NCBI GenBank assembly: GCA_903838705.1
Contig: CAILZL010000002.1
Span: 1-64,000 of the forward strand
Reading direction: 5' to 3'
Length of the DNA stretch: 64,000 nt
Source of the DNA: an uncultured Pseudomonadota bacterium
GTDB lineage: Bacteria; Pseudomonadota; Gammaproteobacteria; Steroidobacterales; Steroidobacteraceae
How positions within the stretch are numbered: position 1 is the first letter of the stretch; each line of letters begins with the position of its first letter. Under the pieces are notes generated by a model, which saw only the letters and a list, made by a program, of their open reading frames with translations, did no database searches and was not told the DNA's origin. The position numbers were made by a program, and so were the translations under genes. This document shows positions 1 through 64,000 of the stretch, in pieces.

Positions 1-24
1 CTGACCGCAATAATGACTACGCAT
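1..24 (-). CDS. aspS: Aspartyl-tRNA synthetase, N-terminal 8 codons (runs off the left edge)
   Basis: An ATG at 24-22 on the minus strand opens the peptide MRSHYCGQ, which continues past the window edge. Aspartyl-tRNA synthetases of this group start MRTxYCGQ, just ahead of the OB-fold anticodon-binding domain. The gene lies 120 bases downstream of the FmdB-type gene on the same strand, and an fmdB-(DUF502)-aspS order is common in proteobacteria; here no DUF502 gene intervenes. Only eight codons are visible, so the call rests on this signature plus context. Confidence 0.72.
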
Positions 25-144
25 GGAAAAGACCCGAATAATGAGGCCGCGAATGTTACGGAGGCCGCCCTACCCTAGCAAGGCTCAGCCTCCGTTATTT
101 GCTGTGAATCCGGCCGATCCGGCAGGGCAAGCCGGAACTGAAGA

Positions 145-597
145 TTATTTCTTCCGGGCAACTGGTCTGGCAGGACGCTTGGTTGCGGCTTTTTTCACCG
201 CCTTTTTCCTGGACGGCGCTTTTTTGACGGACTTCCTGACCGGCTTGGCCGGTGCCCGGCTCGATTTGCTCGTCTTGCTTGCAGGTTTCCGGGCTGTCTT
301 TTTCGCCACCGCCTTCTTCAAGGCCTTGCTGGCGCGCACGGTGGTCTTCTTGTCATCGCCGTCCGACTTGGAAGCGGGCTCCTTGTCGTCCACAAGATTG
401 CGTTTGTTTTCCTTGTCAGACTTGAAATCAGTTTCATACCAGCCGGCACCCTTGAGTCGGAACACCGGCGCCGAAATCAGCCGCTTCAGCGTTGGCTTGC
501 CACAGCTGGGACACTTCTTGAGCGGTGGCTCGGAAATCTTCTGCATGGTTTCAACGTAAAACTGGCAAGCAGAACATTCGTATTCGTAGAAAGGCAT
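145..597 (-). CDS. FmdB-family zinc-ribbon protein with basic Lys/Ala tail
   Basis: A 150-residue protein. The N-terminal 45 residues are the FmdB / CxxC_CxxC regulatory zinc ribbon: C8-x2-C11 and C29-x2-C32, with the typical start MPFYEYEC. Residues 65-150 are low-complexity and rich in Lys, Ala, Arg and Ser, like histone-H1-type tails, which suggests nucleic-acid binding. The start is the second ATG (597), because the first ATG (603) sits directly against the GGTGAG ribosome site, while 597 has normal spacing. The family's molecular function is unsettled; the aspS neighbourhood is conserved. Domain assignment is confident, role is not. Confidence 0.85.
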   Translation of the reverse strand: MPFYEYECSACQFYVETMQKISEPPLKKCPSCGKPTLKRLISAPVFRLKGAGWYETDFKSDKENKRNLVDDKEPASKSDGDDKKTTVRASKALKKAVAKKTARKPASKTSKSSRAPAKPVRKSVKKAPSRKKAVKKAATKRPARPVARKK

Positions 598-698
598 GTG
601 CATCTCACCCGATCAAGTAGGAACTCAGGACACAGAGTATCCCGCATCATAGAGACACTTGGATATTGTTCAAGAGTCACAGTTGCATGACGCCGGCT

Positions 699-3272
699 TC
701 ACCGGCTGAACACCAACTCACCCTTGCTGGCAGTGACCTGCACTTTTGCGCCCGGCCCGAACTCGCCACGCAACATGCGCTGCGCCAGCGGGTTCTCAAG
801 CTGAGTCTGGATGGCACGCTTGAGCGGTCGTGCGCCATACACCGGATCGAAGCCCGCCACACCCAGCAGATCGCGCGCTGCATCATCAAGCGTAATAGCA
901 ATGTCGCGCTCCGCAAGTCGCTTGCGCAGAATGCCAAGCTGGATATCCACGATGGAACGCAGTTCCGCACGGCCCAGCGGATGGAATACCACAATGTCAT
1001 CCACGCGATTGATGAACTCGGGACGGAAGTGCTGGCCGACGATCTCCATCACTGCTGACTTCATCTTGTCGTAGTTAGCTTCACCGCTGAGTTCCTGAAT
1101 CACCTGCGAACCGAGATTGGAAGTCATGATCACCACGGTGTTACGGAAATCCACAGTACGACCCTGACCGTCTGTCAGACGACCATCATCCAGCACCTGC
1201 AACAGTACGTTGAATACATCTGGATGAGCTTTCTCTACTTCGTCGAGCAGGATTACGGAATAGGGACGCCGGCGCACCGCTTCGGTGAGATAACCACCTT
1301 CCTCGTAACCCACATAGCCCGGCGGAGCACCGATCAGGCGCGCGACAGAATGCTTTTCCATGAACTCGGACATATCAATCCGCACCATGGCTTCTTCAGT
1401 ATCAAACAGGAATTCAGCCAGCGCCTTGCATAGCTCGGTCTTGCCCACACCGGTCGGGCCCAGGAACAGGAACGAACCATTGGGACGGTTCGGATCGGAA
1501 ATACCTGCACGCGAACGACGGATGGCATCCGACACAGCTGACACAGCTTCACGCTGTCCGACTACGCGCTGACCCAGCGATTCTTCCATGCGCAGCAACT
1601 TCTCGCGCTCACCTTCCAGCATTTTGGACACGGGAATACCTGTCCACTTGGACACGACTTCGGCGATTTCTTCCTCGGTCACCTTGTTACGCAGCAATCT
1701 GGTTTCCTGCTGCTCGGCCTGCGCCGCCTGCGAAAGCCTTTTTTCCAGATCCGGAATGCGGCCGTATTGCAGCTCGGACATCTTCGCCAGATTCTGCGCA
1801 CGCCGCGCCGACTCCAGTTCCATACGTGCCCGTTCCAGTTCTTCCTTGATACTGGCTGAACTTTGCACCTCTGCTTTTTCAGCCTTCCACACTTCCTCAA
1901 GGTCGGAATATTCCTTTTCCAGCGCATCAAGCTGGTCATGCAGCATGCCAAGCCGCTTCTTCGACGCATCATCAGATTCTTTCTTGAGCGCTTCGCGTTC
2001 AATCTTGAGCTGGATAATGCGACGCTCCAGCTTGTCCATCTCCTCCGGTTTGGAGTCGATTTCCATACGGATGCGTGAACCGGCTTCGTCGATCAGATCA
2101 ATAGCCTTGTCAGGCAGCTGACGATCCGTGATATAGCGATGCGACAGGGTTGCGGCCGCAACAATGGCAGGGTCAGTAATGTCCACACCATGATGCACTT
2201 CATATCGTTCCTTCAGACCACGCAGGATGGCGATGGTGTCTTCGACTGACGGCTCATTCACCAGCACTTTCTGGAAGCGTCGTTCCAGAGCGGCGTCCTT
2301 TTCAATGTACTTGCGATATTCATCGAGCGTGGTGGCACCCACACAATGCAGCTCACCTCGCGCCAGTGCCGGCTTGAGCATGTTGCCTGCATCCATTGCG
2401 CCCTCGGCCTTGCCGGCACCGACCATGGTGTGTAATTCATCAATGAACAGGATGATCTGACCTTCCTGCTTCTTGAGATCATTCAATACCGCCTTCAGGC
2501 GCTCTTCAAATTCACCACGGAATTTTGCACCCGCAATCAGCGCACCCATATCCAGCGCCAGAATCCGCTTGTTACGGATGCCTTCCGGCACTTCACCATT
2601 GATGATGCGCAGCGCAAGGCCCTCAACGATGGCAGTCTTGCCGACACCGGGCTCACCAATCAGTACCGGATTGTTCTTGGTACGTCGCTGCAACACCTGC
2701 ACGGTGCGACGTATTTCATCATCACGCCCGATCACCGGATCAAGTTTGCCCTGAGCAGCACGGGCAGTCAGATCCACACAGTATTTTTCCAGTGCCTGAC
2801 GTGATTCTTCAGCATTGGGATCATCTACCTTGTCACCACCGCGCAGCTCATCAATAGATTTTTCCAGCGCTCCCTTGAGCACACCGGCATTGCGCAGGAT
2901 GGAACCCACCTGCCCTTTATCATCCAGTGCCGCCAGCAGAAACAGTTCACTGGAGATGTATTGATCTCCGCGCTTCTGCGCCAGCTTATCGGTGAGATTC
3001 AGCAGCTTGTTAAGATCATTGGAAAGAAGGACATCGCCGGCATGTCCCTCAACCTTGGGCAGACGATCCAGTGCTTCCGTCACCTGGGTTCGCAGCTGAT
3101 TGAGATTGGCGCCGGTCTTGTCGAGCAGAGGCCGCACCGAGCCGCCCTTCTGCTCCATCAAAGCCTGCAACAGATGCAGCGGATCAATGTACTGATTATC
3201 GCGACCCACCGCCAATGACTGTGCATCAGCCAGTGCCATCTGGAATTTACTGGTCAGTTTGTCCTGTCGCAT
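699..3272 (-). CDS. clpB: ATP-dependent disaggregase ClpB
   Basis: An 857-residue class I AAA+ chaperone of normal full length. It works with DnaK/DnaJ/GrpE to pull polypeptides out of aggregates in the cytoplasm. Visible parts in order: the N-terminal Clp repeat domain (1-145); first AAA+ module with Walker A GEPGVGKT at about 206-213; the long coiled-coil middle domain (about 410-530), Glu/Lys/Arg-rich; and a second AAA+ module with GPTGVGKT near residue 605 and a conserved D2-small domain at the C-terminus. The start [11 protein letters not shown] matches the family. A sigma-32-like promoter lies just upstream (3311-3338), as expected for a heat-shock gene. Confidence 0.98.
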
Positions 3273-3310
3273 TGAATTGAGCTCATTAGCAATAATTGAA
3301 GTTGCGGACT

Positions 3311-3338
3311 ATCTAGGGATGAAGTACCGGATTTCAAC
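3311..3338 (-). promoter_or_regulatory. Candidate sigma-32 (heat-shock) promoter of clpB
   Basis: On the minus strand, GTTGAAA (3338-3332) is followed after 13 bases by CCCTAGAT (3318-3311), about 40 bases ahead of the clpB ATG. The sigma-32 consensus is CTTGAAA, 11-16 bases, CCCCATnT, so the -35 matches 6 of 7 and the -10 is a partial match. The position and the clpB target make this plausible; no transcript start is known. Confidence 0.5.
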
Positions 3339-3394
3339 CTGCGGAAAACCCTGAGTATGAAGTGCTGTGTCATCTCCAAACGGATACAGAAGCG

Positions 3395-4138
3395 TCACTC
3401 CAGCCAGATCAGGGAGGCCATACGCCCACACTTTCCATCGCGCCGATAGGAAAAAAACCGCGACTCATCGCTGTAGGTACACAGGCCACCACCATACACG
3501 GCATACACACCCAGTCGCGCCAGATCCTGACGTGCCAGCAGATAAAGATCAGCAAGCCAGTGACCGGCACGGTGACTTGGCCGGAAGGCCTGCGCCGCAG
3601 CCGCATCGCGCGCGGTAAAGGCAATCCGCACCTCCTCACCCACTTCAAAAGCATCGGGACCGATTGCCGGACCCAGCCAGGCCATCAACTGCGAGCCGGG
3701 CAACCCCAGCGAATTGACCGTAGATTCCAGTACTCCGCCAGCAAGCCCGCGCCAACCGGCATGAGCAGCCGCAACCCGATCACCCTCGCGATTGCAGAAC
3801 AGGACCGGCAGGCAGTCAGCCGTCATCACCACACAAACTTGCCCGGCAGTGCGTGCGATACAGGCATCGGCTTCGGGTGGCGCTGCCCATTTGCCTGCTT
3901 CAATCACACGGCTGCCATGTACCTGATTCAACCAGCAGGGTTCGTCAGGCAAGCGCAAGGCTTCTCTCAAACGCTGACGATTGCTTCGCACTGCTTCGGG
4001 CGCATCGCCGACATGATCGCCCAGATTGAGGCTATCGAACGGCAACTCACTCACACCGCCTGTGCGCAGCATTGAAGCCGTGCGCACATTGGCGGGTGCC
4101 GGCCATTCCGCCTGTAACCATTCAAATTGCAGACGCAT
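3395..4138 (-). CDS. pgeF: Peptidoglycan editing factor PgeF (YfiH, DUF152 / multicopper-polyphenol-oxidase fold)
   Basis: A 247-residue cytosolic protein of the YfiH/PgeF family. The metal-site residues are present: NQVHG with H74, TADCLPV with C109, and AAHAGWRG with H126. The C-terminal block GGGLCTYSD...FFSYRRDG...RMASLIWL is diagnostic. Family members are reported to hydrolyse wrongly incorporated L-Ser from UDP-MurNAc precursors and to act on purine nucleosides or polyphenols in other homologues. Its ATG overlaps the rluD stop by one base, so it is translationally coupled to rluD, the usual proteobacterial arrangement. Confidence 0.93.
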   Translation of the reverse strand: MRLQFEWLQAEWPAPANVRTASMLRTGGVSELPFDSLNLGDHVGDAPEAVRSNRQRLREALRLPDEPCWLNQVHGSRVIEAGKWAAPPEADACIARTAGQVCVVMTADCLPVLFCNREGDRVAAAHAGWRGLAGGVLESTVNSLGLPGSQLMAWLGPAIGPDAFEVGEEVRIAFTARDAAAAQAFRPSHRAGHWLADLYLLARQDLARLGVYAVYGGGLCTYSDESRFFSYRRDGKCGRMASLIWLE

Positions 4139-5151
4139 CAGGCACCGCGTGGATCAGCTGCGCGGGCTTTGGCCGCCGCCTTTTCACTGGCTTTCAGATC
4201 AGTTGCCAGTGCCTTGATAAGCTGCTTCATGTCGGCTGGCAAGGGCGATTCGTAACTCACCTGCTTGTGGGTGACCGGATGCGTGAATTCCAGTCTGGCC
4301 GCATGCAATGCCTGACGACTGAAGTTGCGCAATGTTTCATCAAATGCAGCACTGGCACCCTTGGGTATGACCAGACGCTTGCCATACACACTATCGCCCA
4401 CCAGCGGGTAACCAATGTGCGAAAGGTGTACACGAATCTGATGTGTGCGACCTGTCTCAAGCTGCACGCGCACATGGGTATGAGCGCGGAATCGGGTCAC
4501 AACGCGGTAATGACTGACGGCATCACGGCCATCAGAGCGAATCATCATTTTCACCCGATCGGTAGTATGACGACCGATAGGTTTATCAACGGTGCCGCCT
4601 GCGGTCATCACACCTACACACACGGCTTCGTAATGACGCTGCACTGCATGTGCCTCAATCATTTCCGTCAGTGCGGTGTGCGCTTCCAGCGTACGTGCAA
4701 TAACCAGCAGGCCGCTGGTTTCCTTATCGATACGGTGCACGATACCGGCCCGAGGCAGGACACCCAGCTTTGGATCATGGTGCAGCAGCGCATTCTGCAA
4801 GGTGCCCGCCGCATTGCCTGCGCCGGGATGCACAACCAGACCTGCCGGCTTGTTCACCACCAGCAGGTGCCTGTCTTCATGCACGATATCCAGGGCAATG
4901 TCCTGCGCCTGCACCCGGGTGTCCACTTCGAACACCGGGGTAACCTCGACCTGTTCACCGCCGAGCACGGCATCCTTGGGACGCATCTGCCGGCCGCTGA
5001 TCTGCACCTGCCCACCCTCTATCCATGCCTTGATACGAGTGCGGGAATATTCTGGCAATAGCTGGGACAACACCTGATCCAGGCGCTGCCCGGCCGATTC
5101 GTAGGGAATGCTCAGATGATGGCTGGTAATTTCTGGATCGGCGGCAGGCAT
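4138..5151 (-). CDS. rluD: 23S rRNA pseudouridine(1911/1915/1917) synthase RluD
   Basis: A 337-residue RluA-family pseudouridine synthase. An N-terminal S4 RNA-binding domain (about 20-75) precedes the catalytic domain with the motif HRIDKETSGLL; D142 is the catalytic aspartate. RGRTHQIR-type and GDxxYG motifs follow in the C-terminal half (GRTHQIRVH and GDSVYG are visible). It modifies helix 69 of 23S rRNA in the large ribosomal subunit. The gene is divergent from bamD, with 118 bases between the starts, and precedes pgeF, matching the rluD-pgeF-clpB order seen in many Gammaproteobacteria. The C-terminal tail is Lys/Ala-rich. Confidence 0.95.
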   Translation of the reverse strand: MPAADPEITSHHLSIPYESAGQRLDQVLSQLLPEYSRTRIKAWIEGGQVQISGRQMRPKDAVLGGEQVEVTPVFEVDTRVQAQDIALDIVHEDRHLLVVNKPAGLVVHPGAGNAAGTLQNALLHHDPKLGVLPRAGIVHRIDKETSGLLVIARTLEAHTALTEMIEAHAVQRHYEAVCVGVMTAGGTVDKPIGRHTTDRVKMMIRSDGRDAVSHYRVVTRFRAHTHVRVQLETGRTHQIRVHLSHIGYPLVGDSVYGKRLVIPKGASAAFDETLRNFSRQALHAARLEFTHPVTHKQVSYESPLPADMKQLIKALATDLKASEKAAAKARAADPRGA

Positions 5152-5269
5152 GGGCAGTCAGAAACAATTGCGGGATGGTGAGTCTACACGTAGCGGCAAG
5201 GCACGATGAACATTACCAGCTATACTGCCGGCCGCCTTTACCTTCCACCCGTATCCGATTGACGGTTTC

Positions 5270-6082
5270 ATGAGCAATTTCATCCCGTTTTCGACCCGCA
5301 AATTGGCAGCTCTGATCCTGGTCGCGCTGACCCTCACGGCTTGCAGCACCTTTCGCTCGACCAAGATTACCAATGCCGATCAGCTTTACGACAAGGCCAA
5401 GCAGGATCTGGGTAATCGTGATTTCGCCATCGCCATCAAGAATCTGGAATTGCTGGAAGCACGTTATCCCTTCAGCAATGCCACACGCCAGGCACAACTG
5501 GACATGCTGTATGCCTATTACGAGAACGGGGACCGTGAGAACGTCATTGATCAGGCTGATCAGTTCATCCGTGAAAACCCCACTCATCCGCGTGTGGATT
5601 ACGCTTACTACATGAAGGGACTGGCCAACTTTGATCGTGACCGTAACTTTTTTGAACGCTGGTTCCGTGTCGACCTGAGCAAGCGCCCGCCTGAAAATTC
5701 ACGCACATCGTTCCAGGCATTCCAGTTGCTGGTCCAGCGTTTCCCTGAGAGCCAGTACGCGCCCGATGCACGCCAGCGGATGATTTTTCTGCGTAACCGT
5801 CTGGCCAGCTATGAAGTATACGTAGCTCGTTATTACATCAACCGTGGTGCCTATGTGGCAGCACTGAATCGTGTCAGGTTCGCAATTGAAAACTATGACG
5901 GCGCCCCAGCTCTACGTGAAGCGCTGGAAATATCCCGGGATGCCTATACTCAACTCGGCATGAAGGATCTGGCTGAAAAAAGCGCACGCGTGCTTGCTGA
6001 AAATTTTCCGGATCAGAAAAAGCAACTGCCGGGACTCTTCAGAATCACTGATTTGAGCCTCTGGGTGTCACCCACATATTGA
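5270..6082 (+). CDS. bamD: Outer-membrane assembly lipoprotein BamD (ComL/YfiO)
   Basis: A 270-residue lipoprotein, the essential accessory subunit of the BAM complex that inserts beta-barrel proteins into the outer membrane. A signal peptide ends in a lipobox LTAC with lipidated C25. The mature part holds tetratricopeptide-like helices, including DQLYDKAKQDL, RYPFSNATRQAQLD and PTHPRVDYAYYMKGL, which are conserved BamD signatures. It is divergently placed from rluD. The last 38 bases overlap the convergent DUF4442 gene, so both 3' ends are coding on opposite strands. Confidence 0.96.
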   Translation: MSNFIPFSTRKLAALILVALTLTACSTFRSTKITNADQLYDKAKQDLGNRDFAIAIKNLELLEARYPFSNATRQAQLDMLYAYYENGDRENVIDQADQFIRENPTHPRVDYAYYMKGLANFDRDRNFFERWFRVDLSKRPPENSRTSFQAFQLLVQRFPESQYAPDARQRMIFLRNRLASYEVYVARYYINRGAYVAALNRVRFAIENYDGAPALREALEISRDAYTQLGMKDLAEKSARVLAENFPDQKKQLPGLFRITDLSLWVSPTY

Positions 6083-6515
6083 TATCGGCATGGGCAACCT
6101 TGATACCGTCCTGATCAAATATTTCAACCGGCACGATGCAATCCACGCCTGCGCCAATTTCTTCAGGCAAATTTATTCTCGCTCTGGCGTGTGCGGCCAA
6201 CCGGCATTTGGCGAGGTAGTGCACCTGCATGCCCTTGGGAATCCAGCGGCGGTCTGGCGTAATGGTTGCTTCAATGCCCACACCCGCCACCAATTCAGCA
6301 AGATTGCATAGCGCAATCGCATGGATGGTGCCGATATGGTTCTGCACACTGCGGCGTCGCGTGATGTGCGCTTCAGCCAACCCCGGTTCCAGCCGGTCAA
6401 AGCGGGGATGAATGGAGCCGAAGTAAGGCGCCCGCAAACACACTGCGCGGGTAAACAACCACCGACCCGCAGGATAACGGGAAAGCCTCCGGTACAACGC
6501 CAGCATGCTGTTCAT
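6045..6515 (-). CDS. DUF4442 (hotdog-fold, thioesterase-like) protein
   Basis: A protein of about 156 residues with the DUF4442 pattern: a region containing RFDRLEPG, then NHIGTIHAIALCNLAE and GMQVHYLAKC, which resembles the core of hotdog-fold acyl-CoA thioesterases. Substrate is unknown. The reading frame is open further upstream (to 6599), but similarity starts near MNSMLALYRRL, so 6515 is chosen; a Shine-Dalgarno site for this ATG is not obvious. Its 3' end overlaps that of bamD by 38 bases. A strong terminator (6598-6627) separates it from the ComEA-like gene. Confidence 0.7.
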   Translation of the reverse strand: MNSMLALYRRLSRYPAGRWLFTRAVCLRAPYFGSIHPRFDRLEPGLAEAHITRRRSVQNHIGTIHAIALCNLAELVAGVGIEATITPDRRWIPKGMQVHYLAKCRLAAHARARINLPEEIGAGVDCIVPVEIFDQDGIKVAHADINMWVTPRGSNQ

Positions 6516-6597
6516 GACTGGCTGTGAGCATAAGTCTCCTGCGCGCAGGAAACCAGCTGGAATGCACATCCATTTCAGACAGATGACGCATTGAAAC

Positions 6598-6627
6598 AAA
6601 AAAGCCCGGTCAGGTTAATGACCGGGC
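6598..6627 (-). terminator. Rho-independent terminator after the ComEA-like gene
   Basis: A perfect 9-bp stem (GCCCGGTCA 6604-6612 with TGACCGGGC 6619-6627) has a 6-base loop and, on the minus strand, is followed by six U (6603-6598). It sits 67 bases past the stop of the minus-strand gene ending at 6694. This is a textbook intrinsic terminator. Confidence 0.92.
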
Positions 6628-6693
6628 CTTGCTACGGTATATCATGAAGCTTTCAGTCGAAGCGTACGCAGAGCTCACGCCCTGCATCAGCGC

Positions 6694-7083
6694 TCAATTG
6701 TGTTTCTGCTTCTTTTCGCCTTTTGCATTCGCGCCTTTACCAGCCTGCTTGGCGATAATCATATCCTTGATTGCGTCGTACTCTGTCTGGGAAAGAATGT
6801 TCTTTGCGACCAGATCATCTTTGCCGCTCCATGGACGACCATCCACAATCGCCTTCGCCTTGGCATCACCAATCTTGGGCAGAGCTGCAAGTTCTTTGGC
6901 AGTTGCTGAATTGATGTCGACCATGGTGCCATTTTTCGCTGCGCCTTTGGTGGCTGCCTTGGCCTCATGGGTTTTGCCTGTGGCAGCCGACGCAGAAGAG
7001 CTGGCTGCGGCCGACTGTTGAGCGCAAGCAATACCAGAGAACCCACACATCAGAACGGCGGCAAGGGTGATGAATCTTTTCAT
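6694..7083 (-). CDS. Exported helix-hairpin-helix protein, ComEA-like
   Basis: A 129-residue protein with an N-terminal signal peptide (MKRFITLAAVLM... with processing likely near the IACAQQ segment), an Ala/Lys/Ser-rich linker, and one helix-hairpin-helix domain (about 54-110). The HhH domain contains VDINSATAKELAALPKIGDAKA, the hallmark of the ComEA / DUF655 family. ComEA binds incoming DNA in the periplasm during transformation, but many short HhH proteins of this type have no proven competence role. The start at 7083 is chosen because AGGAGG lies 8 bases upstream; the frame is open to 7128. The tail is rich in Lys and Gly. Confidence 0.85.
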   Translation of the reverse strand: MKRFITLAAVLMCGFSGIACAQQSAAASSSASAATGKTHEAKAATKGAAKNGTMVDINSATAKELAALPKIGDAKAKAIVDGRPWSGKDDLVAKNILSQTEYDAIKDMIIAKQAGKGANAKGEKKQKHN

Positions 7084-7366
7084 AAAGCCTCCTGAAAAAA
7101 CAAATCGAATTGACATGTTCAACGGCACTCATCTGACATTACGTGCAGATGTTACTGGTATCTAATCACAACAGAGTGAACACAGGCGGACATTAAAAAA
7201 ATATAAGGTCACGTAAGCCGGCCAAGTAGCTACGGCCTGCTTGGCTTGCCCTTACATTTTTCTCGACAGATGCAATCCTTGACAACCACAGGTACCGCAG
7301 GTCACATAGCTTACCAGTCTGTATCATCACATCCGTCCAACAGACAAACACTCGTGCGGAGCGATC

Positions 7367-8401
7367 ATGAATCGGTCTAATCTTCTCCCCTTGTCACACG
7401 CCACTCTGCGCCGGGAATTTCTGCAAGGAATGGCAGCTATCGGTACAAGCGCTGTCCTTCCGGGAACTGTGCTGGGTGCACAACAAGCCAGGGCCAGCAG
7501 AATTGATGTGCATGGGCACTTCATGTCACCGATCATGATCGAAACTATCGGTGCTCAGGAGCTTGGCAACTTCGCCACCTGGTCAGCAGCAAAGCATCTG
7601 GACACGATGGAAGAAAACGGTGTTGCAACCACCATGATTTCCATACCGCCTCACTACGACCCGGAGCTGGTTGATCGCGTTGCCCGACCCACCAATGAAT
7701 TTGGTGCGCGTCTTGCCCAGGATCACCCGGGAAGATTCGGGCTGATGGCGTTTCTGCCGATGCCGCACATCGACACGACTTTGCGTGAGATCGAATACGC
7801 ACTGGATACGCTCAAAGCCGATGGCGTTGCCATGTATACCAATTACGGCGACAAGTGGCTGGGTGACCCGGTTTTCAATCCGGTACTCGAAGAACTCAAC
7901 CGGCGTCACGCTGTGGTATTTGCTCACCCGATCAGCGCCGATTGCTGCAAGGCGCTGCTGCCCAATGTGGCCGATACCACCATTGAATGGCAGACCGACA
8001 CGACACGTGCAATTGCCAACATGCTTTTCAGTGGTGCTGCATCCCGTTATCCCAATGTGAAAATGATCTTCTCGCATGGCGGGGGAACCATGCCGTTTCT
8101 GGTTGAGCGCTTCAATGCTGCGGCGGCCAATGCAAAGTACAAGGAATATTTCCCGCAAGGCTTTGCCGGCGCGGCCGCAAAAATGTTTTTTGATACGGCA
8201 TGGACCTCAAATGCAGTGGCAATGACCGCACTGAGGACTGTCGTGCCGATTTCACAAATCCTGTTAGGTACCGATTATCCCGCACGTACCGTGACAGACC
8301 ATGTGAAAGGCCTTCAGCAGTGCGGCGTGTTCAACGCCACAGAGTTACAACAGATTGAGCGTGGCAACGCCCTGACTTTGTTTCCTCGACTCAGGGCTTA
8401 A
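7367..8401 (+). CDS. Tat-exported amidohydrolase-2 family protein (ACMSD-like metal hydrolase/decarboxylase)
   Basis: A 344-residue protein. An N-terminal twin-arginine signal is visible: LRREFLQG at 14-21 followed by a hydrophobic stretch ending near AQQARA. The TIM-barrel metal site of amidohydrolase-2 / ACMSD-type enzymes is present: HGH (H49, H51), FAHP (H187), FSHGGG (H237) and GTDYP (D303). Family members hydrolyse or decarboxylate aromatic and cyclic carboxylates; the substrate here is unknown. GGAG precedes the ATG at good spacing. It is convergent with a dihaem cytochrome c 20 bases away. Export of this fold is less usual than cytoplasmic location. Confidence 0.87.
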   Translation: MNRSNLLPLSHATLRREFLQGMAAIGTSAVLPGTVLGAQQARASRIDVHGHFMSPIMIETIGAQELGNFATWSAAKHLDTMEENGVATTMISIPPHYDPELVDRVARPTNEFGARLAQDHPGRFGLMAFLPMPHIDTTLREIEYALDTLKADGVAMYTNYGDKWLGDPVFNPVLEELNRRHAVVFAHPISADCCKALLPNVADTTIEWQTDTTRAIANMLFSGAASRYPNVKMIFSHGGGTMPFLVERFNAAAANAKYKEYFPQGFAGAAAKMFFDTAWTSNAVAMTALRTVVPISQILLGTDYPARTVTDHVKGLQQCGVFNATELQQIERGNALTLFPRLRA

Positions 8402-8421
8402 GTCTGCACCCATTCATCTGA

Positions 8422-9408
8422 CTAAGGAGTCAATGAACCAAGGTAGGCTGAAATTGAAATGATGTCGTCCTCACTCAGTCTGGCGACCACTTCTTTCATT
8501 AGCGCAACACCTGCACCCGCACTGGAACCATTCTGGATGCCTATCAGCTGGCGAGTGATATAGACAGGCTGCAAGCCGGCGAGTCTGGGTACTTCACCCA
8601 TTCCATGCAGGGTTTCGCCGTGACACAAGACACACTGCAGGGTCTTGCCGGCGTTGCCTGTTTTCACGAGTTGCTCACCTTTGGCAATACTGCCCGGTGG
8701 GACATAGGCGATGAACGTTGAATGCGGATCGCGATTCAGGGTACGGATGGGATCCACAGGCAGCTGGATAATACGCTGACCGATCGGTTCGGTGCCTCCC
8801 TCCGGGTGCAACATACGAATACGACCCAATGCACTGATGTAGGTTCGAGGCACTTCTGCTGTTTCAATCACCTTGACCCAGGGTCGTGGCTTGAGTGAAG
8901 AAAAATACTGAGCAGCCTTGAGCATGTCCTCATCAGAAAGGGTCTTCGCAATCTCATTCATGCGGGCCGGCTCTTTGCGCGAATCGTTCCTGAAATATTC
9001 AAGCTGCCGGACAAAATAACCAACGGGGAGCCCTGCCAGATCCGCATTTTCAGGATGCCCCTGACCCGACATCATATGGCAGGAACCACAAGCCCAGGCT
9101 GGCCCGCCCTGGCCACCGGCCACCACTCTTGGTGGAACCGGATGTTCATCGGGATACCAGTCCGGCGGCTCCTTGAAACTTTCGGTCACTGATGCATCGT
9201 ATTCTTTTGCACTGCCGGGAAGATGCACTGACCCCTTCAATTCAATTACTTCCGGCTGGACAGGATCAACGATGTGGTACGCCCAAACGGGCAAACCATT
9301 CGGCCCGGTCGCAGATGATTCTGTTCCGGCGGTCATCACACAACCAATCGTGATGAAGCATGTGGTGATGGGCAGGCAGGACAGCAGAATCCTGCAAAAA
9401 GTCCTCAT
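8422..9408 (-). CDS. Dihaem cytochrome c, probably membrane-anchored or periplasmic
   Basis: A 328-residue protein with two class I haem c motifs: CGSCH (about 107-111) and CVLCH (about 259-263). Each is followed by the LAGL(P/Q)xxYxxRQL pattern of cytochrome c4/c553-like domains, with Met ligands likely in RMNEIAKTLSDED- and ALMKEVVARLSEDD-type segments. The N-terminus is hydrophobic with a Cys near residue 23, so it may be a signal peptide or a weak lipobox. The start at 9408 has GGAG upstream; the frame extends to 9471 without support. It probably passes electrons in the periplasm; partners are unknown. Confidence 0.85.
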   Translation of the reverse strand: MRTFCRILLSCLPITTCFITIGCVMTAGTESSATGPNGLPVWAYHIVDPVQPEVIELKGSVHLPGSAKEYDASVTESFKEPPDWYPDEHPVPPRVVAGGQGGPAWACGSCHMMSGQGHPENADLAGLPVGYFVRQLEYFRNDSRKEPARMNEIAKTLSDEDMLKAAQYFSSLKPRPWVKVIETAEVPRTYISALGRIRMLHPEGGTEPIGQRIIQLPVDPIRTLNRDPHSTFIAYVPPGSIAKGEQLVKTGNAGKTLQCVLCHGETLHGMGEVPRLAGLQPVYITRQLIGIQNGSSAGAGVALMKEVVARLSEDDIISISAYLGSLTP

Positions 9409-9687
9409 GAATGCACTCCGGGATTGATAACAGGGGCAAAGTTGCGCAACGAACTGACCGGCCATCGGCAAACGCAGGTGTCAATTCAGCTGCAACATCG
9501 GAGGATAAACGCAAGGAACAGGGTCAGCCAGCCCTGTTGCGTAATGAACATAAATGAACCCGAGCCATATTCGGGCTCGACATGGTCCGAATGTGAGCTA
9601 AAGCAATCCATTCTGAGGCCGATAATTGCACCGTATTGTGTACTTTAAATTGGCACCTCCTCACCAGCAGACAAAAAGCGACAACAA

Positions 9688-10446
9688 ATGGCGAATCGGC
9701 GCAATTACTATCGGCTGTTACACGTGCAACCCGAGGCTCCTCAGGAGATTATCAAGGCAAGCTATCGAACCTTGATGACCACCCTGCGCCTTCATCCCGA
9801 TCGGGGTGGCGACACGGATACAGCGGCATTGATCAATCAGGCGTATGCGGTGCTGAGTGATCCGGTCAAGCGCAAGGAATATGACCAGCGCGTGCACAAA
9901 TTGGGCATACGAACCACCAGCGAAGCACGCAAGCCATCTGTTCAGGCAGAACCACCCCCGACCCACAGCCACACTCGCCCTGCCGACAACTCACGTGCAC
10001 GTGAGGAAGCACAATCGGACATAGCAAGTAACCGCTGTGTGTTCTGCGGCTCGATTGCTGTCACACGCCATATAGCACTTGCTACCTGCAGCCGATGTAA
10101 CAGTCCGCTTGTGAACCCGAATGCAAAGACTGGGAAAGGCAAAAAGGAGTTATTCGGTCGCCGCACAACCACGCGCACAGCCAAGAACGAAATCGTGATG
10201 ATCTATACAGGCTGGCCGCATCCGGGCATTGCCGCCCGCCTGAGAAATCTGTCACCTGAGGGAATCAGTTTCGAGATGGCCATGCAGTCATCGCCGGGAA
10301 AGATTTTGAAAGTCAGCGGCAATGCTGTCGAAGGTGTTGCGCAGGTTGTCTCTGTACGCTGCGTCGGCGAGCTGTGTACAGTGCATGCTGCATTCCTGGC
10401 AGCAACATTTCAGAATGTCGGATCATTTGTATCGACAAAAGCCTGA
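9688..10446 (+). CDS. J-domain protein with zinc ribbon and C-terminal PilZ-like domain
   Basis: A 252-residue three-part protein. Residues 5-70 form a J-domain with the HPD triad (H36-P37-D38), which stimulates DnaK-type ATPases. Residues 117-137 hold a four-cysteine zinc ribbon (C117, C120, C134, C137). Residues about 165-245 (ARLRNLSPEGISFEM, then EGVAQVVSVRC) resemble a PilZ-type beta-barrel, though the RxxxR c-di-GMP signature is not clear. A Ser/Thr/Pro-rich linker joins the first two. No DnaJ Gly/Phe or CxxCxGxG repeats are present, so this is a class III J-protein. Function is inferred only from domains. Confidence 0.72.
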   Translation: MANRRNYYRLLHVQPEAPQEIIKASYRTLMTTLRLHPDRGGDTDTAALINQAYAVLSDPVKRKEYDQRVHKLGIRTTSEARKPSVQAEPPPTHSHTRPADNSRAREEAQSDIASNRCVFCGSIAVTRHIALATCSRCNSPLVNPNAKTGKGKKELFGRRTTTRTAKNEIVMIYTGWPHPGIAARLRNLSPEGISFEMAMQSSPGKILKVSGNAVEGVAQVVSVRCVGELCTVHAAFLAATFQNVGSFVSTKA

Positions 10447-10501
10447 AACCATCAATCAGTCTGTGCTTGCTTGTTATAAATTGCGTACTGACATTGGAAA
10501 C

Positions 10502-10538
10502 AAAAACAGAGGCGCAGCCAGTTTCCTGACCGCGCCCT
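10502..10538 (-). terminator. Probable intrinsic terminator after rho
   Basis: On the minus strand, GGGCGC (10537-10532) can pair with GCGCCT (10515-10510) including a G-U wobble. The stem is followed by UGUUUUUG. It lies 28 bases beyond the rho stop. The stem is short and the loop long, so confidence is moderate. Confidence 0.5.
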
Positions 10539-10565
10539 GAATCAGCATTACAAGTCAATGAACCG

Positions 10566-12053
10566 CTAACCGCGCTTCATTGCATCGTAAAATTCACCGT
10601 TGGTTTTGGTGTCCTTCATCTTGTCGAGCAGGAATTCAATCGCAGCCAGCTCATCCATAGGATGGAGCAGTTTGCGCAGAATCCAGATCTTGGCCAGCTC
10701 ATCCTGAGACGTGATCAATTCTTCACGACGCGTACCTGAGCGATTGATATTCACTGCCGGGAAAGTGCGCTTTTCTGCGACTCGTCGATCCAGATGAATT
10801 TCCGAATTGCCTGTACCCTTGAATTCTTCGTAGATCACATCGTCCATTCGTGACCCGGTATCAATCAACGCCGTGGCCAGAATAGTCAGGGAACCACCTT
10901 CCTCCACGTTACGTGCCGCACCGAAGAAACGCTTGGGGCGCTGCAGCGCATTAGCATCTACACCACCAGTGAGCACTTTGCCGGAGCTGGGTACGACCGT
11001 GTTGTAGGCGCGGGCCAGACGCGTAATCGAATCAAGCAGAATAACCACATCGCGCTTGTGCTCGACCAGACGCTTGGCTTTCTCGATCACCATTTCAGCC
11101 ACCTGTACATGCCGGCTGGCTGGTTCATCAAAAGTAGAAGCCACCACTTCGCCACGCACAGTGCGGGTCATTTCGGTCACTTCTTCCGGACGCTCATCAA
11201 TGAGCAGTACGATCAGATAGACCTCTGGATGATTGGCGGAGATTGAGCTGGCAATATTCTGCAGCAGCATAGTCTTACCGGCCTTGGGCGGCGAAATGAT
11301 CAAACCACGCTGCCCCTTGCCGATTGGTGCCACCAGATCAATGACACGTGCAGTCAGATCTTCGGTTGCGCCTGTGCCACGCTCCAGTTTGAGCCGCTTG
11401 GTCGGATGCAGCGGAGTGAGATTCTCAAACAGCACCTTGTGTCTGGCGCTGTCAGGTGAATCAAAATTGATTTCCCCAACTTTCAACAAGGCGAAATATC
11501 GTTCGCCATCGCGCGGTGGACGGATCAATCCTGAAATAGAGTCTCCGGTTCTCAGGTTGAAGCGACGCACCTGTGACGGACTGATGTAGATATCGTCAGG
11601 ACCGGCAAGATACGAGCTATCTGATGAACGCAGGAAACCAAAGCCATCCTGAAGTATTTCCAGCACGCCTTCGCCATAAATGGTTTCGCCACTGCGAACA
11701 TGCGCCTTCAGAATTTCAAAGATGATGTCCTGCTTGCGCGAGCGGGCCATATTGTCCACGCCCAGTCCCTGCGCCATCTCCACCAGTTCGCCGATCGGTT
11801 TCAGCTTCAGAGTGGTGAGATTCATTGACTGGCGCGAAGCGGCCAGTTCAGCAGCAGAAACGATGCTTACATCGTCATTGTCGAGAAAGTCATCCTGCGG
11901 CAAGCCCTCAGTGTTGTTGCCACGGTGACGCTGACGGTTACCCCGTCCTTCACGAGGTGGCCGGTTACGATTACCACCGCCGCCATTGCCGCCATTACCA
12001 CCACCGCCACCCGGGCGGTTACCGCGAGACTGATTACCCAGATAGCCTCTCAC
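10566..12053 (-). CDS. rho: Transcription termination factor Rho with N-terminal Gly/Asn/Arg-rich extension
   Basis: A 495-residue hexameric RNA helicase that ends transcripts at C-rich unstructured RNA. Conserved Rho starts at residue 77 ([14 protein letters not shown], as in E. coli MNLTELKNTPVSEL) and includes the RNA-binding cold-shock domain (GFGFLRS), Walker A (PPKAGKT), the Q-loop region and R-loop ([10 protein letters not shown]). Residues 1-76 are an added disordered stretch of Gly, Asn and Arg with acidic end. The frame starts with GTG at 12053, overlapping the trxA TGA as GTGA, so coupled translation of the longer form is likely; an internal ATG at 11825 would give the standard length. 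Confidence 0.96.
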
Positions 12054-12379
12054 AGCTTGCCTTCCAGAAATGCGGCCAGATCAGCCTTGCGCAAAGCACC
12101 AACCTTCTGCCCTTCTACCTGACCATTCTTGAACAGGATCAGGGTCGGGATACCGCGCACGTTGAAACGCTGCGGAGTTTTAGGATTTTCATCAATATTG
12201 ACCTTGGCGATGGTCAGCTTGCCTTTGTACTCGGCAGCGACTTCATCCAGCATGGGCGCAATCATCTTGCAGGGCCCGCACCACTCCGCCCAGAAATCCA
12301 GCAGCACCGGCTGGCCTGACTGCAATACATCGGTTTCAAAACTGGCGTCCGTAACATGGACGATAAGATCACTACTCAC
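12050..12379 (-). CDS. trxA: Thioredoxin 1
   Basis: A 109-residue thioredoxin that reduces cytoplasmic protein disulfides via the WCGPCK redox site (about residues 32-37), with the cis-Pro in RGIPT. It is of standard length. It starts with GTG at 12379, preceded by AGAGGTAA at good spacing, and its stop overlaps the GTG of rho by four bases. The trxA-rho pair facing rhlB is the E. coli-type arrangement. Confidence 0.96.
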
Positions 12380-12837
12380 CGGGGTTACCTCTAGTGAAGG
12401 GGGTCGGATTTTGGAATTTAGACATGGAATTGGAGGCTGATTTCTGAAATATCAAGAATTGAAGGCTGCGTTCTGAGAAAAACATGCGCATTAGCCAGAA
12501 TAGGATGACGATCAGTCAGCACCTCAGGCACAATTGTCACTTGGGCGCTTCAAGAAATGCGCGTTACTCTTGCTCGATGTTGTGTACGCAGCCCGTATAG
12601 GGGTTTATGTGGTGCAGAATCGGGTAATGAGGATTGTTTGCCGGGAGTGCGGATTGTTCCTGACTTGAGAATCCAAGTGGCGATCCGCATCGTTGGGTAC
12701 TATTAGAGCTGGCGATTTTGCTTTTTGCAAGCCCGTTACGCTTAACAGACCACAGAATGCACAAATTGAGTTGCCAGAATAGCTGATGGTTACGACCATC
12801 TTTCTTTAATCCAGAATATAGAAATCAAAGAAGCCCA
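12380..12837. other. 458-base divergent leader between trxA-rho and rhlB, with two hairpins
   Basis: No convincing gene was found; the short frames here lack similarity and ribosome sites. Two structures stand out. The first is a nested stem: outer 7 bp TGCGGAT 12648-12654 with ATCCGCA 12683-12689, inner ACTTG 12663-12667 with CAAGT 12674-12678. The second is a 6-bp stem GATGGT/ACCATC at 12785-12800 closed by a UACG tetraloop and followed by TTTCTTT, 38 bases ahead of the rhlB start. Promoters for both operons must lie here but none could be assigned. Rho leaders are often autoregulatory in known species. Confidence 0.5.
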
Positions 12838-14457
12838 ATGGCTGAATCCCACCTGACTGAACTGTCCTTCACGGCACTACACCTGCCCGAAGCCCTGCAA
12901 AAAGGCCTGGCTGACGCCGGATTTGAGCGCTGCACTCCCATTCAGGCACAGACATTGCCACATGCGCTGGCTGGAATGGACGTTGCCGGTCAGGCACAAA
13001 CCGGCACCGGTAAAACCGTCGCCTTCCTTGTCGCCATGTTTGCCCGGCTGCTACGGGAAGCGGTGCCTGCCGATCGCAAGACCAACGCCCCTCGCGCAGT
13101 CCTGCTTGCGCCCACGCGCGAACTGGCAGTCCAGATTCATAGCGATGCCGAACCCCTTGGCCAGCACACCGGCTTGCGCATGGGACTTGCTTTCGGCGGC
13201 GTCGATTTTGAAAAGCAGAAACGTCATCTTGAAGAAGGTGTTGATGTGCTGATCGGCACACCGGGTCGCATCATCGATTTCTACAAGCAGCATGTGATTG
13301 ACCTGAGCTCGGTACAGGTGGTGGTGCTTGATGAAGCCGATCGCATGTTTGACCTGGGCTTCATCAATGACATCCGTTACATCCTGCGGCGCATGCCAGC
13401 GCCTGACAAACGCCTGAACCTGCTGTTCTCCGCCACCCTGTCGCAACGCGTGCTGGAACTGGCCTATGAACACATGAATGAGCCACAGCTCACCCGCATC
13501 GAACCTGACAAGATGACAGTGGAGCGGATTCGCCAGATTATTTACTACCCATCCAACAGCGAGAAGCCACGCCTGCTGGTAGGCATGCTCAAGCACATGG
13601 ACCCCACCCGCAGCATGGTGTTTGTCAACACTCGTCGTGCTGCCGAGGATGTAGAAGCCCTGTTACGCGACAATGGCATCAATGCTGAAGCCATCTCCGG
13701 AGATGTGCCACAAGCAAAACGTCTGCGCATGCTGCGCGATTTTCATGATGGCACTCTCGCAGTGCTGATCGGCACCGACGTCGCATCACGCGGTCTGCAC
13801 ATTCCGGATGTCAGCCATGTATTCAACTACGATCTGCCACAAGATCCGGAAGATTACGTACATCGCATCGGCCGGACTGCGCGTGCCGGTGCCGAAGGCG
13901 ATGCCATCAGTCTGGGCTGTGAGGAATACGTCATCACCCTGCCTGAAATCGAGGCCTACATCGGTCGCAAGATTCCGGTCGGATCAATTACACCGGAAAT
14001 GCTGGTAGAACTCGCTCCTGCCTCGCCCCGTCGCAGAAAAGAGCATCGTCCAGAACGCGGCAGACCGGGCGTGGGACGCAATCAACCACGCCCGCAACAT
14101 GACAAGGGTCAGGGTCGTCCAGCACAAGCTTCCGGCGGTCAGAACCGGCCTCACGGACAGAGACAGAATCCGTCCGGGGCGCAGCGTCAGCAGGGACATC
14201 AGTCGACCGTTGAACGCACTGAACCTGCACAGACCAATGCAGCAGGCCAAAAGTCGCAACGACGATCACATGATGGGCAGCACCATAAACGACAGGAAGG
14301 GCGCCAAGGGGGTCGTCATGATGGCCGGCGCAGACAGCCGCATCGAAACGAGCCAGTACAAACACCACGCGTTGTCGTGCAACAACCGGCACCGCGTACC
14401 GGCGTGGTTACACGCATGGCCCGTTTTGTGAGAAATCTGTTCGGCCGACGCCGCTGA
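12838..14457 (+). CDS. rhlB: DEAD-box RNA helicase RhlB
   Basis: A 539-residue helicase. The first 390 residues follow E. coli RhlB closely, including HLTE.. start, CTPIQAQTLP (Q motif), AQTGTGKT (Walker A), PTRELAVQIHxDAEPL, VLDEADRMFDLGF, FSATLS, and HRIGRTARAGAEG, then EEYxxxLPxIExYIG. RhlB unwinds structured mRNA for the RNA degradosome. The C-terminal 150 residues are a disordered Arg/Gln/His-rich tail, longer than in E. coli, probably RNA- or partner-binding. It is divergent from trxA-rho, the classic context. Its stop abuts the stop of the convergent L,D-transpeptidase gene. Confidence 0.93.
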   Translation: MAESHLTELSFTALHLPEALQKGLADAGFERCTPIQAQTLPHALAGMDVAGQAQTGTGKTVAFLVAMFARLLREAVPADRKTNAPRAVLLAPTRELAVQIHSDAEPLGQHTGLRMGLAFGGVDFEKQKRHLEEGVDVLIGTPGRIIDFYKQHVIDLSSVQVVVLDEADRMFDLGFINDIRYILRRMPAPDKRLNLLFSATLSQRVLELAYEHMNEPQLTRIEPDKMTVERIRQIIYYPSNSEKPRLLVGMLKHMDPTRSMVFVNTRRAAEDVEALLRDNGINAEAISGDVPQAKRLRMLRDFHDGTLAVLIGTDVASRGLHIPDVSHVFNYDLPQDPEDYVHRIGRTARAGAEGDAISLGCEEYVITLPEIEAYIGRKIPVGSITPEMLVELAPASPRRRKEHRPERGRPGVGRNQPRPQHDKGQGRPAQASGGQNRPHGQRQNPSGAQRQQGHQSTVERTEPAQTNAAGQKSQRRSHDGQHHKRQEGRQGGRHDGRRRQPHRNEPVQTPRVVVQQPAPRTGVVTRMARFVRNLFGRRR

Positions 14458-15666
14458 TCAGGTGCCTTGCTTTTTCGTGGCGCTCTTGCTGCCGGTAACA
14501 GGCTTTACCTCAGGTTGCCGGGGAAGAATGGTGCCATCTCGCATGGCTGAAAATTCTTCAGCGGAAACCAGCAGCTCCTTGCTGCCATTCCAGGTAGCGC
14601 CCGCTGGAACGCGATTTTCCACCCGACGGGCACCGGCAAGATACTGCGCCTGAGTTTGTCCGGTAGAGACCGGTGTGGTTACACCCGTCTGCTGCTGAAT
14701 CAGTAACCTGACCTGATCAACTTCGACTTTGACACCAGCCTGCTCAGCTTGCCGGGACAACGTGACAAACATTGCTTCGTTTACAGGCGGCCTGCCAGCC
14801 GGACTGGTTTTCTGCTGACCGAGTTCCTCTTCTGCTGGTGGCATCACCTGCACATAGAGCTTGCCATCATGCCACCCGGAAACAACACGCTGATTGACCA
14901 CCTGCACCTTCGTACCTATGGCAATTTCGCTGTAGAGCAAGGCGATATCTTCAGGATAAAAACGCAGGCAGCCATGACTTGAACGCATGCCCACACCATA
15001 GGGCTTGTTGGTGCCATGAATCAGGTATCCCGGCCAGCCCAGATTCATTGCAAAGGCACCCAGCGGGTTATCAGGCCCTGCCGGTACCACCCTGGGCAAT
15101 GGATCACCATGTTCTGCATGTTCCTTACGCACTGAAGCGGGTGGCGTCCAGACTGGATCCTTGCGCTTGCTGACCACCTTTGTCACACCCTCGGGTGTCG
15201 TCCAGCCTACCTTTCCAATCCCGATCGGATGCGTGATCACCGTCTGAACTTCGCCCGGTTTTGGTTTTGGAAAGTAAAACACACGCAATGCTGCAAGATT
15301 GACGACCAGCCCTTCGTGAGGCGCATCAGGCAATACAAATTGTGTTGGCAGAATGATTTGCCTGCCTTCGCCCGGTATCCATGGATCCACCCCGGGGTTA
15401 GCACGCACCAGTTCGTCGTAACCCAAGTTGAAACGTCGCGCGATGTCAGAGAGCGTGTCCTCCTTCATCGCACGGGTGACCTGGATTTCACCAATCACAT
15501 TATCGCCATCCCTGATCTTGAAGAGATGGGTTGCGAGTGGATCTTGCGGGGATTGCGGCATCACCGGCTGCGGCTCAGCTACCGGTAAAGATGAGTTGGT
15601 TTTACAGCCAAACAGTAGGACTGAAAGATTCAGAAGAGCAGCGACGAGTGAAATATATCTGGACAT
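14458..15666 (-). CDS. L,D-transpeptidase lipoprotein with LysM domain (ErfK/YbiS/YcfS/YnhG family)
   Basis: A 402-residue envelope protein that forms 3-3 peptidoglycan cross-links or attaches proteins to peptidoglycan. A signal peptide ends in the lipobox LFGC (C21). A LysM module lies at about 60-107 (DTLSDIARRFNLGYDELVRANPG). The YkuD catalytic domain follows with HGTN at 217-220 and SSHGCLR at 229-235, where H231 and C233 are catalytic. The C-terminal 130 residues hold an Ala/Thr/Lys-rich end. It stands alone and converges on rhlB. Confidence 0.93.
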   Translation of the reverse strand: MSRYISLVAALLNLSVLLFGCKTNSSLPVAEPQPVMPQSPQDPLATHLFKIRDGDNVIGEIQVTRAMKEDTLSDIARRFNLGYDELVRANPGVDPWIPGEGRQIILPTQFVLPDAPHEGLVVNLAALRVFYFPKPKPGEVQTVITHPIGIGKVGWTTPEGVTKVVSKRKDPVWTPPASVRKEHAEHGDPLPRVVPAGPDNPLGAFAMNLGWPGYLIHGTNKPYGVGMRSSHGCLRFYPEDIALLYSEIAIGTKVQVVNQRVVSGWHDGKLYVQVMPPAEEELGQQKTSPAGRPPVNEAMFVTLSRQAEQAGVKVEVDQVRLLIQQQTGVTTPVSTGQTQAQYLAGARRVENRVPAGATWNGSKELLVSAEEFSAMRDGTILPRQPEVKPVTGSKSATKKQGT

Positions 15667-15743
15667 GACTGTCAGTGTGCCAAATCCTGTGAAAGATCAC
15701 ACGCATGAAGTAACTGTCGCATGATGACTACATCAAGTCAGGC

Positions 15744-16250
15744 TCACAGCAGCACGGGACGATCAGACTGCTCATTGCGATCAGTCTGCGGGTAATGACG
15801 TTTGATTAACTGGCCAATCCCGATCACAGCATCACACATTCCCTGCTGGTACCGGTCAGCCGCACAACTATTTTGCAACTTCATGCAGATGTCCGCCCAT
15901 TCGGCATTGCTCACACAGGCCTGCAAGCCGCGATCCGCGATGATTTCCACCGCACGATCTGCCAGACACATATAGATCAGCACACCGTTACGACTTGCTG
16001 TATCCCACACGCCCAGCTCGGCAAATACCTGTCGCGCTCTTTGCCTTGTTGTGACTGCGCCTAATAACGAATGCAGCGACAGATCCGCTTCGATTGCCAC
16101 ACGAATCTCGCCACCGTGAGATAGCTCACTGTGCCGCACCGTATCGGTTATAGCCTGTAATACAGATTCGGGAAACTTGCTACGCAGGTACCAATTGCTC
16201 ATCCACAGATGACGCCAGCAACGATGCAGAAGTGATGTATTGGTATTCAT
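15744..16250 (-). CDS. TPM-domain protein (second gene of the lemA-TPM pair)
   Basis: A 168-residue protein of the TPM_phosphatase (Pfam TPM / TLP18.3) family. The C-terminal half includes GVLIYMCLADRAVEIIADRGL, the usual TPM core strand-turn, followed by a Cys-containing helix region. The N-terminus (SNWYLRSKFPESVLQAITDTVRHSE) matches the short, non-Gly-rich family members that pair with YgcG-type proteins. No signal peptide is evident. Its ATG follows directly after the TGA of the upstream TPM gene, so it is the third gene of the lemA operon. Function unknown. Confidence 0.82.
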   Translation of the reverse strand: MNTNTSLLHRCWRHLWMSNWYLRSKFPESVLQAITDTVRHSELSHGGEIRVAIEADLSLHSLLGAVTTRQRARQVFAELGVWDTASRNGVLIYMCLADRAVEIIADRGLQACVSNAEWADICMKLQNSCAADRYQQGMCDAVIGIGQLIKRHYPQTDRNEQSDRPVLL

Positions 16251-17123
16251 TCACCACCGCCCCGAAGCTCCACCACCACCAAAACCACCGCCGCCACCGC
16301 TGAATCCACCCCCACCCATTCCACCTGAACCCGAGCTCCAGCCGCCTCCCGGCCCGCTGGACCAGCCACCATTGCCTCTACCTCTGTGACCCATCCCGGC
16401 AACCACAAACAGAAATGCAAATAGTGCAGTCACCAGCGAGAAGGTAATCGAACTCATGAACAGCCAGGTAATCAAGCCGACCACCGCCGAAGTCAGGCCG
16501 GCAGCAATCATGCGACCAAACCATGAACGGGCGACACTGCCACCCACCATCGCTACAAAAATCAACAGGGGCCAGGGAAGGCTATTACTGCGTCCATCCG
16601 GCGCGCTGGAAACGTCTGGCTCCGGCAGCACCTCACCATCAATCAACTGAATGATGCGCTTACTCGCATCACTGATACCCTGATAATAAGCATCAGCCCT
16701 GAATTGCGGCACGATTAGCTGACGGATGATGCGATTGGTGGTCGCGTCGTTAAGCACACCTTCCAGACCATACCCCACCTCAATCCTCACGGTGCGGTCA
16801 TCCCTGGCAATCAACAACAAGACTCCGTCATCCGTCTTCTTGCGACCAAGCTGCCAGGCTGCAACCACACGTATTGAATACTGCTCGATAGTCTCCGGTT
16901 GTGTAGTTGGAATGATCAGGATCGCGAACTGACTGCCCTTGCGCAGACTGAATGCCCGTAATTGATCATCCAGCGAACTGATCTGATCTGCTGATAATGT
17001 ATGCGTCAAATCTGTAACAGGGCTGCGGAGCGCAGGTACAGGCACCAGATCCACAGCAGAGGCCAGACGTGGCAGCATCAGCAGCCCCAAGGCCAGCACC
17101 TGCCACAGCTTCAGGATACGCAT
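16251..17123 (-). CDS. YgcG-type TPM-domain membrane protein with Gly/Ser-rich tail
   Basis: A 290-residue exported protein. It has a signal peptide (to about residue 23, ASA), a TPM domain (about 30-165) including VTDLTHTLSADQ, RKTDDGVLLLIARDDRTVRIEVGYGLEGVLND, two or three hydrophobic segments (about 185-245) and a Gly/Ser/Trp-rich C-terminus ending GGGGASGRW. This is the standard YgcG layout next to lemA. TPM domains have been linked to phosphatase activity and photosystem repair in plants; the bacterial role is unclear. It lies 12 bases after lemA. Confidence 0.87.
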   Translation of the reverse strand: MRILKLWQVLALGLLMLPRLASAVDLVPVPALRSPVTDLTHTLSADQISSLDDQLRAFSLRKGSQFAILIIPTTQPETIEQYSIRVVAAWQLGRKKTDDGVLLLIARDDRTVRIEVGYGLEGVLNDATTNRIIRQLIVPQFRADAYYQGISDASKRIIQLIDGEVLPEPDVSSAPDGRSNSLPWPLLIFVAMVGGSVARSWFGRMIAAGLTSAVVGLITWLFMSSITFSLVTALFAFLFVVAGMGHRGRGNGGWSSGPGGGWSSGSGGMGGGGFSGGGGGFGGGGASGRW

Positions 17124-17135
17124 TGCATTCCAGAG

Positions 17136-17750
17136 TTACTGACTGGTGGCGGCCGCGCCCGTCATACCAAAATCCACTGCTGGCGCCTTGGCAATGGCAT
17201 CTTCATTCTGCACAGTGAAGTTCTGCTTCACCGTATAACCAAACGCCATGGCCGTAAGGTTGCCCGGAAACTGCCGTACCGTGAGGTTGTAACTTTTCAC
17301 CGCATCGATATAACGATTGCGCGCAACAGTGATGCGATTTTCTGTACCTTCAAGCTGTGCCTGCAAGTCCGTGTATCCAGCAATCGACTTGAGTTCCGGA
17401 TATTTCTCCACCACCACCATCAGCCTTGATAGCGCCGAACTGAGCTCCCCCTGTGCAGCCTGCCACTGGGCAAATGCCTTGGGATCATTGATGAGTTCCG
17501 GGGTGGCCTGAATGGACCCTACTTTGGCACGTGCATTTACTACTGAATCGAGAATGTCCTTCTCGGCCTGTACAGCCCCTTTGACCGTGGCCACCAGATT
17601 CGGCACCAGATCCGCACGACGCTGATACTGATTCAGCACCTCGGACCACTCTGCCTTCACCTGTTCATCGGTCTGTTGCAGCTTGTTGTAACCACAAGCA
17701 CTCAGAACGCTAACCATTATTGCAAGCAGCAGAACTCGTACGGGTGCCAT
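17136..17750 (-). CDS. lemA: LemA family lipoprotein
   Basis: A 204-residue LemA-type protein. An N-terminal hydrophobic segment ends in LSACG, a lipobox, so it is likely a lipoprotein here. The rest is a helical bundle with the family signature YQRRADLVPNLVATVKG and later SYNLTVRQFPGNLTA with FxxTVKQNF-like end. The start at 17750 is preceded by GAGGG eight bases upstream; the frame is open to 17843 without support. It heads a lemA-TPM-TPM operon, a widespread unit of uncertain function tied to envelope maintenance. Confidence 0.93.
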   Translation of the reverse strand: MAPVRVLLLAIMVSVLSACGYNKLQQTDEQVKAEWSEVLNQYQRRADLVPNLVATVKGAVQAEKDILDSVVNARAKVGSIQATPELINDPKAFAQWQAAQGELSSALSRLMVVVEKYPELKSIAGYTDLQAQLEGTENRITVARNRYIDAVKSYNLTVRQFPGNLTAMAFGYTVKQNFTVQNEDAIAKAPAVDFGMTGAAATSQ

Positions 17751-17841
17751 AAACGATGCCCTCGTAATTTCCGGAGATGAATGCACATAATGCAGCCAAT
17801 TCTCCGGATTGCAAGGTTGCTCTGGCGCAAATACACCGTGC

Positions 17842-17870
17842 AAAAAAATACCCCGGCCAGGGCCGGGGTA
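17842..17870 (-). terminator. Strong intrinsic terminator
   Basis: A 9-bp stem (17849-17857 with 17862-17870, rich in C and G) has a 4-base loop and, on the minus strand, is followed by seven U (17848-17842). It lies 92 bases past the stop of the small minus-strand gene ending at 17962 and ahead of the lemA start, insulating lemA from upstream transcription. Confidence 0.93.
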
Positions 17871-17961
17871 GAAATGCGGACATCTGAAGGGGGTTCAAAG
17901 TCCGCCAGGGGATTGCGTAAGCTTAACGACCGTCAACACAGAAACTTGAGACATCACCGTT

Positions 17962-18192
17962 TCAATGCAGCAGTGACCACTGCAGCACTTTGATATCCTT
18001 AACATCACATTCAAAGTTACGCGCCAGAACTGCGGCAGCTTCACGGAAATCACCGCGTCGCATTTTGCGGTTCACTTCAACCACACCCCGGAACTCGTTC
18101 ATGCTGCTGACCGATCCCTTGGCAAGATCATTCGCCATGGCTCCCGGCGGACGCTCCTGCATGAGAAAGTGGGTGTAGTATTTCACGCTCAT
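17962..18192 (-). CDS. Small conserved-looking protein of unknown function
   Basis: A 76-residue frame (MSVKYYTHFLMQERPPGAMA...) with no recognised domain. The frame is open upstream to a GTG at 18240, and a second ATG at 18225 is possible; none of the starts has a clear ribosome site. Support for a real gene is the strong terminator on the same strand 92 bases downstream and balanced amino-acid composition with a charged C-terminal helix (VEVNRKMRRGDFREAAAVLA). It is divergent from greB. Not recognised. Confidence 0.5.
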   Translation of the reverse strand: MSVKYYTHFLMQERPPGAMANDLAKGSVSSMNEFRGVVEVNRKMRRGDFREAAAVLARNFECDVKDIKVLQWSLLH

Positions 18193-18286
18193 GGTTTGCA
18201 GCTTAAAACCACTCGCTCCGGCCATTCCGTGACTGCCCACACAAATATTGATTACATAAAAGATCAGGGCCGTTAGGATTGCAGAT

Positions 18287-18817
18287 ATGTCACGTTATCG
18301 CCCCCCGCAACCACGCGGCTCAAAATACATTACCCAGTCCGGCTGGCAGAAACTTAAAGACGAACTGGATCATCTCTGGCGAGTACTCCGACCACAGGTC
18401 ACCCAGGCTGTGTCGGAAGCCGCCGCTCAGGGTGATCGCTCGGAAAATGCCGAATATATCTATGGCAAAAAGCAATTGCGCGAAATCGACAGTCGCGTGC
18501 GATTTTTACGTCAGCGACTGGATGGAATGGTCATCGTCAATCAGCAGCCTTCCGATCTGTCGAGAATTTACTTCGGCGCATGGGTAACACTCGAAGATGA
18601 AAATGGAATTGAGCTGAACTATCGCATCGTTGGTCCGGATGAATTTGATGCAGCACAGAATCTCATCAGCATGGACGCACCACTGGCAAAAGCACTGTTC
18701 AAGAAAGCGGTTGATGATGAGGTCAGCATCGAGATAGCGAATGGGCGAAAGACATATGTGGTGGTGGCCATCAGCTATCGTGACTTACCGCCTCATGACC
18801 ACAAAACCGCTTCCTGA
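18287..18817 (+). CDS. greB: Transcript cleavage factor GreB
   Basis: A 176-residue Gre factor that rescues backtracked RNA polymerase by stimulating cleavage of the 3' RNA end. The N-terminal coiled-coil (about 20-85) carries the tip acidic motif region GDRSENAEY (aligned with the Gre D/E pair), and the basic KKxLREIDxRVRFLxxRL segment is GreB-like. A C-terminal FKBP-type domain follows with VxLEDE and YRIVGPDEFD. AGGA lies nine bases before the ATG. Length and the basic patch favour GreB over GreA. Confidence 0.93.
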   Translation: MSRYRPPQPRGSKYITQSGWQKLKDELDHLWRVLRPQVTQAVSEAAAQGDRSENAEYIYGKKQLREIDSRVRFLRQRLDGMVIVNQQPSDLSRIYFGAWVTLEDENGIELNYRIVGPDEFDAAQNLISMDAPLAKALFKKAVDDEVSIEIANGRKTYVVVAISYRDLPPHDHKTAS

Positions 18818-18889
18818 AAACACTGGCTTGGCTGACGCCACGCACATGGCTACAGCTTCAGTGCTTTCCAGAAATTCGCCTTGATATCA

Positions 18890-18908
18890 GGTCACCTGAA
18901 CGGTGACC
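18890..18908. terminator. Short hairpin between convergent greB and hss
   Basis: A perfect 7-bp stem (GGTCACC 18890-18896, GGTGACC 18902-18908) with a 5-base loop lies just past the ends of both genes. No strong U-run follows on either strand, so it may be a weak bidirectional terminator or an mRNA 3'-end stabiliser. Confidence 0.4.
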
Positions 18909-18913
18909 GACCT

Positions 18914-20338
18914 TCACACCAGCACGTTACTGAACTGCCAGGGATCTGAAGTATCCAGCGCCTCAGGGAACAAGCGGCCACGATCCTTCAGCGGCGTCCA
19001 GTCAGTGTATGCGCCCACCACCTCACCCAGATACGGCGAACATATCTGTAACCCACGCTGAAAATCCATTTCATCAGGCTCAACGATACCTCGTTGCGGG
19101 TTTTCGATTGCCCAGACCATACCCGCCAACACAGACACACACACCTGAATGCTGGTAGCGTTGTTGTAAGGCGCAAGTTCACGTGCTTTTGCACAGCTCA
19201 GATGGGATCCATACCAGTATGCACCTTTCTTATGACCGGCAAGCAGCACACCCAGCTCATCGGTACCATCAATAATTTCATTCATCAACAGCCGCTGGCG
19301 CGATTGCTGATGCCAGTTACGACCTGCCAGTTCATGTACCGACATGACCGCGTCATCACATGGGTGATAGGCGTAATGCACGGTTGGCCTGTACAGCACG
19401 TTATCGCCCTGCCTGACAGAGAGATAATCAGCAATTGAAATTGCCTCACCATGCGTGATGAGGAAGCCGTGAAAATGACCGGAATCCGGTGTCCATGTTC
19501 GCACTCTGGTGCCGGCACCCGGCCGCATCATGTAAATCGCACTGCCACAGCCAAACTCATGGCGTGAACCTTCCGGTGGCAAGCTCTTTTCATGCGTACC
19601 CCACCCCAGCTCAGCCGGCTGAAACCCTTCCCCCACAAAGCCATCAATCGACCAGGTATTCACAAACTCATCTACACGTTTGGGGACGTTCGCCACCTGT
19701 GTATCACGTTCAGCAATGTGTATGACTTTCACGCCTAACTGTTGAGCCAGGGCAGCCCACTGCTCACGGGTAACCGGCAGATTGATGGACAGACCCGTAT
19801 CAGCAGCAATGTTCAGCAGCGCCTGCTTGACCAGATAAGACACGAGCCCCGGATTCGCACCATGAGTAATCACCGCAGTGGGGCTGTTGCCAAGCTCATC
19901 ACGCAAGGCCAGAGCGGCTTCACGCAGTGCATAATTGGAACGCTGTGACGGTGTAAGGGCCGGATCAGAATAGCCACCCTTCCAGGGCTCAATGCAGGTA
20001 TCCAGATACAGCACTCCGAATTCTGCGCACAAGCGCATCAATGCAAGACTGGAAACATCCACTGACAGGTTGAGCAGGAAGTCTCCCTTACCCAGCAAAG
20101 GTTGCAATACCTGACGATAGTTATCCTGATTAAGCGGCTGGATAATGAAATTGATTCCATATTCCTTCGCTTCAGCTTCGCCACGCGCATCTGAGGTAAC
20201 GATCGTGATTTGCTCTTTGTTGAGACCGATGTGACGCAGGATCAGTGGTAACACACCCTGGCCAATACTGCCAAAGCCAACAAATACCAGACGACCAGAA
20301 AACTTGATGTGGATGGGAACTTGATTCATTTCATTCAA
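18914..20338 (-). CDS. hss: Homospermidine synthase
   Basis: A 474-residue protein matching bacterial homospermidine synthase (EC 2.5.1.44), which makes sym-homospermidine from putrescine in an NAD-dependent reaction. The Rossmann nucleotide site is GFGSIGQGV (about 21-29). Conserved blocks are present, such as DTCIEPWKGGYSD, THGANPGLVSYLVKQALL, a segment with ERDTQ, and the late block WYGSHLSCAKARELAPYNNAT. Length fits the family (about 475). The nearest alternative would be a saccharopine dehydrogenase-like protein, but the blocks named are specific. It is convergent with greB and upstream of a GST on the same strand. Confidence 0.9.
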   Translation of the reverse strand: MNEMNQVPIHIKFSGRLVFVGFGSIGQGVLPLILRHIGLNKEQITIVTSDARGEAEAKEYGINFIIQPLNQDNYRQVLQPLLGKGDFLLNLSVDVSSLALMRLCAEFGVLYLDTCIEPWKGGYSDPALTPSQRSNYALREAALALRDELGNSPTAVITHGANPGLVSYLVKQALLNIAADTGLSINLPVTREQWAALAQQLGVKVIHIAERDTQVANVPKRVDEFVNTWSIDGFVGEGFQPAELGWGTHEKSLPPEGSRHEFGCGSAIYMMRPGAGTRVRTWTPDSGHFHGFLITHGEAISIADYLSVRQGDNVLYRPTVHYAYHPCDDAVMSVHELAGRNWHQQSRQRLLMNEIIDGTDELGVLLAGHKKGAYWYGSHLSCAKARELAPYNNATSIQVCVSVLAGMVWAIENPQRGIVEPDEMDFQRGLQICSPYLGEVVGAYTDWTPLKDRGRLFPEALDTSDPWQFSNVLV

Positions 20339-20438
20339 ACCCTCGCAGGGGATCAGTCAATCAGAACTGCGAGTTTACTGAAATCAGGCCGTAAGCCGCA
20401 CTGGTTTTAATACCAGCCGGCCTGAATTGCCTGAAAAA

Positions 20439-21101
20439 TCAGGCCCGCCAGTGTGGCGGATAAGTGCGTTCATAGCCGGGGAAGGCTTCAACGCGGCGCA
20501 GCCAGGCGGCAATAGCAGGAAAATTAGGCTCAAGCGGTTCAAATGGCGTATTCAATTCATCCGCATCACGCCGCGCCAGAGCACGCTGAAGAATCTTGAT
20601 TGAAGGGAACGCAATGATATCAACTGCTGAACAATGGTCACCTGCCAGCCATTGTGCCTGCGTGAGCAGTCGTTCGATCTGGCGGGTCTCACGGATAACC
20701 ACAGCCAGAGACGCATTCACCTCCTCCAGCCGGTCTTCAAGCACACCCAGAAAAATGGCAGTAATAATCTTGTTGAGATGGCATTCCAGATACACCTGAA
20801 ATTCACAGACCCGACGCATGATGTTACCGGCTTCTTCAGCATCACGACCAAACAGCGGCATCTGAGGATACTTGCAATCCAGATAGGTGAGGATTGCCAA
20901 AGGCTCATAACAGACAAACTCACCATCCACGAGCACCGGTACACGCCCGCGTGGATTCAGCTTTAGCAATTCAGGAGAACAATGCTCCTGCTTGGACAGA
21001 TTCAGCGAATGCGACAAGTAGCGCAGCTGCTTGAATTCCAGTGCGAGCAACACCCGCCAGGAATAGATACTGCCGCTTCCCCAGTAAACTTCAATTGCCA
21101 T
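20439..21101 (-). CDS. Glutathione S-transferase family protein
   Basis: A 220-residue GST. The N-terminal thioredoxin-like domain includes [28 protein letters not shown] with the cis-Pro, and [15 protein letters not shown] with the Glu-Ser/Pro glutathione contact. The C-terminal helical domain contains [15 protein letters not shown], the N-capping box of GSTs. Cytosolic; substrate unknown. ATG 21101 is preferred; a GTG six bases earlier is also in frame. It lies 100 bases upstream of hss on the same strand, possibly co-transcribed. Confidence 0.88.
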
Positions 21102-21383
21102 GAGCACTCATTAAATATTCAACCATTCTGATTCTATCGGGACACGCCGGATCAGGATAGCACTGACTGCGAATCGTACTCGATTAACCTTAATACAGAC
21201 AGGCAAGTTGATGTTTTGAATTCTGTATTTTCAGGCGACGCAACTGACAGGAAATCAACCATACGTTACCAGATCGCAATTCACCGTTTTTCCAGCCACC
21301 ACCTCCCATCCTGTCATCTGCGCGTCATGAAGCCCCCTGATACTTTCTGCCGAAATACAGCGACAAACATACAGGTGGACATG

Positions 21384-21578
21384 ATGAATCTGAATTCAAC
21401 AACACAGCGAGACTTTACTGCGGCATTACGTCAACAGCGTGAGCGTAGCCACTCCAGCCTGCCCGACACGCCGGATCTGCAACAGTGGCTGCACTACTGG
21501 AACGACGAAGAAAACTTTGCGACCAATATGCGCAATCTCGCCCACTGGATTAACTGCGCAAAAAACCAGACCGCATAA
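21384..21578 (+). CDS. Possible 64-residue protein of unknown function
   Basis: A 64-codon frame (MNLNSTTQRDFTAALR...) with AGGTGG seven bases before its ATG, in a 540-base gap between the GST and Nudix genes. It is rich in Gln, Asn and Trp and has no recognised domain. It could be a small real gene, or chance; the ribosome site is the main support. Confidence 0.35.
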   Translation: MNLNSTTQRDFTAALRQQRERSHSSLPDTPDLQQWLHYWNDEENFATNMRNLAHWINCAKNQTA

Positions 21579-21641
21579 CCACAAGCAGCCAATCTGTGGC
21601 AATGTTGGTGTGATATTTCACGTCACACCCCAGAGCCGCAC

Positions 21642-22184
21642 ATGCTTCAAAAAGAAACCCTGATCTATCAAGGGCGGGTAATTCAGCTGAACCTTGAAAG
21701 CGTCCGCCTGCCGAACCAGCGGGTAGCAGAGCTCGAAATCATCCATCATCCTGGCGGAGCCGCAATTGTGGCTCTCAATACTCAACAGCAAATCTGTCTT
21801 CTGTATCAATATCGTCACGCTGCAGGAGGATGGCTGTGGGAACTGCCTGCCGGGAAAATAGACAATCGAGAACCACACCTGCAAACCGCACAGCGCGAAT
21901 TACAGGAAGAAGCCGGCTGCCGTGCAGCGCACTGGCAGTATCTTGGCGAGTATTTCAGTTCGCCAGGCGTCTTTACCGAAGCAGTACATCTGTATCTGGC
22001 CAGCGACCTTGATCAGGTTGCAAATCAACCTGAAGAGCATGAAGTCTTTCAAGTTGAATGGCGTTCATATGAGGAAGCACTGGCCATGGCCTTTCGAGGT
22101 GAAATCAAGGATGGCAAGACGCTGGTTGGACTTTTTCTGGCTCAGCAATACATTCACAGCCAGTGCAGGGGCAACAGATCATGA
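21642..22184 (+). CDS. Nudix hydrolase, ADP-ribose pyrophosphatase-like
   Basis: A 180-residue Nudix protein. The Nudix box GKIDNREPHLQTAQRELQEEAGC lies at 71-93 (G-x5-E-x7-RE-x2-EE-x-G). The N-terminal LIYQGRVIQLNLESVRLPNQ and the GGAAIVAL strand, as well as the SSPGVFTEAVHLYLA segment after the box, match the ADP-ribose diphosphatase (NudF-like) subgroup, which cleaves ADP-ribose to AMP and ribose-5-phosphate. Cytosolic. Substrate is by analogy only. Confidence 0.86.
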   Translation: MLQKETLIYQGRVIQLNLESVRLPNQRVAELEIIHHPGGAAIVALNTQQQICLLYQYRHAAGGWLWELPAGKIDNREPHLQTAQRELQEEAGCRAAHWQYLGEYFSSPGVFTEAVHLYLASDLDQVANQPEEHEVFQVEWRSYEEALAMAFRGEIKDGKTLVGLFLAQQYIHSQCRGNRS

Positions 22185-22299
22185 ACCCGCACTCCATCCG
22201 ATAATGGGATGCGATGGGATTCGGCAGCAACTATGTAAAAACCACGCGTGATATTGATGGCATTTTGCGGACTGGTTAACTAATGTCAGGCAAAGGCTT

Positions 22300-22683
22300 A
22301 TGGTTCGTAATTTCTCGTCATTCTTGATGAAAAAAACCAACAACAATATGCGGGATGAACGGGCCAAGCTGGTAATGAAGCCAATTTCCGGCAACGATAT
22401 TGATTTGGACATCACACGCGGAACTGCCGGCGACAAAGACACTCAGAAGTACATTGTATTTCACAGGATGGGCGCTGATGAACTGAGCCTGGAGCCGGAT
22501 GCCTGCAGTGAAGCATGGACACCCTATGGCATAGAGACGGAACACACTACCCGCGTCAACACAGGTTACAACCCTTATTCACATGCACCGCAGGCGCCTG
22601 CACGCAGAGTGAAAAAAAGAGGCTTACGAGAATTATCCAGATGGATTGAGCTGAAAAAGCGAATGACAGGAAAGCGGAGATAG
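22300..22683 (+). CDS. Hypothetical protein, basic C-terminus
   Basis: A 127-residue frame with AAGG just upstream of its ATG. The N-terminal part is polar; the C-terminal 45 residues are highly basic (RRVKKRGLRELSRWIELKKR). No domain is recognised and there is no signal peptide or membrane segment. It lies between the Nudix gene and a bidirectional terminator. It may be a real small protein with nucleic-acid affinity, but this is a guess from composition. Confidence 0.45.
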   Translation: MVRNFSSFLMKKTNNNMRDERAKLVMKPISGNDIDLDITRGTAGDKDTQKYIVFHRMGADELSLEPDACSEAWTPYGIETEHTTRVNTGYNPYSHAPQAPARRVKKRGLRELSRWIELKKRMTGKRR

Positions 22684-22727
22684 CTGCTCAACCATGAAAC
22701 TCGAATGTTATACAGCTCTGAAATAGT

Positions 22728-22763
22728 AAAACCCCCGCAGCATTTTCACACTGCGGAGGTTTA
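22728..22763. terminator. Bidirectional intrinsic terminator
   Basis: An 11-bp stem with one mismatch (AACCCCCGCAG 22730-22740 with CTGCGGAGGTT 22751-22761) has a 10-base loop. T-rich ends lie on both strands (TTTATT to the right, TTTTA on the minus strand). It separates the hypothetical plus-strand gene from the convergent RRM gene. Confidence 0.8.
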
Positions 22764-22790
22764 TTCATTCAGGCAGAAAGGCCGGAGGCT

Positions 22791-23129
22791 TTACCAGCGT
22801 CCGCCACCACCACCGCCGCCACCGCCATAACCACGGCCGCCGCCACCGCCACCGCCGCCGAAACCACGACCGCCGCCACCGCCACGTTCACGTTCCTGAG
22901 CTTCGTTGACACGAAGTGGACGACCGCCCATTTCTTTGCCATTCAATGCAGCGATTGCCTTGGCTGCGTCCGCATCCGGCATCTCAACGAAGCCGAAACC
23001 ACGAGGACGACCGGTTTCGCGATCATTGATCATGGCCACGGAGTTCACGGCACCAAACTCTTCAAACATCTGGCGCACTTCACCTTCGTTAGCAGAAAAA
23101 GGCAGATTGCCTACATAGATCTTCGTCAT
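22791..23129 (-). CDS. Glycine-rich RRM RNA-binding protein
   Basis: A 112-residue protein: one RNA recognition motif (1-78) with RNP2 IYVGNL (4-9) and RNP1 RGFGFVEM (43-50), then a Gly/Arg/Tyr/Phe tail of about 30 residues ending GGRW. This is the cyanobacterial/proteobacterial Rbp type, similar to plant glycine-rich proteins, often cold-responsive. It probably binds single-stranded RNA in the cytoplasm. The start is at 23129; the frame is open to 23168. The 335-base upstream region could include a long 5' leader. Confidence 0.92.
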   Translation of the reverse strand: MTKIYVGNLPFSANEGEVRQMFEEFGAVNSVAMINDRETGRPRGFGFVEMPDADAAKAIAALNGKEMGGRPLRVNEAQERERGGGGGRGFGGGGGGGGRGYGGGGGGGGGRW

Positions 23130-23464
23130 ACAGTTACTTCTCTCTGAAAAAGCCTCGAGCATCCCCACTGACAGCTATCTTTAATTCGTCATCTTGGTTC
23201 ACTACGAGGCCTGGTTCATCATCGGGCTCCGCCCCCGTCCACACCAGCTTCCTGTCAGGCTGTCAGTGTGGCCGGTACAGTTCCCAGGCCTTGTTCGCGG
23301 TCTAGTCGGATTTTTCAGAAGTTGGCTATTTGGGTCGAACCCGGCTGGCCAAGCCAGAGAAAAAAGCAGGCAAAGGCGACACGAACTGTCGCGCAGACTA
23401 CGCCAATGTTTTTTGCAAGGCAATCCGGTCACATACAGAAATGGGGTGGGGCTTCCCCACCCAG
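23130..23464. other. 335-base gap between the RRM gene and metZ, with a terminator-like hairpin
   Basis: Open frames here have no recognisable product. The part next to the RRM gene should hold its promoter and leader. At 23444-23462 an 8-bp GC-rich stem with a 3-base loop lies directly after the metZ stop on the minus strand, followed by CATTTCTG; this may be a weak metZ terminator. Nothing else stands out. Confidence 0.5.
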
Positions 23465-24664
23465 TCATCCGATAGCAGCCAGACCACAACCGAGATCAGT
23501 CTTCAGATCCGTCATGCTTTCCAGCCCAACCGAAATTCGAAGCAAGCCCTCACTGATGCCCGCCTGCTCACGCTCTGCCGGAGTAATCCGGGCATGCGTA
23601 GTGGTAGCAGGATGCGTCAGGGTGGTTTTCACGTCGCCCAGATTGGCCGTGATCGACACCATTCGTGTCGCATCTATAAAGCGCCAGGCAGCTGCACGGC
23701 CACCATGCACCTCAAACGCGATAATGCCGCCAAATCCGGATTGTTGCCGGGCCGCTAGCGCATGCTGCGGGTGTGAGTTCAGTCCTGCGTAGTGCACTCG
23801 CGCCACCTGAGGCTGCTGCTCCAGCCACTGCGCCAGTTCCATGGCCGCGGCTGAATGTGCACGCATACGCAATTCCAGCGTCTCCAGCCCTTTAAGAAAT
23901 ACCCAGGCATTGAATGGACTCATGCTGGGCCCGGCTGTTCGCAGAAACCCGAACACTTCTTTCCCGACAAACTCCTTGCTGCCGACGATTGCGCCACCGA
24001 CTACGCGCCCCTGTCCATCAAGATACTTGGTCGCAGAGTGGATCACCACATCCGCACCCAGTTCCAGCGGCCTCTGCAAAACCGGCGTACAGAAACAGTT
24101 ATCGACGGCCAGCACCACCCCATGCGCATGCGCAACCTCCGCTATACCGCGAATATCCGCAATGACGGACAGCGGATTGGATGGCGTTTCCAGAAAGAAC
24201 AATCTGGTATTCGGCCTGAGCGCCTTGCGCCAGTCTTCCGGCCTCTGCGGAGGAACATAGCTGACCTCAACCCCGAACTTGACCATATAGCGGTTGAACA
24301 GGCTGGTGATGGAGCCGAATACGCTGTCAGAACACACCAAATGATCGCCCGCCCTGAGCAGCGCCATGCACAAACTCAGGACTGCTCCCATTCCTGATGC
24401 CGTCGCCACACAGGCTTCGCCACCTTCCAGTGCCGCCAGCCGTTCTTCAAAGCAACGCACAGTGGGATTGGTAAAACGGGAATAGATATTACCCGTGGCT
24501 CCCTCCGCAAATCGGGCTGCCGCTTCAGCGGCACTTTTGAACACAAAACTCGATGTCGGAAAGATCGGCTCGGAATGCTCCCCTTCATGAGTTCGCAGAT
24601 GGCCCGCACGAATCGCCAGCGTGGCCAGTTGATAGTGATCTTGGTCGAGATAGTCGTTGCTCAT
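23465..24664 (-). CDS. metZ: O-succinylhomoserine sulfhydrylase (MetZ)
   Basis: A 399-residue PLP enzyme of the Cys/Met-metabolism family that makes homocysteine from O-succinylhomoserine and sulfide. The PLP lysine lies in SATKYLDGQGR (about K213). Other markers include SRFTNPTVRCFEERLAALEG, SGMGAVLS, ETPSNPLSVIADI and the C-terminal TTTHARITPAERE-AGISEGLLRISVGLE. The family-type start MSNDYLDQDHYQL supports 24664 over the longer frame (to 24721). It is divergent from the FIST gene. Cystathionine gamma-synthase is an alternative, but the pattern favours MetZ. Confidence 0.92.
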   Translation of the reverse strand: MSNDYLDQDHYQLATLAIRAGHLRTHEGEHSEPIFPTSSFVFKSAAEAAARFAEGATGNIYSRFTNPTVRCFEERLAALEGGEACVATASGMGAVLSLCMALLRAGDHLVCSDSVFGSITSLFNRYMVKFGVEVSYVPPQRPEDWRKALRPNTRLFFLETPSNPLSVIADIRGIAEVAHAHGVVLAVDNCFCTPVLQRPLELGADVVIHSATKYLDGQGRVVGGAIVGSKEFVGKEVFGFLRTAGPSMSPFNAWVFLKGLETLELRMRAHSAAAMELAQWLEQQPQVARVHYAGLNSHPQHALAARQQSGFGGIIAFEVHGGRAAAWRFIDATRMVSITANLGDVKTTLTHPATTTHARITPAEREQAGISEGLLRISVGLESMTDLKTDLGCGLAAIG

Positions 24665-24768
24665 TAGAAATGATCTTCCAGCATCAATCGGAAGTGACAA
24701 GCGTACCTGCAAGACAGTCAAGGCGCTAATATCAGCAACCAGTTTTCATTTTTTCATCAGGAACCAAC

Positions 24769-25965
24769 ATGCTCTGGGCTTCCGTCAGCGCCACTGAACG
24801 GTCACTCACGCACGCCATTGCGCAGGCCGCTGATCGCCTGCTCGAAGCACTGGGCGGGCAGGAACCCGATCTGGTACTGATCTTTGTCAGCAGCCAGTAC
24901 CGCAATCACTTTGCCGCCCTGCCCGGCTTGTTACGTCGCGAATTTGATACCGCGCAGCTTGTGGGCTGTCTGGGCATGCGGGTCATCGGTGACGGACGCG
25001 AGTCGGCTGATCAAGCCACAATTGCCATGACAGGTGCCGTCCTGCCGGAGGTCGACCTGCATGCGGTGCATCTGGAACACGGTGCAACACCACCCGTATA
25101 TGCAGAACGACGTCTCTGGGACAACGTACTGCACTTACCCGGAGAACAGCCTGAATGCCAGATCCTGCTCGCCGACCCACACAGCTTCAACACCGAAACT
25201 TTGCTGAAGGCACTGGACCGGCAATATCCAAGCTGCGTGAAGCTGGGCGGCCTGGCCAGCGGAATGGAACAACCCGGTACGGCCTGTCTGCTATTGAATG
25301 AGCGCGTCTACAACGCTGGGGCACTATGTCTTTCCCTGTCTGGCAATCTGATCGTCGATACCATCGTCGCACAAGGGTGCCGCCCTATCGGCGAGCCCAT
25401 GTTTGCCAGTGCCACGCACGAGAACCTGATTCTGCAACTGGATGGCAAGATGCCGCGGGAAATCCTCACCGAGATGTATGAGAAGATTAAACGCAGTGAT
25501 CGCAAACTATTCACTGAAGCCCTGTTTCTTGGCATAGCTATGGAACAACACCGTGAGCAGTATCAGGCAGGTGATTTTCTCATTCGCTCCATTCTTGGCC
25601 TAGACCCGGACAGTGGCGCGCTACTGGTCAATACCCATGTGGCACCACATAGTGTGGTGCAATTGCATCTGCGTGATGCACAAGCCTCGGCACAGGATCT
25701 GGAGTTATTACTCAGCCAGTATCGGGCTACCAGCATTGAACATCCACCCAGCGGTGTATTGCTGTTTACCTGCGTCGGGCGCGGCGCTGAGTTTTATGGC
25801 CACCCAGATCATGATTGCAATGTATGCCGGCAACTGATTGGCGATCATCCGATAGGCGGCTTCTTCTGTAATGGTGAGATCGGACCGGTTCGCGGCATCA
25901 CTCATATGCATGGTTACAGCAGTGTGTTCGGCATGTTCCGCAGCAAAGTTCGCAATAACAATTAG
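24769..25965 (+). CDS. FIST domain protein (FIST-N plus FIST-C)
   Basis: A 398-residue protein covering both FIST domains. FIST-N (about 30-200) includes DLVLIFVSSQY and QLVGCLGMRVIG; FIST-C (about 220-385) includes LFLGIAMEQ, GDFLIRSILGLDPDSGALLV and the C-terminal GFFCNGEIGPV...MHGYSSVFGMF. FIST proteins are predicted intracellular small-ligand sensors, perhaps for amino acids, often linked to signalling outputs; none is fused here. AGGA precedes the ATG. Its end overlaps the convergent ATP-grasp gene by four bases. Confidence 0.88.
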   Translation: MLWASVSATERSLTHAIAQAADRLLEALGGQEPDLVLIFVSSQYRNHFAALPGLLRREFDTAQLVGCLGMRVIGDGRESADQATIAMTGAVLPEVDLHAVHLEHGATPPVYAERRLWDNVLHLPGEQPECQILLADPHSFNTETLLKALDRQYPSCVKLGGLASGMEQPGTACLLLNERVYNAGALCLSLSGNLIVDTIVAQGCRPIGEPMFASATHENLILQLDGKMPREILTEMYEKIKRSDRKLFTEALFLGIAMEQHREQYQAGDFLIRSILGLDPDSGALLVNTHVAPHSVVQLHLRDAQASAQDLELLLSQYRATSIEHPPSGVLLFTCVGRGAEFYGHPDHDCNVCRQLIGDHPIGGFFCNGEIGPVRGITHMHGYSSVFGMFRSKVRNNN

Positions 25966-26990
25966 CTGAGCAACTCTGCCTGATAGGCTTTACCCAATCT
26001 GATTATCCGTTCCAGCAAACTCGCATAATCATCCCCAGCATGTGCTGCCGAGGTGGCGAAATCTTCCTTCGCTGTCAGACAGGGATTGGCATTGGCTTCT
26101 AGCAGGAACAGCCTGCCTGCCTGCGACAGGCGGAAATCCATGCGGGCATACCCGGTCAACGACAGCGCGCGATAACCTCGTAATGCCATTGACCTGATCT
26201 CTTTTGTTATTGACGGAGCAAGGCGATGAGCAGCATGTGAGCCTATGACGTGCCTGTTTCTATAATTGCGATCCCATTTGGCCTTGCGTGTGGCAATGGC
26301 ATTACCATTCTTATCCGATGAGCCAAAATCCATTTCCCAGACTGGATAGGTTTGCGGTCTCTGATTGCCGATCACACCCACATAGAGTTCGCGACCGGGA
26401 ATAAATTCTTCCACCAGTGCATCAGACCCTGTCTGCTCATGGATAAAACCGACACGCTGCTTAAGCTTGCGCATGTCATGAACAATGGATGCCTGCGCAA
26501 TACCCAGTGAGGCATCATCTGATACGGATTTTACAAACAGAGGGAACTGCAACTCCGGCGGCAAAACGATGCGCTGCCCCCTGGTGAATACCACAAAGCC
26601 CGGTGTGGCAATTCCGTTGAACGACAGCAGCCGCTTTGATAAAGCCTTGTCACGAGACAACATCAGGCCACGTGGATTACAACCTGTATATGGCTGCCGC
26701 AGCAACTCCAGAAATGAAACAACATGCTGGTCATAACTGACCCTGCCCTGGAATTCTTCGGCCAGATTAAATGCGACATGAGGCCGCCAATCCTTGATAG
26801 CGGCAGTCAGCTCAGCCAGATTGTCTCCCAATCCCAGACAACGCACCTGATGACCTGACGATTTCAGTTGCTGGACCACATCATATTCAGTGCGGAACTC
26901 ATCAATCTGCTTCTGACTGACACCGGAAAGATTTTCCGGTGGCACCAGGGTTTCATGCATGAGCACCAGTATGCGTTGTGACTTCATCAT
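25962..26990 (-). CDS. ATP-grasp ligase, D-alanine-D-alanine ligase-like
   Basis: A 342-residue ATP-grasp enzyme. It shows the N-terminal domain (ILVLMHETLVPPENLSG), the ATP-binding lid (QFPLFVKSVSDDASLGIAQ), EEFIPGRELYVGVIG and the metal-binding end FLLEANANPCLTAKEDFA, which is like D-Ala-D-Ala ligases and related peptide ligases. It lacks Ddl's typical length, and the neighbours are not cell-wall genes, so it may ligate another carboxylate and amine. Its ATG follows immediately after the TGA of the phosphatase-ARH gene; it ends the four-gene SNF2 operon. Confidence 0.8.
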   Translation of the reverse strand: MMKSQRILVLMHETLVPPENLSGVSQKQIDEFRTEYDVVQQLKSSGHQVRCLGLGDNLAELTAAIKDWRPHVAFNLAEEFQGRVSYDQHVVSFLELLRQPYTGCNPRGLMLSRDKALSKRLLSFNGIATPGFVVFTRGQRIVLPPELQFPLFVKSVSDDASLGIAQASIVHDMRKLKQRVGFIHEQTGSDALVEEFIPGRELYVGVIGNQRPQTYPVWEMDFGSSDKNGNAIATRKAKWDRNYRNRHVIGSHAAHRLAPSITKEIRSMALRGYRALSLTGYARMDFRLSQAGRLFLLEANANPCLTAKEDFATSAAHAGDDYASLLERIIRLGKAYQAELLS

Positions 26991-28454
26991 TCAAGTCTGC
27001 GCATCGGATACTTCAAACAGCAAGCGTTCAGATAGTTTCAGCAATTCTTCAGCTCTGGGTAATGTCTCACGCCATACGATGGGCAAGCCCAGGACCCCAT
27101 ACAGCGCACCTGCCAGCGCACCACAGACCGCACCCACCACTGCGGGTCGAACGGAGTTGTGTATTGCCTTGAACACTGCATCCCGGAAGCTACTGGTGGT
27201 TGCCAGCGCATGACACGCGCTAGCCAGCACTGACAGACAGTCATCTGCTGCCGGATGGCTCATCGCAGTCCGCCAGCCGCCATTGATGAGATCTTCCAGC
27301 TCCGGCTTGAGCTTCAATGCACGCAAGGCTGCGGCTGCTTTGCCCGTATTGAATTGCAGCAACTTTGTAACGGGCACTCCTTCAAGTATGGAGAGCAGCA
27401 GTGCGGCGAATACCCGGCATGCATCCAGAACAATCGGTGCCTGAGATGTTGTCCGCGCCGACTCCGCTGACTCACGCAATGCAACTTCGGCTCTTGCGGA
27501 AAAAAACAGTGCCACCGGCACACACCTGACCAGCGGATGCGCATCTATCAATGCCGGATCATGAGAACCCGCCAGTGGATTGCGCTTCCATTGCCACAAC
27601 CCTAACGCTTTTTGCGCCATTTCAGGCAGAGTGCCAGCCACCGCCTGCGCGGTGTACTCCCCTTGCTTCTGACAAGCCAGATATCGCTGCATCTGATCTG
27701 CCGGCTGCTGCTGACGGCAATGCAACAAGCTATCGGCGATGGCCCATGCCATTGCAGCCGACCCACTCCATGCCGCACCGGAAAGATTGCTGATGGGCAA
27801 ACCATCAGCGGCAGATGCGCGCATGTCACCCAGCACATCTCCCAGCATCAACCCCAGCAGCGCACCTTGATATACGCCAAGACGTGGATCATCTCTTACC
27901 GGCAGTGTCGATCTGGCACGTTCATCTTTATATTCGAGAATGAATACCTCCTGTTCATCCGTTTCGGGCACATGCGGCCAGCGCTTGCTGCGCGCGCACT
28001 CAAGCCAGAACCTGTTCAAGGCTTCAACCGCTTCTATCGAGTCATGACCATGACGCACCAGATGACAGCCAATCACAGTGCCAGTGCGTCCAATGCCCGC
28101 CCGGCAATGCACATACACACATCCACCTGCATGGATCTCGGCATCTATTGCATCCAGTATCACGCTCATCTGTTGAATCGAATCCGGCACACCATGGTCA
28201 GTCAGAGTAAAGCGTTGATATCTGATCGACCTGCCACCGAATATCTCAGGCAGCCGTGCAACGTATGCCGGCAACTCGTGCTCAGCAGTAAGATCAATAA
28301 AACAAGTAACCCCTGCCAGCAACAGATCCTGGAGACGGATGGCTGACTCTTCGTCATTTGAGACCAGCGGATACTCACCAGCCAGCAACTGCTTCGGACG
28401 CACCCAGTAACTGTTAGGTAGCGGTTTCTTCGGCAATTCATTCACCTGCTTCAT
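26991..28454 (-). CDS. Fusion of a dual-specificity/tyrosine phosphatase and a degenerate ADP-ribosylglycohydrolase
   Basis: A 487-residue two-domain protein. Residues about 15-180 are a cysteine phosphatase with the P-loop HCRAGIGRTGT (nucleophile C117, R123) and a likely general acid D86. Residues about 193-485 resemble ADP-ribosylglycohydrolase (ARH/DraG), with the GALLGLMLGDVLG helix (G-x6-GD). However, the usual TDDT metal motif is WSGSAAMA (229-236), and the C-terminal GGDxDT motif is replaced by NSVRPAVVGA. The phosphatase looks active and the ARH part looks metal-free and probably non-catalytic. It overlaps the SWIM gene by 17 bases and abuts the ATP-grasp gene. Confidence 0.82.
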   Translation of the reverse strand: MKQVNELPKKPLPNSYWVRPKQLLAGEYPLVSNDEESAIRLQDLLLAGVTCFIDLTAEHELPAYVARLPEIFGGRSIRYQRFTLTDHGVPDSIQQMSVILDAIDAEIHAGGCVYVHCRAGIGRTGTVIGCHLVRHGHDSIEAVEALNRFWLECARSKRWPHVPETDEQEVFILEYKDERARSTLPVRDDPRLGVYQGALLGLMLGDVLGDMRASAADGLPISNLSGAAWSGSAAMAWAIADSLLHCRQQQPADQMQRYLACQKQGEYTAQAVAGTLPEMAQKALGLWQWKRNPLAGSHDPALIDAHPLVRCVPVALFFSARAEVALRESAESARTTSQAPIVLDACRVFAALLLSILEGVPVTKLLQFNTGKAAAALRALKLKPELEDLINGGWRTAMSHPAADDCLSVLASACHALATTSSFRDAVFKAIHNSVRPAVVGAVCGALAGALYGVLGLPIVWRETLPRAEELLKLSERLLFEVSDAQT

Positions 28455-29400
28455 GCTCCGACTGTTTGCTGCCGGACTGCTGCACCTGCCTGTGACGCAA
28501 TCCGCTTTTCTTTACACGTGCTTTCTTATCCGGTAAGGATACATTCCAGCGTTGCAGGTCAGGATTGATTTCGCTGGCCAGCTCTATCGCCATTTGCCTG
28601 GCCTGTGCCACGAGCGGAGCCAGTAACTCCTGCGGTGATTCTGTGAGTGTCCACGAAGCGGGTTTACCCAGACTGCGCAACAAAGCCCCGGGAACCGGGA
28701 GTGCATCAAAATCAAAACTGCCAATATTCAATGACTGCGGTTGCCGCTCGAAATTTTCTACAGACAGATCATTAAGTGATATCGCATTTTGCCATGCAGG
28801 AAGCGCCTCTTTGCCGTGCAGAAATTGATCAGGGACATGTCCGGAGCGTAAATGGCTCAAACCGGACAAAACCTGCTCCTTGCTGCGACCACGCAGCTCA
28901 AACAACAGAAATGGATCACGATCCAGCGCCTCACCCAGCACATAGTGTGTTGCGGCCACGTGTTTGCAGGGGCTGGACCAGTCTTCGCAACTGCAATCCG
29001 CATCCATGTCATGCAGGCTGGTCGGAAACAGGCTTTTACCGCAACTGTGAAACAGCCGGTCTATTTCCCGCGGCATTTCACCATTGAGCAATTGCCCCAC
29101 AAACAGAGCCTGCTCACTCATCGACTGCAGGATCTGCTGCCAGGCCTGGGGCGAAAACACCTCAAGCTGCAAACTGACCTGGTAGCTATCCAGATCATCA
29201 TCACTGACAAGGGCAACTACCTTACCTGCCGTGATCTTCAAGCCATGAACATGACCATCACGCGCATAGACACGACCCTTACCCAGTCTGGTAACCACAT
29301 CTCGCGAGCCGTGCTCCAATGCTTCAATCCAGCGCTGCCCCCACCAGGTACTGCCTGCAGCACGCGAACGCGTTTCATTTGCTTTTTGTGACTTATGCAT
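28438..29400 (-). CDS. SWIM zinc-finger protein partnered with SNF2 ATPase
   Basis: A 320-residue protein. The SWIM finger C-x-C-xn-C-x-H is at 136-147 (CSCEDWSSPCKHVAA), preceded by a segment (STWWGQRWIEALE... LGKGRVYARDG) typical of bacterial SWIM proteins next to SNF2 genes, and followed by a helical C-terminal half. SWIM fingers bind DNA or proteins. The ATG at 29400 overlaps the last codons of the SNF2 gene by eight bases, which implies coupled translation; the frame is open to 29439. It probably acts in a complex with the SNF2 protein. Confidence 0.88.
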   Translation of the reverse strand: MHKSQKANETRSRAAGSTWWGQRWIEALEHGSRDVVTRLGKGRVYARDGHVHGLKITAGKVVALVSDDDLDSYQVSLQLEVFSPQAWQQILQSMSEQALFVGQLLNGEMPREIDRLFHSCGKSLFPTSLHDMDADCSCEDWSSPCKHVAATHYVLGEALDRDPFLLFELRGRSKEQVLSGLSHLRSGHVPDQFLHGKEALPAWQNAISLNDLSVENFERQPQSLNIGSFDFDALPVPGALLRSLGKPASWTLTESPQELLAPLVAQARQMAIELASEINPDLQRWNVSLPDKKARVKKSGLRHRQVQQSGSKQSEHEAGE

Positions 29401-32400
29401 GACGAGTTCGCTTATGTGATCTTTTACCTGGGCGTTCAATCAACTCTTCAGGCTCATCGATATCCGGCACATCTCCGACTACCGCGTTTGGCGCCAGCGA
29501 GAACAATTCACGCAACTCATGATTATCCAGCTCGGTAATCCAGGCCTCCCCCTGCGTGACTACGCGGGCTGCCAGATCACGCTTTCCTTCCAGCATCTGG
29601 TCGATTTTTTCCTCAACGGTACCGGCGCAGAGCAACTTGTATACCTGCACGTTGCGCTGTTGCCCGATACGATAGGCACGGTCAGTTGCCTGATCTTCCA
29701 CTGCGGGATTCCACCAGCGATCGAAATGAAATACCGCCGTTGCCGCAGTCAGATTCAATCCGGTGCCACCGGCTTTCAGCGATATCACCAGCAGCTTTGA
29801 AGTATGGGCATCTTCCTGAAAACGTCGCACCATTTCCTCACGCGAGGCACGACTGACGCCGCCATGCAGGAAAGGAACATTCATGCCCTGCAAACGGGAC
29901 AGCGCCTGTGCAAGCCGCTCACCCATTTCGCGATACTGGGTAAAGATCAAAGCGCGATCACCTTCTGCCAGCACCTGCTCCACCATTTCCAGCAACCGGT
30001 CCAGTTTGCCGGAGCGGCCGACCAGCGGCCCCTGTTCACGCAGGTAGTGTGCCGGGTGATTACAGATCTGCTTGAGCGCTGTCAGCAACGCCAGTACACG
30101 ACCACGTCGGGCAATGCCATCTGCGCTTTCAATGTCCAGCAACGATTCATTGACAGCGCTTTGATAGAGACTGGCCTGTTCATGAGTCAATGAACAGAAC
30201 ACCTTGCTTTCCTGCTTGTCGGGCAGATCACTGATGACCTTGGGATCAGTTTTAACGCGACGCAGAATAAATGGCGCAACAGTTCGACGCAGACGCAATG
30301 CCACATCTTCACGTCCGTACCGCTCAACCGGAATGGCAATCTCACGACGGAAAGTTTCGCGTTTGCCCAGCAGACCAGGATTCAGGAATTCCATGATTGA
30401 CCACAACTCGGTCAGATGATTCTCTACTGGTGTACCGGTCAGCGCAATGCGCTCACTGGCGCGTAACGCCCGTGCAGCACGCGCAGTTGCTGAAACAGAG
30501 TTCTTGATGAACTGTGCTTCATCCAGCGTTACCACTGCATACTCGATATCCTGCAGCCACGGCAGATCCCGCCGTAACAAGCTATAGCTGGTAAGCACCA
30601 CCTTGCCACTTACCGCCGCCTGAAAGTCGTCGGCATTCTGGATGCGGTCTGCGCCGTAATGCCGCACTAGTGGCACGCCTGGCGCGAAACGCGCCATCTC
30701 GCGCTCCCAGTTACCGATGACTGAAGTAGGACACACCAGCAACACCGGCCGAAGGTCCTGTGCATGTAAAGCACGCCGGTGCAACAGATAGGCAAGCCAT
30801 TGCACCGTCTTGCCTAATCCCATGTCGTCCGCAAGACAGGCACCCAGACCTAATTGCGTGATTTGCACCAGCCAGCTCATGCCACGATTCTGATAATGCC
30901 GCAATTCAGCCTTCAGACCAGCAGGGGGTAACAGCTCGTTGATGACATCACGCGTGCGCATCTGTGCCACCAGCTCAGCCAGTCCATCTTCCGGAATGAC
31001 TTCAATGCGCAAGCCGGAATCCGGCTGGGTAATCGTTTCAGTCAATGCCAGCGACAGAGCCAGTGGCAAGCCAATACGACCAGCCCCGAATTTCTCATCA
31101 TTCTGAGCCAGCAGCTTTTCTGCGTGCAGCAACTCACGCTGATTCAACAGCACCCATTTGTTGTTGACCTGTGCCAGCGGGGCACGCAATTCCAGCAACG
31201 CTTCCAGATCACCCGTGTTCAGAACCTGTCCCGCCAGCACTGCCTGCCAGTAGTAAGGCAACTGTGACTGATTACCGGGCTTATTCGATCCGGCACCGAT
31301 GCGCATCTGCATACGCAATATCTGTCTATGCTCTGGTTGCAATACTTCCGGAAACTGCACCACGACCCCTGCCTGCTCCAGTGCGCTGACCTGCTGCAGC
31401 AATTCAAATACCATGCGTGGTTTCAACTGCATGGATTCAGGTCGCGATTTGCGTAATTCAGCTTCGATAAATGAATAACTGCGTGCCGCGATCGTCAGCA
31501 TTTGCAGCAGTTGTTCCTGCGCTACTCGCAATTCACAATGAAGTTGCTGCGCCGCCAGCTCACCCTGATTGAACAGGGTATGCGCACTGACCTGCTGCTC
31601 GGGCGCATCAATGGATTGCAAATCAAAATGCAGGGTGAACCCGGCCTCATCCGAAGCAGGCATCACAAGACGCAGGCATAACCGTAACGACTGTGCCGAT
31701 GCCAGTACCGGATGCACCCAGTCACGTAGCTCGGCCAATACGGAACGTTCCGCCATGCCACTGGGCACGAACTCAGCGTCACGACTGCTGAGTGCATCAC
31801 GCCAGCGCCTGCCCCACGGCACAGGCGACATGGCATTGGTCAAAACAGATTGGCGGCTCGTCTTACGTCTGGTGACGGGCAACTGCGCAGTGCGCACCAT
31901 TTGATCAGCCAGGGTATCGAGAAATTCACGCAACAATGCCGATGCAGTCCAGACCGGCAGGGCGTGATCGTCGCCCGCTCCACTCGCTGGAGCACCAAGA
32001 GGCACTGCATGTGCCGCCACGGGAAAAGCATTCGCCAGTTGATCAAACCGTTGCATGTCATGGGGCTGGTTCAACACCACACTCCAGCAAGCCGCCTGTA
32101 TGCCATCCTGTTTGTGCACACGCGGCACGAATTGCTCGCGTGCGACCAGCTCCAGACCCAGCTTGGATGCCAGACTCCACACCGCGACCGAGGCTGCAAG
32201 ATCGGGTAATTCAGCCTGTTTGATGGCGGCCAGCTGCACCACCCCCTCCAGTAAGGGCAAGCGGTAACCACGCACCCGACGCAGGCACAGCTTCTCATCC
32301 GGAATGACGCGCGAGGTAGGTTCCCCCAATATTGCAAGGGGACTCTGCGCTGCTTCACTACCCCATAACAGCCAGTGCGCACGCTGATAATCCGGCACAA

Positions 32401-32482
32401 ACAGCAAATGCACACCCACTGGCACTGGCGCAACGGCGACAGACTCGGCTGTGACTTCACTATTCAGATTGGGTTCGATCAT
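29393..32482 (-). CDS. SNF2-family DEAD/DEAH helicase (RapA/HepA-like DNA translocase)
   Basis: A 1029-residue SWI2/SNF2 ATPase. Residues about 1-520 are a long N-terminal region typical of bacterial SNF2 proteins paired with SWIM partners. The ATPase core has DDMGLGKTVQWLAYLL (motif I), the DEAQ box (VTLDEAQFIKN), ALTGTPVENHLTELWS (motif III), and helicase-C blocks with GGVSR..., SLKAGGTGLNLTAAT and DRAYRIGQQRNVQVYKL (motif VI). It translocates on duplex DNA and may remodel nucleoprotein. The TTG immediately before the ATG at 32482 is ignored. It heads a tight four-gene operon. Confidence 0.95.
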   Translation of the reverse strand: MIEPNLNSEVTAESVAVAPVPVGVHLLFVPDYQRAHWLLWGSEAAQSPLAILGEPTSRVIPDEKLCLRRVRGYRLPLLEGVVQLAAIKQAELPDLAASVAVWSLASKLGLELVAREQFVPRVHKQDGIQAACWSVVLNQPHDMQRFDQLANAFPVAAHAVPLGAPASGAGDDHALPVWTASALLREFLDTLADQMVRTAQLPVTRRKTSRQSVLTNAMSPVPWGRRWRDALSSRDAEFVPSGMAERSVLAELRDWVHPVLASAQSLRLCLRLVMPASDEAGFTLHFDLQSIDAPEQQVSAHTLFNQGELAAQQLHCELRVAQEQLLQMLTIAARSYSFIEAELRKSRPESMQLKPRMVFELLQQVSALEQAGVVVQFPEVLQPEHRQILRMQMRIGAGSNKPGNQSQLPYYWQAVLAGQVLNTGDLEALLELRAPLAQVNNKWVLLNQRELLHAEKLLAQNDEKFGAGRIGLPLALSLALTETITQPDSGLRIEVIPEDGLAELVAQMRTRDVINELLPPAGLKAELRHYQNRGMSWLVQITQLGLGACLADDMGLGKTVQWLAYLLHRRALHAQDLRPVLLVCPTSVIGNWEREMARFAPGVPLVRHYGADRIQNADDFQAAVSGKVVLTSYSLLRRDLPWLQDIEYAVVTLDEAQFIKNSVSATARAARALRASERIALTGTPVENHLTELWSIMEFLNPGLLGKRETFRREIAIPVERYGREDVALRLRRTVAPFILRRVKTDPKVISDLPDKQESKVFCSLTHEQASLYQSAVNESLLDIESADGIARRGRVLALLTALKQICNHPAHYLREQGPLVGRSGKLDRLLEMVEQVLAEGDRALIFTQYREMGERLAQALSRLQGMNVPFLHGGVSRASREEMVRRFQEDAHTSKLLVISLKAGGTGLNLTAATAVFHFDRWWNPAVEDQATDRAYRIGQQRNVQVYKLLCAGTVEEKIDQMLEGKRDLAARVVTQGEAWITELDNHELRELFSLAPNAVVGDVPDIDEPEELIERPGKRSHKRTRHA

Positions 32483-32881
32483 CAAGTACGCAGTATCCGG
32501 GAGTTAAGACCATCGGCAATCATGAACCAAGAATCAACGGGACACACTAATTTCTGACCTTAAACTTTCTGCGTAACATGTAACAGTGACAAGCAGCCCA
32601 ATATGATTTCGCGACAGAGCTCACTTATTTTCCCAGCTGACGACAGCCTGCTTTAAGGATATTGGGTGACCCGCCCGCAAACCGGCCCGACATCTGCAAT
32701 ATATGCCGCCAGCCGGGATTGAAGCCTACGCAGGCAATCTGCATGGCAGGTAGCCAGCGGATATCACGGCATGCAACGATGTTCAGACGGAACAGCATCT
32801 CTCTTGCTGGAGTTTTTCAAACAGACCACGGTTCAAACAGAGACCGGCCTTGAATGTGTCTGTCTGTTCTTGAATAAGAAC
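32483..32881. other. About 400-base gap upstream of the SNF2 operon
   Basis: No gene is supported; a plus-strand frame that enters the region is antisense to the lipoprotein gene at 32933-33253. The stretch next to 32482 should hold the SNF2 operon promoter, but no clear -35/-10 pair could be assigned. The right end leads into the hairpin at 32882-32913. Confidence 0.5.
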
Positions 32882-32913
32882 AAGCCGGTCCTGGCAATCC
32901 GCCAGGCCGGTTT
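32882..32913 (-). terminator. Terminator hairpin after the small lipoprotein gene
   Basis: A 10-bp GC-rich stem with one bulged base (arms about 32884-32894 and 32901-32910) has a loop of 6 bases and, on the minus strand, is followed by TTGTTCTTATT. It lies 20 bases past the stop at 32933. Confidence 0.7.
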
Positions 32914-32932
32914 GCAGTACACGCAGCTTCGT

Positions 32933-33253
32933 TTACTTCATATCGAAGTTGGCAGTACGTACGTCGGTGTAACCCTGAGCTCTGATTGTCTCGGCAATTT
33001 TACCAAGCGAGCGGTCATCTTTTGGCAGAGGGTCAATGCCAACCGCAGAGACGACCACCCGACGTCCGCTATTTATCTTAAGTGTGTCGTGAATATAGGC
33101 CGCGATCTCACCACACTTCATCATCTGCTTTTCGATGCCGCATTGCTGACGTGACGGATAGACCGCCACAATGACAGATTCTTCTTCCTGAAATTCACAA
33201 GCGGACAGAGCCGGAAGCAGACCGACAGCCAACAGGCATATTGTTAACTTCAT
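32933..33253 (-). CDS. Small lipoprotein of unknown function
   Basis: A 106-residue protein with a signal peptide ending in LSAC (lipobox, C about 19). The mature part has four further cysteines' worth of spacing at QCGIEKQMMKCGEI and a compact alpha/beta-like pattern (YIHDTLKINSGRRVVVSAVG). GAGGG lies eight bases before the ATG at 33253, which is preferred over the longer frame (to 33325). It lies between the SNF2 operon and cstA-ybdD, and a terminator follows. The short block SGRRVVVSAVGID recalls ExbD-type periplasmic domains, but this is only a weak resemblance. Confidence 0.65.
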   Translation of the reverse strand: MKLTICLLAVGLLPALSACEFQEEESVIVAVYPSRQQCGIEKQMMKCGEIAAYIHDTLKINSGRRVVVSAVGIDPLPKDDRSLGKIAETIRAQGYTDVRTANFDMK

Positions 33254-33297
33254 GAATGTACCCTCGCCCCCGCTTATCGGCATGGGCAGACGAAACT

Positions 33298-33477
33298 TCA
33301 GCAGCAGCGCTTCACACCATTCCATTTGCGTTGCTGTTCGGCCAGATAAAAGGCGCGACGATCCAGCGTAGCCTGCCCGGCATGATGCTGCTGATGATGC
33401 AACAGGTAACGCTCATAGGCGTCATCGCCGGTGAGCTGGCGTAACAAGGTAAAACACCTGTAGAACCAGCTGCGCAT
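33298..33477 (-). CDS. ybdD: YbdD/YjiX family small protein
   Basis: A 59-residue protein of the DUF466 (YbdD/YjiX) family, which sits next to CstA-type transporters. It has the typical pattern: DAYERYLLHHQQHHAG, RRAFYLAEQQ and the diagnostic end RCC. It starts two bases after the cstA stop (TGA-TC-ATG), so it is co-translated with cstA. Believed to be an accessory of the pyruvate/peptide transporter; mechanism unknown. Confidence 0.9.
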   Translation of the reverse strand: MRSWFYRCFTLLRQLTGDDAYERYLLHHQQHHAGQATLDRRAFYLAEQQRKWNGVKRCC

Positions 33478-33479
33478 GA

Positions 33480-35522
33480 TCACTGGCTCATCTGCGAAGC
33501 CACATAGGGAGTTTCGGCAGAGGGCAACACACTCAGTCCCTGTGTCACGCGCCAGCACACCCGCAGCGTATCAGCAATAATGATCCACAACAGCACCGCA
33601 AAGAACCCGGCCAGCACTGCATCCAGACGTTGATTGAAGATCAGCCCCGGTGCGACAGGAATTTGTGCTGCCGGCAAAGTACCCGCTGCCAGCTTGTCAG
33701 CCATGGCATTGGCGGCGGCGAGAAAACCGATACGGACTTCCTCCGAGAAAATCTTTTGCCAGGCCGCAACCGTTGTCACCATGGCGAGCCACAGCAGAGG
33801 TATGCCGGTGACCCAGATGTACTTCAACTTGTTACGCTTCACCAGTGTGCCGGTACACACACTCAAAGCAATCGCCGCCAGCATCTGGTTGGCAATACCG
33901 AACAATGGCCAGAGGATATTCACACCGCCATTTGGGTCAATCACACCAATGTAGAGGAAGTATCCCCAGCCGAGCACCACCAGCGAACTGCTGATAAAGA
34001 TGGAGGGATACCAGGATGTTCTTGCCATCGGCTGCCAGGCATGACCGAGCAGGTCCTGCAACATGAAACGCCCAACGCGAGTACCTGCATCCAGAGTGGT
34101 AAGAATAAACACAGCTTCAAACATGATGGCGAAGTGGTACCACAACGCCAGCAACCCCTTGCCGAAGGCGGATGACAGAATGCTTGCCATGCCCACCGCC
34201 AGAGAAGGAGCTCCACCGGTACGGGCAAATAACGTGGATTCACCCATCTCATTCCCCAGCCCCTGCATCTGCTCTACCGTAACCGGGAAACCCCAGCTAC
34301 TGATTTTCGCGACTGCATCAACCGGCAGGCTGCCGACAATTCCAGCCGGACTGTTAATAGCAAAGTAGACACCGGGATCAAGCAGTGCAGCGGCAATCAA
34401 CGCAGTCACAGCAACCAGTGATTCCAGCGCCATGCAGCCATAGCCGATCATGCGCACGTCCTTTTCGCTGGTGACCAGCTTGGGCGTGGTGCCACTGGCC
34501 ACCAGTGAATGGAAGCCGGAAATCACACCGCAAGCGATCGTAATAAACAGGAACGGAAACAGCTTGCCGGCAAACACCGGCCCTGTACCATCAATGAACG
34601 AGGTGAAAGCGGGCATCCTGATTTCAGGATTAACCACCACCACTGCTATGAGCAATAACCCGATAGTGCCCAGCTTCAGAAAGGTAGAGAGATAGTCACG
34701 CGGTGCCAGCAACAGCCACACCGGCAATATTGCAGCGACAAGGCCATAACCAATCACAAACCAGGCCAGCTGCAACCCGTCAAAATCAAACGCCGCATAA
34801 AGTGCAGGATAGGTATTCAGCGCACCGCCACCGATAACCGCCGCGATCAACAGGCTGAGACCGATCAGTGATCCCTCCAGCACTCTGCCCGGTCTGATAT
34901 TGCGCAGATACAGACCCACCAGAACCGCAATAGGCAAAGTAGCAAACACAGTGAACGTGGCCCAGGGACTATGCTTCATGGCATTGACCACCACCAGACC
35001 CAGCACCGCGATCAGGATGATCATGATCATCAGGGTACCGATCATCGCCGCATAGCCACCCACGGGCCCCAGTTCATCCTTGGCTATCTGTCCAAGACTG
35101 CGGCCATCCCGACGCATCGACAGCAACAGCACCGTCATGTCCTGCACACAGCCTGTGACCACCGCGCCAACCAGTATCCACAACACCCCCGGCAGATAAC
35201 CAAACTGCACGGCCAGCGTCGGACCGATCAGCGGACCGGGACCGGCAATGGCTGCAAAATGATGTCCGAACACGATCCATTTATTGGTGGGCACAAAGTC
35301 GCGACCATTATCCAGACGCACAGCAGGCGTAGCGCGCGTCTCATCCACCATCAGCACCTTTGCGGCAATCCATGCACTGTAAAAGCGATAGCTGAGCGCA
35401 TAGATGCAGACAGCAGCAACAATAATCCACAGGGCATTGATGGACTCACCGCGCTGCAACGCCACACCACCGAGCGCAACGGCACCGACTACCGCTATCA
35501 GGGACCAGAAAACCTTCTTCAT
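33480..35522 (-). CDS. cstA: Carbon starvation protein CstA (pyruvate transporter)
   Basis: A 680-residue inner-membrane protein with about 16-18 hydrophobic segments, of standard CstA length. Recognisable parts are TNKWIVFGHHFAAIAGPGPLIGPTLAVQFGYLPG, LGQIAKDELGPVGG and the C-terminal ANQMLAAIALSV region. CstA and its paralogue BtsT import pyruvate, with peptide uptake also reported, and are induced on carbon limitation. GGTGA lies seven bases before the ATG. ybdD follows in the same transcript. Confidence 0.97.
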   Translation of the reverse strand: MKKVFWSLIAVVGAVALGGVALQRGESINALWIIVAAVCIYALSYRFYSAWIAAKVLMVDETRATPAVRLDNGRDFVPTNKWIVFGHHFAAIAGPGPLIGPTLAVQFGYLPGVLWILVGAVVTGCVQDMTVLLLSMRRDGRSLGQIAKDELGPVGGYAAMIGTLMIMIILIAVLGLVVVNAMKHSPWATFTVFATLPIAVLVGLYLRNIRPGRVLEGSLIGLSLLIAAVIGGGALNTYPALYAAFDFDGLQLAWFVIGYGLVAAILPVWLLLAPRDYLSTFLKLGTIGLLLIAVVVVNPEIRMPAFTSFIDGTGPVFAGKLFPFLFITIACGVISGFHSLVASGTTPKLVTSEKDVRMIGYGCMALESLVAVTALIAAALLDPGVYFAINSPAGIVGSLPVDAVAKISSWGFPVTVEQMQGLGNEMGESTLFARTGGAPSLAVGMASILSSAFGKGLLALWYHFAIMFEAVFILTTLDAGTRVGRFMLQDLLGHAWQPMARTSWYPSIFISSSLVVLGWGYFLYIGVIDPNGGVNILWPLFGIANQMLAAIALSVCTGTLVKRNKLKYIWVTGIPLLWLAMVTTVAAWQKIFSEEVRIGFLAAANAMADKLAAGTLPAAQIPVAPGLIFNQRLDAVLAGFFAVLLWIIIADTLRVCWRVTQGLSVLPSAETPYVASQMSQ

Positions 35523-35595
35523 TTTTTATTCACCCAAGTCATCAATGGCCCGATGAGTTTCGGGATACGGGACAATTTTGTTATCAGGCAAGTGA

Positions 35596-36597
35596 CTACT
35601 TGTCAGCCTGCTGTGAGGGAGATTCAAGCCCACGAGAGTACAGCACCTTGCCTTCAGGTGTCACCAGAATGGCATCGACATCCTCCAGCTGATTATAGAT
35701 CTGCATCGCGGCTTCAGGCCCCAGCACAAACGCTGTCTTGGACAAGCCATCGGTACGTAGCGCCGTAGATGCAATGATCGTGGCACTGCGTACCTTGCTG
35801 GCTGGCTTGCCGGTGCCGGGATCAATGATATGGTGATAACGTGTGCCGTTCTCATCAAAGTAGCGTTCGTAATCTCCTGAAGTAGACAGCGCAGTATCTG
35901 CAAGGGGAATCTTCGCGATGACCTTGCTGGCATCATCAGGATGACGGATTCCAACTACCCATGGTTTGCCAAAGCGATCACCGATGATACGGCTGTCGCC
36001 GCCAGCCGTGACCAATGCATGGGTAATGCCACGCTGCTGCAATATCGCAATGCCACGATCCACGGCGTAACCCTTGGCAATACCGCCCAGATCAATCCGC
36101 ACGCCCGATTGCGAGAACCTGATGGTCTGCTGTCCGGCATCGAGTATCAGATGCCGGTAATTGACCGCAGGCAACGCTGCCGCAATCTGCTTGTCATCCG
36201 GTCTTTCATGTTTACGGAATTCATACATGAATCCGACACTGGCGTAGGTGATATCGAAGGCACCATGGGTGATACGGGAGAACTCCACCGCCTGTGTCAG
36301 CAGATCAAACAGCTCCCTGGTAATCTTCACCGGATGCTGTGCAGCTTGCGCATTCACACGGGACACTTCGCTGGTGGACTTGTAAGTACTCATTGAGTCA
36401 TCAAGTCGCCGCATTTCGGCAAGCACAGCATCAATGGCTGTATTCCCCTGCGCAGCGGTATCAGTCCACACCTCGACGGTGATGCGCGTACCCATGATGC
36501 CATCGACAACACGGTCTACCCATTCAGCATGGGCACTGGCAGAAATCATGCCCAGCAACAATGCCAGCCATATCCTCCAGCCAGAACAAAGGTTCAA
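35596..36597 (-). CDS. apbE: FAD:protein FMN transferase (ApbE)
   Basis: A 333-residue exported ApbE that attaches FMN to threonine in periplasmic flavoproteins such as NqrB/C. A signal peptide (to about 24, SAHA) precedes the ApbE domain, with [30 protein letters not shown] and the metal-binding C-terminal block TSGDYERYF...[12 protein letters not shown]. It starts with TTG at 36597, overlapping the ttcA stop as TTGA, so it is coupled to ttcA. Confidence 0.93.
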
Positions 36598-37469
36598 GGC
36601 AACTCCGCTGCTGCATCCGGTTCGGTGACTGCAAAACTGGCCAGCAGCTCCGGCGTAATCTCGCGCAGACTCCGCAATGACCGGAAATCAAATTTACCTG
36701 GATCAGCCAGGTGCGAAGGCACAACATTACAAAGCGCCGAGAATATCGACTCACTGCGCCCGGGATATTCCACCTCCCACTGTCTCAGCATGTTCTTGAT
36801 CACCCGTCGCTGCATGTTTTCCTGTGACCCACACAGATTGCAGGGAATAATCGGGAACTTGCGCGCCGTGGCATAGCGCTCAATCTCCCGTTCAGCCACA
36901 TAGGCCATAGGCCGGATGACAATGTTGCGCCCATCCTCGGATAGCAGCTTCGGCGGCATGGCTTTCAACTTGCCGCCAAAGAAAAGATTAAGGAACAGCG
37001 TTTCAATGATGTCATCACGATGATGTCCCAACGCAATCTTGGTGATGCCATTCGCAGCAGCATAGGTGTACAGTGAGCCGCGCCGCAGCCGTGAACACAG
37101 TCCACACATGGTCTTGCCCTCGGGCACCACTCGCTTGACCACGCTGTACGTATCCTGCTCAAGAATGTGGTAAGGCACGCCCAGTGACTCAAGATACTCG
37201 GGCAGGATGTGCGCTGGATAATCCGGTTGTTTCTGATCGAGGTTTACTGCGATCAGTTCAAAATCCACCGGCGCACGCCGCTGCAGTGATAGCAGCATGT
37301 CGAGCATGGTGTAGGAATCTTTACCGCCTGACAGGCATACCATGACCTTGTCACCCGCTTCAATCATGCCGAAGTCTTCAATAGCCTTACCGACCTGACC
37401 ACGGATCTGCGCTTGCAGCTTCTTGAAGTTGTTGGACATCGACTCTGGCTTGTCTAAAACGGCATTCAT
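36594..37469 (-). CDS. ttcA: tRNA 2-thiocytidine(32) synthetase TtcA
   Basis: A 291-residue cytosolic enzyme that thiolates cytidine-32 in some tRNAs. The PP-loop SGGKDSYTM binds ATP, and the iron-sulfur and catalytic cysteine pairs CGLC and CNLC are present, with [20 protein letters not shown] between them. The C-terminal block includes [16 protein letters not shown] and [15 protein letters not shown]. The start is uncertain: ATG 37469 is used, ATG 37439 (MSNNFKKLQ) is also plausible and a TTG lies further up at 37505. It precedes apbE with a four-base overlap. Confidence 0.94.
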
Positions 37470-37645
37470 ACGCAGGCACTCAACAACCAATACATGAGAA
37501 CTCAATCAAACCGGTCACCGGCATGGACAGAACATAGCAATATTGTCAGCCACTGACCGGCCAGGAAGCACGACTTTCGACAATCCCTGTCCATCCGGTT
37601 CTGCCAATCGACTTCGGGCAGGAGAGCCGGTCAGATATTGTTAAT

Positions 37646-39022
37646 TCAGCTCGCAGCCTCAAACACAAGCCGCACCCTTAACCCGGGCTGGGCATCCTCA
37701 AATGCCAGACTGGCATGGTGAAAACGGCATACCGCCGCCACCAGACTCAATCCAAGCCCAGTGCCGGGCTCAGCCTGTGCAGAATCGAGCCTGACAAAAC
37801 GTTGCAAAACACGCTCTCGATCCGCAACAGGTATGCCTGGGCCATCATCCTGCACTGTCAGCTCGACCTGCTTTTCATTCAGGCCGACCCGCAATCCGAT
37901 ATGGCCACCGGCGGGTGTGTACTTGATGGCATTATCGAGCAGGTTGGCCACAGCATGTGCGAGCAACTGGCGACTACCCTGAATCAAGCCGCCCTGCACT
38001 TGGCCGACCTGCAAGGTAATACCGCGCTGTTCAGCCAGCGGCGCATACAGCTCAGCAATCTCTGATACAAGCCTGCCTATATCAACCACAGCCATTTCTG
38101 CATTGGCTGCGCCACTCTGTGCCTGTGCGATACGCAACAGCGACTCCAGTGTGTGTAACAGCACATCAGCATCAGTCATGGCCGCTTCGATTGATTCACA
38201 CCCCTGTGTGTGCGCCTCAGCCAATGCCTGTTCCAGACGCAACCGCAGACGATTCAACGGACCACGCAAGTCGTGCGCAGTTCCATCAATTACAAAGCGT
38301 AATGCCAGCGTCAGCTGCTCTATACGTTCGAGCAAACCATTCAGGCTGACTGCCAGTTCATCCAGTTCATCACCATGACCGCTGACCGGCAGACGTCTTG
38401 CGAAGTCGCCCTTGGCAATGTCCTGACCGGCATCAGCGATTGCATGCACCTGCTTCAGTACCCGCCGGTTCATCCAGACAGCAATGATCGACCCGATCAG
38501 TATCAGCAGCGCTACAGCCAGTGCCCCGACCCGCTGCATGACCGCCGCCAGTCGCGCTCGCTCGATTACATCAGTTCCGATCAACAGACGATAATTGTCA
38601 GGCAATGTGACCAGCGCGGCGCGAATCGGATGCTGCTCCACACCTTTTGCGAGATGCACATTTACTTCAAACTCGAACCATTTATCGTGCTGAATGCTGA
38701 GTTGCGGCCATGCATCCAGATTGCCTACCAGGGGTTTGAGATTGGCATCGGCCAGCAGATATACCGCGCGTGAACGATCAAGGGTCTGGCTGCGCTCGCG
38801 AATCACCGCGGCCAGCCCGCGGAAACCCAGTGTTGCATACTGTTCGGAAAGACCCTGTAATTGCGCATCCATCAGGTCTTCGGTTGCGGAGTCGACCGCG
38901 CGCAAGGTCAGCACGTAAACACTGCCGAACAATGCCGCCGTGGTCAGCGCAAACACCGTCAGGTAGATCAATGCCAGCCGCACCACACTGGTACGGATAA
39001 AGGTACGTGAGAATGGCGGCAT
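37646..39022 (-). CDS. Sensor histidine kinase (HAMP, HisKA, HATPase)
   Basis: A 458-residue membrane kinase. Transmembrane segments lie at about 15-40 and 165-188, with a periplasmic sensor region between. A HAMP domain (about 190-235) follows, with the phosphorylatable His in GTAHDLRGPLNRLR near residue 250, then the ATPase with NLLDNAIKYTPAGG (N box), DDGPGIP (G1) and GTGLGLSLV (G2). It resembles the CusS/PmrB-like OmpR-coupled class. It starts two bases after the stop of the response regulator, so the pair is an operon. The signal is unknown. Confidence 0.93.
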   Translation of the reverse strand: MPPFSRTFIRTSVVRLALIYLTVFALTTAALFGSVYVLTLRAVDSATEDLMDAQLQGLSEQYATLGFRGLAAVIRERSQTLDRSRAVYLLADANLKPLVGNLDAWPQLSIQHDKWFEFEVNVHLAKGVEQHPIRAALVTLPDNYRLLIGTDVIERARLAAVMQRVGALAVALLILIGSIIAVWMNRRVLKQVHAIADAGQDIAKGDFARRLPVSGHGDELDELAVSLNGLLERIEQLTLALRFVIDGTAHDLRGPLNRLRLRLEQALAEAHTQGCESIEAAMTDADVLLHTLESLLRIAQAQSGAANAEMAVVDIGRLVSEIAELYAPLAEQRGITLQVGQVQGGLIQGSRQLLAHAVANLLDNAIKYTPAGGHIGLRVGLNEKQVELTVQDDGPGIPVADRERVLQRFVRLDSAQAEPGTGLGLSLVAAVCRFHHASLAFEDAQPGLRVRLVFEAAS

Positions 39023-39024
39023 GA

Positions 39025-39708
39025 TCAGTCTTCGAGTGACTCACCGAAGATATACCCGGCACCACGCACCGTATGTATCAGCGGACGATCAAATCCTTTA
39101 TCCACAATCTGGCGCAGGCGACTCATGTGCACATCAATCACATTGGTCTGCGGATCAAAATGCAGATCCCACACCTGTTCCAGCAGCATCTTGCGCGTCA
39201 CCACCTGATTGGCATGTTGCAGTAGGAAAACCAGCAGATCGAATTCCCGCATTGTCAGCTGCAATTCCTTCCCTGCCCGATGCGCTGTACGCGCCAGCAG
39301 ATCAACCGATACATCAGCGTAGGCGAGATGAGTGCTCGCATCAACCTGTTTGCCACGTCGCAGCAATCCCTCGATACGCGCCAGCAACTCGGCAAAGGCG
39401 TAGGGCTTGGTCAGATAATCATCGCCACCCGCCCGCAAGCCGCGCACCCGATCATCCACTTCAGCCAATGCACTCAGAATAAGGATGGGCATCTGGATAC
39501 CCCGCTCACGCACCTGCTTAACGATAGCCAGCCCTTCAAGCTTGGGAAGCATCCGGTCTGCGATCAGCAGATCCCAGGGTTGCTCCAGCGCCCGTTTCAG
39601 ACCCAGCTCGCCATCGGCCACATGCTCGACAACATAGCCATGCTGGCTCAATGACTGACGCATCAGTTGAGCAGCCTGCAAATCATCTTCAATGAGCAGT
39701 ATGGCCAT
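39025..39708 (-). CDS. OmpR/PhoB-family response regulator
   Basis: A 227-residue regulator. The receiver domain (1-115) has the acidic pair E7/D8, phospho-acceptor D51 (LIADRMLP), T/S at about 79 and K at about 101. A winged-helix DNA-binding domain follows (about 125-222) with LTMREFDLLVFLLQHANQVVTRKMLLEQVWD. It is paired with the histidine kinase downstream, with a TGA-TC-ATG junction. Targets are unknown. Confidence 0.95.
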   Translation of the reverse strand: MAILLIEDDLQAAQLMRQSLSQHGYVVEHVADGELGLKRALEQPWDLLIADRMLPKLEGLAIVKQVRERGIQMPILILSALAEVDDRVRGLRAGGDDYLTKPYAFAELLARIEGLLRRGKQVDASTHLAYADVSVDLLARTAHRAGKELQLTMREFDLLVFLLQHANQVVTRKMLLEQVWDLHFDPQTNVIDVHMSRLRQIVDKGFDRPLIHTVRGAGYIFGESLED

Positions 39709-39740
39709 GCTATCTGTCGCCTGTTGAATTCATAAACGCC

Positions 39741-40808
39741 TCATGAAACCGGGCAGGCTTCACTCATCGCCTGCCAGCGCGCGTGCCATACAGACCAGTC
39801 AGTAATGACCCCTTCCGCCAGCTGCACTTCGATGCGATTGTCCTGACGCCAGCCGGATACTTCAAGCGAACTTTGCTGCCCCCAGCGCTGCAACAGGTGC
39901 CAGCAATCCACGCCGGTACGCAATACCGCCTTGAAACGCTCCACCCCCTGCCATTCAGACTCATCAACCATAAAGGCTTGCAGCTGTTCGAGATCAAACA
40001 ATAGCGAAGCCGGAATCATCCAGCCGCAAGCCTGTCTGGACAACAGGGTTTGTATTCGTGCCAGCACAGGCTGATCCGCCCAAGAAAGGGATTGTGTACT
40101 GACCTCCGGCATATGTTCATGCCGATGCATTTTGTTTTGGACTACCGGCCGCAAGGACCGCTCAAAATCAAACACAGGCTGAGGGGGTGAGAAGGCGGCT
40201 TCGGGCAACACTCCACGACTGCTCAGACCCACATAACGCTTGGCTGGAAACAAAGACTCAGCCCACTGCATGAACTGCTGGTGTACCGGCGCGTCTGCAA
40301 GTTCCGCCTTGGACAACAGCACCACATCGGCCGCATCCACTTGTTCACTCATCACCGGAGTCAGTGATGCCGCAACCGACCATGATTGAGCATCAATCAG
40401 GGCGATAGTACTCAGCAGGCGCAATGCACCACTGCGCTCAAAACCGCGCAATTCATCGACAATTGCCCCCGGATGAGCAATGCCGGAAGGTTCGATAATG
40501 ATACGAACCGGTCGCCTTTCAGGAGCCTGTGCCAGCAAAGCGGACAGCTGCTGGCGAAAATCCTGCTCACCGGTACAACAAAGGCATCCACCCGGAATCA
40601 TGCGCAGGTCATAAACGCCCTGCGCAGCGGCAGCCAGCGTCAGCGTATCTATACCGGTATCGGTGAACTCGTTGAGAATTACCACCCAGTATTCATGAAC
40701 AGGCTTACTGGCCAGCAGGCGGGCAATCGCCGTGGTCTTACCAGCACCCAGACTGCCGGTAACGATATTGACGGGAATGGCGCCCTGATTCTCTCTAGTC
40801 GAACTCAT
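39741..40808 (-). CDS. CobW/COG0523 GTP-binding metallochaperone
   Basis: A 355-residue G3E GTPase. Walker A is GSLGAGKTT (18-26), the metal-binding motif is GGCLCC (73-78), and SKAELAD is the likely (N/S)KxD-type guanine-specificity motif. The CobW-C domain lies at about 265-350. COG0523 proteins deliver Zn or Co to partner enzymes; some are CobW proper for cobalamin synthesis. No zinc-uptake or cob genes lie nearby, so the metal is not known. It is divergent from mogA with a 58-base gap. Confidence 0.9.
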   Translation of the reverse strand: MSSTRENQGAIPVNIVTGSLGAGKTTAIARLLASKPVHEYWVVILNEFTDTGIDTLTLAAAAQGVYDLRMIPGGCLCCTGEQDFRQQLSALLAQAPERRPVRIIIEPSGIAHPGAIVDELRGFERSGALRLLSTIALIDAQSWSVAASLTPVMSEQVDAADVVLLSKAELADAPVHQQFMQWAESLFPAKRYVGLSSRGVLPEAAFSPPQPVFDFERSLRPVVQNKMHRHEHMPEVSTQSLSWADQPVLARIQTLLSRQACGWMIPASLLFDLEQLQAFMVDESEWQGVERFKAVLRTGVDCWHLLQRWGQQSSLEVSGWRQDNRIEVQLAEGVITDWSVWHARWQAMSEACPVS

Positions 40809-40866
40809 GCCGCTATGCTGGGCAAATCCGTTTTATAGTGCAACGCTCAACTGCAAGTGAAACCAC

Positions 40867-41412
40867 ATGAATCAAACCCACCCCATACCTGTGATCGGCA
40901 TTCTGAATGTTTCCGACCGCGCAAGCGCCGGCATTTATGAAGACATACCCGGCAAAGCCTGTGCCGAACTGCTGCGCGAATGGCTCAGCACCCCATTTGA
41001 GCTGGATTACAAAGTGGTACCCGACGAACAGGCGGTGATCGAGGTGGAACTGAAACGAATGGCAGATGTAATCGGCTGCGCGCTGATCGTCACCACCGGC
41101 GGCACCGGACCTGCAGCACGTGATGTGACTCCTGAAGCCACTGTAGCCGTGTGCGACAAGCTGCTACCGGGATTCGGCGAGCTGATGCGCAGCGCTTCGC
41201 TCAAGTATGTACCTACCGCCATTCTGTCGCGTCAGACGGCCGGTACGCGCGACAGAACGCTGATCATCAATTTGCCCGGCAAACCAAAATCGATACGCGA
41301 AAATCTGGAAGTCGTATTCCCCGCCGTTCCCTACTGCATTGACCTGATCGGCGGACCGTATCTGGAAACCCGTGAAACCGTGATGAAGGCGTTCCGGCCC
41401 CTCAACAAATAA
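40867..41412 (+). CDS. mogA: Molybdopterin adenylyltransferase MogA
   Basis: A 181-residue enzyme that adenylates molybdopterin in molybdenum-cofactor synthesis. It has the MogA/MoaB fold motifs IGILNVSDRASAGIYEDIPG, TTGGTGPAARDVTPEAT, and LPGKPKSIRENLEVVFPAVPYCIDLIGG, which are typical of MogA rather than MoaB. Cytosolic. No other Moco genes are in view. Confidence 0.94.
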   Translation: MNQTHPIPVIGILNVSDRASAGIYEDIPGKACAELLREWLSTPFELDYKVVPDEQAVIEVELKRMADVIGCALIVTTGGTGPAARDVTPEATVAVCDKLLPGFGELMRSASLKYVPTAILSRQTAGTRDRTLIINLPGKPKSIRENLEVVFPAVPYCIDLIGGPYLETRETVMKAFRPLNK

Positions 41413-41460
41413 CAGTAAATATCACTCGCTTGACCAGATGTCAGGCAACGAGGCTTTCCG

Positions 41461-42180
41461 TCAGACGTGTAACTGCTTCTTGGCAATCCAGCTTGCCTGC
41501 CCGGGTTTCAGTACCAGCACATCAATGGGTCCACCCACCGTTTTTTCACGCAACTGAAAACGCATGGTATCGATGGTCGAACGAACCGCATAAGTACAAA
41601 AATCAATCGCATCCTGAAGTGTGAACAGATCAAACGGGATGCCATACCCAACCACCTTGCTGGTAATTTGCCCGGCGCTGTCCAGAACGCACACATCGCT
41701 CAGCAACCTTTGCAGCACATCGGTTTCGCCTGCCCATGCCGCACCGCTCGACCAGGTATTCAGTCGGGCAATCTCTCCACTTGCAATATCCAGCCCGAGC
41801 ACTTCCTGCTCATGAGAGTCATGAGTCAGGCAATACCCGGCAATATGAAAGTAAGTCTGTTGCAACATGCCGAGCTGCTGAAAATAACTTCGAAGGGCAA
41901 CAGCCACTTCCCGTGGCGAAACTTCACGCCTGGACAGCCTGTCGATAATGAACGATTCGATCACACCCGCTATCGGCGCACCGTTTACTGTCGCCAGCCC
42001 GTAAGTTGAAATGCCGATTCCACCGGCTGCCATGAACAGCTTTGAGGCGCTATCCGAAGATGGCGTGGAAATGATAGTTTGCACAGCGGCCTGCTGATCA
42101 CGGGTGAAGCTCGCGGTCAACCGGCTGTCGGCCGCCATGGCGATTCCCTCACGCGTACAAACAGTAACTACAAGCGACAT
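41461..42180 (-). CDS. Proteasome-fold Ntn-hydrolase-like protein
   Basis: A 239-residue protein that begins MSLVVTVCTREGIAMAADSR, like the N-terminal strand and turn of proteasome beta subunits, HslV and Anbu. By alignment the residue after Met is Ser (S2), the expected nucleophile once Met is removed; D18 (AADSR) and K47 (ASKLF) fit the catalytic Asp17/Lys33 positions, and AAGGIG follows as in HslV-type proteins. It is not HslV, since no HslU is nearby. It likely hydrolyses peptide or amide bonds, possibly in a self-assembled ring; substrate unknown. Confidence 0.65.
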   Translation of the reverse strand: MSLVVTVCTREGIAMAADSRLTASFTRDQQAAVQTIISTPSSDSASKLFMAAGGIGISTYGLATVNGAPIAGVIESFIIDRLSRREVSPREVAVALRSYFQQLGMLQQTYFHIAGYCLTHDSHEQEVLGLDIASGEIARLNTWSSGAAWAGETDVLQRLLSDVCVLDSAGQITSKVVGYGIPFDLFTLQDAIDFCTYAVRSTIDTMRFQLREKTVGGPIDVLVLKPGQASWIAKKQLHV

Positions 42181-42312
42181 TGCCTTTCACCAGAATTATT
42201 TAAAAACTTCATGGCAACCTGCTGCCAACTATTCGACCGACTCAGCTTGACACGAAATCCCGCATCATTAAGTGTCACAATATAGCCTTGCTGGATATAG
42301 ATATTCTCAATC

Positions 42313-45003
42313 ATGTTCGAAAAATTATTCCGAAAAAACAGATCGCCAAATGCGGCCGCGCCATCGGCAAATCAGGAAGCACCTGTACCTGCTGGTAATC
42401 AGGCACCGCAACAAAAACTGAAGGTGCCAACGAGCCCCAGCGCTGAAGAATTACTGAACTGGCAGGCGCGAATACTTGCGGCAGCCGGGGACGACACTTT
42501 ATTACTGCAACTGGCACATCAGGCTCCCACCGTCGACCTGAAAATGACAGCACTTCAAGCACTGACGCAGGAGAGCTCCTACAAACAGGCCATGCATGAC
42601 TTCCGCGATCACGACAAGCGTCTTTATCGTGCAGCGAAGTCCCGCTGGGAAGCGGCCAGTGGCAGGCGTATCGCCAATGAGGCGGCGACTGCCCTGATCG
42701 TCAGAGCACGTACATTGCTTCTTCAGGAAACCATACCAGTCAATCTGGTAGTAGAACTGGATCGGGCATGGGCCGGCATGGACAGCAAATTGCTCGATGC
42801 CGCATTGGTGACTGAATATTCACTGCTCAGCAAGCAACTGGCTGACAGGATTCGACTGCATGGAGAAAAAAATCAGTTGCTCACCCGCTGGCTGGCGGCG
42901 ATGGATGCAGCCTTGAATCCATTTGCTGATCTGATACGCAGCGTCGCCAGGGGAGAGAACAACACCGCAGACCTGAGCAACGATCAGATCACCATCAGAA
43001 CACTGATCGACAACGCCCCTGAGTCCACTGATCCCCGAAGCGTCGCCATGCTTGATACCGCCATACAAAAGCTGGCATTGGCTGATTGCGTAATCAGGCG
43101 TGTTGAATTCCTGAACTCATTACCTTCTGCAGGAACAGCACATGCCGAAAACGAAGCACTGTTACTCACACAATGGCATGACCTTGCGGACCATACCGCA
43201 GGCCACTCTAAAGACCCCCTCAGATTCCTTGAACAGCGCTTCACCAGCTGGCGCAATGCCAACTCGTCTGCGCTGAAACTGGAGCAGGCCGCGCACGAAA
43301 AGGAATTGCATGCACGTCAGGCAGAAACCAATGCACAACGGAAACTTTCAATCCAGCGTGACGTAGAAGCGGCCGAGGTCGCACTGGCCGATGGACATAT
43401 TGCTGACCTGACACGCCTGCTCGCAGCACTCGAAAAAGCTCTGCATAACAGCTCGGTTGATACGAAAACTGCGCAACGTATCGACTTTCTGCGCCGCGAA
43501 CAGCATCGACTAAAAGGCTGGCAAAGCTGGGGCGGTGGACAAAGTCGCGAGCAGCTTGCAGAAGCAGCACAGGAACTCGCCCGTCTATCCACAGGAAAAA
43601 TTGACATCAGGGAACAGTCAGATGCAATCAGTAAGTTACGTACTCGCTGGAGAGAGCTGGACAAGCTGGGCGCCGCTTCCAGTCAATCTCTATGGCACAC
43701 CTTCGATAATGCATTGAAGGAAGCTTACACGCCGGTGGCCCTGCATGTGGAAAAGCGAAATCTTGCCCGTCAGGAAAACCTCGCAGCACGTGAGCTGATT
43801 GTTACGGAGCTGATGCAAGCCAGAACGCGGTTGTTGCCCGACCAGCCGGATGATGAAACTTCAAGCTCACCACCTGACTGGCGCGCTATTTCGCATGCAC
43901 TTGATCAGGCACGTGCCGGTTGGCAAAAACTGGGGCCTGTGGAACACACTCTGCCACGTCTCGCCACGCAGGGCGATGAAGCAGTGACCACTCGTTATGC
44001 CGCAGCCTTTCAGGCACTGGAATCACCTCTGAAAATCGCGCACGAGGAAGGTATGCTGAAACGGGAGAAACTGATTGCAGCGACAACCAGACTCAGCGAT
44101 TCCGATCTGCTTGCGCGCGATCTCGTTGACAGAGTCAGAGAATTACAAATGCAATGGCAAGCCATCGCCAAAAGTCTGCCGTTATTTCGTCACGACGAGA
44201 ACAGACTCTGGAGCTCGTTCAAGGCCGCAACTGATTCCATCTTCAAAGCAAGGGAAGAAGCCCGGGCAGCAAGCGAGGCCGTTATCACCGGCCTGATCAA
44301 TGCTCGCGAATCCATCATTACAGAATTAATTGCTGCCTCAAGCATGAGCATGGCTGCGGAAATCAGACGTGCAATATCTGATGCTGAGCTTGCCTGGCGT
44401 GCATGCCCGGACATTCCCAGATCACACCAGGCAAAACAACTGGATGCACGCTTTCGCGATGGGCTCAAGGCAGCGAAGAAGAGACTGGATGAGCTCGCTC
44501 AACTCGCATCGCAAGCAAAGCTGGATGACTTGCTTGCGGCAATTACTCTTTGCCATGAACGTGAGACGTTACAGTCTGCGGCCAGTATCAACGCCGAACA
44601 GATTGCGGAAATGGAATCCAGATGGCACCAGATCACCGCATTGCCCGCATCCTGGAAAAAAGCGATGGATGCCCGCTTCTCCATGGATAACAACGCCTCA
44701 GATGATCCTGCCGGACAGCACACCGGCACACTCATCCTTGATTCTCTGCTGGAGCTTGAAGCCGCCTGCGGAATCGAGAGTCCGCAAGAGTTTCACGCCG
44801 CGCGGCAGCAGTTCAATATTCGTGCGCTTAAAAATGCGATGGAAGGCAGACAAGCCAGCACCAGCACCCCTGAAAACATTGAGCGACTGCTGATTGAGAC
44901 ATCAAGACATCCCAAGCCTGACAAACAATCCATCGCCCGTCTGGAAAAAATAATCAGCCATCTACGCAAAGGTTTGCGCAGTCGCCAATCCGGCGATTCT
45001 TGA
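42313..45003 (+). CDS. Large DUF349 repeat protein
   Basis: An 896-residue acidic helical protein with several DUF349 modules, repeats of about 70 residues marked by W at the start and W/L patterns (for example ISKLRTRWRELDKL, DQARAGWQKLGPVE, LQMQWQAIAKSLPLF, EMESRWHQITALPASW). DUF349 proteins are cytosolic and of unknown function. There is no signal peptide; much of the sequence is predicted coiled coil. It is monocistronic and ends before a strong bidirectional hairpin at 45031-45065. Confidence 0.85.
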   Translation: MFEKLFRKNRSPNAAAPSANQEAPVPAGNQAPQQKLKVPTSPSAEELLNWQARILAAAGDDTLLLQLAHQAPTVDLKMTALQALTQESSYKQAMHDFRDHDKRLYRAAKSRWEAASGRRIANEAATALIVRARTLLLQETIPVNLVVELDRAWAGMDSKLLDAALVTEYSLLSKQLADRIRLHGEKNQLLTRWLAAMDAALNPFADLIRSVARGENNTADLSNDQITIRTLIDNAPESTDPRSVAMLDTAIQKLALADCVIRRVEFLNSLPSAGTAHAENEALLLTQWHDLADHTAGHSKDPLRFLEQRFTSWRNANSSALKLEQAAHEKELHARQAETNAQRKLSIQRDVEAAEVALADGHIADLTRLLAALEKALHNSSVDTKTAQRIDFLRREQHRLKGWQSWGGGQSREQLAEAAQELARLSTGKIDIREQSDAISKLRTRWRELDKLGAASSQSLWHTFDNALKEAYTPVALHVEKRNLARQENLAARELIVTELMQARTRLLPDQPDDETSSSPPDWRAISHALDQARAGWQKLGPVEHTLPRLATQGDEAVTTRYAAAFQALESPLKIAHEEGMLKREKLIAATTRLSDSDLLARDLVDRVRELQMQWQAIAKSLPLFRHDENRLWSSFKAATDSIFKAREEARAASEAVITGLINARESIITELIAASSMSMAAEIRRAISDAELAWRACPDIPRSHQAKQLDARFRDGLKAAKKRLDELAQLASQAKLDDLLAAITLCHERETLQSAASINAEQIAEMESRWHQITALPASWKKAMDARFSMDNNASDDPAGQHTGTLILDSLLELEAACGIESPQEFHAARQQFNIRALKNAMEGRQASTSTPENIERLLIETSRHPKPDKQSIARLEKIISHLRKGLRSRQSGDS

Positions 45004-45030
45004 ACTTTTTTACGGCCTTGTAAAAGCAAA

Positions 45031-45065
45031 CAGGCAGATAATGAATTTACTTCATTATCTGCCTG
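45031..45065. terminator. Perfect 15-bp bidirectional hairpin
   Basis: The 15-base arms 45031-45045 and 45051-45065 are exact reverse complements, with the loop TTTAC. It lies between the ends of the convergent DUF349 gene (45003) and methyltransferase gene (45125). U-rich sequence follows only weakly on the minus strand (GTTTGCTTTT), so it may end both transcripts or stabilise their 3' ends. Confidence 0.65.
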
Positions 45066-45124
45066 CCAACTTTAATTACTTCAAAAATAATCAGAGGATC
45101 GCGCGATCCACACAACCCGCCGCA

Positions 45125-45634
45125 TCACAACTTAGTCAATACCACGTGCAGGTCTTTCACAGCATTGTTGTAATGCACAACTGCAAAATCCTTGAACTCA
45201 TTATCCCGGTCAGCAATGGTAGGCGAGAGCGCATGAGCGTAGCTGAAGTCAAAATCAGCATTGATATCGTAATAGCCATGCTGCAGCTTGTTATCCTCGC
45301 GCCATCTTCTGTTGTAATACAGGTATGAGCCGGCAACGATTGGCGGCCATTCATACGTTGCATCCTGTACCGCCAGATCACCGCAAGGAGTGATGAAGGT
45401 TGCCTTAGCTCCGAATTTCATCACTCTGTAGAGCTCCTGCATGAACTTTGCGCGCAATGCTTTGGGCACTCGCTGAAAAAAATACGAGCAATTAATTTCT
45501 TCTACTGAATCACTCTCCAATGGCCACGGGAACTGAAACAGATCAACGACAATATCCGTCGAGGGAGTCTTGTACAGATCAATACCAATAAAGCCCTTGC
45601 GCTTGCTATCACCGCAGCCAATATCAATTTTCAT
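45125..45634 (-). CDS. Class I SAM-dependent methyltransferase-like protein
   Basis: A 169-residue protein. The start MKIDIGCGDSKRKGFIGIDL is motif I of SAM methyltransferases (GxGxx-like, with the acidic residue at the next strand), followed by WPLESDSVEEINCSYFFQRV, the usual VDxIxSxxxLxH region in degenerate form, and a MQELYRVMKFGAKATFITP strand typical of the family. It is short and lacks a clear substrate domain. ATG 45634 is preferred to GTG 45643; GGTGAG lies just upstream. A small frame at 45624-45767 on the same strand overlaps its start. Confidence 0.8.
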   Translation of the reverse strand: MKIDIGCGDSKRKGFIGIDLYKTPSTDIVVDLFQFPWPLESDSVEEINCSYFFQRVPKALRAKFMQELYRVMKFGAKATFITPCGDLAVQDATYEWPPIVAGSYLYYNRRWREDNKLQHGYYDINADFDFSYAHALSPTIADRDNEFKDFAVVHYNNAVKDLHVVLTKL

Positions 45635-45767
45635 AATTCTCACCGATTGTTTTTAAGTATTCTGAACCGAAGCCGCCCGACAGCAGACCCATACCAAAGA
45701 CGCTGATCCAGTACTGAGCCAACATCATCTTGGAATCCGGGCTGTAACCAACGCCAAACTGCCGCAC
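45624..45767 (-). CDS. Possible short frame ahead of the methyltransferase gene
   Basis: A 47-codon open frame starting with GTG at 45767 and ending TGA at 45624, overlapping the first codons of the methyltransferase gene in another frame. Its peptide has ordinary protein-like composition (for example MMLAQYWISVFGMGLLSG), including aromatic and hydrophobic residues. It could be a leader peptide, the eroded end of a lost gene, or chance. No ribosome site was identified. Confidence 0.25.
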   Translation of the reverse strand: MRQFGVGYSPDSKMMLAQYWISVFGMGLLSGGFGSEYLKTIGENYEN

Positions 45768-46259
45768 CCAGTCCGGTTAGATTAAACGTCCGCACCTGCT
45801 AATGCCAGCAATGTAGGCCGAGGTTAAATCAAACCAGATGCAGATCCTGCAATTAACATGAAAGAACAATAAGCAGATAATTGGCTCAACCTCGCAAGAC
45901 CTACTTCCTGCATAAAACCGATGCTTACCCCTGTTAAACCGGATTACGGATTACAAGGTCAGGTACCCCAGAATAACAATGGGACAAAAACGGTCACTCT
46001 GAATTTGTTACTGCGACCATCAGGCACCCACCTCAGTGAGTCCTCTCGGCAACTTGCGCCAGAATGATCCTTTTCCAAGCCTGAATTTGTGACTGTTTAT
46101 ACCTAATGTGACCGCCATTTTACATATCACACCAGAATATCCGGTACAGGTCGCAAACACTTGCCCCCCCCCGGGGGGAGTTGTGGTAATTTCCTGCCTA
46201 AGGGATCCGGGGATAGAACAACTGCGGTACTGCCGCAATTACAGATGAGATAGAAAATT
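45768..46259. other. Roughly 490-base intergenic stretch upstream of the PEP-CTERM gene
   Basis: No gene is supported. A G/C palindrome (46164-46178) and a small stem TGCGG/CCGCA lie in the part nearest the PEP-CTERM start. The promoter of that gene should be here; the sigma-54 type site (GG-N10-GC) that drives many PEP-CTERM genes was looked for and not found. The left part is AT-richer than the neighbouring genes. Confidence 0.5.
46164..46178. repeat. C9-G6 homopolymer junction, 12-bp palindrome
   Basis: Nine C (46164-46172) run directly into six G (46173-46178), so the central 12 bases are a perfect palindrome. It lies about 80 bases ahead of the PEP-CTERM start, in what should be its promoter or leader. 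Homopolymer runs of this sort are prone to slippage and could give phase-variable expression; a transcript would fold into a GC stem. Confidence 0.75.
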
Positions 46260-46931
46260 ATGCAAATGCTTAGCAAATTCGCTTCGACCACCAAAAAAGC
46301 CACACTGGTAGCCGTACTTTGCCTTGGTTTCGCAGTTCATGCTGAGGCTCTGCCCACTGGCTACAATGCAGCAGTCCAATTCTCGACCTCCGGGATCGCA
46401 GATCCCGCCGCGTTACCAGGTGCAGGAACTGTGGGCTGGTCCTTCAGCCTGTCAAGCGACCAAATCGTCGGATATCTCGGCCTGTACAACACAGACTTCA
46501 ATGCCAATACCACAGTAGGCATCTGGAACAGTGCCGGCACTCTGCTGACCAGCGGGGTGTTCGACACGAACTTGACCAACGTCGATTTGAGCGACCTGCC
46601 TACCAGCAATTTTCTCTGGACAGCGATTACGCCAGTGACACTGGGAGCGGGTACCTACACCATTGGTGCCTACTCCAGTGCCGACCATTTCGGTGCGTAT
46701 GGTGTCGCCCCAACCACATTACCCGGCATGACCATTGTGAAATCATCCCTGCTGAGCTTTAACGGTGCACTGGATAAACCTACAAGTGACTTCAGTGGTG
46801 TGTATGCAAATGGCTTTTTTGGACCTAACTTTGCAGCTACTGCGCCCATCCCTGTGCCTACTGCATTCTGGTTGCTGGGCTCTGGCTTGATGGGACTGTT
46901 TGGAATTTCCAAGCGTAAAAGAACTGCTTAA
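46260..46931 (+). CDS. PEP-CTERM sorting-domain exported protein
   Basis: A 223-residue exported protein. A signal peptide (to about residue 30, AEA) is followed by a beta-rich body (GYLGLYNTDF, TVGIWNSAGTLL, TYTIGAYSS). The C-terminus has a PEP-CTERM variant (IPVPTAFWLLGSGLMGLFGISKRKR): a VPxP-like motif, a hydrophobic helix and a basic end. Such proteins are cut and sorted by EpsH/exosortase and are linked to extracellular polysaccharide. No exosortase gene is in the window. The body resembles DUF4082-type adhesion-like domains. An intrinsic terminator follows. Confidence 0.87.
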   Translation: MQMLSKFASTTKKATLVAVLCLGFAVHAEALPTGYNAAVQFSTSGIADPAALPGAGTVGWSFSLSSDQIVGYLGLYNTDFNANTTVGIWNSAGTLLTSGVFDTNLTNVDLSDLPTSNFLWTAITPVTLGAGTYTIGAYSSADHFGAYGVAPTTLPGMTIVKSSLLSFNGALDKPTSDFSGVYANGFFGPNFAATAPIPVPTAFWLLGSGLMGLFGISKRKRTA

Positions 46932-46950
46932 TCTCAACTTCTCAGTAATA

Positions 46951-46978
46951 AAAAACGGCTCCCAAGGGAGCCGTTTTT
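46951..46978 (+). terminator. Intrinsic terminator after the PEP-CTERM gene
   Basis: The 7-8-bp stem CGGCTCCC/GGGAGCCG is followed by TTTTT (46974-46978) on the plus strand and AAAAA on the other side, so it can work on both strands between convergent genes. Confidence 0.9.
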
Positions 46979-47045
46979 GTTTGCACAAACAGAATCTCAA
47001 GCAGCGCGCCGATTACATTTGCGAGCTACCATAAAATCGCAATCA

Positions 47046-48545
47046 CTATTCAAACCTGAGTCTGAATCCCACAGCCTTCAATAACTCGGATTCCTGATCC
47101 AGATCGGCGAGTGTCAGTGGATGATCCTCCAGCCAGCGACTCGGAAACTTCAGTTCCAGCCCACGGACTTTTGCCGCCAGTTTGATTTCCGGCAGGGGGG
47201 CCTTGCTGCGTCCACGATTAAGCAACACTGCCAGACGCAGCAATACAATCAGTAACTCCGCCTTGAGATGCCAGGGTGGTATGAGTTCTTCGAGAGTCTG
47301 AAGACTCAGCTTGCGGCGATGCGCCCCCACCAGTGTGGCCAGCAGCATTTGCTCCTCCCGCGGAAACCCGGGCATATCTGAATTCTGCAGAAGATAAGCA
47401 CCATGCCGGTGGTAGTGAGCGTGAGAAATATCCAGACCGATTTCATGAAGCCGGGCCGCCCAGCTCAGTATCTGTTCCGCCAGTGGCTCACCTATCGCCC
47501 ACACTTGCTCAAGATCAGCCAACAGCTTCAACGCCGTAGACTCAACACGCTCCGCCTGTGCCAGATCGACGTGATAACGCGCCGCCATCGAACGTACAGT
47601 ACGAACCCGCGCATCCTCATCAGTATGGCGACCCAGCAGATCGTAAAGCAGCCCTTCGCGCAACGCGCCATCTGCCGCACGCATACTGGTGATATCCAGT
47701 GAATGTATTACCTCTGCAAGAATAATCAGCCCGCCTGCAAAGACGGGCAGTCGATCCTCATCCAGTCCCGGCAATTTCAGCCGGGTGACATGACCCGCAC
47801 GCAACGCCTGTTCAATCGCGTTTTCCAGCGCTTCCAGCGTAATCGTGCCCTCACCCGAACCACAGGCACGCGCCACCTCAGCCAGCGCACGAATGGTGCC
47901 CGAACTGCCTAGCGCCTGATCCCAGCCGGTGGCTTTATAACGCTCAATAATGGGTTCAAGTTCAATCCGGGCTGCAAGCCGTGCCCTCTTGATGCGTTTT
48001 TCGGTGATTTCACCATCATCGAAGAATTGCTTGCTCATGGTGACACAGCCCATGCGCAGGCTCTCCAGCTGATGCGTCTGGAGTCCTTCACCGATGATGA
48101 ATTCGGTACTGCCACCGCCAATATCCACTACCAGCCGCTTGCCCGGTTCGCCGGGAGAGCTGTGCGTAACACCGAGGTAGATGAGGCGCGCTTCTTCAAT
48201 ACCGGAAATGATCTCGATGGGGTGGCCCAAAGCCGCATGCGCACGATCCAGAAAGGCGCCCTTGCGTCGTGCCTGACGGAATGTGTTTGTGCCGACTACA
48301 CGTACGCTCTCGGCATGCATGTCGCGCAATCGCTGACCAAACCGTTCCATGCAGGCGAGCGCCTTGTCCATGACTTCACGAGAAAGCCGGCCCTGTTCAT
48401 CCAGCCCGAAGGCCAGCCGCACCGGCTCGCGCAGTCGATCAATGATGGTGAGCTGGCCGTGCAGATGGCGCGCCACCACCATGTGAAAGCTGTTCGACCC
48501 CAGATCGACAGCAGCGATGATTTCTGGAATTTTGCTGCGCGACAT
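47046..48545 (-). CDS. ppx: Exopolyphosphatase / pppGpp phosphohydrolase (Ppx/GppA)
   Basis: A 499-residue protein of the Ppx/GppA family. The N-terminal ASKHA-fold includes IAAVDLGSNSFHMVVAR (ATP/phosphate-binding DLGSNS), GIEEARLIYLGVTHS and DIGGGSTEFI; the C-terminal part is a HD-like helical domain (about 310-499) including HEIGLDISHAHYHRHGAYLL. It degrades long polyphosphate or pppGpp. Ppx and GppA cannot be told apart from sequence with confidence; length fits both. It is 100 bases downstream of erpA on the same strand. Confidence 0.92.
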   Translation of the reverse strand: MSRSKIPEIIAAVDLGSNSFHMVVARHLHGQLTIIDRLREPVRLAFGLDEQGRLSREVMDKALACMERFGQRLRDMHAESVRVVGTNTFRQARRKGAFLDRAHAALGHPIEIISGIEEARLIYLGVTHSSPGEPGKRLVVDIGGGSTEFIIGEGLQTHQLESLRMGCVTMSKQFFDDGEITEKRIKRARLAARIELEPIIERYKATGWDQALGSSGTIRALAEVARACGSGEGTITLEALENAIEQALRAGHVTRLKLPGLDEDRLPVFAGGLIILAEVIHSLDITSMRAADGALREGLLYDLLGRHTDEDARVRTVRSMAARYHVDLAQAERVESTALKLLADLEQVWAIGEPLAEQILSWAARLHEIGLDISHAHYHRHGAYLLQNSDMPGFPREEQMLLATLVGAHRRKLSLQTLEELIPPWHLKAELLIVLLRLAVLLNRGRSKAPLPEIKLAAKVRGLELKFPSRWLEDHPLTLADLDQESELLKAVGFRLRFE

Positions 48546-48646
48546 TTATTCAGTAGAGCGTTTTAACGGGGACTGTCTGGCTTGTCTGCAAGCTGAAGCC
48601 TGTAACCCGATCATTCAACCGGATTCAGAAACATCCCTGCGCAGAA

Positions 48647-49006
48647 CTAAACCGAGAATGAAGATCCACAACCACAGCTAGTAGTTGCGTTCGGGTTGCG
48701 GATGACAAATTGCGAACCTTCAAGATCTTCGCGATAGTCAATTTCCGCACCCGCCAGATACTGGATGCTCATCGGATCAATCACCAGCGTCACACCCGAA
48801 TTCTGTACCTGGGTATCACCCTCTTCGACGCTCTCATCAAAGGTAAATCCGTACTGAAAACCCGAGCAGCCACCGCCGCTGACAAATACCCGCAGCTTGA
48901 GATTGGGATTGGCCTCCTCCTGAATCAGCTGTGCAACCTTCTGTGCAGCCGCATCCGTAAACAACAGTGAGGGAGGAAAACCAGTATCAGTCAATTCAGC
49001 AGACAT
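48647..49006 (-). CDS. erpA: Iron-sulfur cluster insertion protein ErpA
   Basis: A 119-residue A-type carrier with the three cluster-binding cysteines C47, C111 and C113 (GGGCSGF and SCGCGSSF). It delivers Fe-S clusters to apoproteins such as IspG/IspH. The [16 protein letters not shown] start region and [11 protein letters not shown] are ErpA-typical; IscA or SufA are possible but less likely. It is near hemJ, as in many proteobacteria. Confidence 0.93.
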
Positions 49007-49250
49007 GTGCGCCTCTGGTACAAGCCATATTCCGGACGGGTTCAGTCTATCGCAAATCAGGCCCGCCGGACGGCCGGGAATGCGGCGACAACGCCACGAA
49101 TTGGTGATTTTCTGACCAAACTCAAGGTAACGGAGCCGCTATCCTGCCGGTGAGCCCGCATCTCCGGACAGCACATCCCCTACAATGCGCAGGCCTGTCA
49201 CAAAAGTCCGGGACAGGTACATCAATCTTCAGACCGAGCGAGCTAAATCA

Positions 49251-49688
49251 ATGTCCGGCCTTGCCACTTTCCTGCCTTATTTCAAGGCGCTGCATGTTGT
49301 GTTTGTCGTAACCTGGTTCGCCGGGCTGTTCTACCTGCCGCGCCTGTTCGTGTATCACGCCGATACAACAGATTCGCTCAGCAACGAACGCTTCAAGATA
49401 ATGGAGCGGCGGCTATACCTGATCATGAGCATGGGCGCATCGCTGGCAGCGGTATTTGGTCTGCTAATGCTGATTACGGCGCCGGGCTACCTGTCCATGG
49501 GATGGCTGCAGGCCAAACTGGTTCTGGTTGCCGTATTGATTGGCTACCACCTGTGGTGCAGGAAGCTGGTGCTGGTATTTGCTCATGATGCCAATACTCA
49601 TAGCCAGCGTTGGTATCGCTGGTTCAATGAAGCACCCAGCCTACTGCTGATCGCGATTGTAATTCTGGCGGTAGTGAAGCCTTTTTAA
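49251..49688 (+). CDS. hemJ: Protoporphyrinogen IX oxidase HemJ (UPF0093)
   Basis: A 145-residue integral membrane protein with four hydrophobic segments, of standard HemJ length. The start MSGLATFLPYFKALHVVFVVTWFAGLFYLPRLFVYH holds the conserved His (H15) and RLFVYH motif; MGWLQAKLVLVAVLIGYH follows. HemJ oxidises protoporphyrinogen IX to protoporphyrin IX, replacing HemG/HemY in many bacteria. The start at 49251 is chosen over the longer frame (from 49185), since similarity begins there. Confidence 0.92.
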   Translation: MSGLATFLPYFKALHVVFVVTWFAGLFYLPRLFVYHADTTDSLSNERFKIMERRLYLIMSMGASLAAVFGLLMLITAPGYLSMGWLQAKLVLVAVLIGYHLWCRKLVLVFAHDANTHSQRWYRWFNEAPSLLLIAIVILAVVKPF

Positions 49689-49720
49689 CTGATTACATTA
49701 CGCTGCATACAATCAGTCAT

Positions 49721-50293
49721 TCACGCCTGCTGACGCATCTCTCTGCGTCGCGCCAGCGTCCGCAGCGTTCTCTCCTCCTGCCACCATTCAGGCAACGGGG
49801 GCGGTCCCGCCTTGAATGCATACTTGCCCAGCTCATCAAGGGCCCGCGCATATACTGAACGCTTGAAATAAATAACATCACGCACGGGCGACCAGTAGTC
49901 GGTCCAGCGCCAGCGATCAAACTCCGGCTGTTCCATGGTGGTATCAAAGCGGAAGCGGTCATCGCTACCGATAAAGCGGAGCATGAACCAGCGCTGCTTC
50001 TGGCCTATGCAGGTTACCTTGCCTGTATGCCGCTGATAATTCTTTGGCAGCCGGTAACGCAGCCAGCCGCTGGTGCTGGCAACCACCTCCACATCGCGCG
50101 CCTCCAGCCCTACTTCTTCCTGCAATTCACGGAATAAGGCATCTTCCGGCTGCTCCCCCTGGGCAATACCACCCTGAGGGAATTGCCAGCCACGGCCACC
50201 CGGGCGACCACCCACAAACACCTGTTGATCATCCCGGATCAGAATGATTCCAACATTGGCACGGAAGCCTTGAGCATCAATAAAATCAGTCAT
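49721..50293 (-). CDS. rppH: RNA pyrophosphohydrolase RppH (NudH)
   Basis: A 190-residue Nudix enzyme that removes pyrophosphate from 5'-triphosphorylated mRNA and so starts RNase E decay. The Nudix box GGIAQGEQPEDALFRELQEEVGL is at 41-63. FRANVGIILIRDDQQVFVGGRPGGRGWQFPQ precedes it, and WRYRLP-like (WLRYRLPKNYQR) and RRWTDYW-type residues follow, all RppH hallmarks. It is convergent with hemJ and divergent from btuC. Confidence 0.94.
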   Translation of the reverse strand: MTDFIDAQGFRANVGIILIRDDQQVFVGGRPGGRGWQFPQGGIAQGEQPEDALFRELQEEVGLEARDVEVVASTSGWLRYRLPKNYQRHTGKVTCIGQKQRWFMLRFIGSDDRFRFDTTMEQPEFDRWRWTDYWSPVRDVIYFKRSVYARALDELGKYAFKAGPPPLPEWWQEERTLRTLARRREMRQQA

Positions 50294-50460
50294 GGAAAAT
50301 CATCAATAAATTTCGCTGAATTGTTTCACATGGCATCGGGGTCTGTCGTCTAATTCTTTCTACCCGGATCGCTCCTGCTGAACTTCAGCCCTGCAAAATC
50401 GTGACTTATGCAAGCAGGGTGAGCTAAGGTGCGGCAGCTCAACGCTTCTGCCATATTCAT

Positions 50461-51450
50461 TTGAAAACCACTCCGAATTTTCCACTGACCTTGCTGGCAC
50501 TTAGCCTGGTTGCTGTGGCCTCCATACTGGTGGCCCTCTGCTCTGGCAGCGTAAACCTGCATGTCACCGACCTGTTCCTGCCGTTCGTAACGGATCAGAA
50601 CAGCCCGCTGCAACAGGCGGTGTTGTTCAACTTGCGCCTGCCGCGCGCTCTGACCAGCTTTGCGCTAGGTGGATTACTGGCTCTGGCTGGCGTGCTGATG
50701 CAGGTCTTGCTGCGCAATCCCCTTGCCGATCCTTACATACTGGGTAGTTCGGGAGGGGCTGCGGTGGCAGCGCTGCTGGCAATGCTTCTCGGGTTAAGTG
50801 GCCTGCCTGTGGAACTGGCCGCTGCCAGCGGCGCGTTCATCACCATATTCATGGTATTTGCGCTGGCGCATGCCGAAGGCAGCTGGTCGCCCACTCGCCT
50901 GCTGCTCACCGGAGTGGTAATTGCTGCAGGAGCCAGTGCCCTCGTCAGCCTGTTACTTGCGCTAGGTGATGAAAGCCGGTTACGCGGCATGCTGTTCTGG
51001 CTGATGGGTGAGATCAACAACACTCAACGGGCTGTGCCCCTCTGGTTGCTGATGCTCAGCGCTGGCGGAGCAAGCTGTCTGCTGGCACGACATCTGAACG
51101 TGCTAAGTCGTGGAGAGCTGCAAGCACAGAACCTCGGTATGAACGTCAGACAGATGCGCATCGGTTTGTTCGTAGCCAGCGCATTGATCACCTCAGCTGC
51201 CGTCACCACTGCCGGCAGCATCGGGTTTATCGGCCTGATCACGCCGCATCTATCCAGACTGATGGTTGGCGCAGACCATCGCCGTCTGGCACCCGCTGCG
51301 ATTCTGATGGGGGGTAGCGTGCTGACACTGGCCGATACCGCCGCTCGAACTCTGTTTGCGCCACGGCAGTTACCAGTCGGCGCGCTCACGGCTCTGATCG
51401 GTGTACCGGTATTTCTGGTGTTGATGCTCAGACGCCAGACAGCTCGTTAA
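50461..51450 (+). CDS. btuC: FecCD-family ABC permease, probable cobalamin transporter BtuC
   Basis: A 329-residue inner-membrane permease with about 10 segments. FecCD signatures are RLPRALTSFALGGLLALAGVLMQVLLRNPLADPYILGSSGGAA, NLGMNVRQMRIGLFVASALITSAAV and GFIGLITPHLSRLMVGADHRRLAP. No ATG is in frame at the 5' end, so the start is TTG at 50461, which has no clear ribosome site. BtuC or an iron-siderophore permease are both possible; the presence of a cobalamin riboswitch and btuB at the right end, and btuD at 54 kb, makes cobalamin the likeliest. Confidence 0.85.
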   Translation: MKTTPNFPLTLLALSLVAVASILVALCSGSVNLHVTDLFLPFVTDQNSPLQQAVLFNLRLPRALTSFALGGLLALAGVLMQVLLRNPLADPYILGSSGGAAVAALLAMLLGLSGLPVELAAASGAFITIFMVFALAHAEGSWSPTRLLLTGVVIAAGASALVSLLLALGDESRLRGMLFWLMGEINNTQRAVPLWLLMLSAGGASCLLARHLNVLSRGELQAQNLGMNVRQMRIGLFVASALITSAAVTTAGSIGFIGLITPHLSRLMVGADHRRLAPAAILMGGSVLTLADTAARTLFAPRQLPVGALTALIGVPVFLVLMLRRQTAR

Positions 51451-51460
51451 TAACCCGCTA

Positions 51461-52558
51461 TCAGCCTTCCTTGCTGCGCCCTGCCAGGTATTCGCGCCCT
51501 TTCAGCATCATAGCCCGGAAACTTTCCGGATCATTGTCAGCCACGCACTGGCAAAGCTGTTCCACTGCAAGCCGCAAGGCCTGTAGCGACTCCTGACCAT
51601 AGTCGTTCAGGTGCTGTATCTCGAAATACAGCTCGGGGCTTTCCTTCGACACCCGGGTCGCAATATCAATCTGCGCGTCATAGGTCGTACTGGAGAGTGA
51701 TGCCAGTCGATGTGCATGCTCACCGCTATTGGCCAGCGCTGTAAAGAAACTGATATTGAGTGCGTGCGACAGGCCCAGCACATAGGCGATCAGCCGATCA
51801 TGCTCGTCCAGTGACATCACCACCTGCTCGGCCATGGTCGGAACAAACAGTTCCCGAGCCAGATTGAGCGATTCCGCTTCGCCAAGATCAATGAATATTA
51901 CATGCCGGCCACTGAGCAGATCGGTATCCGGCCCGAACATGGGATGGATGGATGTCGTGCGTACGCCGGCGGCGCGCAACGCTGATAACCCACTGCGCAA
52001 GGGGGTTTTAAGTGACCCAAGATCAAACACCACACCCCTTGGCCGACGTGTCGCCAGCTCCAGCAATACTTCATTGGAGGTCTTGATCGGAGTCGCCACC
52101 ACAATCAGATCCTGCTGCAAAGAATCGGTCTGCCAATCGGGTAAATACGCAAATCCGTCTATCGCCTGCGAAGGATCGGCCACGGTTACCGCGTATCCCT
52201 GTGCAGCCAGAAAGTGAGTGAACCAGCGGCCCATTTTGCCGGCTCCGCCAATCACCAGGGCAGTACGTCCGGTTCCCTGACCCTTTGCAACCACCTGTTC
52301 ACGCTCCTGAGCGGTCAGCGAGCTGCGAATCAGCATTTGCATGACGGATTCACCGAGTGCAGCGGACAAACCAAGTTGCCGGGCGTTCTCACGGGCACGC
52401 ACCAGCACTTCTCGCTCACGATTAAAATCGCGAGTCGGCAAACCCGCTTCACGCTTGGCACGCGCAATTTCTGTACCCAGCGCCTGACGCTCAGCGATAA
52501 TGCTTAACAATTGCTGATCGAGTGCATCGAGCTTGCGTCGCAAGTCTTGAAGAGTCAT
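51461..52558 (-). CDS. tyrA: Bifunctional chorismate mutase / prephenate dehydrogenase (T-protein)
   Basis: A 365-residue fusion for tyrosine synthesis. An AroQ-type chorismate mutase (1-88) with LRRKLDALDQQLLSIIAERQALGTEIARAKRE is joined to a prephenate dehydrogenase with GGAGKMGRWFTHFL (NAD site), VATPIKT and SIHPMFGPD. The order matches the enterobacterial T-protein. ATG 52558 is used, since the family starts at MTLQDLRRKLD; a longer frame to 52645 overlaps the pdxH start. It is convergent with btuC by a ten-base gap and divergent from pdxH. Confidence 0.93.
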   Translation of the reverse strand: MTLQDLRRKLDALDQQLLSIIAERQALGTEIARAKREAGLPTRDFNREREVLVRARENARQLGLSAALGESVMQMLIRSSLTAQEREQVVAKGQGTGRTALVIGGAGKMGRWFTHFLAAQGYAVTVADPSQAIDGFAYLPDWQTDSLQQDLIVVATPIKTSNEVLLELATRRPRGVVFDLGSLKTPLRSGLSALRAAGVRTTSIHPMFGPDTDLLSGRHVIFIDLGEAESLNLARELFVPTMAEQVVMSLDEHDRLIAYVLGLSHALNISFFTALANSGEHAHRLASLSSTTYDAQIDIATRVSKESPELYFEIQHLNDYGQESLQALRLAVEQLCQCVADNDPESFRAMMLKGREYLAGRSKEG

Positions 52559-52636
52559 TAGAATCAATTCCGTGCCAGTGCGATAAATAGCGATCCTCCC
52601 TTTTACCCAGCGTAACGTCCAGTAGCAAGCCCACGC

Positions 52637-53302
52637 ATGAGTCATACAGAATTTCTGCCAGAAACCTTGCCCGACAATCCATTGCCGATTTTTGCCGAAT
52701 GGTTTGCTGAGTCATGTGAACGCAAGTTGCAGCCGAATCCGGATGCAATGACACTGGCCACTGTGGATGCCGATGGCCGTCCCAGCGCACGCATCGTGCT
52801 CTGCAAGCAGCTGGTTACACCACCGGGCTACATCGTTTTTTTCACCAACTATCAATCCCGCAAGGGACAGGCACTGGCCGCGCACCCCTTTGCCGCCACC
52901 GTCTTTAACTGGGACAGCCTGCACCGGCAAGTGAGGCTGGAAGGCCGCATCCTGCAATCCCCTCCGGAAGAAAGCGACGCTTATTTCAGCAGTCGATCTC
53001 TGGCAAGCAAACTCGGCGCCTGGGCCAGTCAGCAAAGCCAGCCACTGAGTTCACGCCTGCAACTGGCAGCACAGGTCGCCAAAGTGACAGCAGGATTTGC
53101 TGCCAAATCCCTTACCGGACAAACGCACGTACCCAGACCACCACACTGGGGTGGCTTCCGCCTGTGGATTGAACACATTGAGCTGTGGGTAGAGGGCCCG
53201 GGCCGCGTGCATGATCGCGCCCGCTGGTCACGTGAACTCACGCCCCATGACGCATTCAGCTTTACCGCCGGTCACTGGCACTCGACCCGCTTGAATCCCT
53301 GA
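52637..53302 (+). CDS. pdxH: Pyridoxamine 5'-phosphate oxidase PdxH
   Basis: A 221-residue FMN enzyme that oxidises PNP/PMP to pyridoxal 5'-phosphate. It carries the family blocks DAMTLATVDADGRPSARIVLCK, TNYQSRKGQAL, FNWDSLHRQVRLEG and GGFRLWIEHIELWVEG...RSWSRELTP-type end ending RLNP. Standard length; cytosolic. It is divergent from tyrA with 78 bases between starts, and is followed after four bases by the HExxH protein gene. Confidence 0.95.
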   Translation: MSHTEFLPETLPDNPLPIFAEWFAESCERKLQPNPDAMTLATVDADGRPSARIVLCKQLVTPPGYIVFFTNYQSRKGQALAAHPFAATVFNWDSLHRQVRLEGRILQSPPEESDAYFSSRSLASKLGAWASQQSQPLSSRLQLAAQVAKVTAGFAAKSLTGQTHVPRPPHWGGFRLWIEHIELWVEGPGRVHDRARWSRELTPHDAFSFTAGHWHSTRLNP

Positions 53303-53306
53303 GCGC

Positions 53307-54080
53307 ATGGTTCGCAAGCTGCGCATCGCGATCCTGCTGATCATTCTGCTGTTCGTTGCAGCGAATACCTGGCTGGATCGTGTTTACAGTACCGACTGGG
53401 ATAGCCCGTTACTGGTCGCGCTGTATCCCATTAATGCTGATGGCAGCCCGGTCACTCAGGACTTCATCCGGAAATCATCAGACAACGAACTGCAAAGCCT
53501 GGAAGATTTTTTCTCGCAGCAGTCCCGGCGTTATGGCCTGTTACTGCAACGTCCGCTACGGTTTACGCTGGCGCCCGTACTTGATGAGGCCCCGCCCATC
53601 GTCCCTGAAGAGGCCGGGCGACTGGGAATCATGCTGTGGAGCCTGAAGCTGCGCTGGTTCAACTGGCAGGTGGATAATCCGCCGGGACCTACCCCAACCA
53701 TCAAGCTGTTCATGCTCTACCACGACCCAGCTCATGCCACACAACTGCCGCACTCAGTGGGGTTACAGAAAGGGCTGGTCGGCATTGCACATCTTTTTGC
53801 GTCTACGGACATGGCGCATGCCAATCAGGTCATCATTGCCCATGAACTGCTACACACCCTGGGTGCAACCGATAAATATGACCCCGAGACCAATCTGCCC
53901 GTGTATCCAGATGGTTATGCAGATCCCGAGCAGAATCCGCGTCTGCCACAATCAAAAGCAGAACTGATGGCTGGCCGGATTGCGGTGAGTGAAACACAGG
54001 CAGAACAGGCCAGTGGCCTGAATGACTGCCTGATCGGCCCTATGACTGCTCGCGAAATTGGCTGGACCGCCTCTCCATGA
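53307..54080 (+). CDS. Putative zinc metallopeptidase-like protein (HExxH), membrane-anchored
   Basis: A 257-residue protein with an N-terminal hydrophobic segment (about 6-22) likely to be a signal anchor, and the zinc motif HELLH (179-183) followed by TLGATDKYD, a gluzincin/metzincin-like HExxHxxGxxD arrangement. No known family was recognised beyond the motif; it is probably an extracytoplasmic zinc protease or a fold relative. It lies four bases after pdxH and overlaps the ABC ATPase gene by four bases (ATGA), so they are co-translated. Confidence 0.6.
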   Translation: MVRKLRIAILLIILLFVAANTWLDRVYSTDWDSPLLVALYPINADGSPVTQDFIRKSSDNELQSLEDFFSQQSRRYGLLLQRPLRFTLAPVLDEAPPIVPEEAGRLGIMLWSLKLRWFNWQVDNPPGPTPTIKLFMLYHDPAHATQLPHSVGLQKGLVGIAHLFASTDMAHANQVIIAHELLHTLGATDKYDPETNLPVYPDGYADPEQNPRLPQSKAELMAGRIAVSETQAEQASGLNDCLIGPMTAREIGWTASP

Positions 54081-54856
54081 GCGCAGCAACCACAACACTG
54101 TTGAGCTGCGACTCTCTTAACATCGAGGTGCAGACCTGCACTCTGGTCGAGCAACTCAAGATCAACCTGCCTGCAGGCAGCATCACGGCCGTGCTGGGAC
54201 GCAATGGCACCGGCAAGTCACTCACTCTGCACACACTGGCCGGTTTACGCGCATCGCACAGCGGCAACATTCAATTACTGGAACGTCCGTTGACTGGTTA
54301 CAAGCGACGCGACCTCGCCCGGTTGTTGAGTTTTGTACCACAGGATTTTGAAGAACCGTTTCCGGTCAGCGTGCTGGAATGTGCGGTCAGCGGTCGCCAC
54401 CCTCATATCGATTTCTGGCAGTGGGAGTCGTCACGCGACTATGCACTGGCGCGTGAAGCACTGGCGGCTGTTGATCTGGCCGCGTTTGCAGATCGGAGTG
54501 TGTCCACCCTGTCTGGCGGCGAGCGACGCCGGCTGGCCATCGCCACCGCGCTGACCCAGGCACCACAAATTTATATTCTGGATGAACCCACCAATCATCT
54601 CGACCCGCAACATCAACTGCAGGTTCTAACCCTGCTGCGCAGCAAGGCCGAGGCTGGCTGCGCTGTCATCATGAGCCTCCATGACCCCAACCTTGCCATC
54701 CGGTTTGCGGATCAGGCACTACTCCTGTTTGGGGATGGTCGCTGGTTGCACGGTCAGTGCTCTGAAATCATCAACGCCGGCACCCTCAGCCAGTTATACG
54801 CCACTCCCATCCGGGCATTAACAATCCAGGATGAGCAATACTTCGTCAGTACATGA
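54077..54856 (+). CDS. btuD: ABC transporter ATP-binding protein, probable BtuD
   Basis: A 259-residue ABC ATPase. Walker A is GRNGTGKS (41-48), the signature is LSGGERRR (about 142-149), Walker B is IYILDEPTNHLD, and the H-loop is SLHDPN. The sequence is of the FecE/BtuD type: RLLSFVPQDFEEPFPVSVLECAVSGRHPH. It should pair with BtuC, although a tyrA/pdxH block and an HExxH gene lie between the two. It overlaps the HExxH protein by four bases. Substrate by association: cobalamin. Confidence 0.82.
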   Translation: MSAATTTLLSCDSLNIEVQTCTLVEQLKINLPAGSITAVLGRNGTGKSLTLHTLAGLRASHSGNIQLLERPLTGYKRRDLARLLSFVPQDFEEPFPVSVLECAVSGRHPHIDFWQWESSRDYALAREALAAVDLAAFADRSVSTLSGGERRRLAIATALTQAPQIYILDEPTNHLDPQHQLQVLTLLRSKAEAGCAVIMSLHDPNLAIRFADQALLLFGDGRWLHGQCSEIINAGTLSQLYATPIRALTIQDEQYFVST

Positions 54857-54971
54857 TCGTTCGGGCCACCCTTGTCTTCTAATCGTCCTTTCATACTAAG
54901 TCCTACTTGCTGTTTTCCAATATTGCGTGCTACAAAGATGTAACCAGTTGAAAACAAAAGGAGACATTGGA

Positions 54972-55052
54972 ATGGCTGATAATTCACACAGTACTAAGTC
55001 CCTTTGTAAAGGGACATGCGGTTCCATATCACCGTCGTCTATTTCTAGTTAG
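54972..55052 (+). CDS. Small frame (26 aa) with strong ribosome site, just ahead of the integron cassettes
   Basis: The peptide MADNSHSTKSLCKGTCGSIS is followed by six more residues rich in Ser. GGAG at 54960-54963 lies eight bases before the ATG, and the stop TAG (55050-55052) lies inside the GTTAGGC of the first cassette boundary. The stop is eight bases ahead of the next ATG, so it may help initiate translation of the cassette gene, as the attI1 short frame ORF-11 does in class 1 integrons. It contains a 7-bp stem (54998-55004 with 55009-55015). Whether it is translated is unknown. Confidence 0.35.
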   Translation: MADNSHSTKSLCKGTCGSISPSSISS

Positions 55053-55060
55053 GCATCAAT

Positions 55061-55456
55061 ATGGCAGCTGATCCAGGTGTCCAATTCTCGTTGTTTCTGT
55101 TGCTGCTTGTCGGCGCAGCTATAGCGGGTCTTGCTTTTGTTATGACCAGAAGCGGCTTGCGATTTACCGCCATGACAATTGGCGCCATCGTTGTTGGCGT
55201 TGCCACGGCCGTCGCTACTGCCAAACTAGGTTATATGTTCGTTGCATCTAACGTCTGGCTCTACCTCAACTTGGTCCCAAGTGCGCTTTCATTGGTGGCA
55301 TTCGGTGTGCTCATGGGCATGTACATCAAACGGTTTCGGCCAGACAAAGTGGCTGTTAAAGTTGCAATTGGGTTGGGCCTCATTAGTGTTCTTGTGGTCG
55401 GCACTCCATTCCTCATCGTCGTAGGGTGTCAATACGGCGAGTGCATCAATCTATGA
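55061..55456 (+). CDS. Cassette gene 1: small multi-pass membrane protein
   Basis: A 131-residue protein with four predicted membrane segments (about 10-28, 35-55, 66-85 and 98-122), Val/Ala/Leu-rich and lacking a recognisable domain. It lies within the first integron cassette, after GTTAGGC and ahead of the 63-base attC. Cassette genes are frequently orphans. The ATG has only a weak ribosome site and may rely on the short frame before it. Confidence 0.7.
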   Translation: MAADPGVQFSLFLLLLVGAAIAGLAFVMTRSGLRFTAMTIGAIVVGVATAVATAKLGYMFVASNVWLYLNLVPSALSLVAFGVLMGMYIKRFRPDKVAVKVAIGLGLISVLVVGTPFLIVVGCQYGECINL

Positions 55457-55466
55457 AAAAAAGCAT

Positions 55467-55529
55467 GCCTAACCAGCCGCTTCATGTGATCGCTCGAAGA
55501 CTCGCTCCCCATGAGCGGCGGCGTTAGGC
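55467..55529 (+). other. attC recombination site 1
   Basis: 63 bases from GCCTAAC (55467-55473, R box) to GTTAGGC (55523-55529). The inner arms CCGCTTCATG (55477-55486) and CATGAGCGG (55510-55518) pair with one base unpaired, the extrahelical base expected in the folded single-stranded attC. All core features of a canonical attC are present. Confidence 0.93.
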
Positions 55530-55534
55530 CTCGA

Positions 55535-56092
55535 ATGCGAATCGCCCTTTGCACCCGCCACGGTTCGTCAATCTATCGACTGGTGTGGGTGGGCGAGAGC
55601 AAGGCAGGCATCTACGTCGGTGTACTGGGCGCCCAGGAAGACTCCCATGCGTCGTATCACACCGATGGGACGCGGCATGTTCGGATTGGCAGCGAGTACC
55701 ACAATAGATTCGCCGACACGCCAATCAAGAAGTTCAAAGGCTTCAGGCAACTCGACCACTTCAGTCTGTCCCTAACGAAGAACTGGTTCAACGCTAAGAC
55801 TCTGTACGCGGGCGATGAGAAGACGGAGTCCGTCGTGCTACTCGACGAGAAGCTACTGCAAGACAAAGACACTCTGGCCCTCGACGTCTGGCTTACTGAT
55901 CGGAAGTCCGAGCAAGATCTTCTGGCTGTTACGGCGAAGGGCCCCGCCAGTGATCCAAAGTTCACCCTCGTGGGCGAGTTCGTCGCTTCACTCGAAAACT
56001 TCCCTGATCACAAGGTAGCCCTCGGCCTATGCTCTGCGCGCGTTCGAGACGTGCCCGTCCAAGAGCTCATGTTTCAGCGAGTCGAGGCCTAA
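55535..56092 (+). CDS. Cassette gene 2: hypothetical protein
   Basis: A 185-residue protein with no recognised domain. It starts six bases after attC1 (MRIALCTRHGSSIYRL...); the frame is open to 55511 inside attC1, which is not likely to be used. It is rich in polar and charged residues with no signal or membrane segment. Its stop codon TAA (56090-56092) lies inside the GCCTAAC R box of the second attC, a very common integron-cassette trait. Confidence 0.75.
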   Translation: MRIALCTRHGSSIYRLVWVGESKAGIYVGVLGAQEDSHASYHTDGTRHVRIGSEYHNRFADTPIKKFKGFRQLDHFSLSLTKNWFNAKTLYAGDEKTESVVLLDEKLLQDKDTLALDVWLTDRKSEQDLLAVTAKGPASDPKFTLVGEFVASLENFPDHKVALGLCSARVRDVPVQELMFQRVEA

Positions 56093-56153
56093 CCCTTCGC
56101 TGGAGCGGGCCGACGCCGAAGCCGCGCATTCTGTCAAACCGCCCCAGCAAAGG
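56087..56153 (+). other. attC site 2, with GTTAGGC box missing
   Basis: GCCTAAC (56087-56093) is followed by CCTTCGCTGGAGCGG (56094-56108), which pairs 13 of 15 bases with CCGCCCCAGCAAAGG (56139-56153). Where GTTAGGC should follow there is CACCGAT (56154-56160). The site therefore keeps its stem but has lost its outer R' box, as expected if the array's right junction joins chromosomal DNA. Confidence 0.75.
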
Positions 56154-56184
56154 CACCGATCCACCCCGAACCGACCGGACTCAC

Positions 56185-56217
56185 ACCGGCCTGCACATTG
56201 ATCGCAGGCCGGTTTTT
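56185..56217 (+). terminator. Strong intrinsic terminator after the cassettes
   Basis: A perfect 10-bp stem (56185-56194 with 56204-56213) with a 9-base loop is followed by TTTTT (56213-56217). It lies 46 bases ahead of the aldehyde dehydrogenase ATG, so it ends transcripts coming from the cassettes or btuD. It may be the original btuD terminator displaced by the cassette insertion. Confidence 0.92.
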
Positions 56218-56258
56218 GACTATTCTGGCGGGCCCGATTGTCGCCGAATGAGAAAGCC

Positions 56259-57653
56259 ATGAATCACTGCGTCCAGAATCCCGTTATTTCCAGCAACCCT
56301 CAGGTTCAGGATCTCGTCACCAGAGCACGTGTCGCCCAGGCCGCGTTTGAATCCTTTTCTCAGGAAAAGGTAGACGGGATTGTCAAAGGCATCGGCAAGT
56401 ACGTGTACGACAATGCCGAAATGCTGGCAAAAATGGCTGTTGAAGAGTCCGGTATCGGTCGCTACGAAGACAAAATCCTCAAGAACAAGGGCAAAGCCCG
56501 GGTTATCTGGAATAACCTGAAGGATAAGAAGTCACGCGGCATCATCGGTGAAGATCCGGCAAAGAACCTCATTTTCGTCGCCAAGCCGATGGGTGTGATT
56601 GGCGCCGTCACCCCGATCACGAATCCGATCGTGACGCCGATGTGTAACGCCATGTTCGCCATCAAGGCTGGCAATGCAGTGATCTTCGCGCCGCATCCGA
56701 AGGCAGAAAAATGCGCCATCCTGCTGACTGAAGAATTCATGAAGATTGTGAAGTCCTTTGGCGGTCCTGACGATCTGGTTCAGGTCGTGCGCAAGGGCTC
56801 AATCGACACAACCCAGGAACTGATGAAGGCAGTCGACGTAGTGGTCGCCACCGGCGGCGGCGCGATGGTGAAGTCAGCGTACTCCTCAGGCAAGCCTTCA
56901 TTCGGCGTGGGCGCAGGCAACGTGCCTGTGATCCTTGACCGCGGTATCGACATCAAGGATGCAGCCGAGAAGATTGTGGCAGGCGCATCCTTCGACAACG
57001 GAATCATCTGCTCACATGAGCAATTCGTTCTGGTACCAGAAGAAAACTACGACGAAGCGCTCAAGCAGTTCATGGCAACAGGCAAAGTATGGTTCACCAA
57101 AAATCCGGATGAAGTTGAAAGAATCCGTCAGGTTGTGTTCAAAGACGGCATGCTTAACAAAGATGTGGTGGGAAGATTCCCCAATGAGATTGGCAAGCTG
57201 GCCGGCGTTGATGTGCCGGAAAGCGCAAAAATCATTCTGGTTCCGGCCTCTGCCGCAGGTGACGGTGACATTCTGGCAAAAGAAAAGCTCTGCCCGGTCG
57301 TTGCCATATTCCCCTATAAGACCTTCAATGATGCGGTTGCCATGGCAAAGGCCAATCTCCTGATCGAAGGCGCTGGTCACTCCGCCGCCGTTCACTCAAA
57401 CAGTGAAGATCACATCCGTTATGCCGGCACAGAACTGCCGATCAGCCGTCTGGTGGTCAATCAGGCATCAGCACTGACAGCCGGTGGCTCCCTGACCAAT
57501 GGATTTGCGCCAACTACAACACTGGGTTGCGGTTCATGGGGCGGAAATTCAATTTCCGAAAACCTCGACTACAAGCACCTTATGAATGTGTCGCGCATTG
57601 GCAAGGTCATCACCGATACAAAGGTGCCGACTGATGCGGAAATCTGGGCGTAA
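56259..57653 (+). CDS. Acylating aldehyde dehydrogenase (acetaldehyde/sulfoacetaldehyde dehydrogenase type)
   Basis: A 464-residue CoA-dependent ALDH. The catalytic Cys (about C251) is in DNGIICSHEQ, the NAD-binding regions are VTPITNPIVTPMCNAMFAIKAGN and ATGGGAMVKSAYSSGKPSFGVGAGN. It resembles EutE, the ALDH domain of AdhE, and SauS, which makes sulfoacetyl- or acetyl-CoA. No alcohol dehydrogenase or sulfonate genes are nearby, so substrate is open. The start at ATG 56259 is preferred to TTG 56238. A terminator follows. Confidence 0.85.
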   Translation: MNHCVQNPVISSNPQVQDLVTRARVAQAAFESFSQEKVDGIVKGIGKYVYDNAEMLAKMAVEESGIGRYEDKILKNKGKARVIWNNLKDKKSRGIIGEDPAKNLIFVAKPMGVIGAVTPITNPIVTPMCNAMFAIKAGNAVIFAPHPKAEKCAILLTEEFMKIVKSFGGPDDLVQVVRKGSIDTTQELMKAVDVVVATGGGAMVKSAYSSGKPSFGVGAGNVPVILDRGIDIKDAAEKIVAGASFDNGIICSHEQFVLVPEENYDEALKQFMATGKVWFTKNPDEVERIRQVVFKDGMLNKDVVGRFPNEIGKLAGVDVPESAKIILVPASAAGDGDILAKEKLCPVVAIFPYKTFNDAVAMAKANLLIEGAGHSAAVHSNSEDHIRYAGTELPISRLVVNQASALTAGGSLTNGFAPTTTLGCGSWGGNSISENLDYKHLMNVSRIGKVITDTKVPTDAEIWA

Positions 57654-57687
57654 GGCATAACTCCTACCGCCGGGTTTTTCAGACAAG

Positions 57688-57725
57688 AAGGCCCCGCCGC
57701 TCGTAAGAGTGACGGGGCCTTTTCT
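57688..57725 (+). terminator. Intrinsic terminator after the aldehyde dehydrogenase
   Basis: A 9-bp stem (AAGGCCCCG 57688-57696 with CGGGGCCTT 57713-57721) with a loop of 16 bases, itself containing CTC/GAG, is followed by TTTTCTTT. It works on the plus strand. Confidence 0.9.
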
Positions 57726-57814
57726 TTAATCTATCGAAACAGATCAGTACATTTCGCTAAAACTCAGTACTGAATATTACCGGTAACAGAGCTTTGCGCT
57801 TCCAGTACGGCAGA

Positions 57815-58348
57815 CTATGGAGTAGCCGCCGCCTGCACATCGTAACGAATCAGGAAAGCACGAAAGCCTTTCACGTTCTTGAAACCATGCGGCACGCCGG
57901 GCGGCACGAAAATAACGTCACCCTGCTTCAGAGGCTGTTCAACACCGCCCCGGATTGCGGTACCGGCCATATCATCAGCATTGGCACGCTGCGTTGGATT
58001 CAGCAATTCGCCCCCCGTAACAGAGGTAGCAGTACCGGCCATCACCACCCAGACATCAACAGACTTGTGGTGAACCAGAGGCGCATCGTTTTCTTTGACG
58101 ATACGGACATTGATGCTGTGGGTGCCGCCTTCGAGGACACGCTGGTTCAGCACCTGCCGGGCCTCAAGATCCTTCCAGATGTTCTGCAGGTTGGTATTGT
58201 CGAAGTAGGCGGCTTTATCGGTAGGAGCACGTGCGGCGGTGACGGCCGGAGTTGCTGCTGTATCGGCAGCCAGAACCACGGACGATGAAATGGCCGACAT
58301 TGCGGTCATGGCGAGAACAATCAAGTTAAGGCGTAATCCAGCTTTCAT
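57815..58348 (-). CDS. Exported cupin-domain protein
   Basis: A 177-residue protein with a signal peptide (MKAGLRLNLIVLAMTAMSAI... with processing near LAADT) and a single cupin domain; the metal-like motif blocks are HHKSVDVWVVMAGTATSVTGG and IFVPPGVPHGFKN. Role unknown. AGGGGAG precedes the ATG at 58348, which supports this start over the long open frame that reaches 58600. It is divergent from the NHL gene. Confidence 0.82.
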   Translation of the reverse strand: MKAGLRLNLIVLAMTAMSAISSSVVLAADTAATPAVTAARAPTDKAAYFDNTNLQNIWKDLEARQVLNQRVLEGGTHSINVRIVKENDAPLVHHKSVDVWVVMAGTATSVTGGELLNPTQRANADDMAGTAIRGGVEQPLKQGDVIFVPPGVPHGFKNVKGFRAFLIRYDVQAAATP

Positions 58349-58469
58349 GTGCGCTCCCCTAATTGGTGGTGATAGAGTAGTGTAGAGGATACAAAGCGGT
58401 GACACTACAATAGTGAACGGACTCGGACAGTCACGACTCATTACCACTACTTCGATCACGGGGAAGAAC

Positions 58470-59558
58470 ATGCGGAATTTCTGGTTGCTGACATTAGGTC
58501 TGATGGTGCTGCCAGCAAGCGGCCAGGTTCCGACGTCCAGCGCGGCTCCGGAAATTCCTTTCGAGTCTGTGGCCGATCCCCTGGCTTTACCGAAGGACAT
58601 GAACTTCGGCGAAGTGGCCGGTATCGCGGTTGACTCGAAGAAAAATATCTATGTACTGCATCGTGGTAACACCAGCGGTCCGGCTTACGGTGCCGCAGCG
58701 GCTCAGCTGCTGGAATTTGATTCACACGGTAAATTCCTGCGTGAAATAGGCGCGCATCTTTACGGCTGGTCCTATGCTCATGCCGTGCGCATCGACCGCG
58801 ACGACAATATATGGGTGGCCGACAAGGGTTCCGATGTTGTTGTGCGTTTCAACCAGCAGGGCCGTGTCACGATGGTGGTTGGCCGTAAGGCAGAAGCGTC
58901 TGATGAGAGTGCACACCCACTTGAACATCCGAAGCCCCCTCTGCCAGCGATTGATGGTTACTTCCGTCAGGTCACCGACATGACCTGGGATTCAGACGGT
59001 AACACCTACATCAGCGACGGCTACATCAACTCGCGAGTTGCGAAGCTCGACAAGGACGGCAACTGGGTAGGCTCCTGGGGCGAATATGGCAGCGGGCCAG
59101 GTCAATTCAACAACCTGCACTCAATCGCATCCGACAACGCCAACAACATCTACGTAGCTGATCGCGGCAACGCACGCGTGCAGGTGTTCGACACCAGCGG
59201 CAAACTGCTGCGCACATTGCGTATCGATGTTCCCGTACCACCTGATGCACGCCCTGCCATCGGCAACAAACCTTCCGGTGCAGGAGCGGCCGGCCCATGG
59301 GCCAGCGCAAATGCACCATGGGCACTGTGCATCACGCCGGGACCGAGACAGTTCCTGTATGTAGCCGATGCCTTTCCGGGACGCGTTTACAAAATGACAC
59401 TGGATGGCAAGGTACTGGGATGGCTGGGTGGCGCGGGCAAGACACTGAAGAAATTCGGCGGCATCCACGAAATTGCGTGTCCATCAGAAAATGAACTGTA
59501 TGTAGCTGAACTGCTGAACTGGCGGGTACAGAAGCTGATACTTCATCCAGCACAGTAG
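58470..59558 (+). CDS. Exported NHL-repeat beta-propeller protein
   Basis: A 362-residue protein with a signal peptide (MRNFWLLTLGLMVLPASG) and about six NHL/propeller repeats (GEVAGIAVDSKKNIYVLHRG, VRIDRDDNIWVADKGSDVV, TWDSDGNTYISDGYINSRV, SIASDNANNIYVADRGNARV, LYVADAFPGRVYKM). It resembles peptidylglycine-lyase-like propellers in bacteria. GGGGAAG is just before the ATG. Extracytoplasmic. The substrate is unknown. Confidence 0.84.
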   Translation: MRNFWLLTLGLMVLPASGQVPTSSAAPEIPFESVADPLALPKDMNFGEVAGIAVDSKKNIYVLHRGNTSGPAYGAAAAQLLEFDSHGKFLREIGAHLYGWSYAHAVRIDRDDNIWVADKGSDVVVRFNQQGRVTMVVGRKAEASDESAHPLEHPKPPLPAIDGYFRQVTDMTWDSDGNTYISDGYINSRVAKLDKDGNWVGSWGEYGSGPGQFNNLHSIASDNANNIYVADRGNARVQVFDTSGKLLRTLRIDVPVPPDARPAIGNKPSGAGAAGPWASANAPWALCITPGPRQFLYVADAFPGRVYKMTLDGKVLGWLGGAGKTLKKFGGIHEIACPSENELYVAELLNWRVQKLILHPAQ

Positions 59559-59649
59559 CTTTACCTGTTTCTCTGTTGACACGACGCTGGATCAGAGTTT
59601 GCGACGCTCCAGACGGAGCCCGGATTAGAACTTATAAAGTGGAGGGGGT

Positions 59650-60954
59650 ATGTTCAACAAGATTAGAGGTGCTGCCCAAGGGCTGCCGCTGACCGCTTCG
59701 CTGCTGGCAATGATCTGCACAGCATCGCCCGCAACTGCGGCCGAAAAGGTCCTGTTCGAGGATGCTCACCTGAAGTTCGTCGAGGTCACGCAGTGGCCCG
59801 GTGAAAAGCTGACAACTGCACCACTCTCCCTGCCTTCCATCATTGCCGCTGACGCAGCTTGGCCGGCACTCTCGCCCATGCTTGGCACTACGAGAGGTGA
59901 AGGTGGTGATGCCAGGGGAATACCCACCAACAGCAAACCATATCCATGGTGCGAACCACAAGGCCCACAGGCTGCACACACCGTCAACGTCACTGGTAAC
60001 TTTCCGCTGCACTACTACCGCATGGAGTACAAGCGCATTGATGGCGATGGTTTTGAGGCGAACTGGCGTACCTGGTATGCGAGTTTGATGAAAGACATCC
60101 CTAAAGCCGGCAAACCGGCTCCGACGATGGAATCCGGATCACCGATGTCGACCGAGTGGCCATTCCCCGCAGCATACGATGCGGTAAATGCTGCACCCGC
60201 CAATCACTACCTGCGCTATCAGGACGATCATGTCGCACTGCTGGAAGTTTTCATCCGCCCCGGCGAGACCGAAGAAATGCATGGACATCCGTTTTCATCG
60301 GTGTACTTCGACGACGGCGGCGGTTTTTATCCTCTGATACATACCAAGAGCAACAACCTCAGCGCAAATTCACCGTCGTTCAAAGGCGTCGGACTGACTG
60401 CGCCAGGTGAAAAATATCCAACCTGCTATTCAGCAAATCCACAGTGGCCTCATGCGACATCGAATCTGGGCACGGTACCGCAACATTTCTACCGCCTGCA
60501 GTTCCTGCGGATGGATGGCGATGAGATCAAGACTCAAGGAACCAAGTGGTATCCACAAGTCAAAAGCGAACAGACTACTGCACTGACACCAGCGCAGCGA
60601 CAGCTTGAAGCGATGGAGAAGCAACGTACAGCGGCCATTGCCAGTGGCGATGCGAAAACACTGGCGTCATTGCTTGCTGATGACTATGTGCATGTTCACG
60701 GCATCGGTCGCGTTGACAACAAGGAAGGCTTCATCAAATCCATTGTCGAACGCCCACGTGAAACCACACGAGGTCCACTGACCATTCGCGTTTACGGTGA
60801 CATGGCCGTGATTACCGGTGAACAGGTCAACAATAGCGTCAACGCCGACAAAACAGTCACATCAACAACCTACATGGCCACACAGGTCGCACGTCTCATC
60901 AAGGGACACTGGCAACTGGTATCGATGCAGGTAACGCCGAAGACGGCTAATTGA
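59650..60954 (+). CDS. Exported protein with cupin-like repeats and a C-terminal SnoaL/DUF4440 domain
   Basis: A 434-residue protein with a signal peptide (to about residue 30, ATAAE). Two cupin-like modules (about 45-145 and 190-300) include FVEVTQWPGEKLT and VALLEVFIRPGETEEMHGHPFSSVYFDD with His. The C-terminal 120 residues (QLEAMEKQRTAAIASGDAKTLASLLADDYVHVHGIGRVDNKEGFI) are a SnoaL/nuclear-transport-factor-2-like DUF4440 domain. GGAGGGGG precedes the ATG. Function unknown; likely co-acts with the two preceding exported proteins. Confidence 0.8.
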   Translation: MFNKIRGAAQGLPLTASLLAMICTASPATAAEKVLFEDAHLKFVEVTQWPGEKLTTAPLSLPSIIAADAAWPALSPMLGTTRGEGGDARGIPTNSKPYPWCEPQGPQAAHTVNVTGNFPLHYYRMEYKRIDGDGFEANWRTWYASLMKDIPKAGKPAPTMESGSPMSTEWPFPAAYDAVNAAPANHYLRYQDDHVALLEVFIRPGETEEMHGHPFSSVYFDDGGGFYPLIHTKSNNLSANSPSFKGVGLTAPGEKYPTCYSANPQWPHATSNLGTVPQHFYRLQFLRMDGDEIKTQGTKWYPQVKSEQTTALTPAQRQLEAMEKQRTAAIASGDAKTLASLLADDYVHVHGIGRVDNKEGFIKSIVERPRETTRGPLTIRVYGDMAVITGEQVNNSVNADKTVTSTTYMATQVARLIKGHWQLVSMQVTPKTAN

Positions 60955-61029
60955 TTATCTTTCAAAGATCACCAGTTTATTTTCAGCGAAGCAGCCATAC
61001 CCGCCCACCATTTCGAATACAAGCGCCTC

Positions 61030-61470
61030 ATGAAAAGCAAAAAAATAACGACAGTGATTGCCACCCTAGTATCAACAGCGCTTGCGACACAACTCGTAGG
61101 TTGCGGAACAATCTTGTATCCTGAGCGCAAAGGCCAGATAGATGGTCGAATTGATCCGGGCGTAGCAGTACTGGATGCGACTGGCCTGCTCTTTTTCTTC
61201 GTTCCCGGCGTAATTGCATTTGCCGTGGACTTTAGTAATGGCACTATTTACTTGCCTGGTGGCAAACGCGCAAAGCTGACATCTTCAGAGCTAAAATCCA
61301 TTACCGATGATAAAAAGCTCAACTCGGAATCCTTGAGCAAGATTATTAGCAGCAAAATCAATATATCAATTAACTTACAAAGTCCTAATGCGAAAATAGT
61401 TAGACTTCACACTGAAAAAGACATTTTGGCTCGAATTGCCATCTCTGAATCACAACTAGCCAAACTTTAA
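61030..61470 (+). CDS. Lipoprotein with GTILYPER signature
   Basis: A 146-residue lipoprotein with lipobox LVGC (C about 25). The mature N-terminus has GTILYPERKGQIDGRIDPGVAVLDATGLLFFFVPGVIAFAVDFSNGTIYLPGG, which is a recurrent signature in small proteobacterial YceK-like lipoproteins and includes one hydrophobic segment. The C-terminal half is AT-rich in codons and polar. Function unknown. Convergent with the PEGA lipoprotein. Confidence 0.75.
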   Translation: MKSKKITTVIATLVSTALATQLVGCGTILYPERKGQIDGRIDPGVAVLDATGLLFFFVPGVIAFAVDFSNGTIYLPGGKRAKLTSSELKSITDDKKLNSESLSKIISSKINISINLQSPNAKIVRLHTEKDILARIAISESQLAKL

Positions 61471-61598
61471 AAAGTTTTCCGACTATAGAAGAACATCAAT
61501 TCTCTTTAACCAAGAAAATTGACCATGGCATCCGCAAACACAACATACTAAAAAAATCTTATGTCAGTTGCCTTATCAGATACTGATATGAACACAAC

Positions 61599-61622
61599 AG
61601 AGCGGACACAAACGTCCGCTCT
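61599..61622. terminator. Hairpin between convergent lipoprotein genes
   Basis: A perfect 9-bp stem (AGAGCGGAC 61599-61607 with GTCCGCTCT 61614-61622) with a 6-base loop and no clear U-run on either side. It may be a bidirectional terminator or mRNA-end structure. Confidence 0.5.
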
Positions 61623-61659
61623 ATCAGTACGACAACTGAAGAATCACCCAATCCAGTGG

Positions 61660-62136
61660 TTATAAAGACACTTGCAAGCTTCCAATTTTATTCCATGCTG
61701 GGTCAGCTTGTAGCACGCTTACCACGAAAATCCCATCAGCAGTTTTCACATTACTTGCCTCTGCCCTAAGAAGCTGCGAGTTCAGCTGGTCTGGCGTCAG
61801 TTCATAAAGTCCGCCACCAATTGCATCTACCGCCAAGCCAATTAACCCACCAAATACAATATTACCCCATACCCATCCACTAACTTTCTTGGTGATTGTA
61901 AGCTGTGCTTTTTGATAGCCCGGCATTTCAATAGTTACCAAATGTTCAGAGCCTCGTTTCAAATCAGCAAATACAGGCGTTATACCTAAAGGCATATTAT
62001 CAACCATTACGTTAGCACCTGTAGGCTGACTTGAAATGCCAACTTTTTGCGTTGTGCCGTGCATTATGGATGCGCAACCAGCCAAAATAACGAGCAGGGA
62101 AGTTAAAGAAATGGCACCAATCTTTTTCATATTCAT
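61660..62136 (-). CDS. PEGA-domain lipoprotein
   Basis: A 158-residue lipoprotein with lipobox LAGC (C near residue 21). A PEGA domain (about 31-85) is seen in GISSQPTGANVMVDNMPLGITPV...EHLVTIEMPGYQKAQL, followed by a hydrophobic segment (about 86-110: VWGNIVFGGLIGLAVDAIGG) as in related lipoproteins. PEGA domains are surface or envelope beta-modules. ATG 62136 is used; ATG 62130 is also possible. Its codons are AT-rich compared with neighbours. Confidence 0.8.
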   Translation of the reverse strand: MNMKKIGAISLTSLLVILAGCASIMHGTTQKVGISSQPTGANVMVDNMPLGITPVFADLKRGSEHLVTIEMPGYQKAQLTITKKVSGWVWGNIVFGGLIGLAVDAIGGGLYELTPDQLNSQLLRAEASNVKTADGIFVVSVLQADPAWNKIGSLQVSL

Positions 62137-62236
62137 ATGATCCAACACTCCTATATTTTTTAGAAAAATTATGACTTTCTCAGAAAGATGAACGCCCCCA
62201 ATTAATCTTGAATGAGATCGTTCATCGCTCTCTTGG

Positions 62237-62271
62237 AAAAAAATGGTAATTCAATAGTCATTGAATTACCA
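62237..62271 (-). terminator. Strong intrinsic terminator after the IMPase gene
   Basis: A perfect 12-bp stem (62244-62255 with 62260-62271), loop AGTC, is followed on the minus strand by seven U (62243-62237). It lies 15 bases beyond the stop at 62286. Confidence 0.95.
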
Positions 62272-62285
62272 CAACGAAGCCCACA

Positions 62286-63050
62286 TCAATACGGCAATGC
62301 TTCTCGGACTGAGTCATATAACGCTGCATTAGTAGCCAGCACCGTGGTGGTTTCCAGCCCGACCGCCCTGCCGTCAAGCTGGGTGAATCGTCCACCAGCC
62401 GCTTCGACAATCACCGACAACGCAGCGATGTCGAGAATGTTCACATCGGATTCAATCACCACATCTATCTTGCCTGCCGCCAGCAGATGGTAATGCAGAA
62501 AATCACCATAGCCTCGAATGCGGCTGGCGCGGGCAATCAGCTTGCCGTACTGATTCCAGTACGGGCCTGATGCCAGTGTTTTCAGATTGCCGCCGGAGAT
62601 TGCACAGCCTTCTATCGTGTCTATGTCACTTACCTTGATCGGCTGATCATTCAACCAGGCACCTACACCCAGCTCGGCGTAGGCCAGCTCACCATACACC
62701 GGTGCAGATGACACCCCGACAATGAGCCTGCCTTTGTGCATCAGAGCTATCTGCGTGGAGAACATCGGATATTCACGGACAAATGCCTTGGTGCCATCGA
62801 TAGGATCAACCAACCACAGATACTCCTTGTCCAGCCCCTCACTACCGGTCTCTTCGCCATAGAAACCATGATCCGGAAAACGCTCGCTGATCAGCTTGCG
62901 TATCACCTTTTCGGTTTCCACATCGGCCTGTGTCACCGGCGACTTGTCAGACTTGATGGTGATGGCTAGGTTCTGCTGGTAATAACGACGGATGACCACG
63001 GCCGCGGCCTGGGCCGCTTCGATGGCAGTTGCAAGAAAGGGTGACTTCAT
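62286..63050 (-). CDS. hisN: Inositol-monophosphatase-family protein, histidinol-phosphatase-like (HisN)
   Basis: A 254-residue Mg-dependent phosphatase. Metal-binding motifs are EETG (GFYGEETGSEG), DPIDGTKAF and SDVNILDIAAL, all conserved in the IMPase family. The overall pattern (RRYYQQNLAITIKSDKSPVTQADVETEKVI) is close to HisN-type histidinol-phosphate phosphatases, which act in histidine synthesis, but inositol- or other phosphate substrates are possible. The start at 63050 lacks a clear ribosome site; the frame is open to 63125. Confidence 0.85.
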   Translation of the reverse strand: MKSPFLATAIEAAQAAAVVIRRYYQQNLAITIKSDKSPVTQADVETEKVIRKLISERFPDHGFYGEETGSEGLDKEYLWLVDPIDGTKAFVREYPMFSTQIALMHKGRLIVGVSSAPVYGELAYAELGVGAWLNDQPIKVSDIDTIEGCAISGGNLKTLASGPYWNQYGKLIARASRIRGYGDFLHYHLLAAGKIDVVIESDVNILDIAALSVIVEAAGGRFTQLDGRAVGLETTTVLATNAALYDSVREALPY

Positions 63051-63144
63051 AAGGGGGTAAACACACAGCCCGTGAGGATGCGCAGCATAGCTGATTGAAT
63101 GCCATCCTTGACACCTTCCGGCCACTCCCCTAACGTGCGCGCAC

Positions 63145-63365
63145 CTTCTGGGTGATCACCTGCGCAAGCAGGTGTGAACTGGGAAGCCGGTGCGTCACGA
63201 TCTGTGACAATTCCGGCACTGCCCCCGCAACGGTAATCGAGTCAATCTGCATCACGGTCAGCTTTTACTGACCAGTCACTGCAAGCCCAGTTTTTAACCT
63301 GGCCTGCGGGAAGACGATGCAGCCAGCTGGCAAACCAGCTAACTCGTAAGTCCGGAGACCGGCCC
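63145..63365 (+). promoter_or_regulatory. Cobalamin (B12) riboswitch upstream of btuB
   Basis: Shows the conserved AdoCbl elements in order: GGTGTGAACTGGGAAGCCGGTG (63171-63192), TCCGGCACTGCCCCCGCAAC (63212-63231) with GGTAA, GTCACTGC, CCTGCGGGAAG, then AAGTCCGGAGACCGGCC (63348-63364), the B12 box. The likely expression platform (63366-63523) includes a CATCGC/GCGATG stem and a CCATG/CATGG stem just before the btuB ribosome site. High vitamin B12 should reduce btuB expression. Confidence 0.94.
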
Positions 63366-63523
63366 TGAAGCTGGAACCAGGCTCATGCTTGTTCCACTCG
63401 GCATCGCGGCGGGCGATGAGCTGGGCGGTCTGTCAGCGGCACCCGCACGCAGATCTCTCCACCTGCTCCCCTGCGTTTTCGTCAAAACCTGACCATGCGG
63501 GCGAGCATGGGGAGTATGTATTC

Positions 63524-64000
63524 ATGTTTTCAAAATTGTGCCTATCGGCTACAACCGTCGCCGCATGTTTCTTGTCTGTTGATGCCTCGGCGGCCGATCG
63601 GCTCGATGAAGTCGTTGTCACCGCCTCCCGCACCGAACAACCCATCAGTGAAGTAATTGGTTCGGTCACTGTCATCACCCGTGAACAGATTGAACAGAGT
63701 CAGGTACAGTCGCTGCAAGACCTGTTGCGCGGCGAGCTCGGTGTTGATATTGCCAACAACGGTGGTCTCGGCAAGCAGAGCAGTATATTCATGCGCGGGG
63801 CTAATTCATCCCAGACACTGTTTCTGATTGATGGCGTTCGTCTGGGCTCGGCCAGCGCGGGAATCACCAGCTTTGAATTTATTCCCGTAGATCAGATTGA
63901 ACGCATTGAGATCGTGCGCGGCCCTCGCTCCAGCCTGTATGGATCGGATGCTATCGGCGGAGTGATTCAGATATTCACACGCAAAAACGAAGGCGTGCAA
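63524..64000 (+). CDS. btuB: TonB-dependent vitamin B12 receptor BtuB (5' part, runs off the right edge)
   Basis: 159 codons of an outer-membrane receptor. A signal peptide (to about residue 23) is followed by a TonB box (DEVVVTA) and the plug domain with SVTVITREQIEQSQVQSLQDLLRGELGVDIANNGG, SSIFMRGANSSQTLFLIDGVRL and IERIEIVRGPRSSLYGSDAIGGVIQI. These match BtuB plug motifs. The upstream cobalamin riboswitch supports this. The barrel lies beyond the window. Confidence 0.95.
   Translation, partial: MFSKLCLSATTVAACFLSVDASAADRLDEVVVTASRTEQPISEVIGSVTVITREQIEQSQVQSLQDLLRGELGVDIANNGGLGKQSSIFMRGANSSQTLFLIDGVRLGSASAGITSFEFIPVDQIERIEIVRGPRSSLYGSDAIGGVIQIFTRKNEGVQ

Follow-up and report, generated by a model that had tools for sequence, protein, structure and literature searches.

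A genus-specific operon of aquatic Steroidobacteraceae that probably joins a SNF2-SWIM pair to the remnant of a conserved ligase cluster

SNF2 and SWIM genes form a known gene pair, as the first-pass annotation of the locus considered here had rightly stated, and a stand-alone copy is carried by a Halococcus plasmid. For the fusion of a phosphatase to an ARH-like domain, the nearest published idea is that of the ARG-phosphatase conflict systems, a part of which also contain a Nudix-HTH or WYL regulator and a peptide-binding chaperone (PMC9503650). A precedent for an ATP-grasp gene beside an ARG gene is the linkage of R2K ATP-grasp and ARG genes in firmicutes (PMC4431377). Human ARH3 binds metal through Thr76, Asp77, Asp78, Asp314, Asp316, and Thr317, and replacement of any one of the four Asp by Ala leaves it inactive on Ser-ADP-ribose (PMC8141533). 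In the literature searched, no description was found of SNF2, SWIM, ATP-grasp, and ARG together, nor of a peptidase/ATP-grasp module, although a survey of the rhodanese-phosphatase superfamily by Burroughs and Aravind may cover part of this.

The locus lies within a stretch of 64,000 nucleotides (hereafter the window) from contig C2. The genome measures 2.74 Mb, and its relatives belong to the Steroidobacteraceae. The genes needed for the argument are the following:

29393..32482, minus strand: SNF2 gene, a DUF3670-SNF2 helicase/translocase starting with ATG at 32482 (alternative start TTG at 32485)
28438..29400, minus strand: SWIM zinc-finger gene of 320 aa, starting with ATG at 29400
26991..28454, minus strand: phosphatase-ARH gene, a Cys-phosphatase (DSP/PTP-SAK type) fused to an ADP-ribosylglycohydrolase-fold domain
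25962..26990, minus strand: ATP-grasp gene, a ligase of a conserved Ddl-like family, distinct from housekeeping Ddl
24769..25965, plus strand: FIST-domain gene, convergent with the operon and marking its end, assigned by Pfam and found in the same place in all genus members
36594..37505, minus strand: TtcA (tRNA 2-thiocytidine PP-loop protein), 73% identical to the TtcA beside the cluster in locus L042

The four minus-strand reading frames lie where they had first been placed, and their junctions are as tight as claimed: SNF2 (end 29393) and SWIM, taken from its ATG at 29400, overlap by 8 bases, SWIM (end 28438) and phosphatase-ARH (start 28454) by 17, and phosphatase-ARH ends at 26991, abutting the ATP-grasp start at 26990. 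A feature overlooked in the first reading is that the ATP-grasp stop and the end of the convergent FIST-domain gene share 4 bases, so that the unit stops there. Scans for promoters and terminators carried no information, with a single promoter-like site where chance alone would give 5.8 and nine terminator-like sites where it would give 6.7. Between CstA and SNF2, there is also a 130-aa open reading frame (32933-33325, minus strand) with no Pfam or NCBIfam match. The domain calls for all four genes were upheld by Pfam: SNF2-rel_dom (2.3e-66), Helicase_C (1e-20), and DUF3670 (7e-18) in the SNF2 protein, ADP_ribosyl_GH (2.3e-23) and PTP-SAK (1e-14) in the phosphatase-ARH protein, and Dala_Dala_lig_C (1e-26) in the ATP-grasp protein, the last bearing out its description as ligase-like; only the SWIM match is marginal (7.5e-4; 19.4 bits against a cut-off of 19.6).

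The operon was compared in the window and in three other genomes of the genus, G001 (locus L026), G002 (L066), and G003 (L040), whose proteins are about 58–79% identical and whose loci are bounded by CstA upstream and FIST/MetC downstream. The order is SNF2-SWIM-PTP-ARH-ATP-grasp in G001 and SNF2-SWIM-PTP-ATP-grasp in G003, where the phosphatase has no ARH domain; in G002 it is SNF2-SWIM-ATP-grasp, with the phosphatase-ARH gene wholly absent and SWIM overlapping ATP-grasp by ATGA. The phosphatase-ARH protein is thus dispensable within the genus. Overlaps of 4–8 bases, their length depending on the start codon chosen, recur at the SNF2/SWIM junction and at the junction of SWIM with the next gene, whereas the phosphatase/ATP-grasp junction is looser (a gap of about 7–10 bases in G001 and 48 in G003). 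The recurrence of the order SNF2-SWIM-(PTP-(ARH))-ATP-grasp with short overlaps in three other genomes is beyond chance. Since the tight coupling persists across the genus, this is in all likelihood a true genus-level operon, which agrees with the operon of the first reading, and the overlaps and conserved order speak strongly for transcription as a single unit. Most of the genomes compared are draft MAGs, so single-gene absences are less sure than presences.

Outside the genus, a different association is conserved. Among 59 relatives searched, 40 carry a phosphatase and/or ARH match, and the ATP-grasp gene stands beside phosphatase/ARH in 29 of 33 same-family loci (the window excluded), in 22 of which a Zn-peptidase gene is placed between phosphatase-ARH and ATP-grasp; two of the four exceptions are at contig ends. 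Upstream, relatives usually have an M32 carboxypeptidase gene followed by TtcA and then phosphatase-ARH, and the conserved Steroidobacteraceae cluster is TtcA / phosphatase-ARH / Zn-peptidase / ATP-grasp. A wider set of 80 named loci was taken from GTDB genomes, and the 64 with at least 3.5 kb upstream were counted: the peptidase directly precedes ATP-grasp in 53, phosphatase and/or ARH is present in 55, and SNF2-SWIM is beside the cluster in three, all from the window's genus. From nine other families (eight of the same class and one more of the phylum), 14 loci were sampled; all 14 have the peptidase/ATP-grasp pair, and none has phosphatase, ARH, SNF2, or SWIM. In every sampled locus outside the family (L165-L178, L146-L148), the gene directly upstream of Ddl-like ATP-grasp encodes a PF15887-like zincin, and no other neighbour is conserved. 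Stand-alone phosphatase genes, related to the phosphatase domain of the window and without adjoining ARH or ATP-grasp, were seen in other families of the order (L056-L059, L061, L062). A NUDIX hydrolase gene (21642-22184, plus strand) lies about 3.8 kb past ATP-grasp in the window, and a relative of it is near the cluster in 44 of the 80 named loci.

In the window, TtcA, ancestrally the gene upstream of phosphatase-ARH, is still found upstream, with ApbE, CstA, the small ORF, and SNF2-SWIM now in between, and comparison with the usual order suggests that these genes were inserted between TtcA and phosphatase-ARH in an ancestor of the genus. SNF2-SWIM adjoins the cluster in all four sampled genomes of the genus, and the Zn-peptidase is missing there. 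A search of the window's whole genome did not recover the Zn-peptidase, which was found in the positive control G005. On the tree of 95 ATP-grasp proteins, no fewer than five changes are needed to account for the peptidase-free loci, which means that the peptidase was lost several times.

The first-pass annotation had read the four genes as one functional system, a view that it held would fail if they are rarely together in other genomes. Such a system within the genus would use SNF2-SWIM to move on DNA, while the ligase, regulated by the phosphatase/pseudo-ARH protein, would modify either the SNF2-SWIM complex or some protein bound to DNA. It is favoured by the order and the 4–17 base overlaps preserved in four genomes, and by G002, in which SNF2-SWIM and ATP-grasp are still joined although phosphatase-ARH is gone. 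However, by its own yardstick the view fails, since other genomes seldom have the four genes together: in the loci sampled outside the genus, SNF2-SWIM is never beside the others. All other lineages seen have the ligase but no SNF2-SWIM next to it, there are SNF2-SWIM pairs that lack the ligase, and phosphatase-ARH is absent in G002. Moreover, the arrangement has a single origin, the four genus members forming one clade of the ATP-grasp tree (support 100/99), and the four genomes are therefore not independent. We regard a single system as unlikely.

The explanation that we favour, with a probability of roughly 0.6, is that this is a genus-specific operon of aquatic Steroidobacteraceae made of two units with separate histories, a ligase remnant and a SNF2-SWIM translocase. 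The first unit would be what is left of the conserved phosphatase-ARH / Zn-peptidase / ATP-grasp cluster. In it, the ATP-grasp enzyme would most likely form an amide bond between a carboxylate, by way of an acyl-phosphate, and the amine of a peptide or amino acid; the partner zincin of other lineages would most likely cut a related bond, and the window's lineage keeps the ligase without the peptidase. The second unit would be a SNF2-SWIM DNA-translocase pair, free-standing elsewhere and here presumably co-transcribed with the first. Sharing of a transcript by SNF2-SWIM and the ligase may be regulatory or accidental. Against the two-unit reading counts the coupling of SNF2-SWIM to ATP-grasp in four of four genus members at 58–79% protein identity; this persistence, together with the ATGA overlap of SWIM and ATP-grasp in G002, could reflect cooperation of the units.

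The ATP-grasp protein is the most constant part of the locus, with a mean column identity of 72% in 18 homologues. One could suppose that it is a Ddl- or Van-like enzyme that ligates D-amino acids to make cell-wall precursors, and that the lost zincin was its dipeptidase; homology to Ddl and Van ligases as well as the pairing of ligase with peptidase agree with this. However, the protein falls far under every curated Ddl/Van cut-off (126.3 against 243 bits for the best of 36 models), and a better Ddl match is present on contig C19, next to an ORF that is MurB-like by inspection. Alignment of the two shows that the nucleotide-binding (ATP/acyl-phosphate) residues agree. The segment GMTSHSL of the C19 protein, the established D-Ala-2 binding motif of Ddl, reads CLTAKED in the window enzyme, which thus does not carry the pocket pattern GMTxxSL; the E-D that replaces it is invariant in the family, and a different second substrate is inferred from this substitution. 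The zincin, in turn, is PF15887-like (E 1.5e-7; HEAGH), outside the VanX and VanY families. On these grounds, the enzyme is not the housekeeping D-Ala-D-Ala ligase, and a role in cell-wall precursor synthesis appears improbable.

A structure search with the peptidase gave no significant match, the best being M34/PPEP-type zincins at E 0.39. Across the Pseudomonadota, ten or more families contain the two-gene module of Zn-peptidase and Ddl-like ATP-grasp, which is a lead worth keeping. A speculative and rather unlikely extension is that the ligase and the PF15887-like zincin form an undescribed write/erase pair for a peptide-like tag. In this genus, on that view, the eraser would have been lost, the ARH domain would have turned into a pseudoenzyme that binds, and the ligase would have been coupled anew to the SNF2-SWIM DNA translocase.

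The phosphatase-ARH protein consists of a phosphatase domain (residues about 10–180), in which HCRAGIGR is intact, and an ARH-fold domain (about 190–480). Across 30 homologues, there is no variation at H116, C117, G120, G122, R123, or D86, the last being the presumed general acid, and on this pattern the phosphatase still looks catalytically competent. The AlphaFold2 model of the ARH domain is confident (pLDDT 91.6) and matches 2cwc, DraG, and ARH3 (Foldseek against Thermus 2cwc: E 3.5e-12, TM 0.84), so that both the Pfam match and the model place the domain in the ADP-ribosylglycohydrolase fold. Aligned with 2cwc and relatives, the S/T-D-D-T motif, DDTA in relatives, reads SGSA in the window, and the C-terminal D-x-D region, GGDSDV in relatives, reads SVRPAV; the corresponding motifs in G001 are GNAA and TQPAV. 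All four metal-binding Asp of the binuclear site (T-D-D and D-x-D-T), which correspond to the Asp ligands of ARH3, are therefore gone in the window protein, which removes the ADP-ribose-erasing step that had been proposed and contradicts erasure by this domain. The window's ARH domain would then be a pseudoenzyme, serving at most for binding or as a scaffold. The second motif is commonly eroded in the family, and both are lost in several other lineages. Between the window and G001, identity in the ARH half still reaches 67%, similar to SWIM and SNF2, which suggests that it is retained as a protein with some function and is not freely decaying, a point against the two-unit reading; dS between the two is saturated. 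A clear series from decay to loss of the ARH domain can thus be followed within one genus, from the dead site of the window and G001 to G003 and G002. In G026, there is a second, free-standing ARH gene (L065:6581-7567), which differs from most fused copies in that its site, DDT and DADT, is intact.

These data also bear on the idea of an ARG-phosphatase conflict system, which would strip host proteins of the ADP-ribose that phage enzymes attach to them (proposed for related neighbourhoods in PMC9503650). The ARG coupled to a phosphatase is present here as a fusion in one protein, and fusion of an ARG fold to a member of the rhodanese-phosphatase superfamily is typical of the neighbourhoods described (PMC9503650). 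On the other side are the loss of all four metal-binding Asp and the complete loss of phosphatase-ARH in G002; the operon is also without a Nudix-HTH or WYL regulator and without a chaperone, the NUDIX gene of the window being a plain one on the other strand. We consider this explanation very improbable.

In the SNF2 protein, the motor motifs DDMGLGKT, DEAQ, and QATDRAYRIGQ are intact. Its orthologues in the three genus members are 64–73% identical, and the next best match is about 44%. SNF2-SWIM pairs are also present in G012 and G020, but on contigs other than those of the cluster. SNF2-SWIM and the genes around it do not differ in base composition and thus show no sign of a recent transfer. 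The suggestion of the first-pass annotation that the locus might be defensive gained no support: the PADLOC matches were confined to the SNF2 protein, over its generic helicase/motor region, none of the Zorya, DISARM, or Dpd partner genes in the PADLOC models was found beside the helicase, and the flanking genes are housekeeping ones.

When set beside the known SNF2-SWIM pairs of bacteria and archaea, the window agrees in domain make-up, in order (the SWIM gene comes after that of the SNF2 motor and overlaps it, the SWIM score being marginal), and in the shortness of the overlap (4 bases on the Halococcus plasmid), but its pair is followed by phosphatase-ARH and ATP-grasp, whereas other copies seen adjoin unrelated genes. 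The ARG-centric systems (PMC9503650) resemble it in the fusion of a phosphatase to an ARG/ARH domain and in an operon without ADP-ribosyltransferase; the window differs in the lost ARH site and in the coupling to ATP-grasp and, in relatives, to a zincin. As in the R2K linkage (PMC4431377), a gene for an ATP-grasp peptide-ligase-like enzyme adjoins an ARG gene; however, R2K is a different ATP-grasp family, and its linkage includes neither phosphatase nor zincin. With the ADP-ribosylglycohydrolases (Thermus 2cwc, DraG, and ARH3), the window protein has the fold in common but not the metal-binding Asp. With Ddl, the window enzyme shares the ATP-grasp fold and the ATP/acyl-phosphate residues, but its second-substrate motif is replaced and the genome has a separate, stronger Ddl match.
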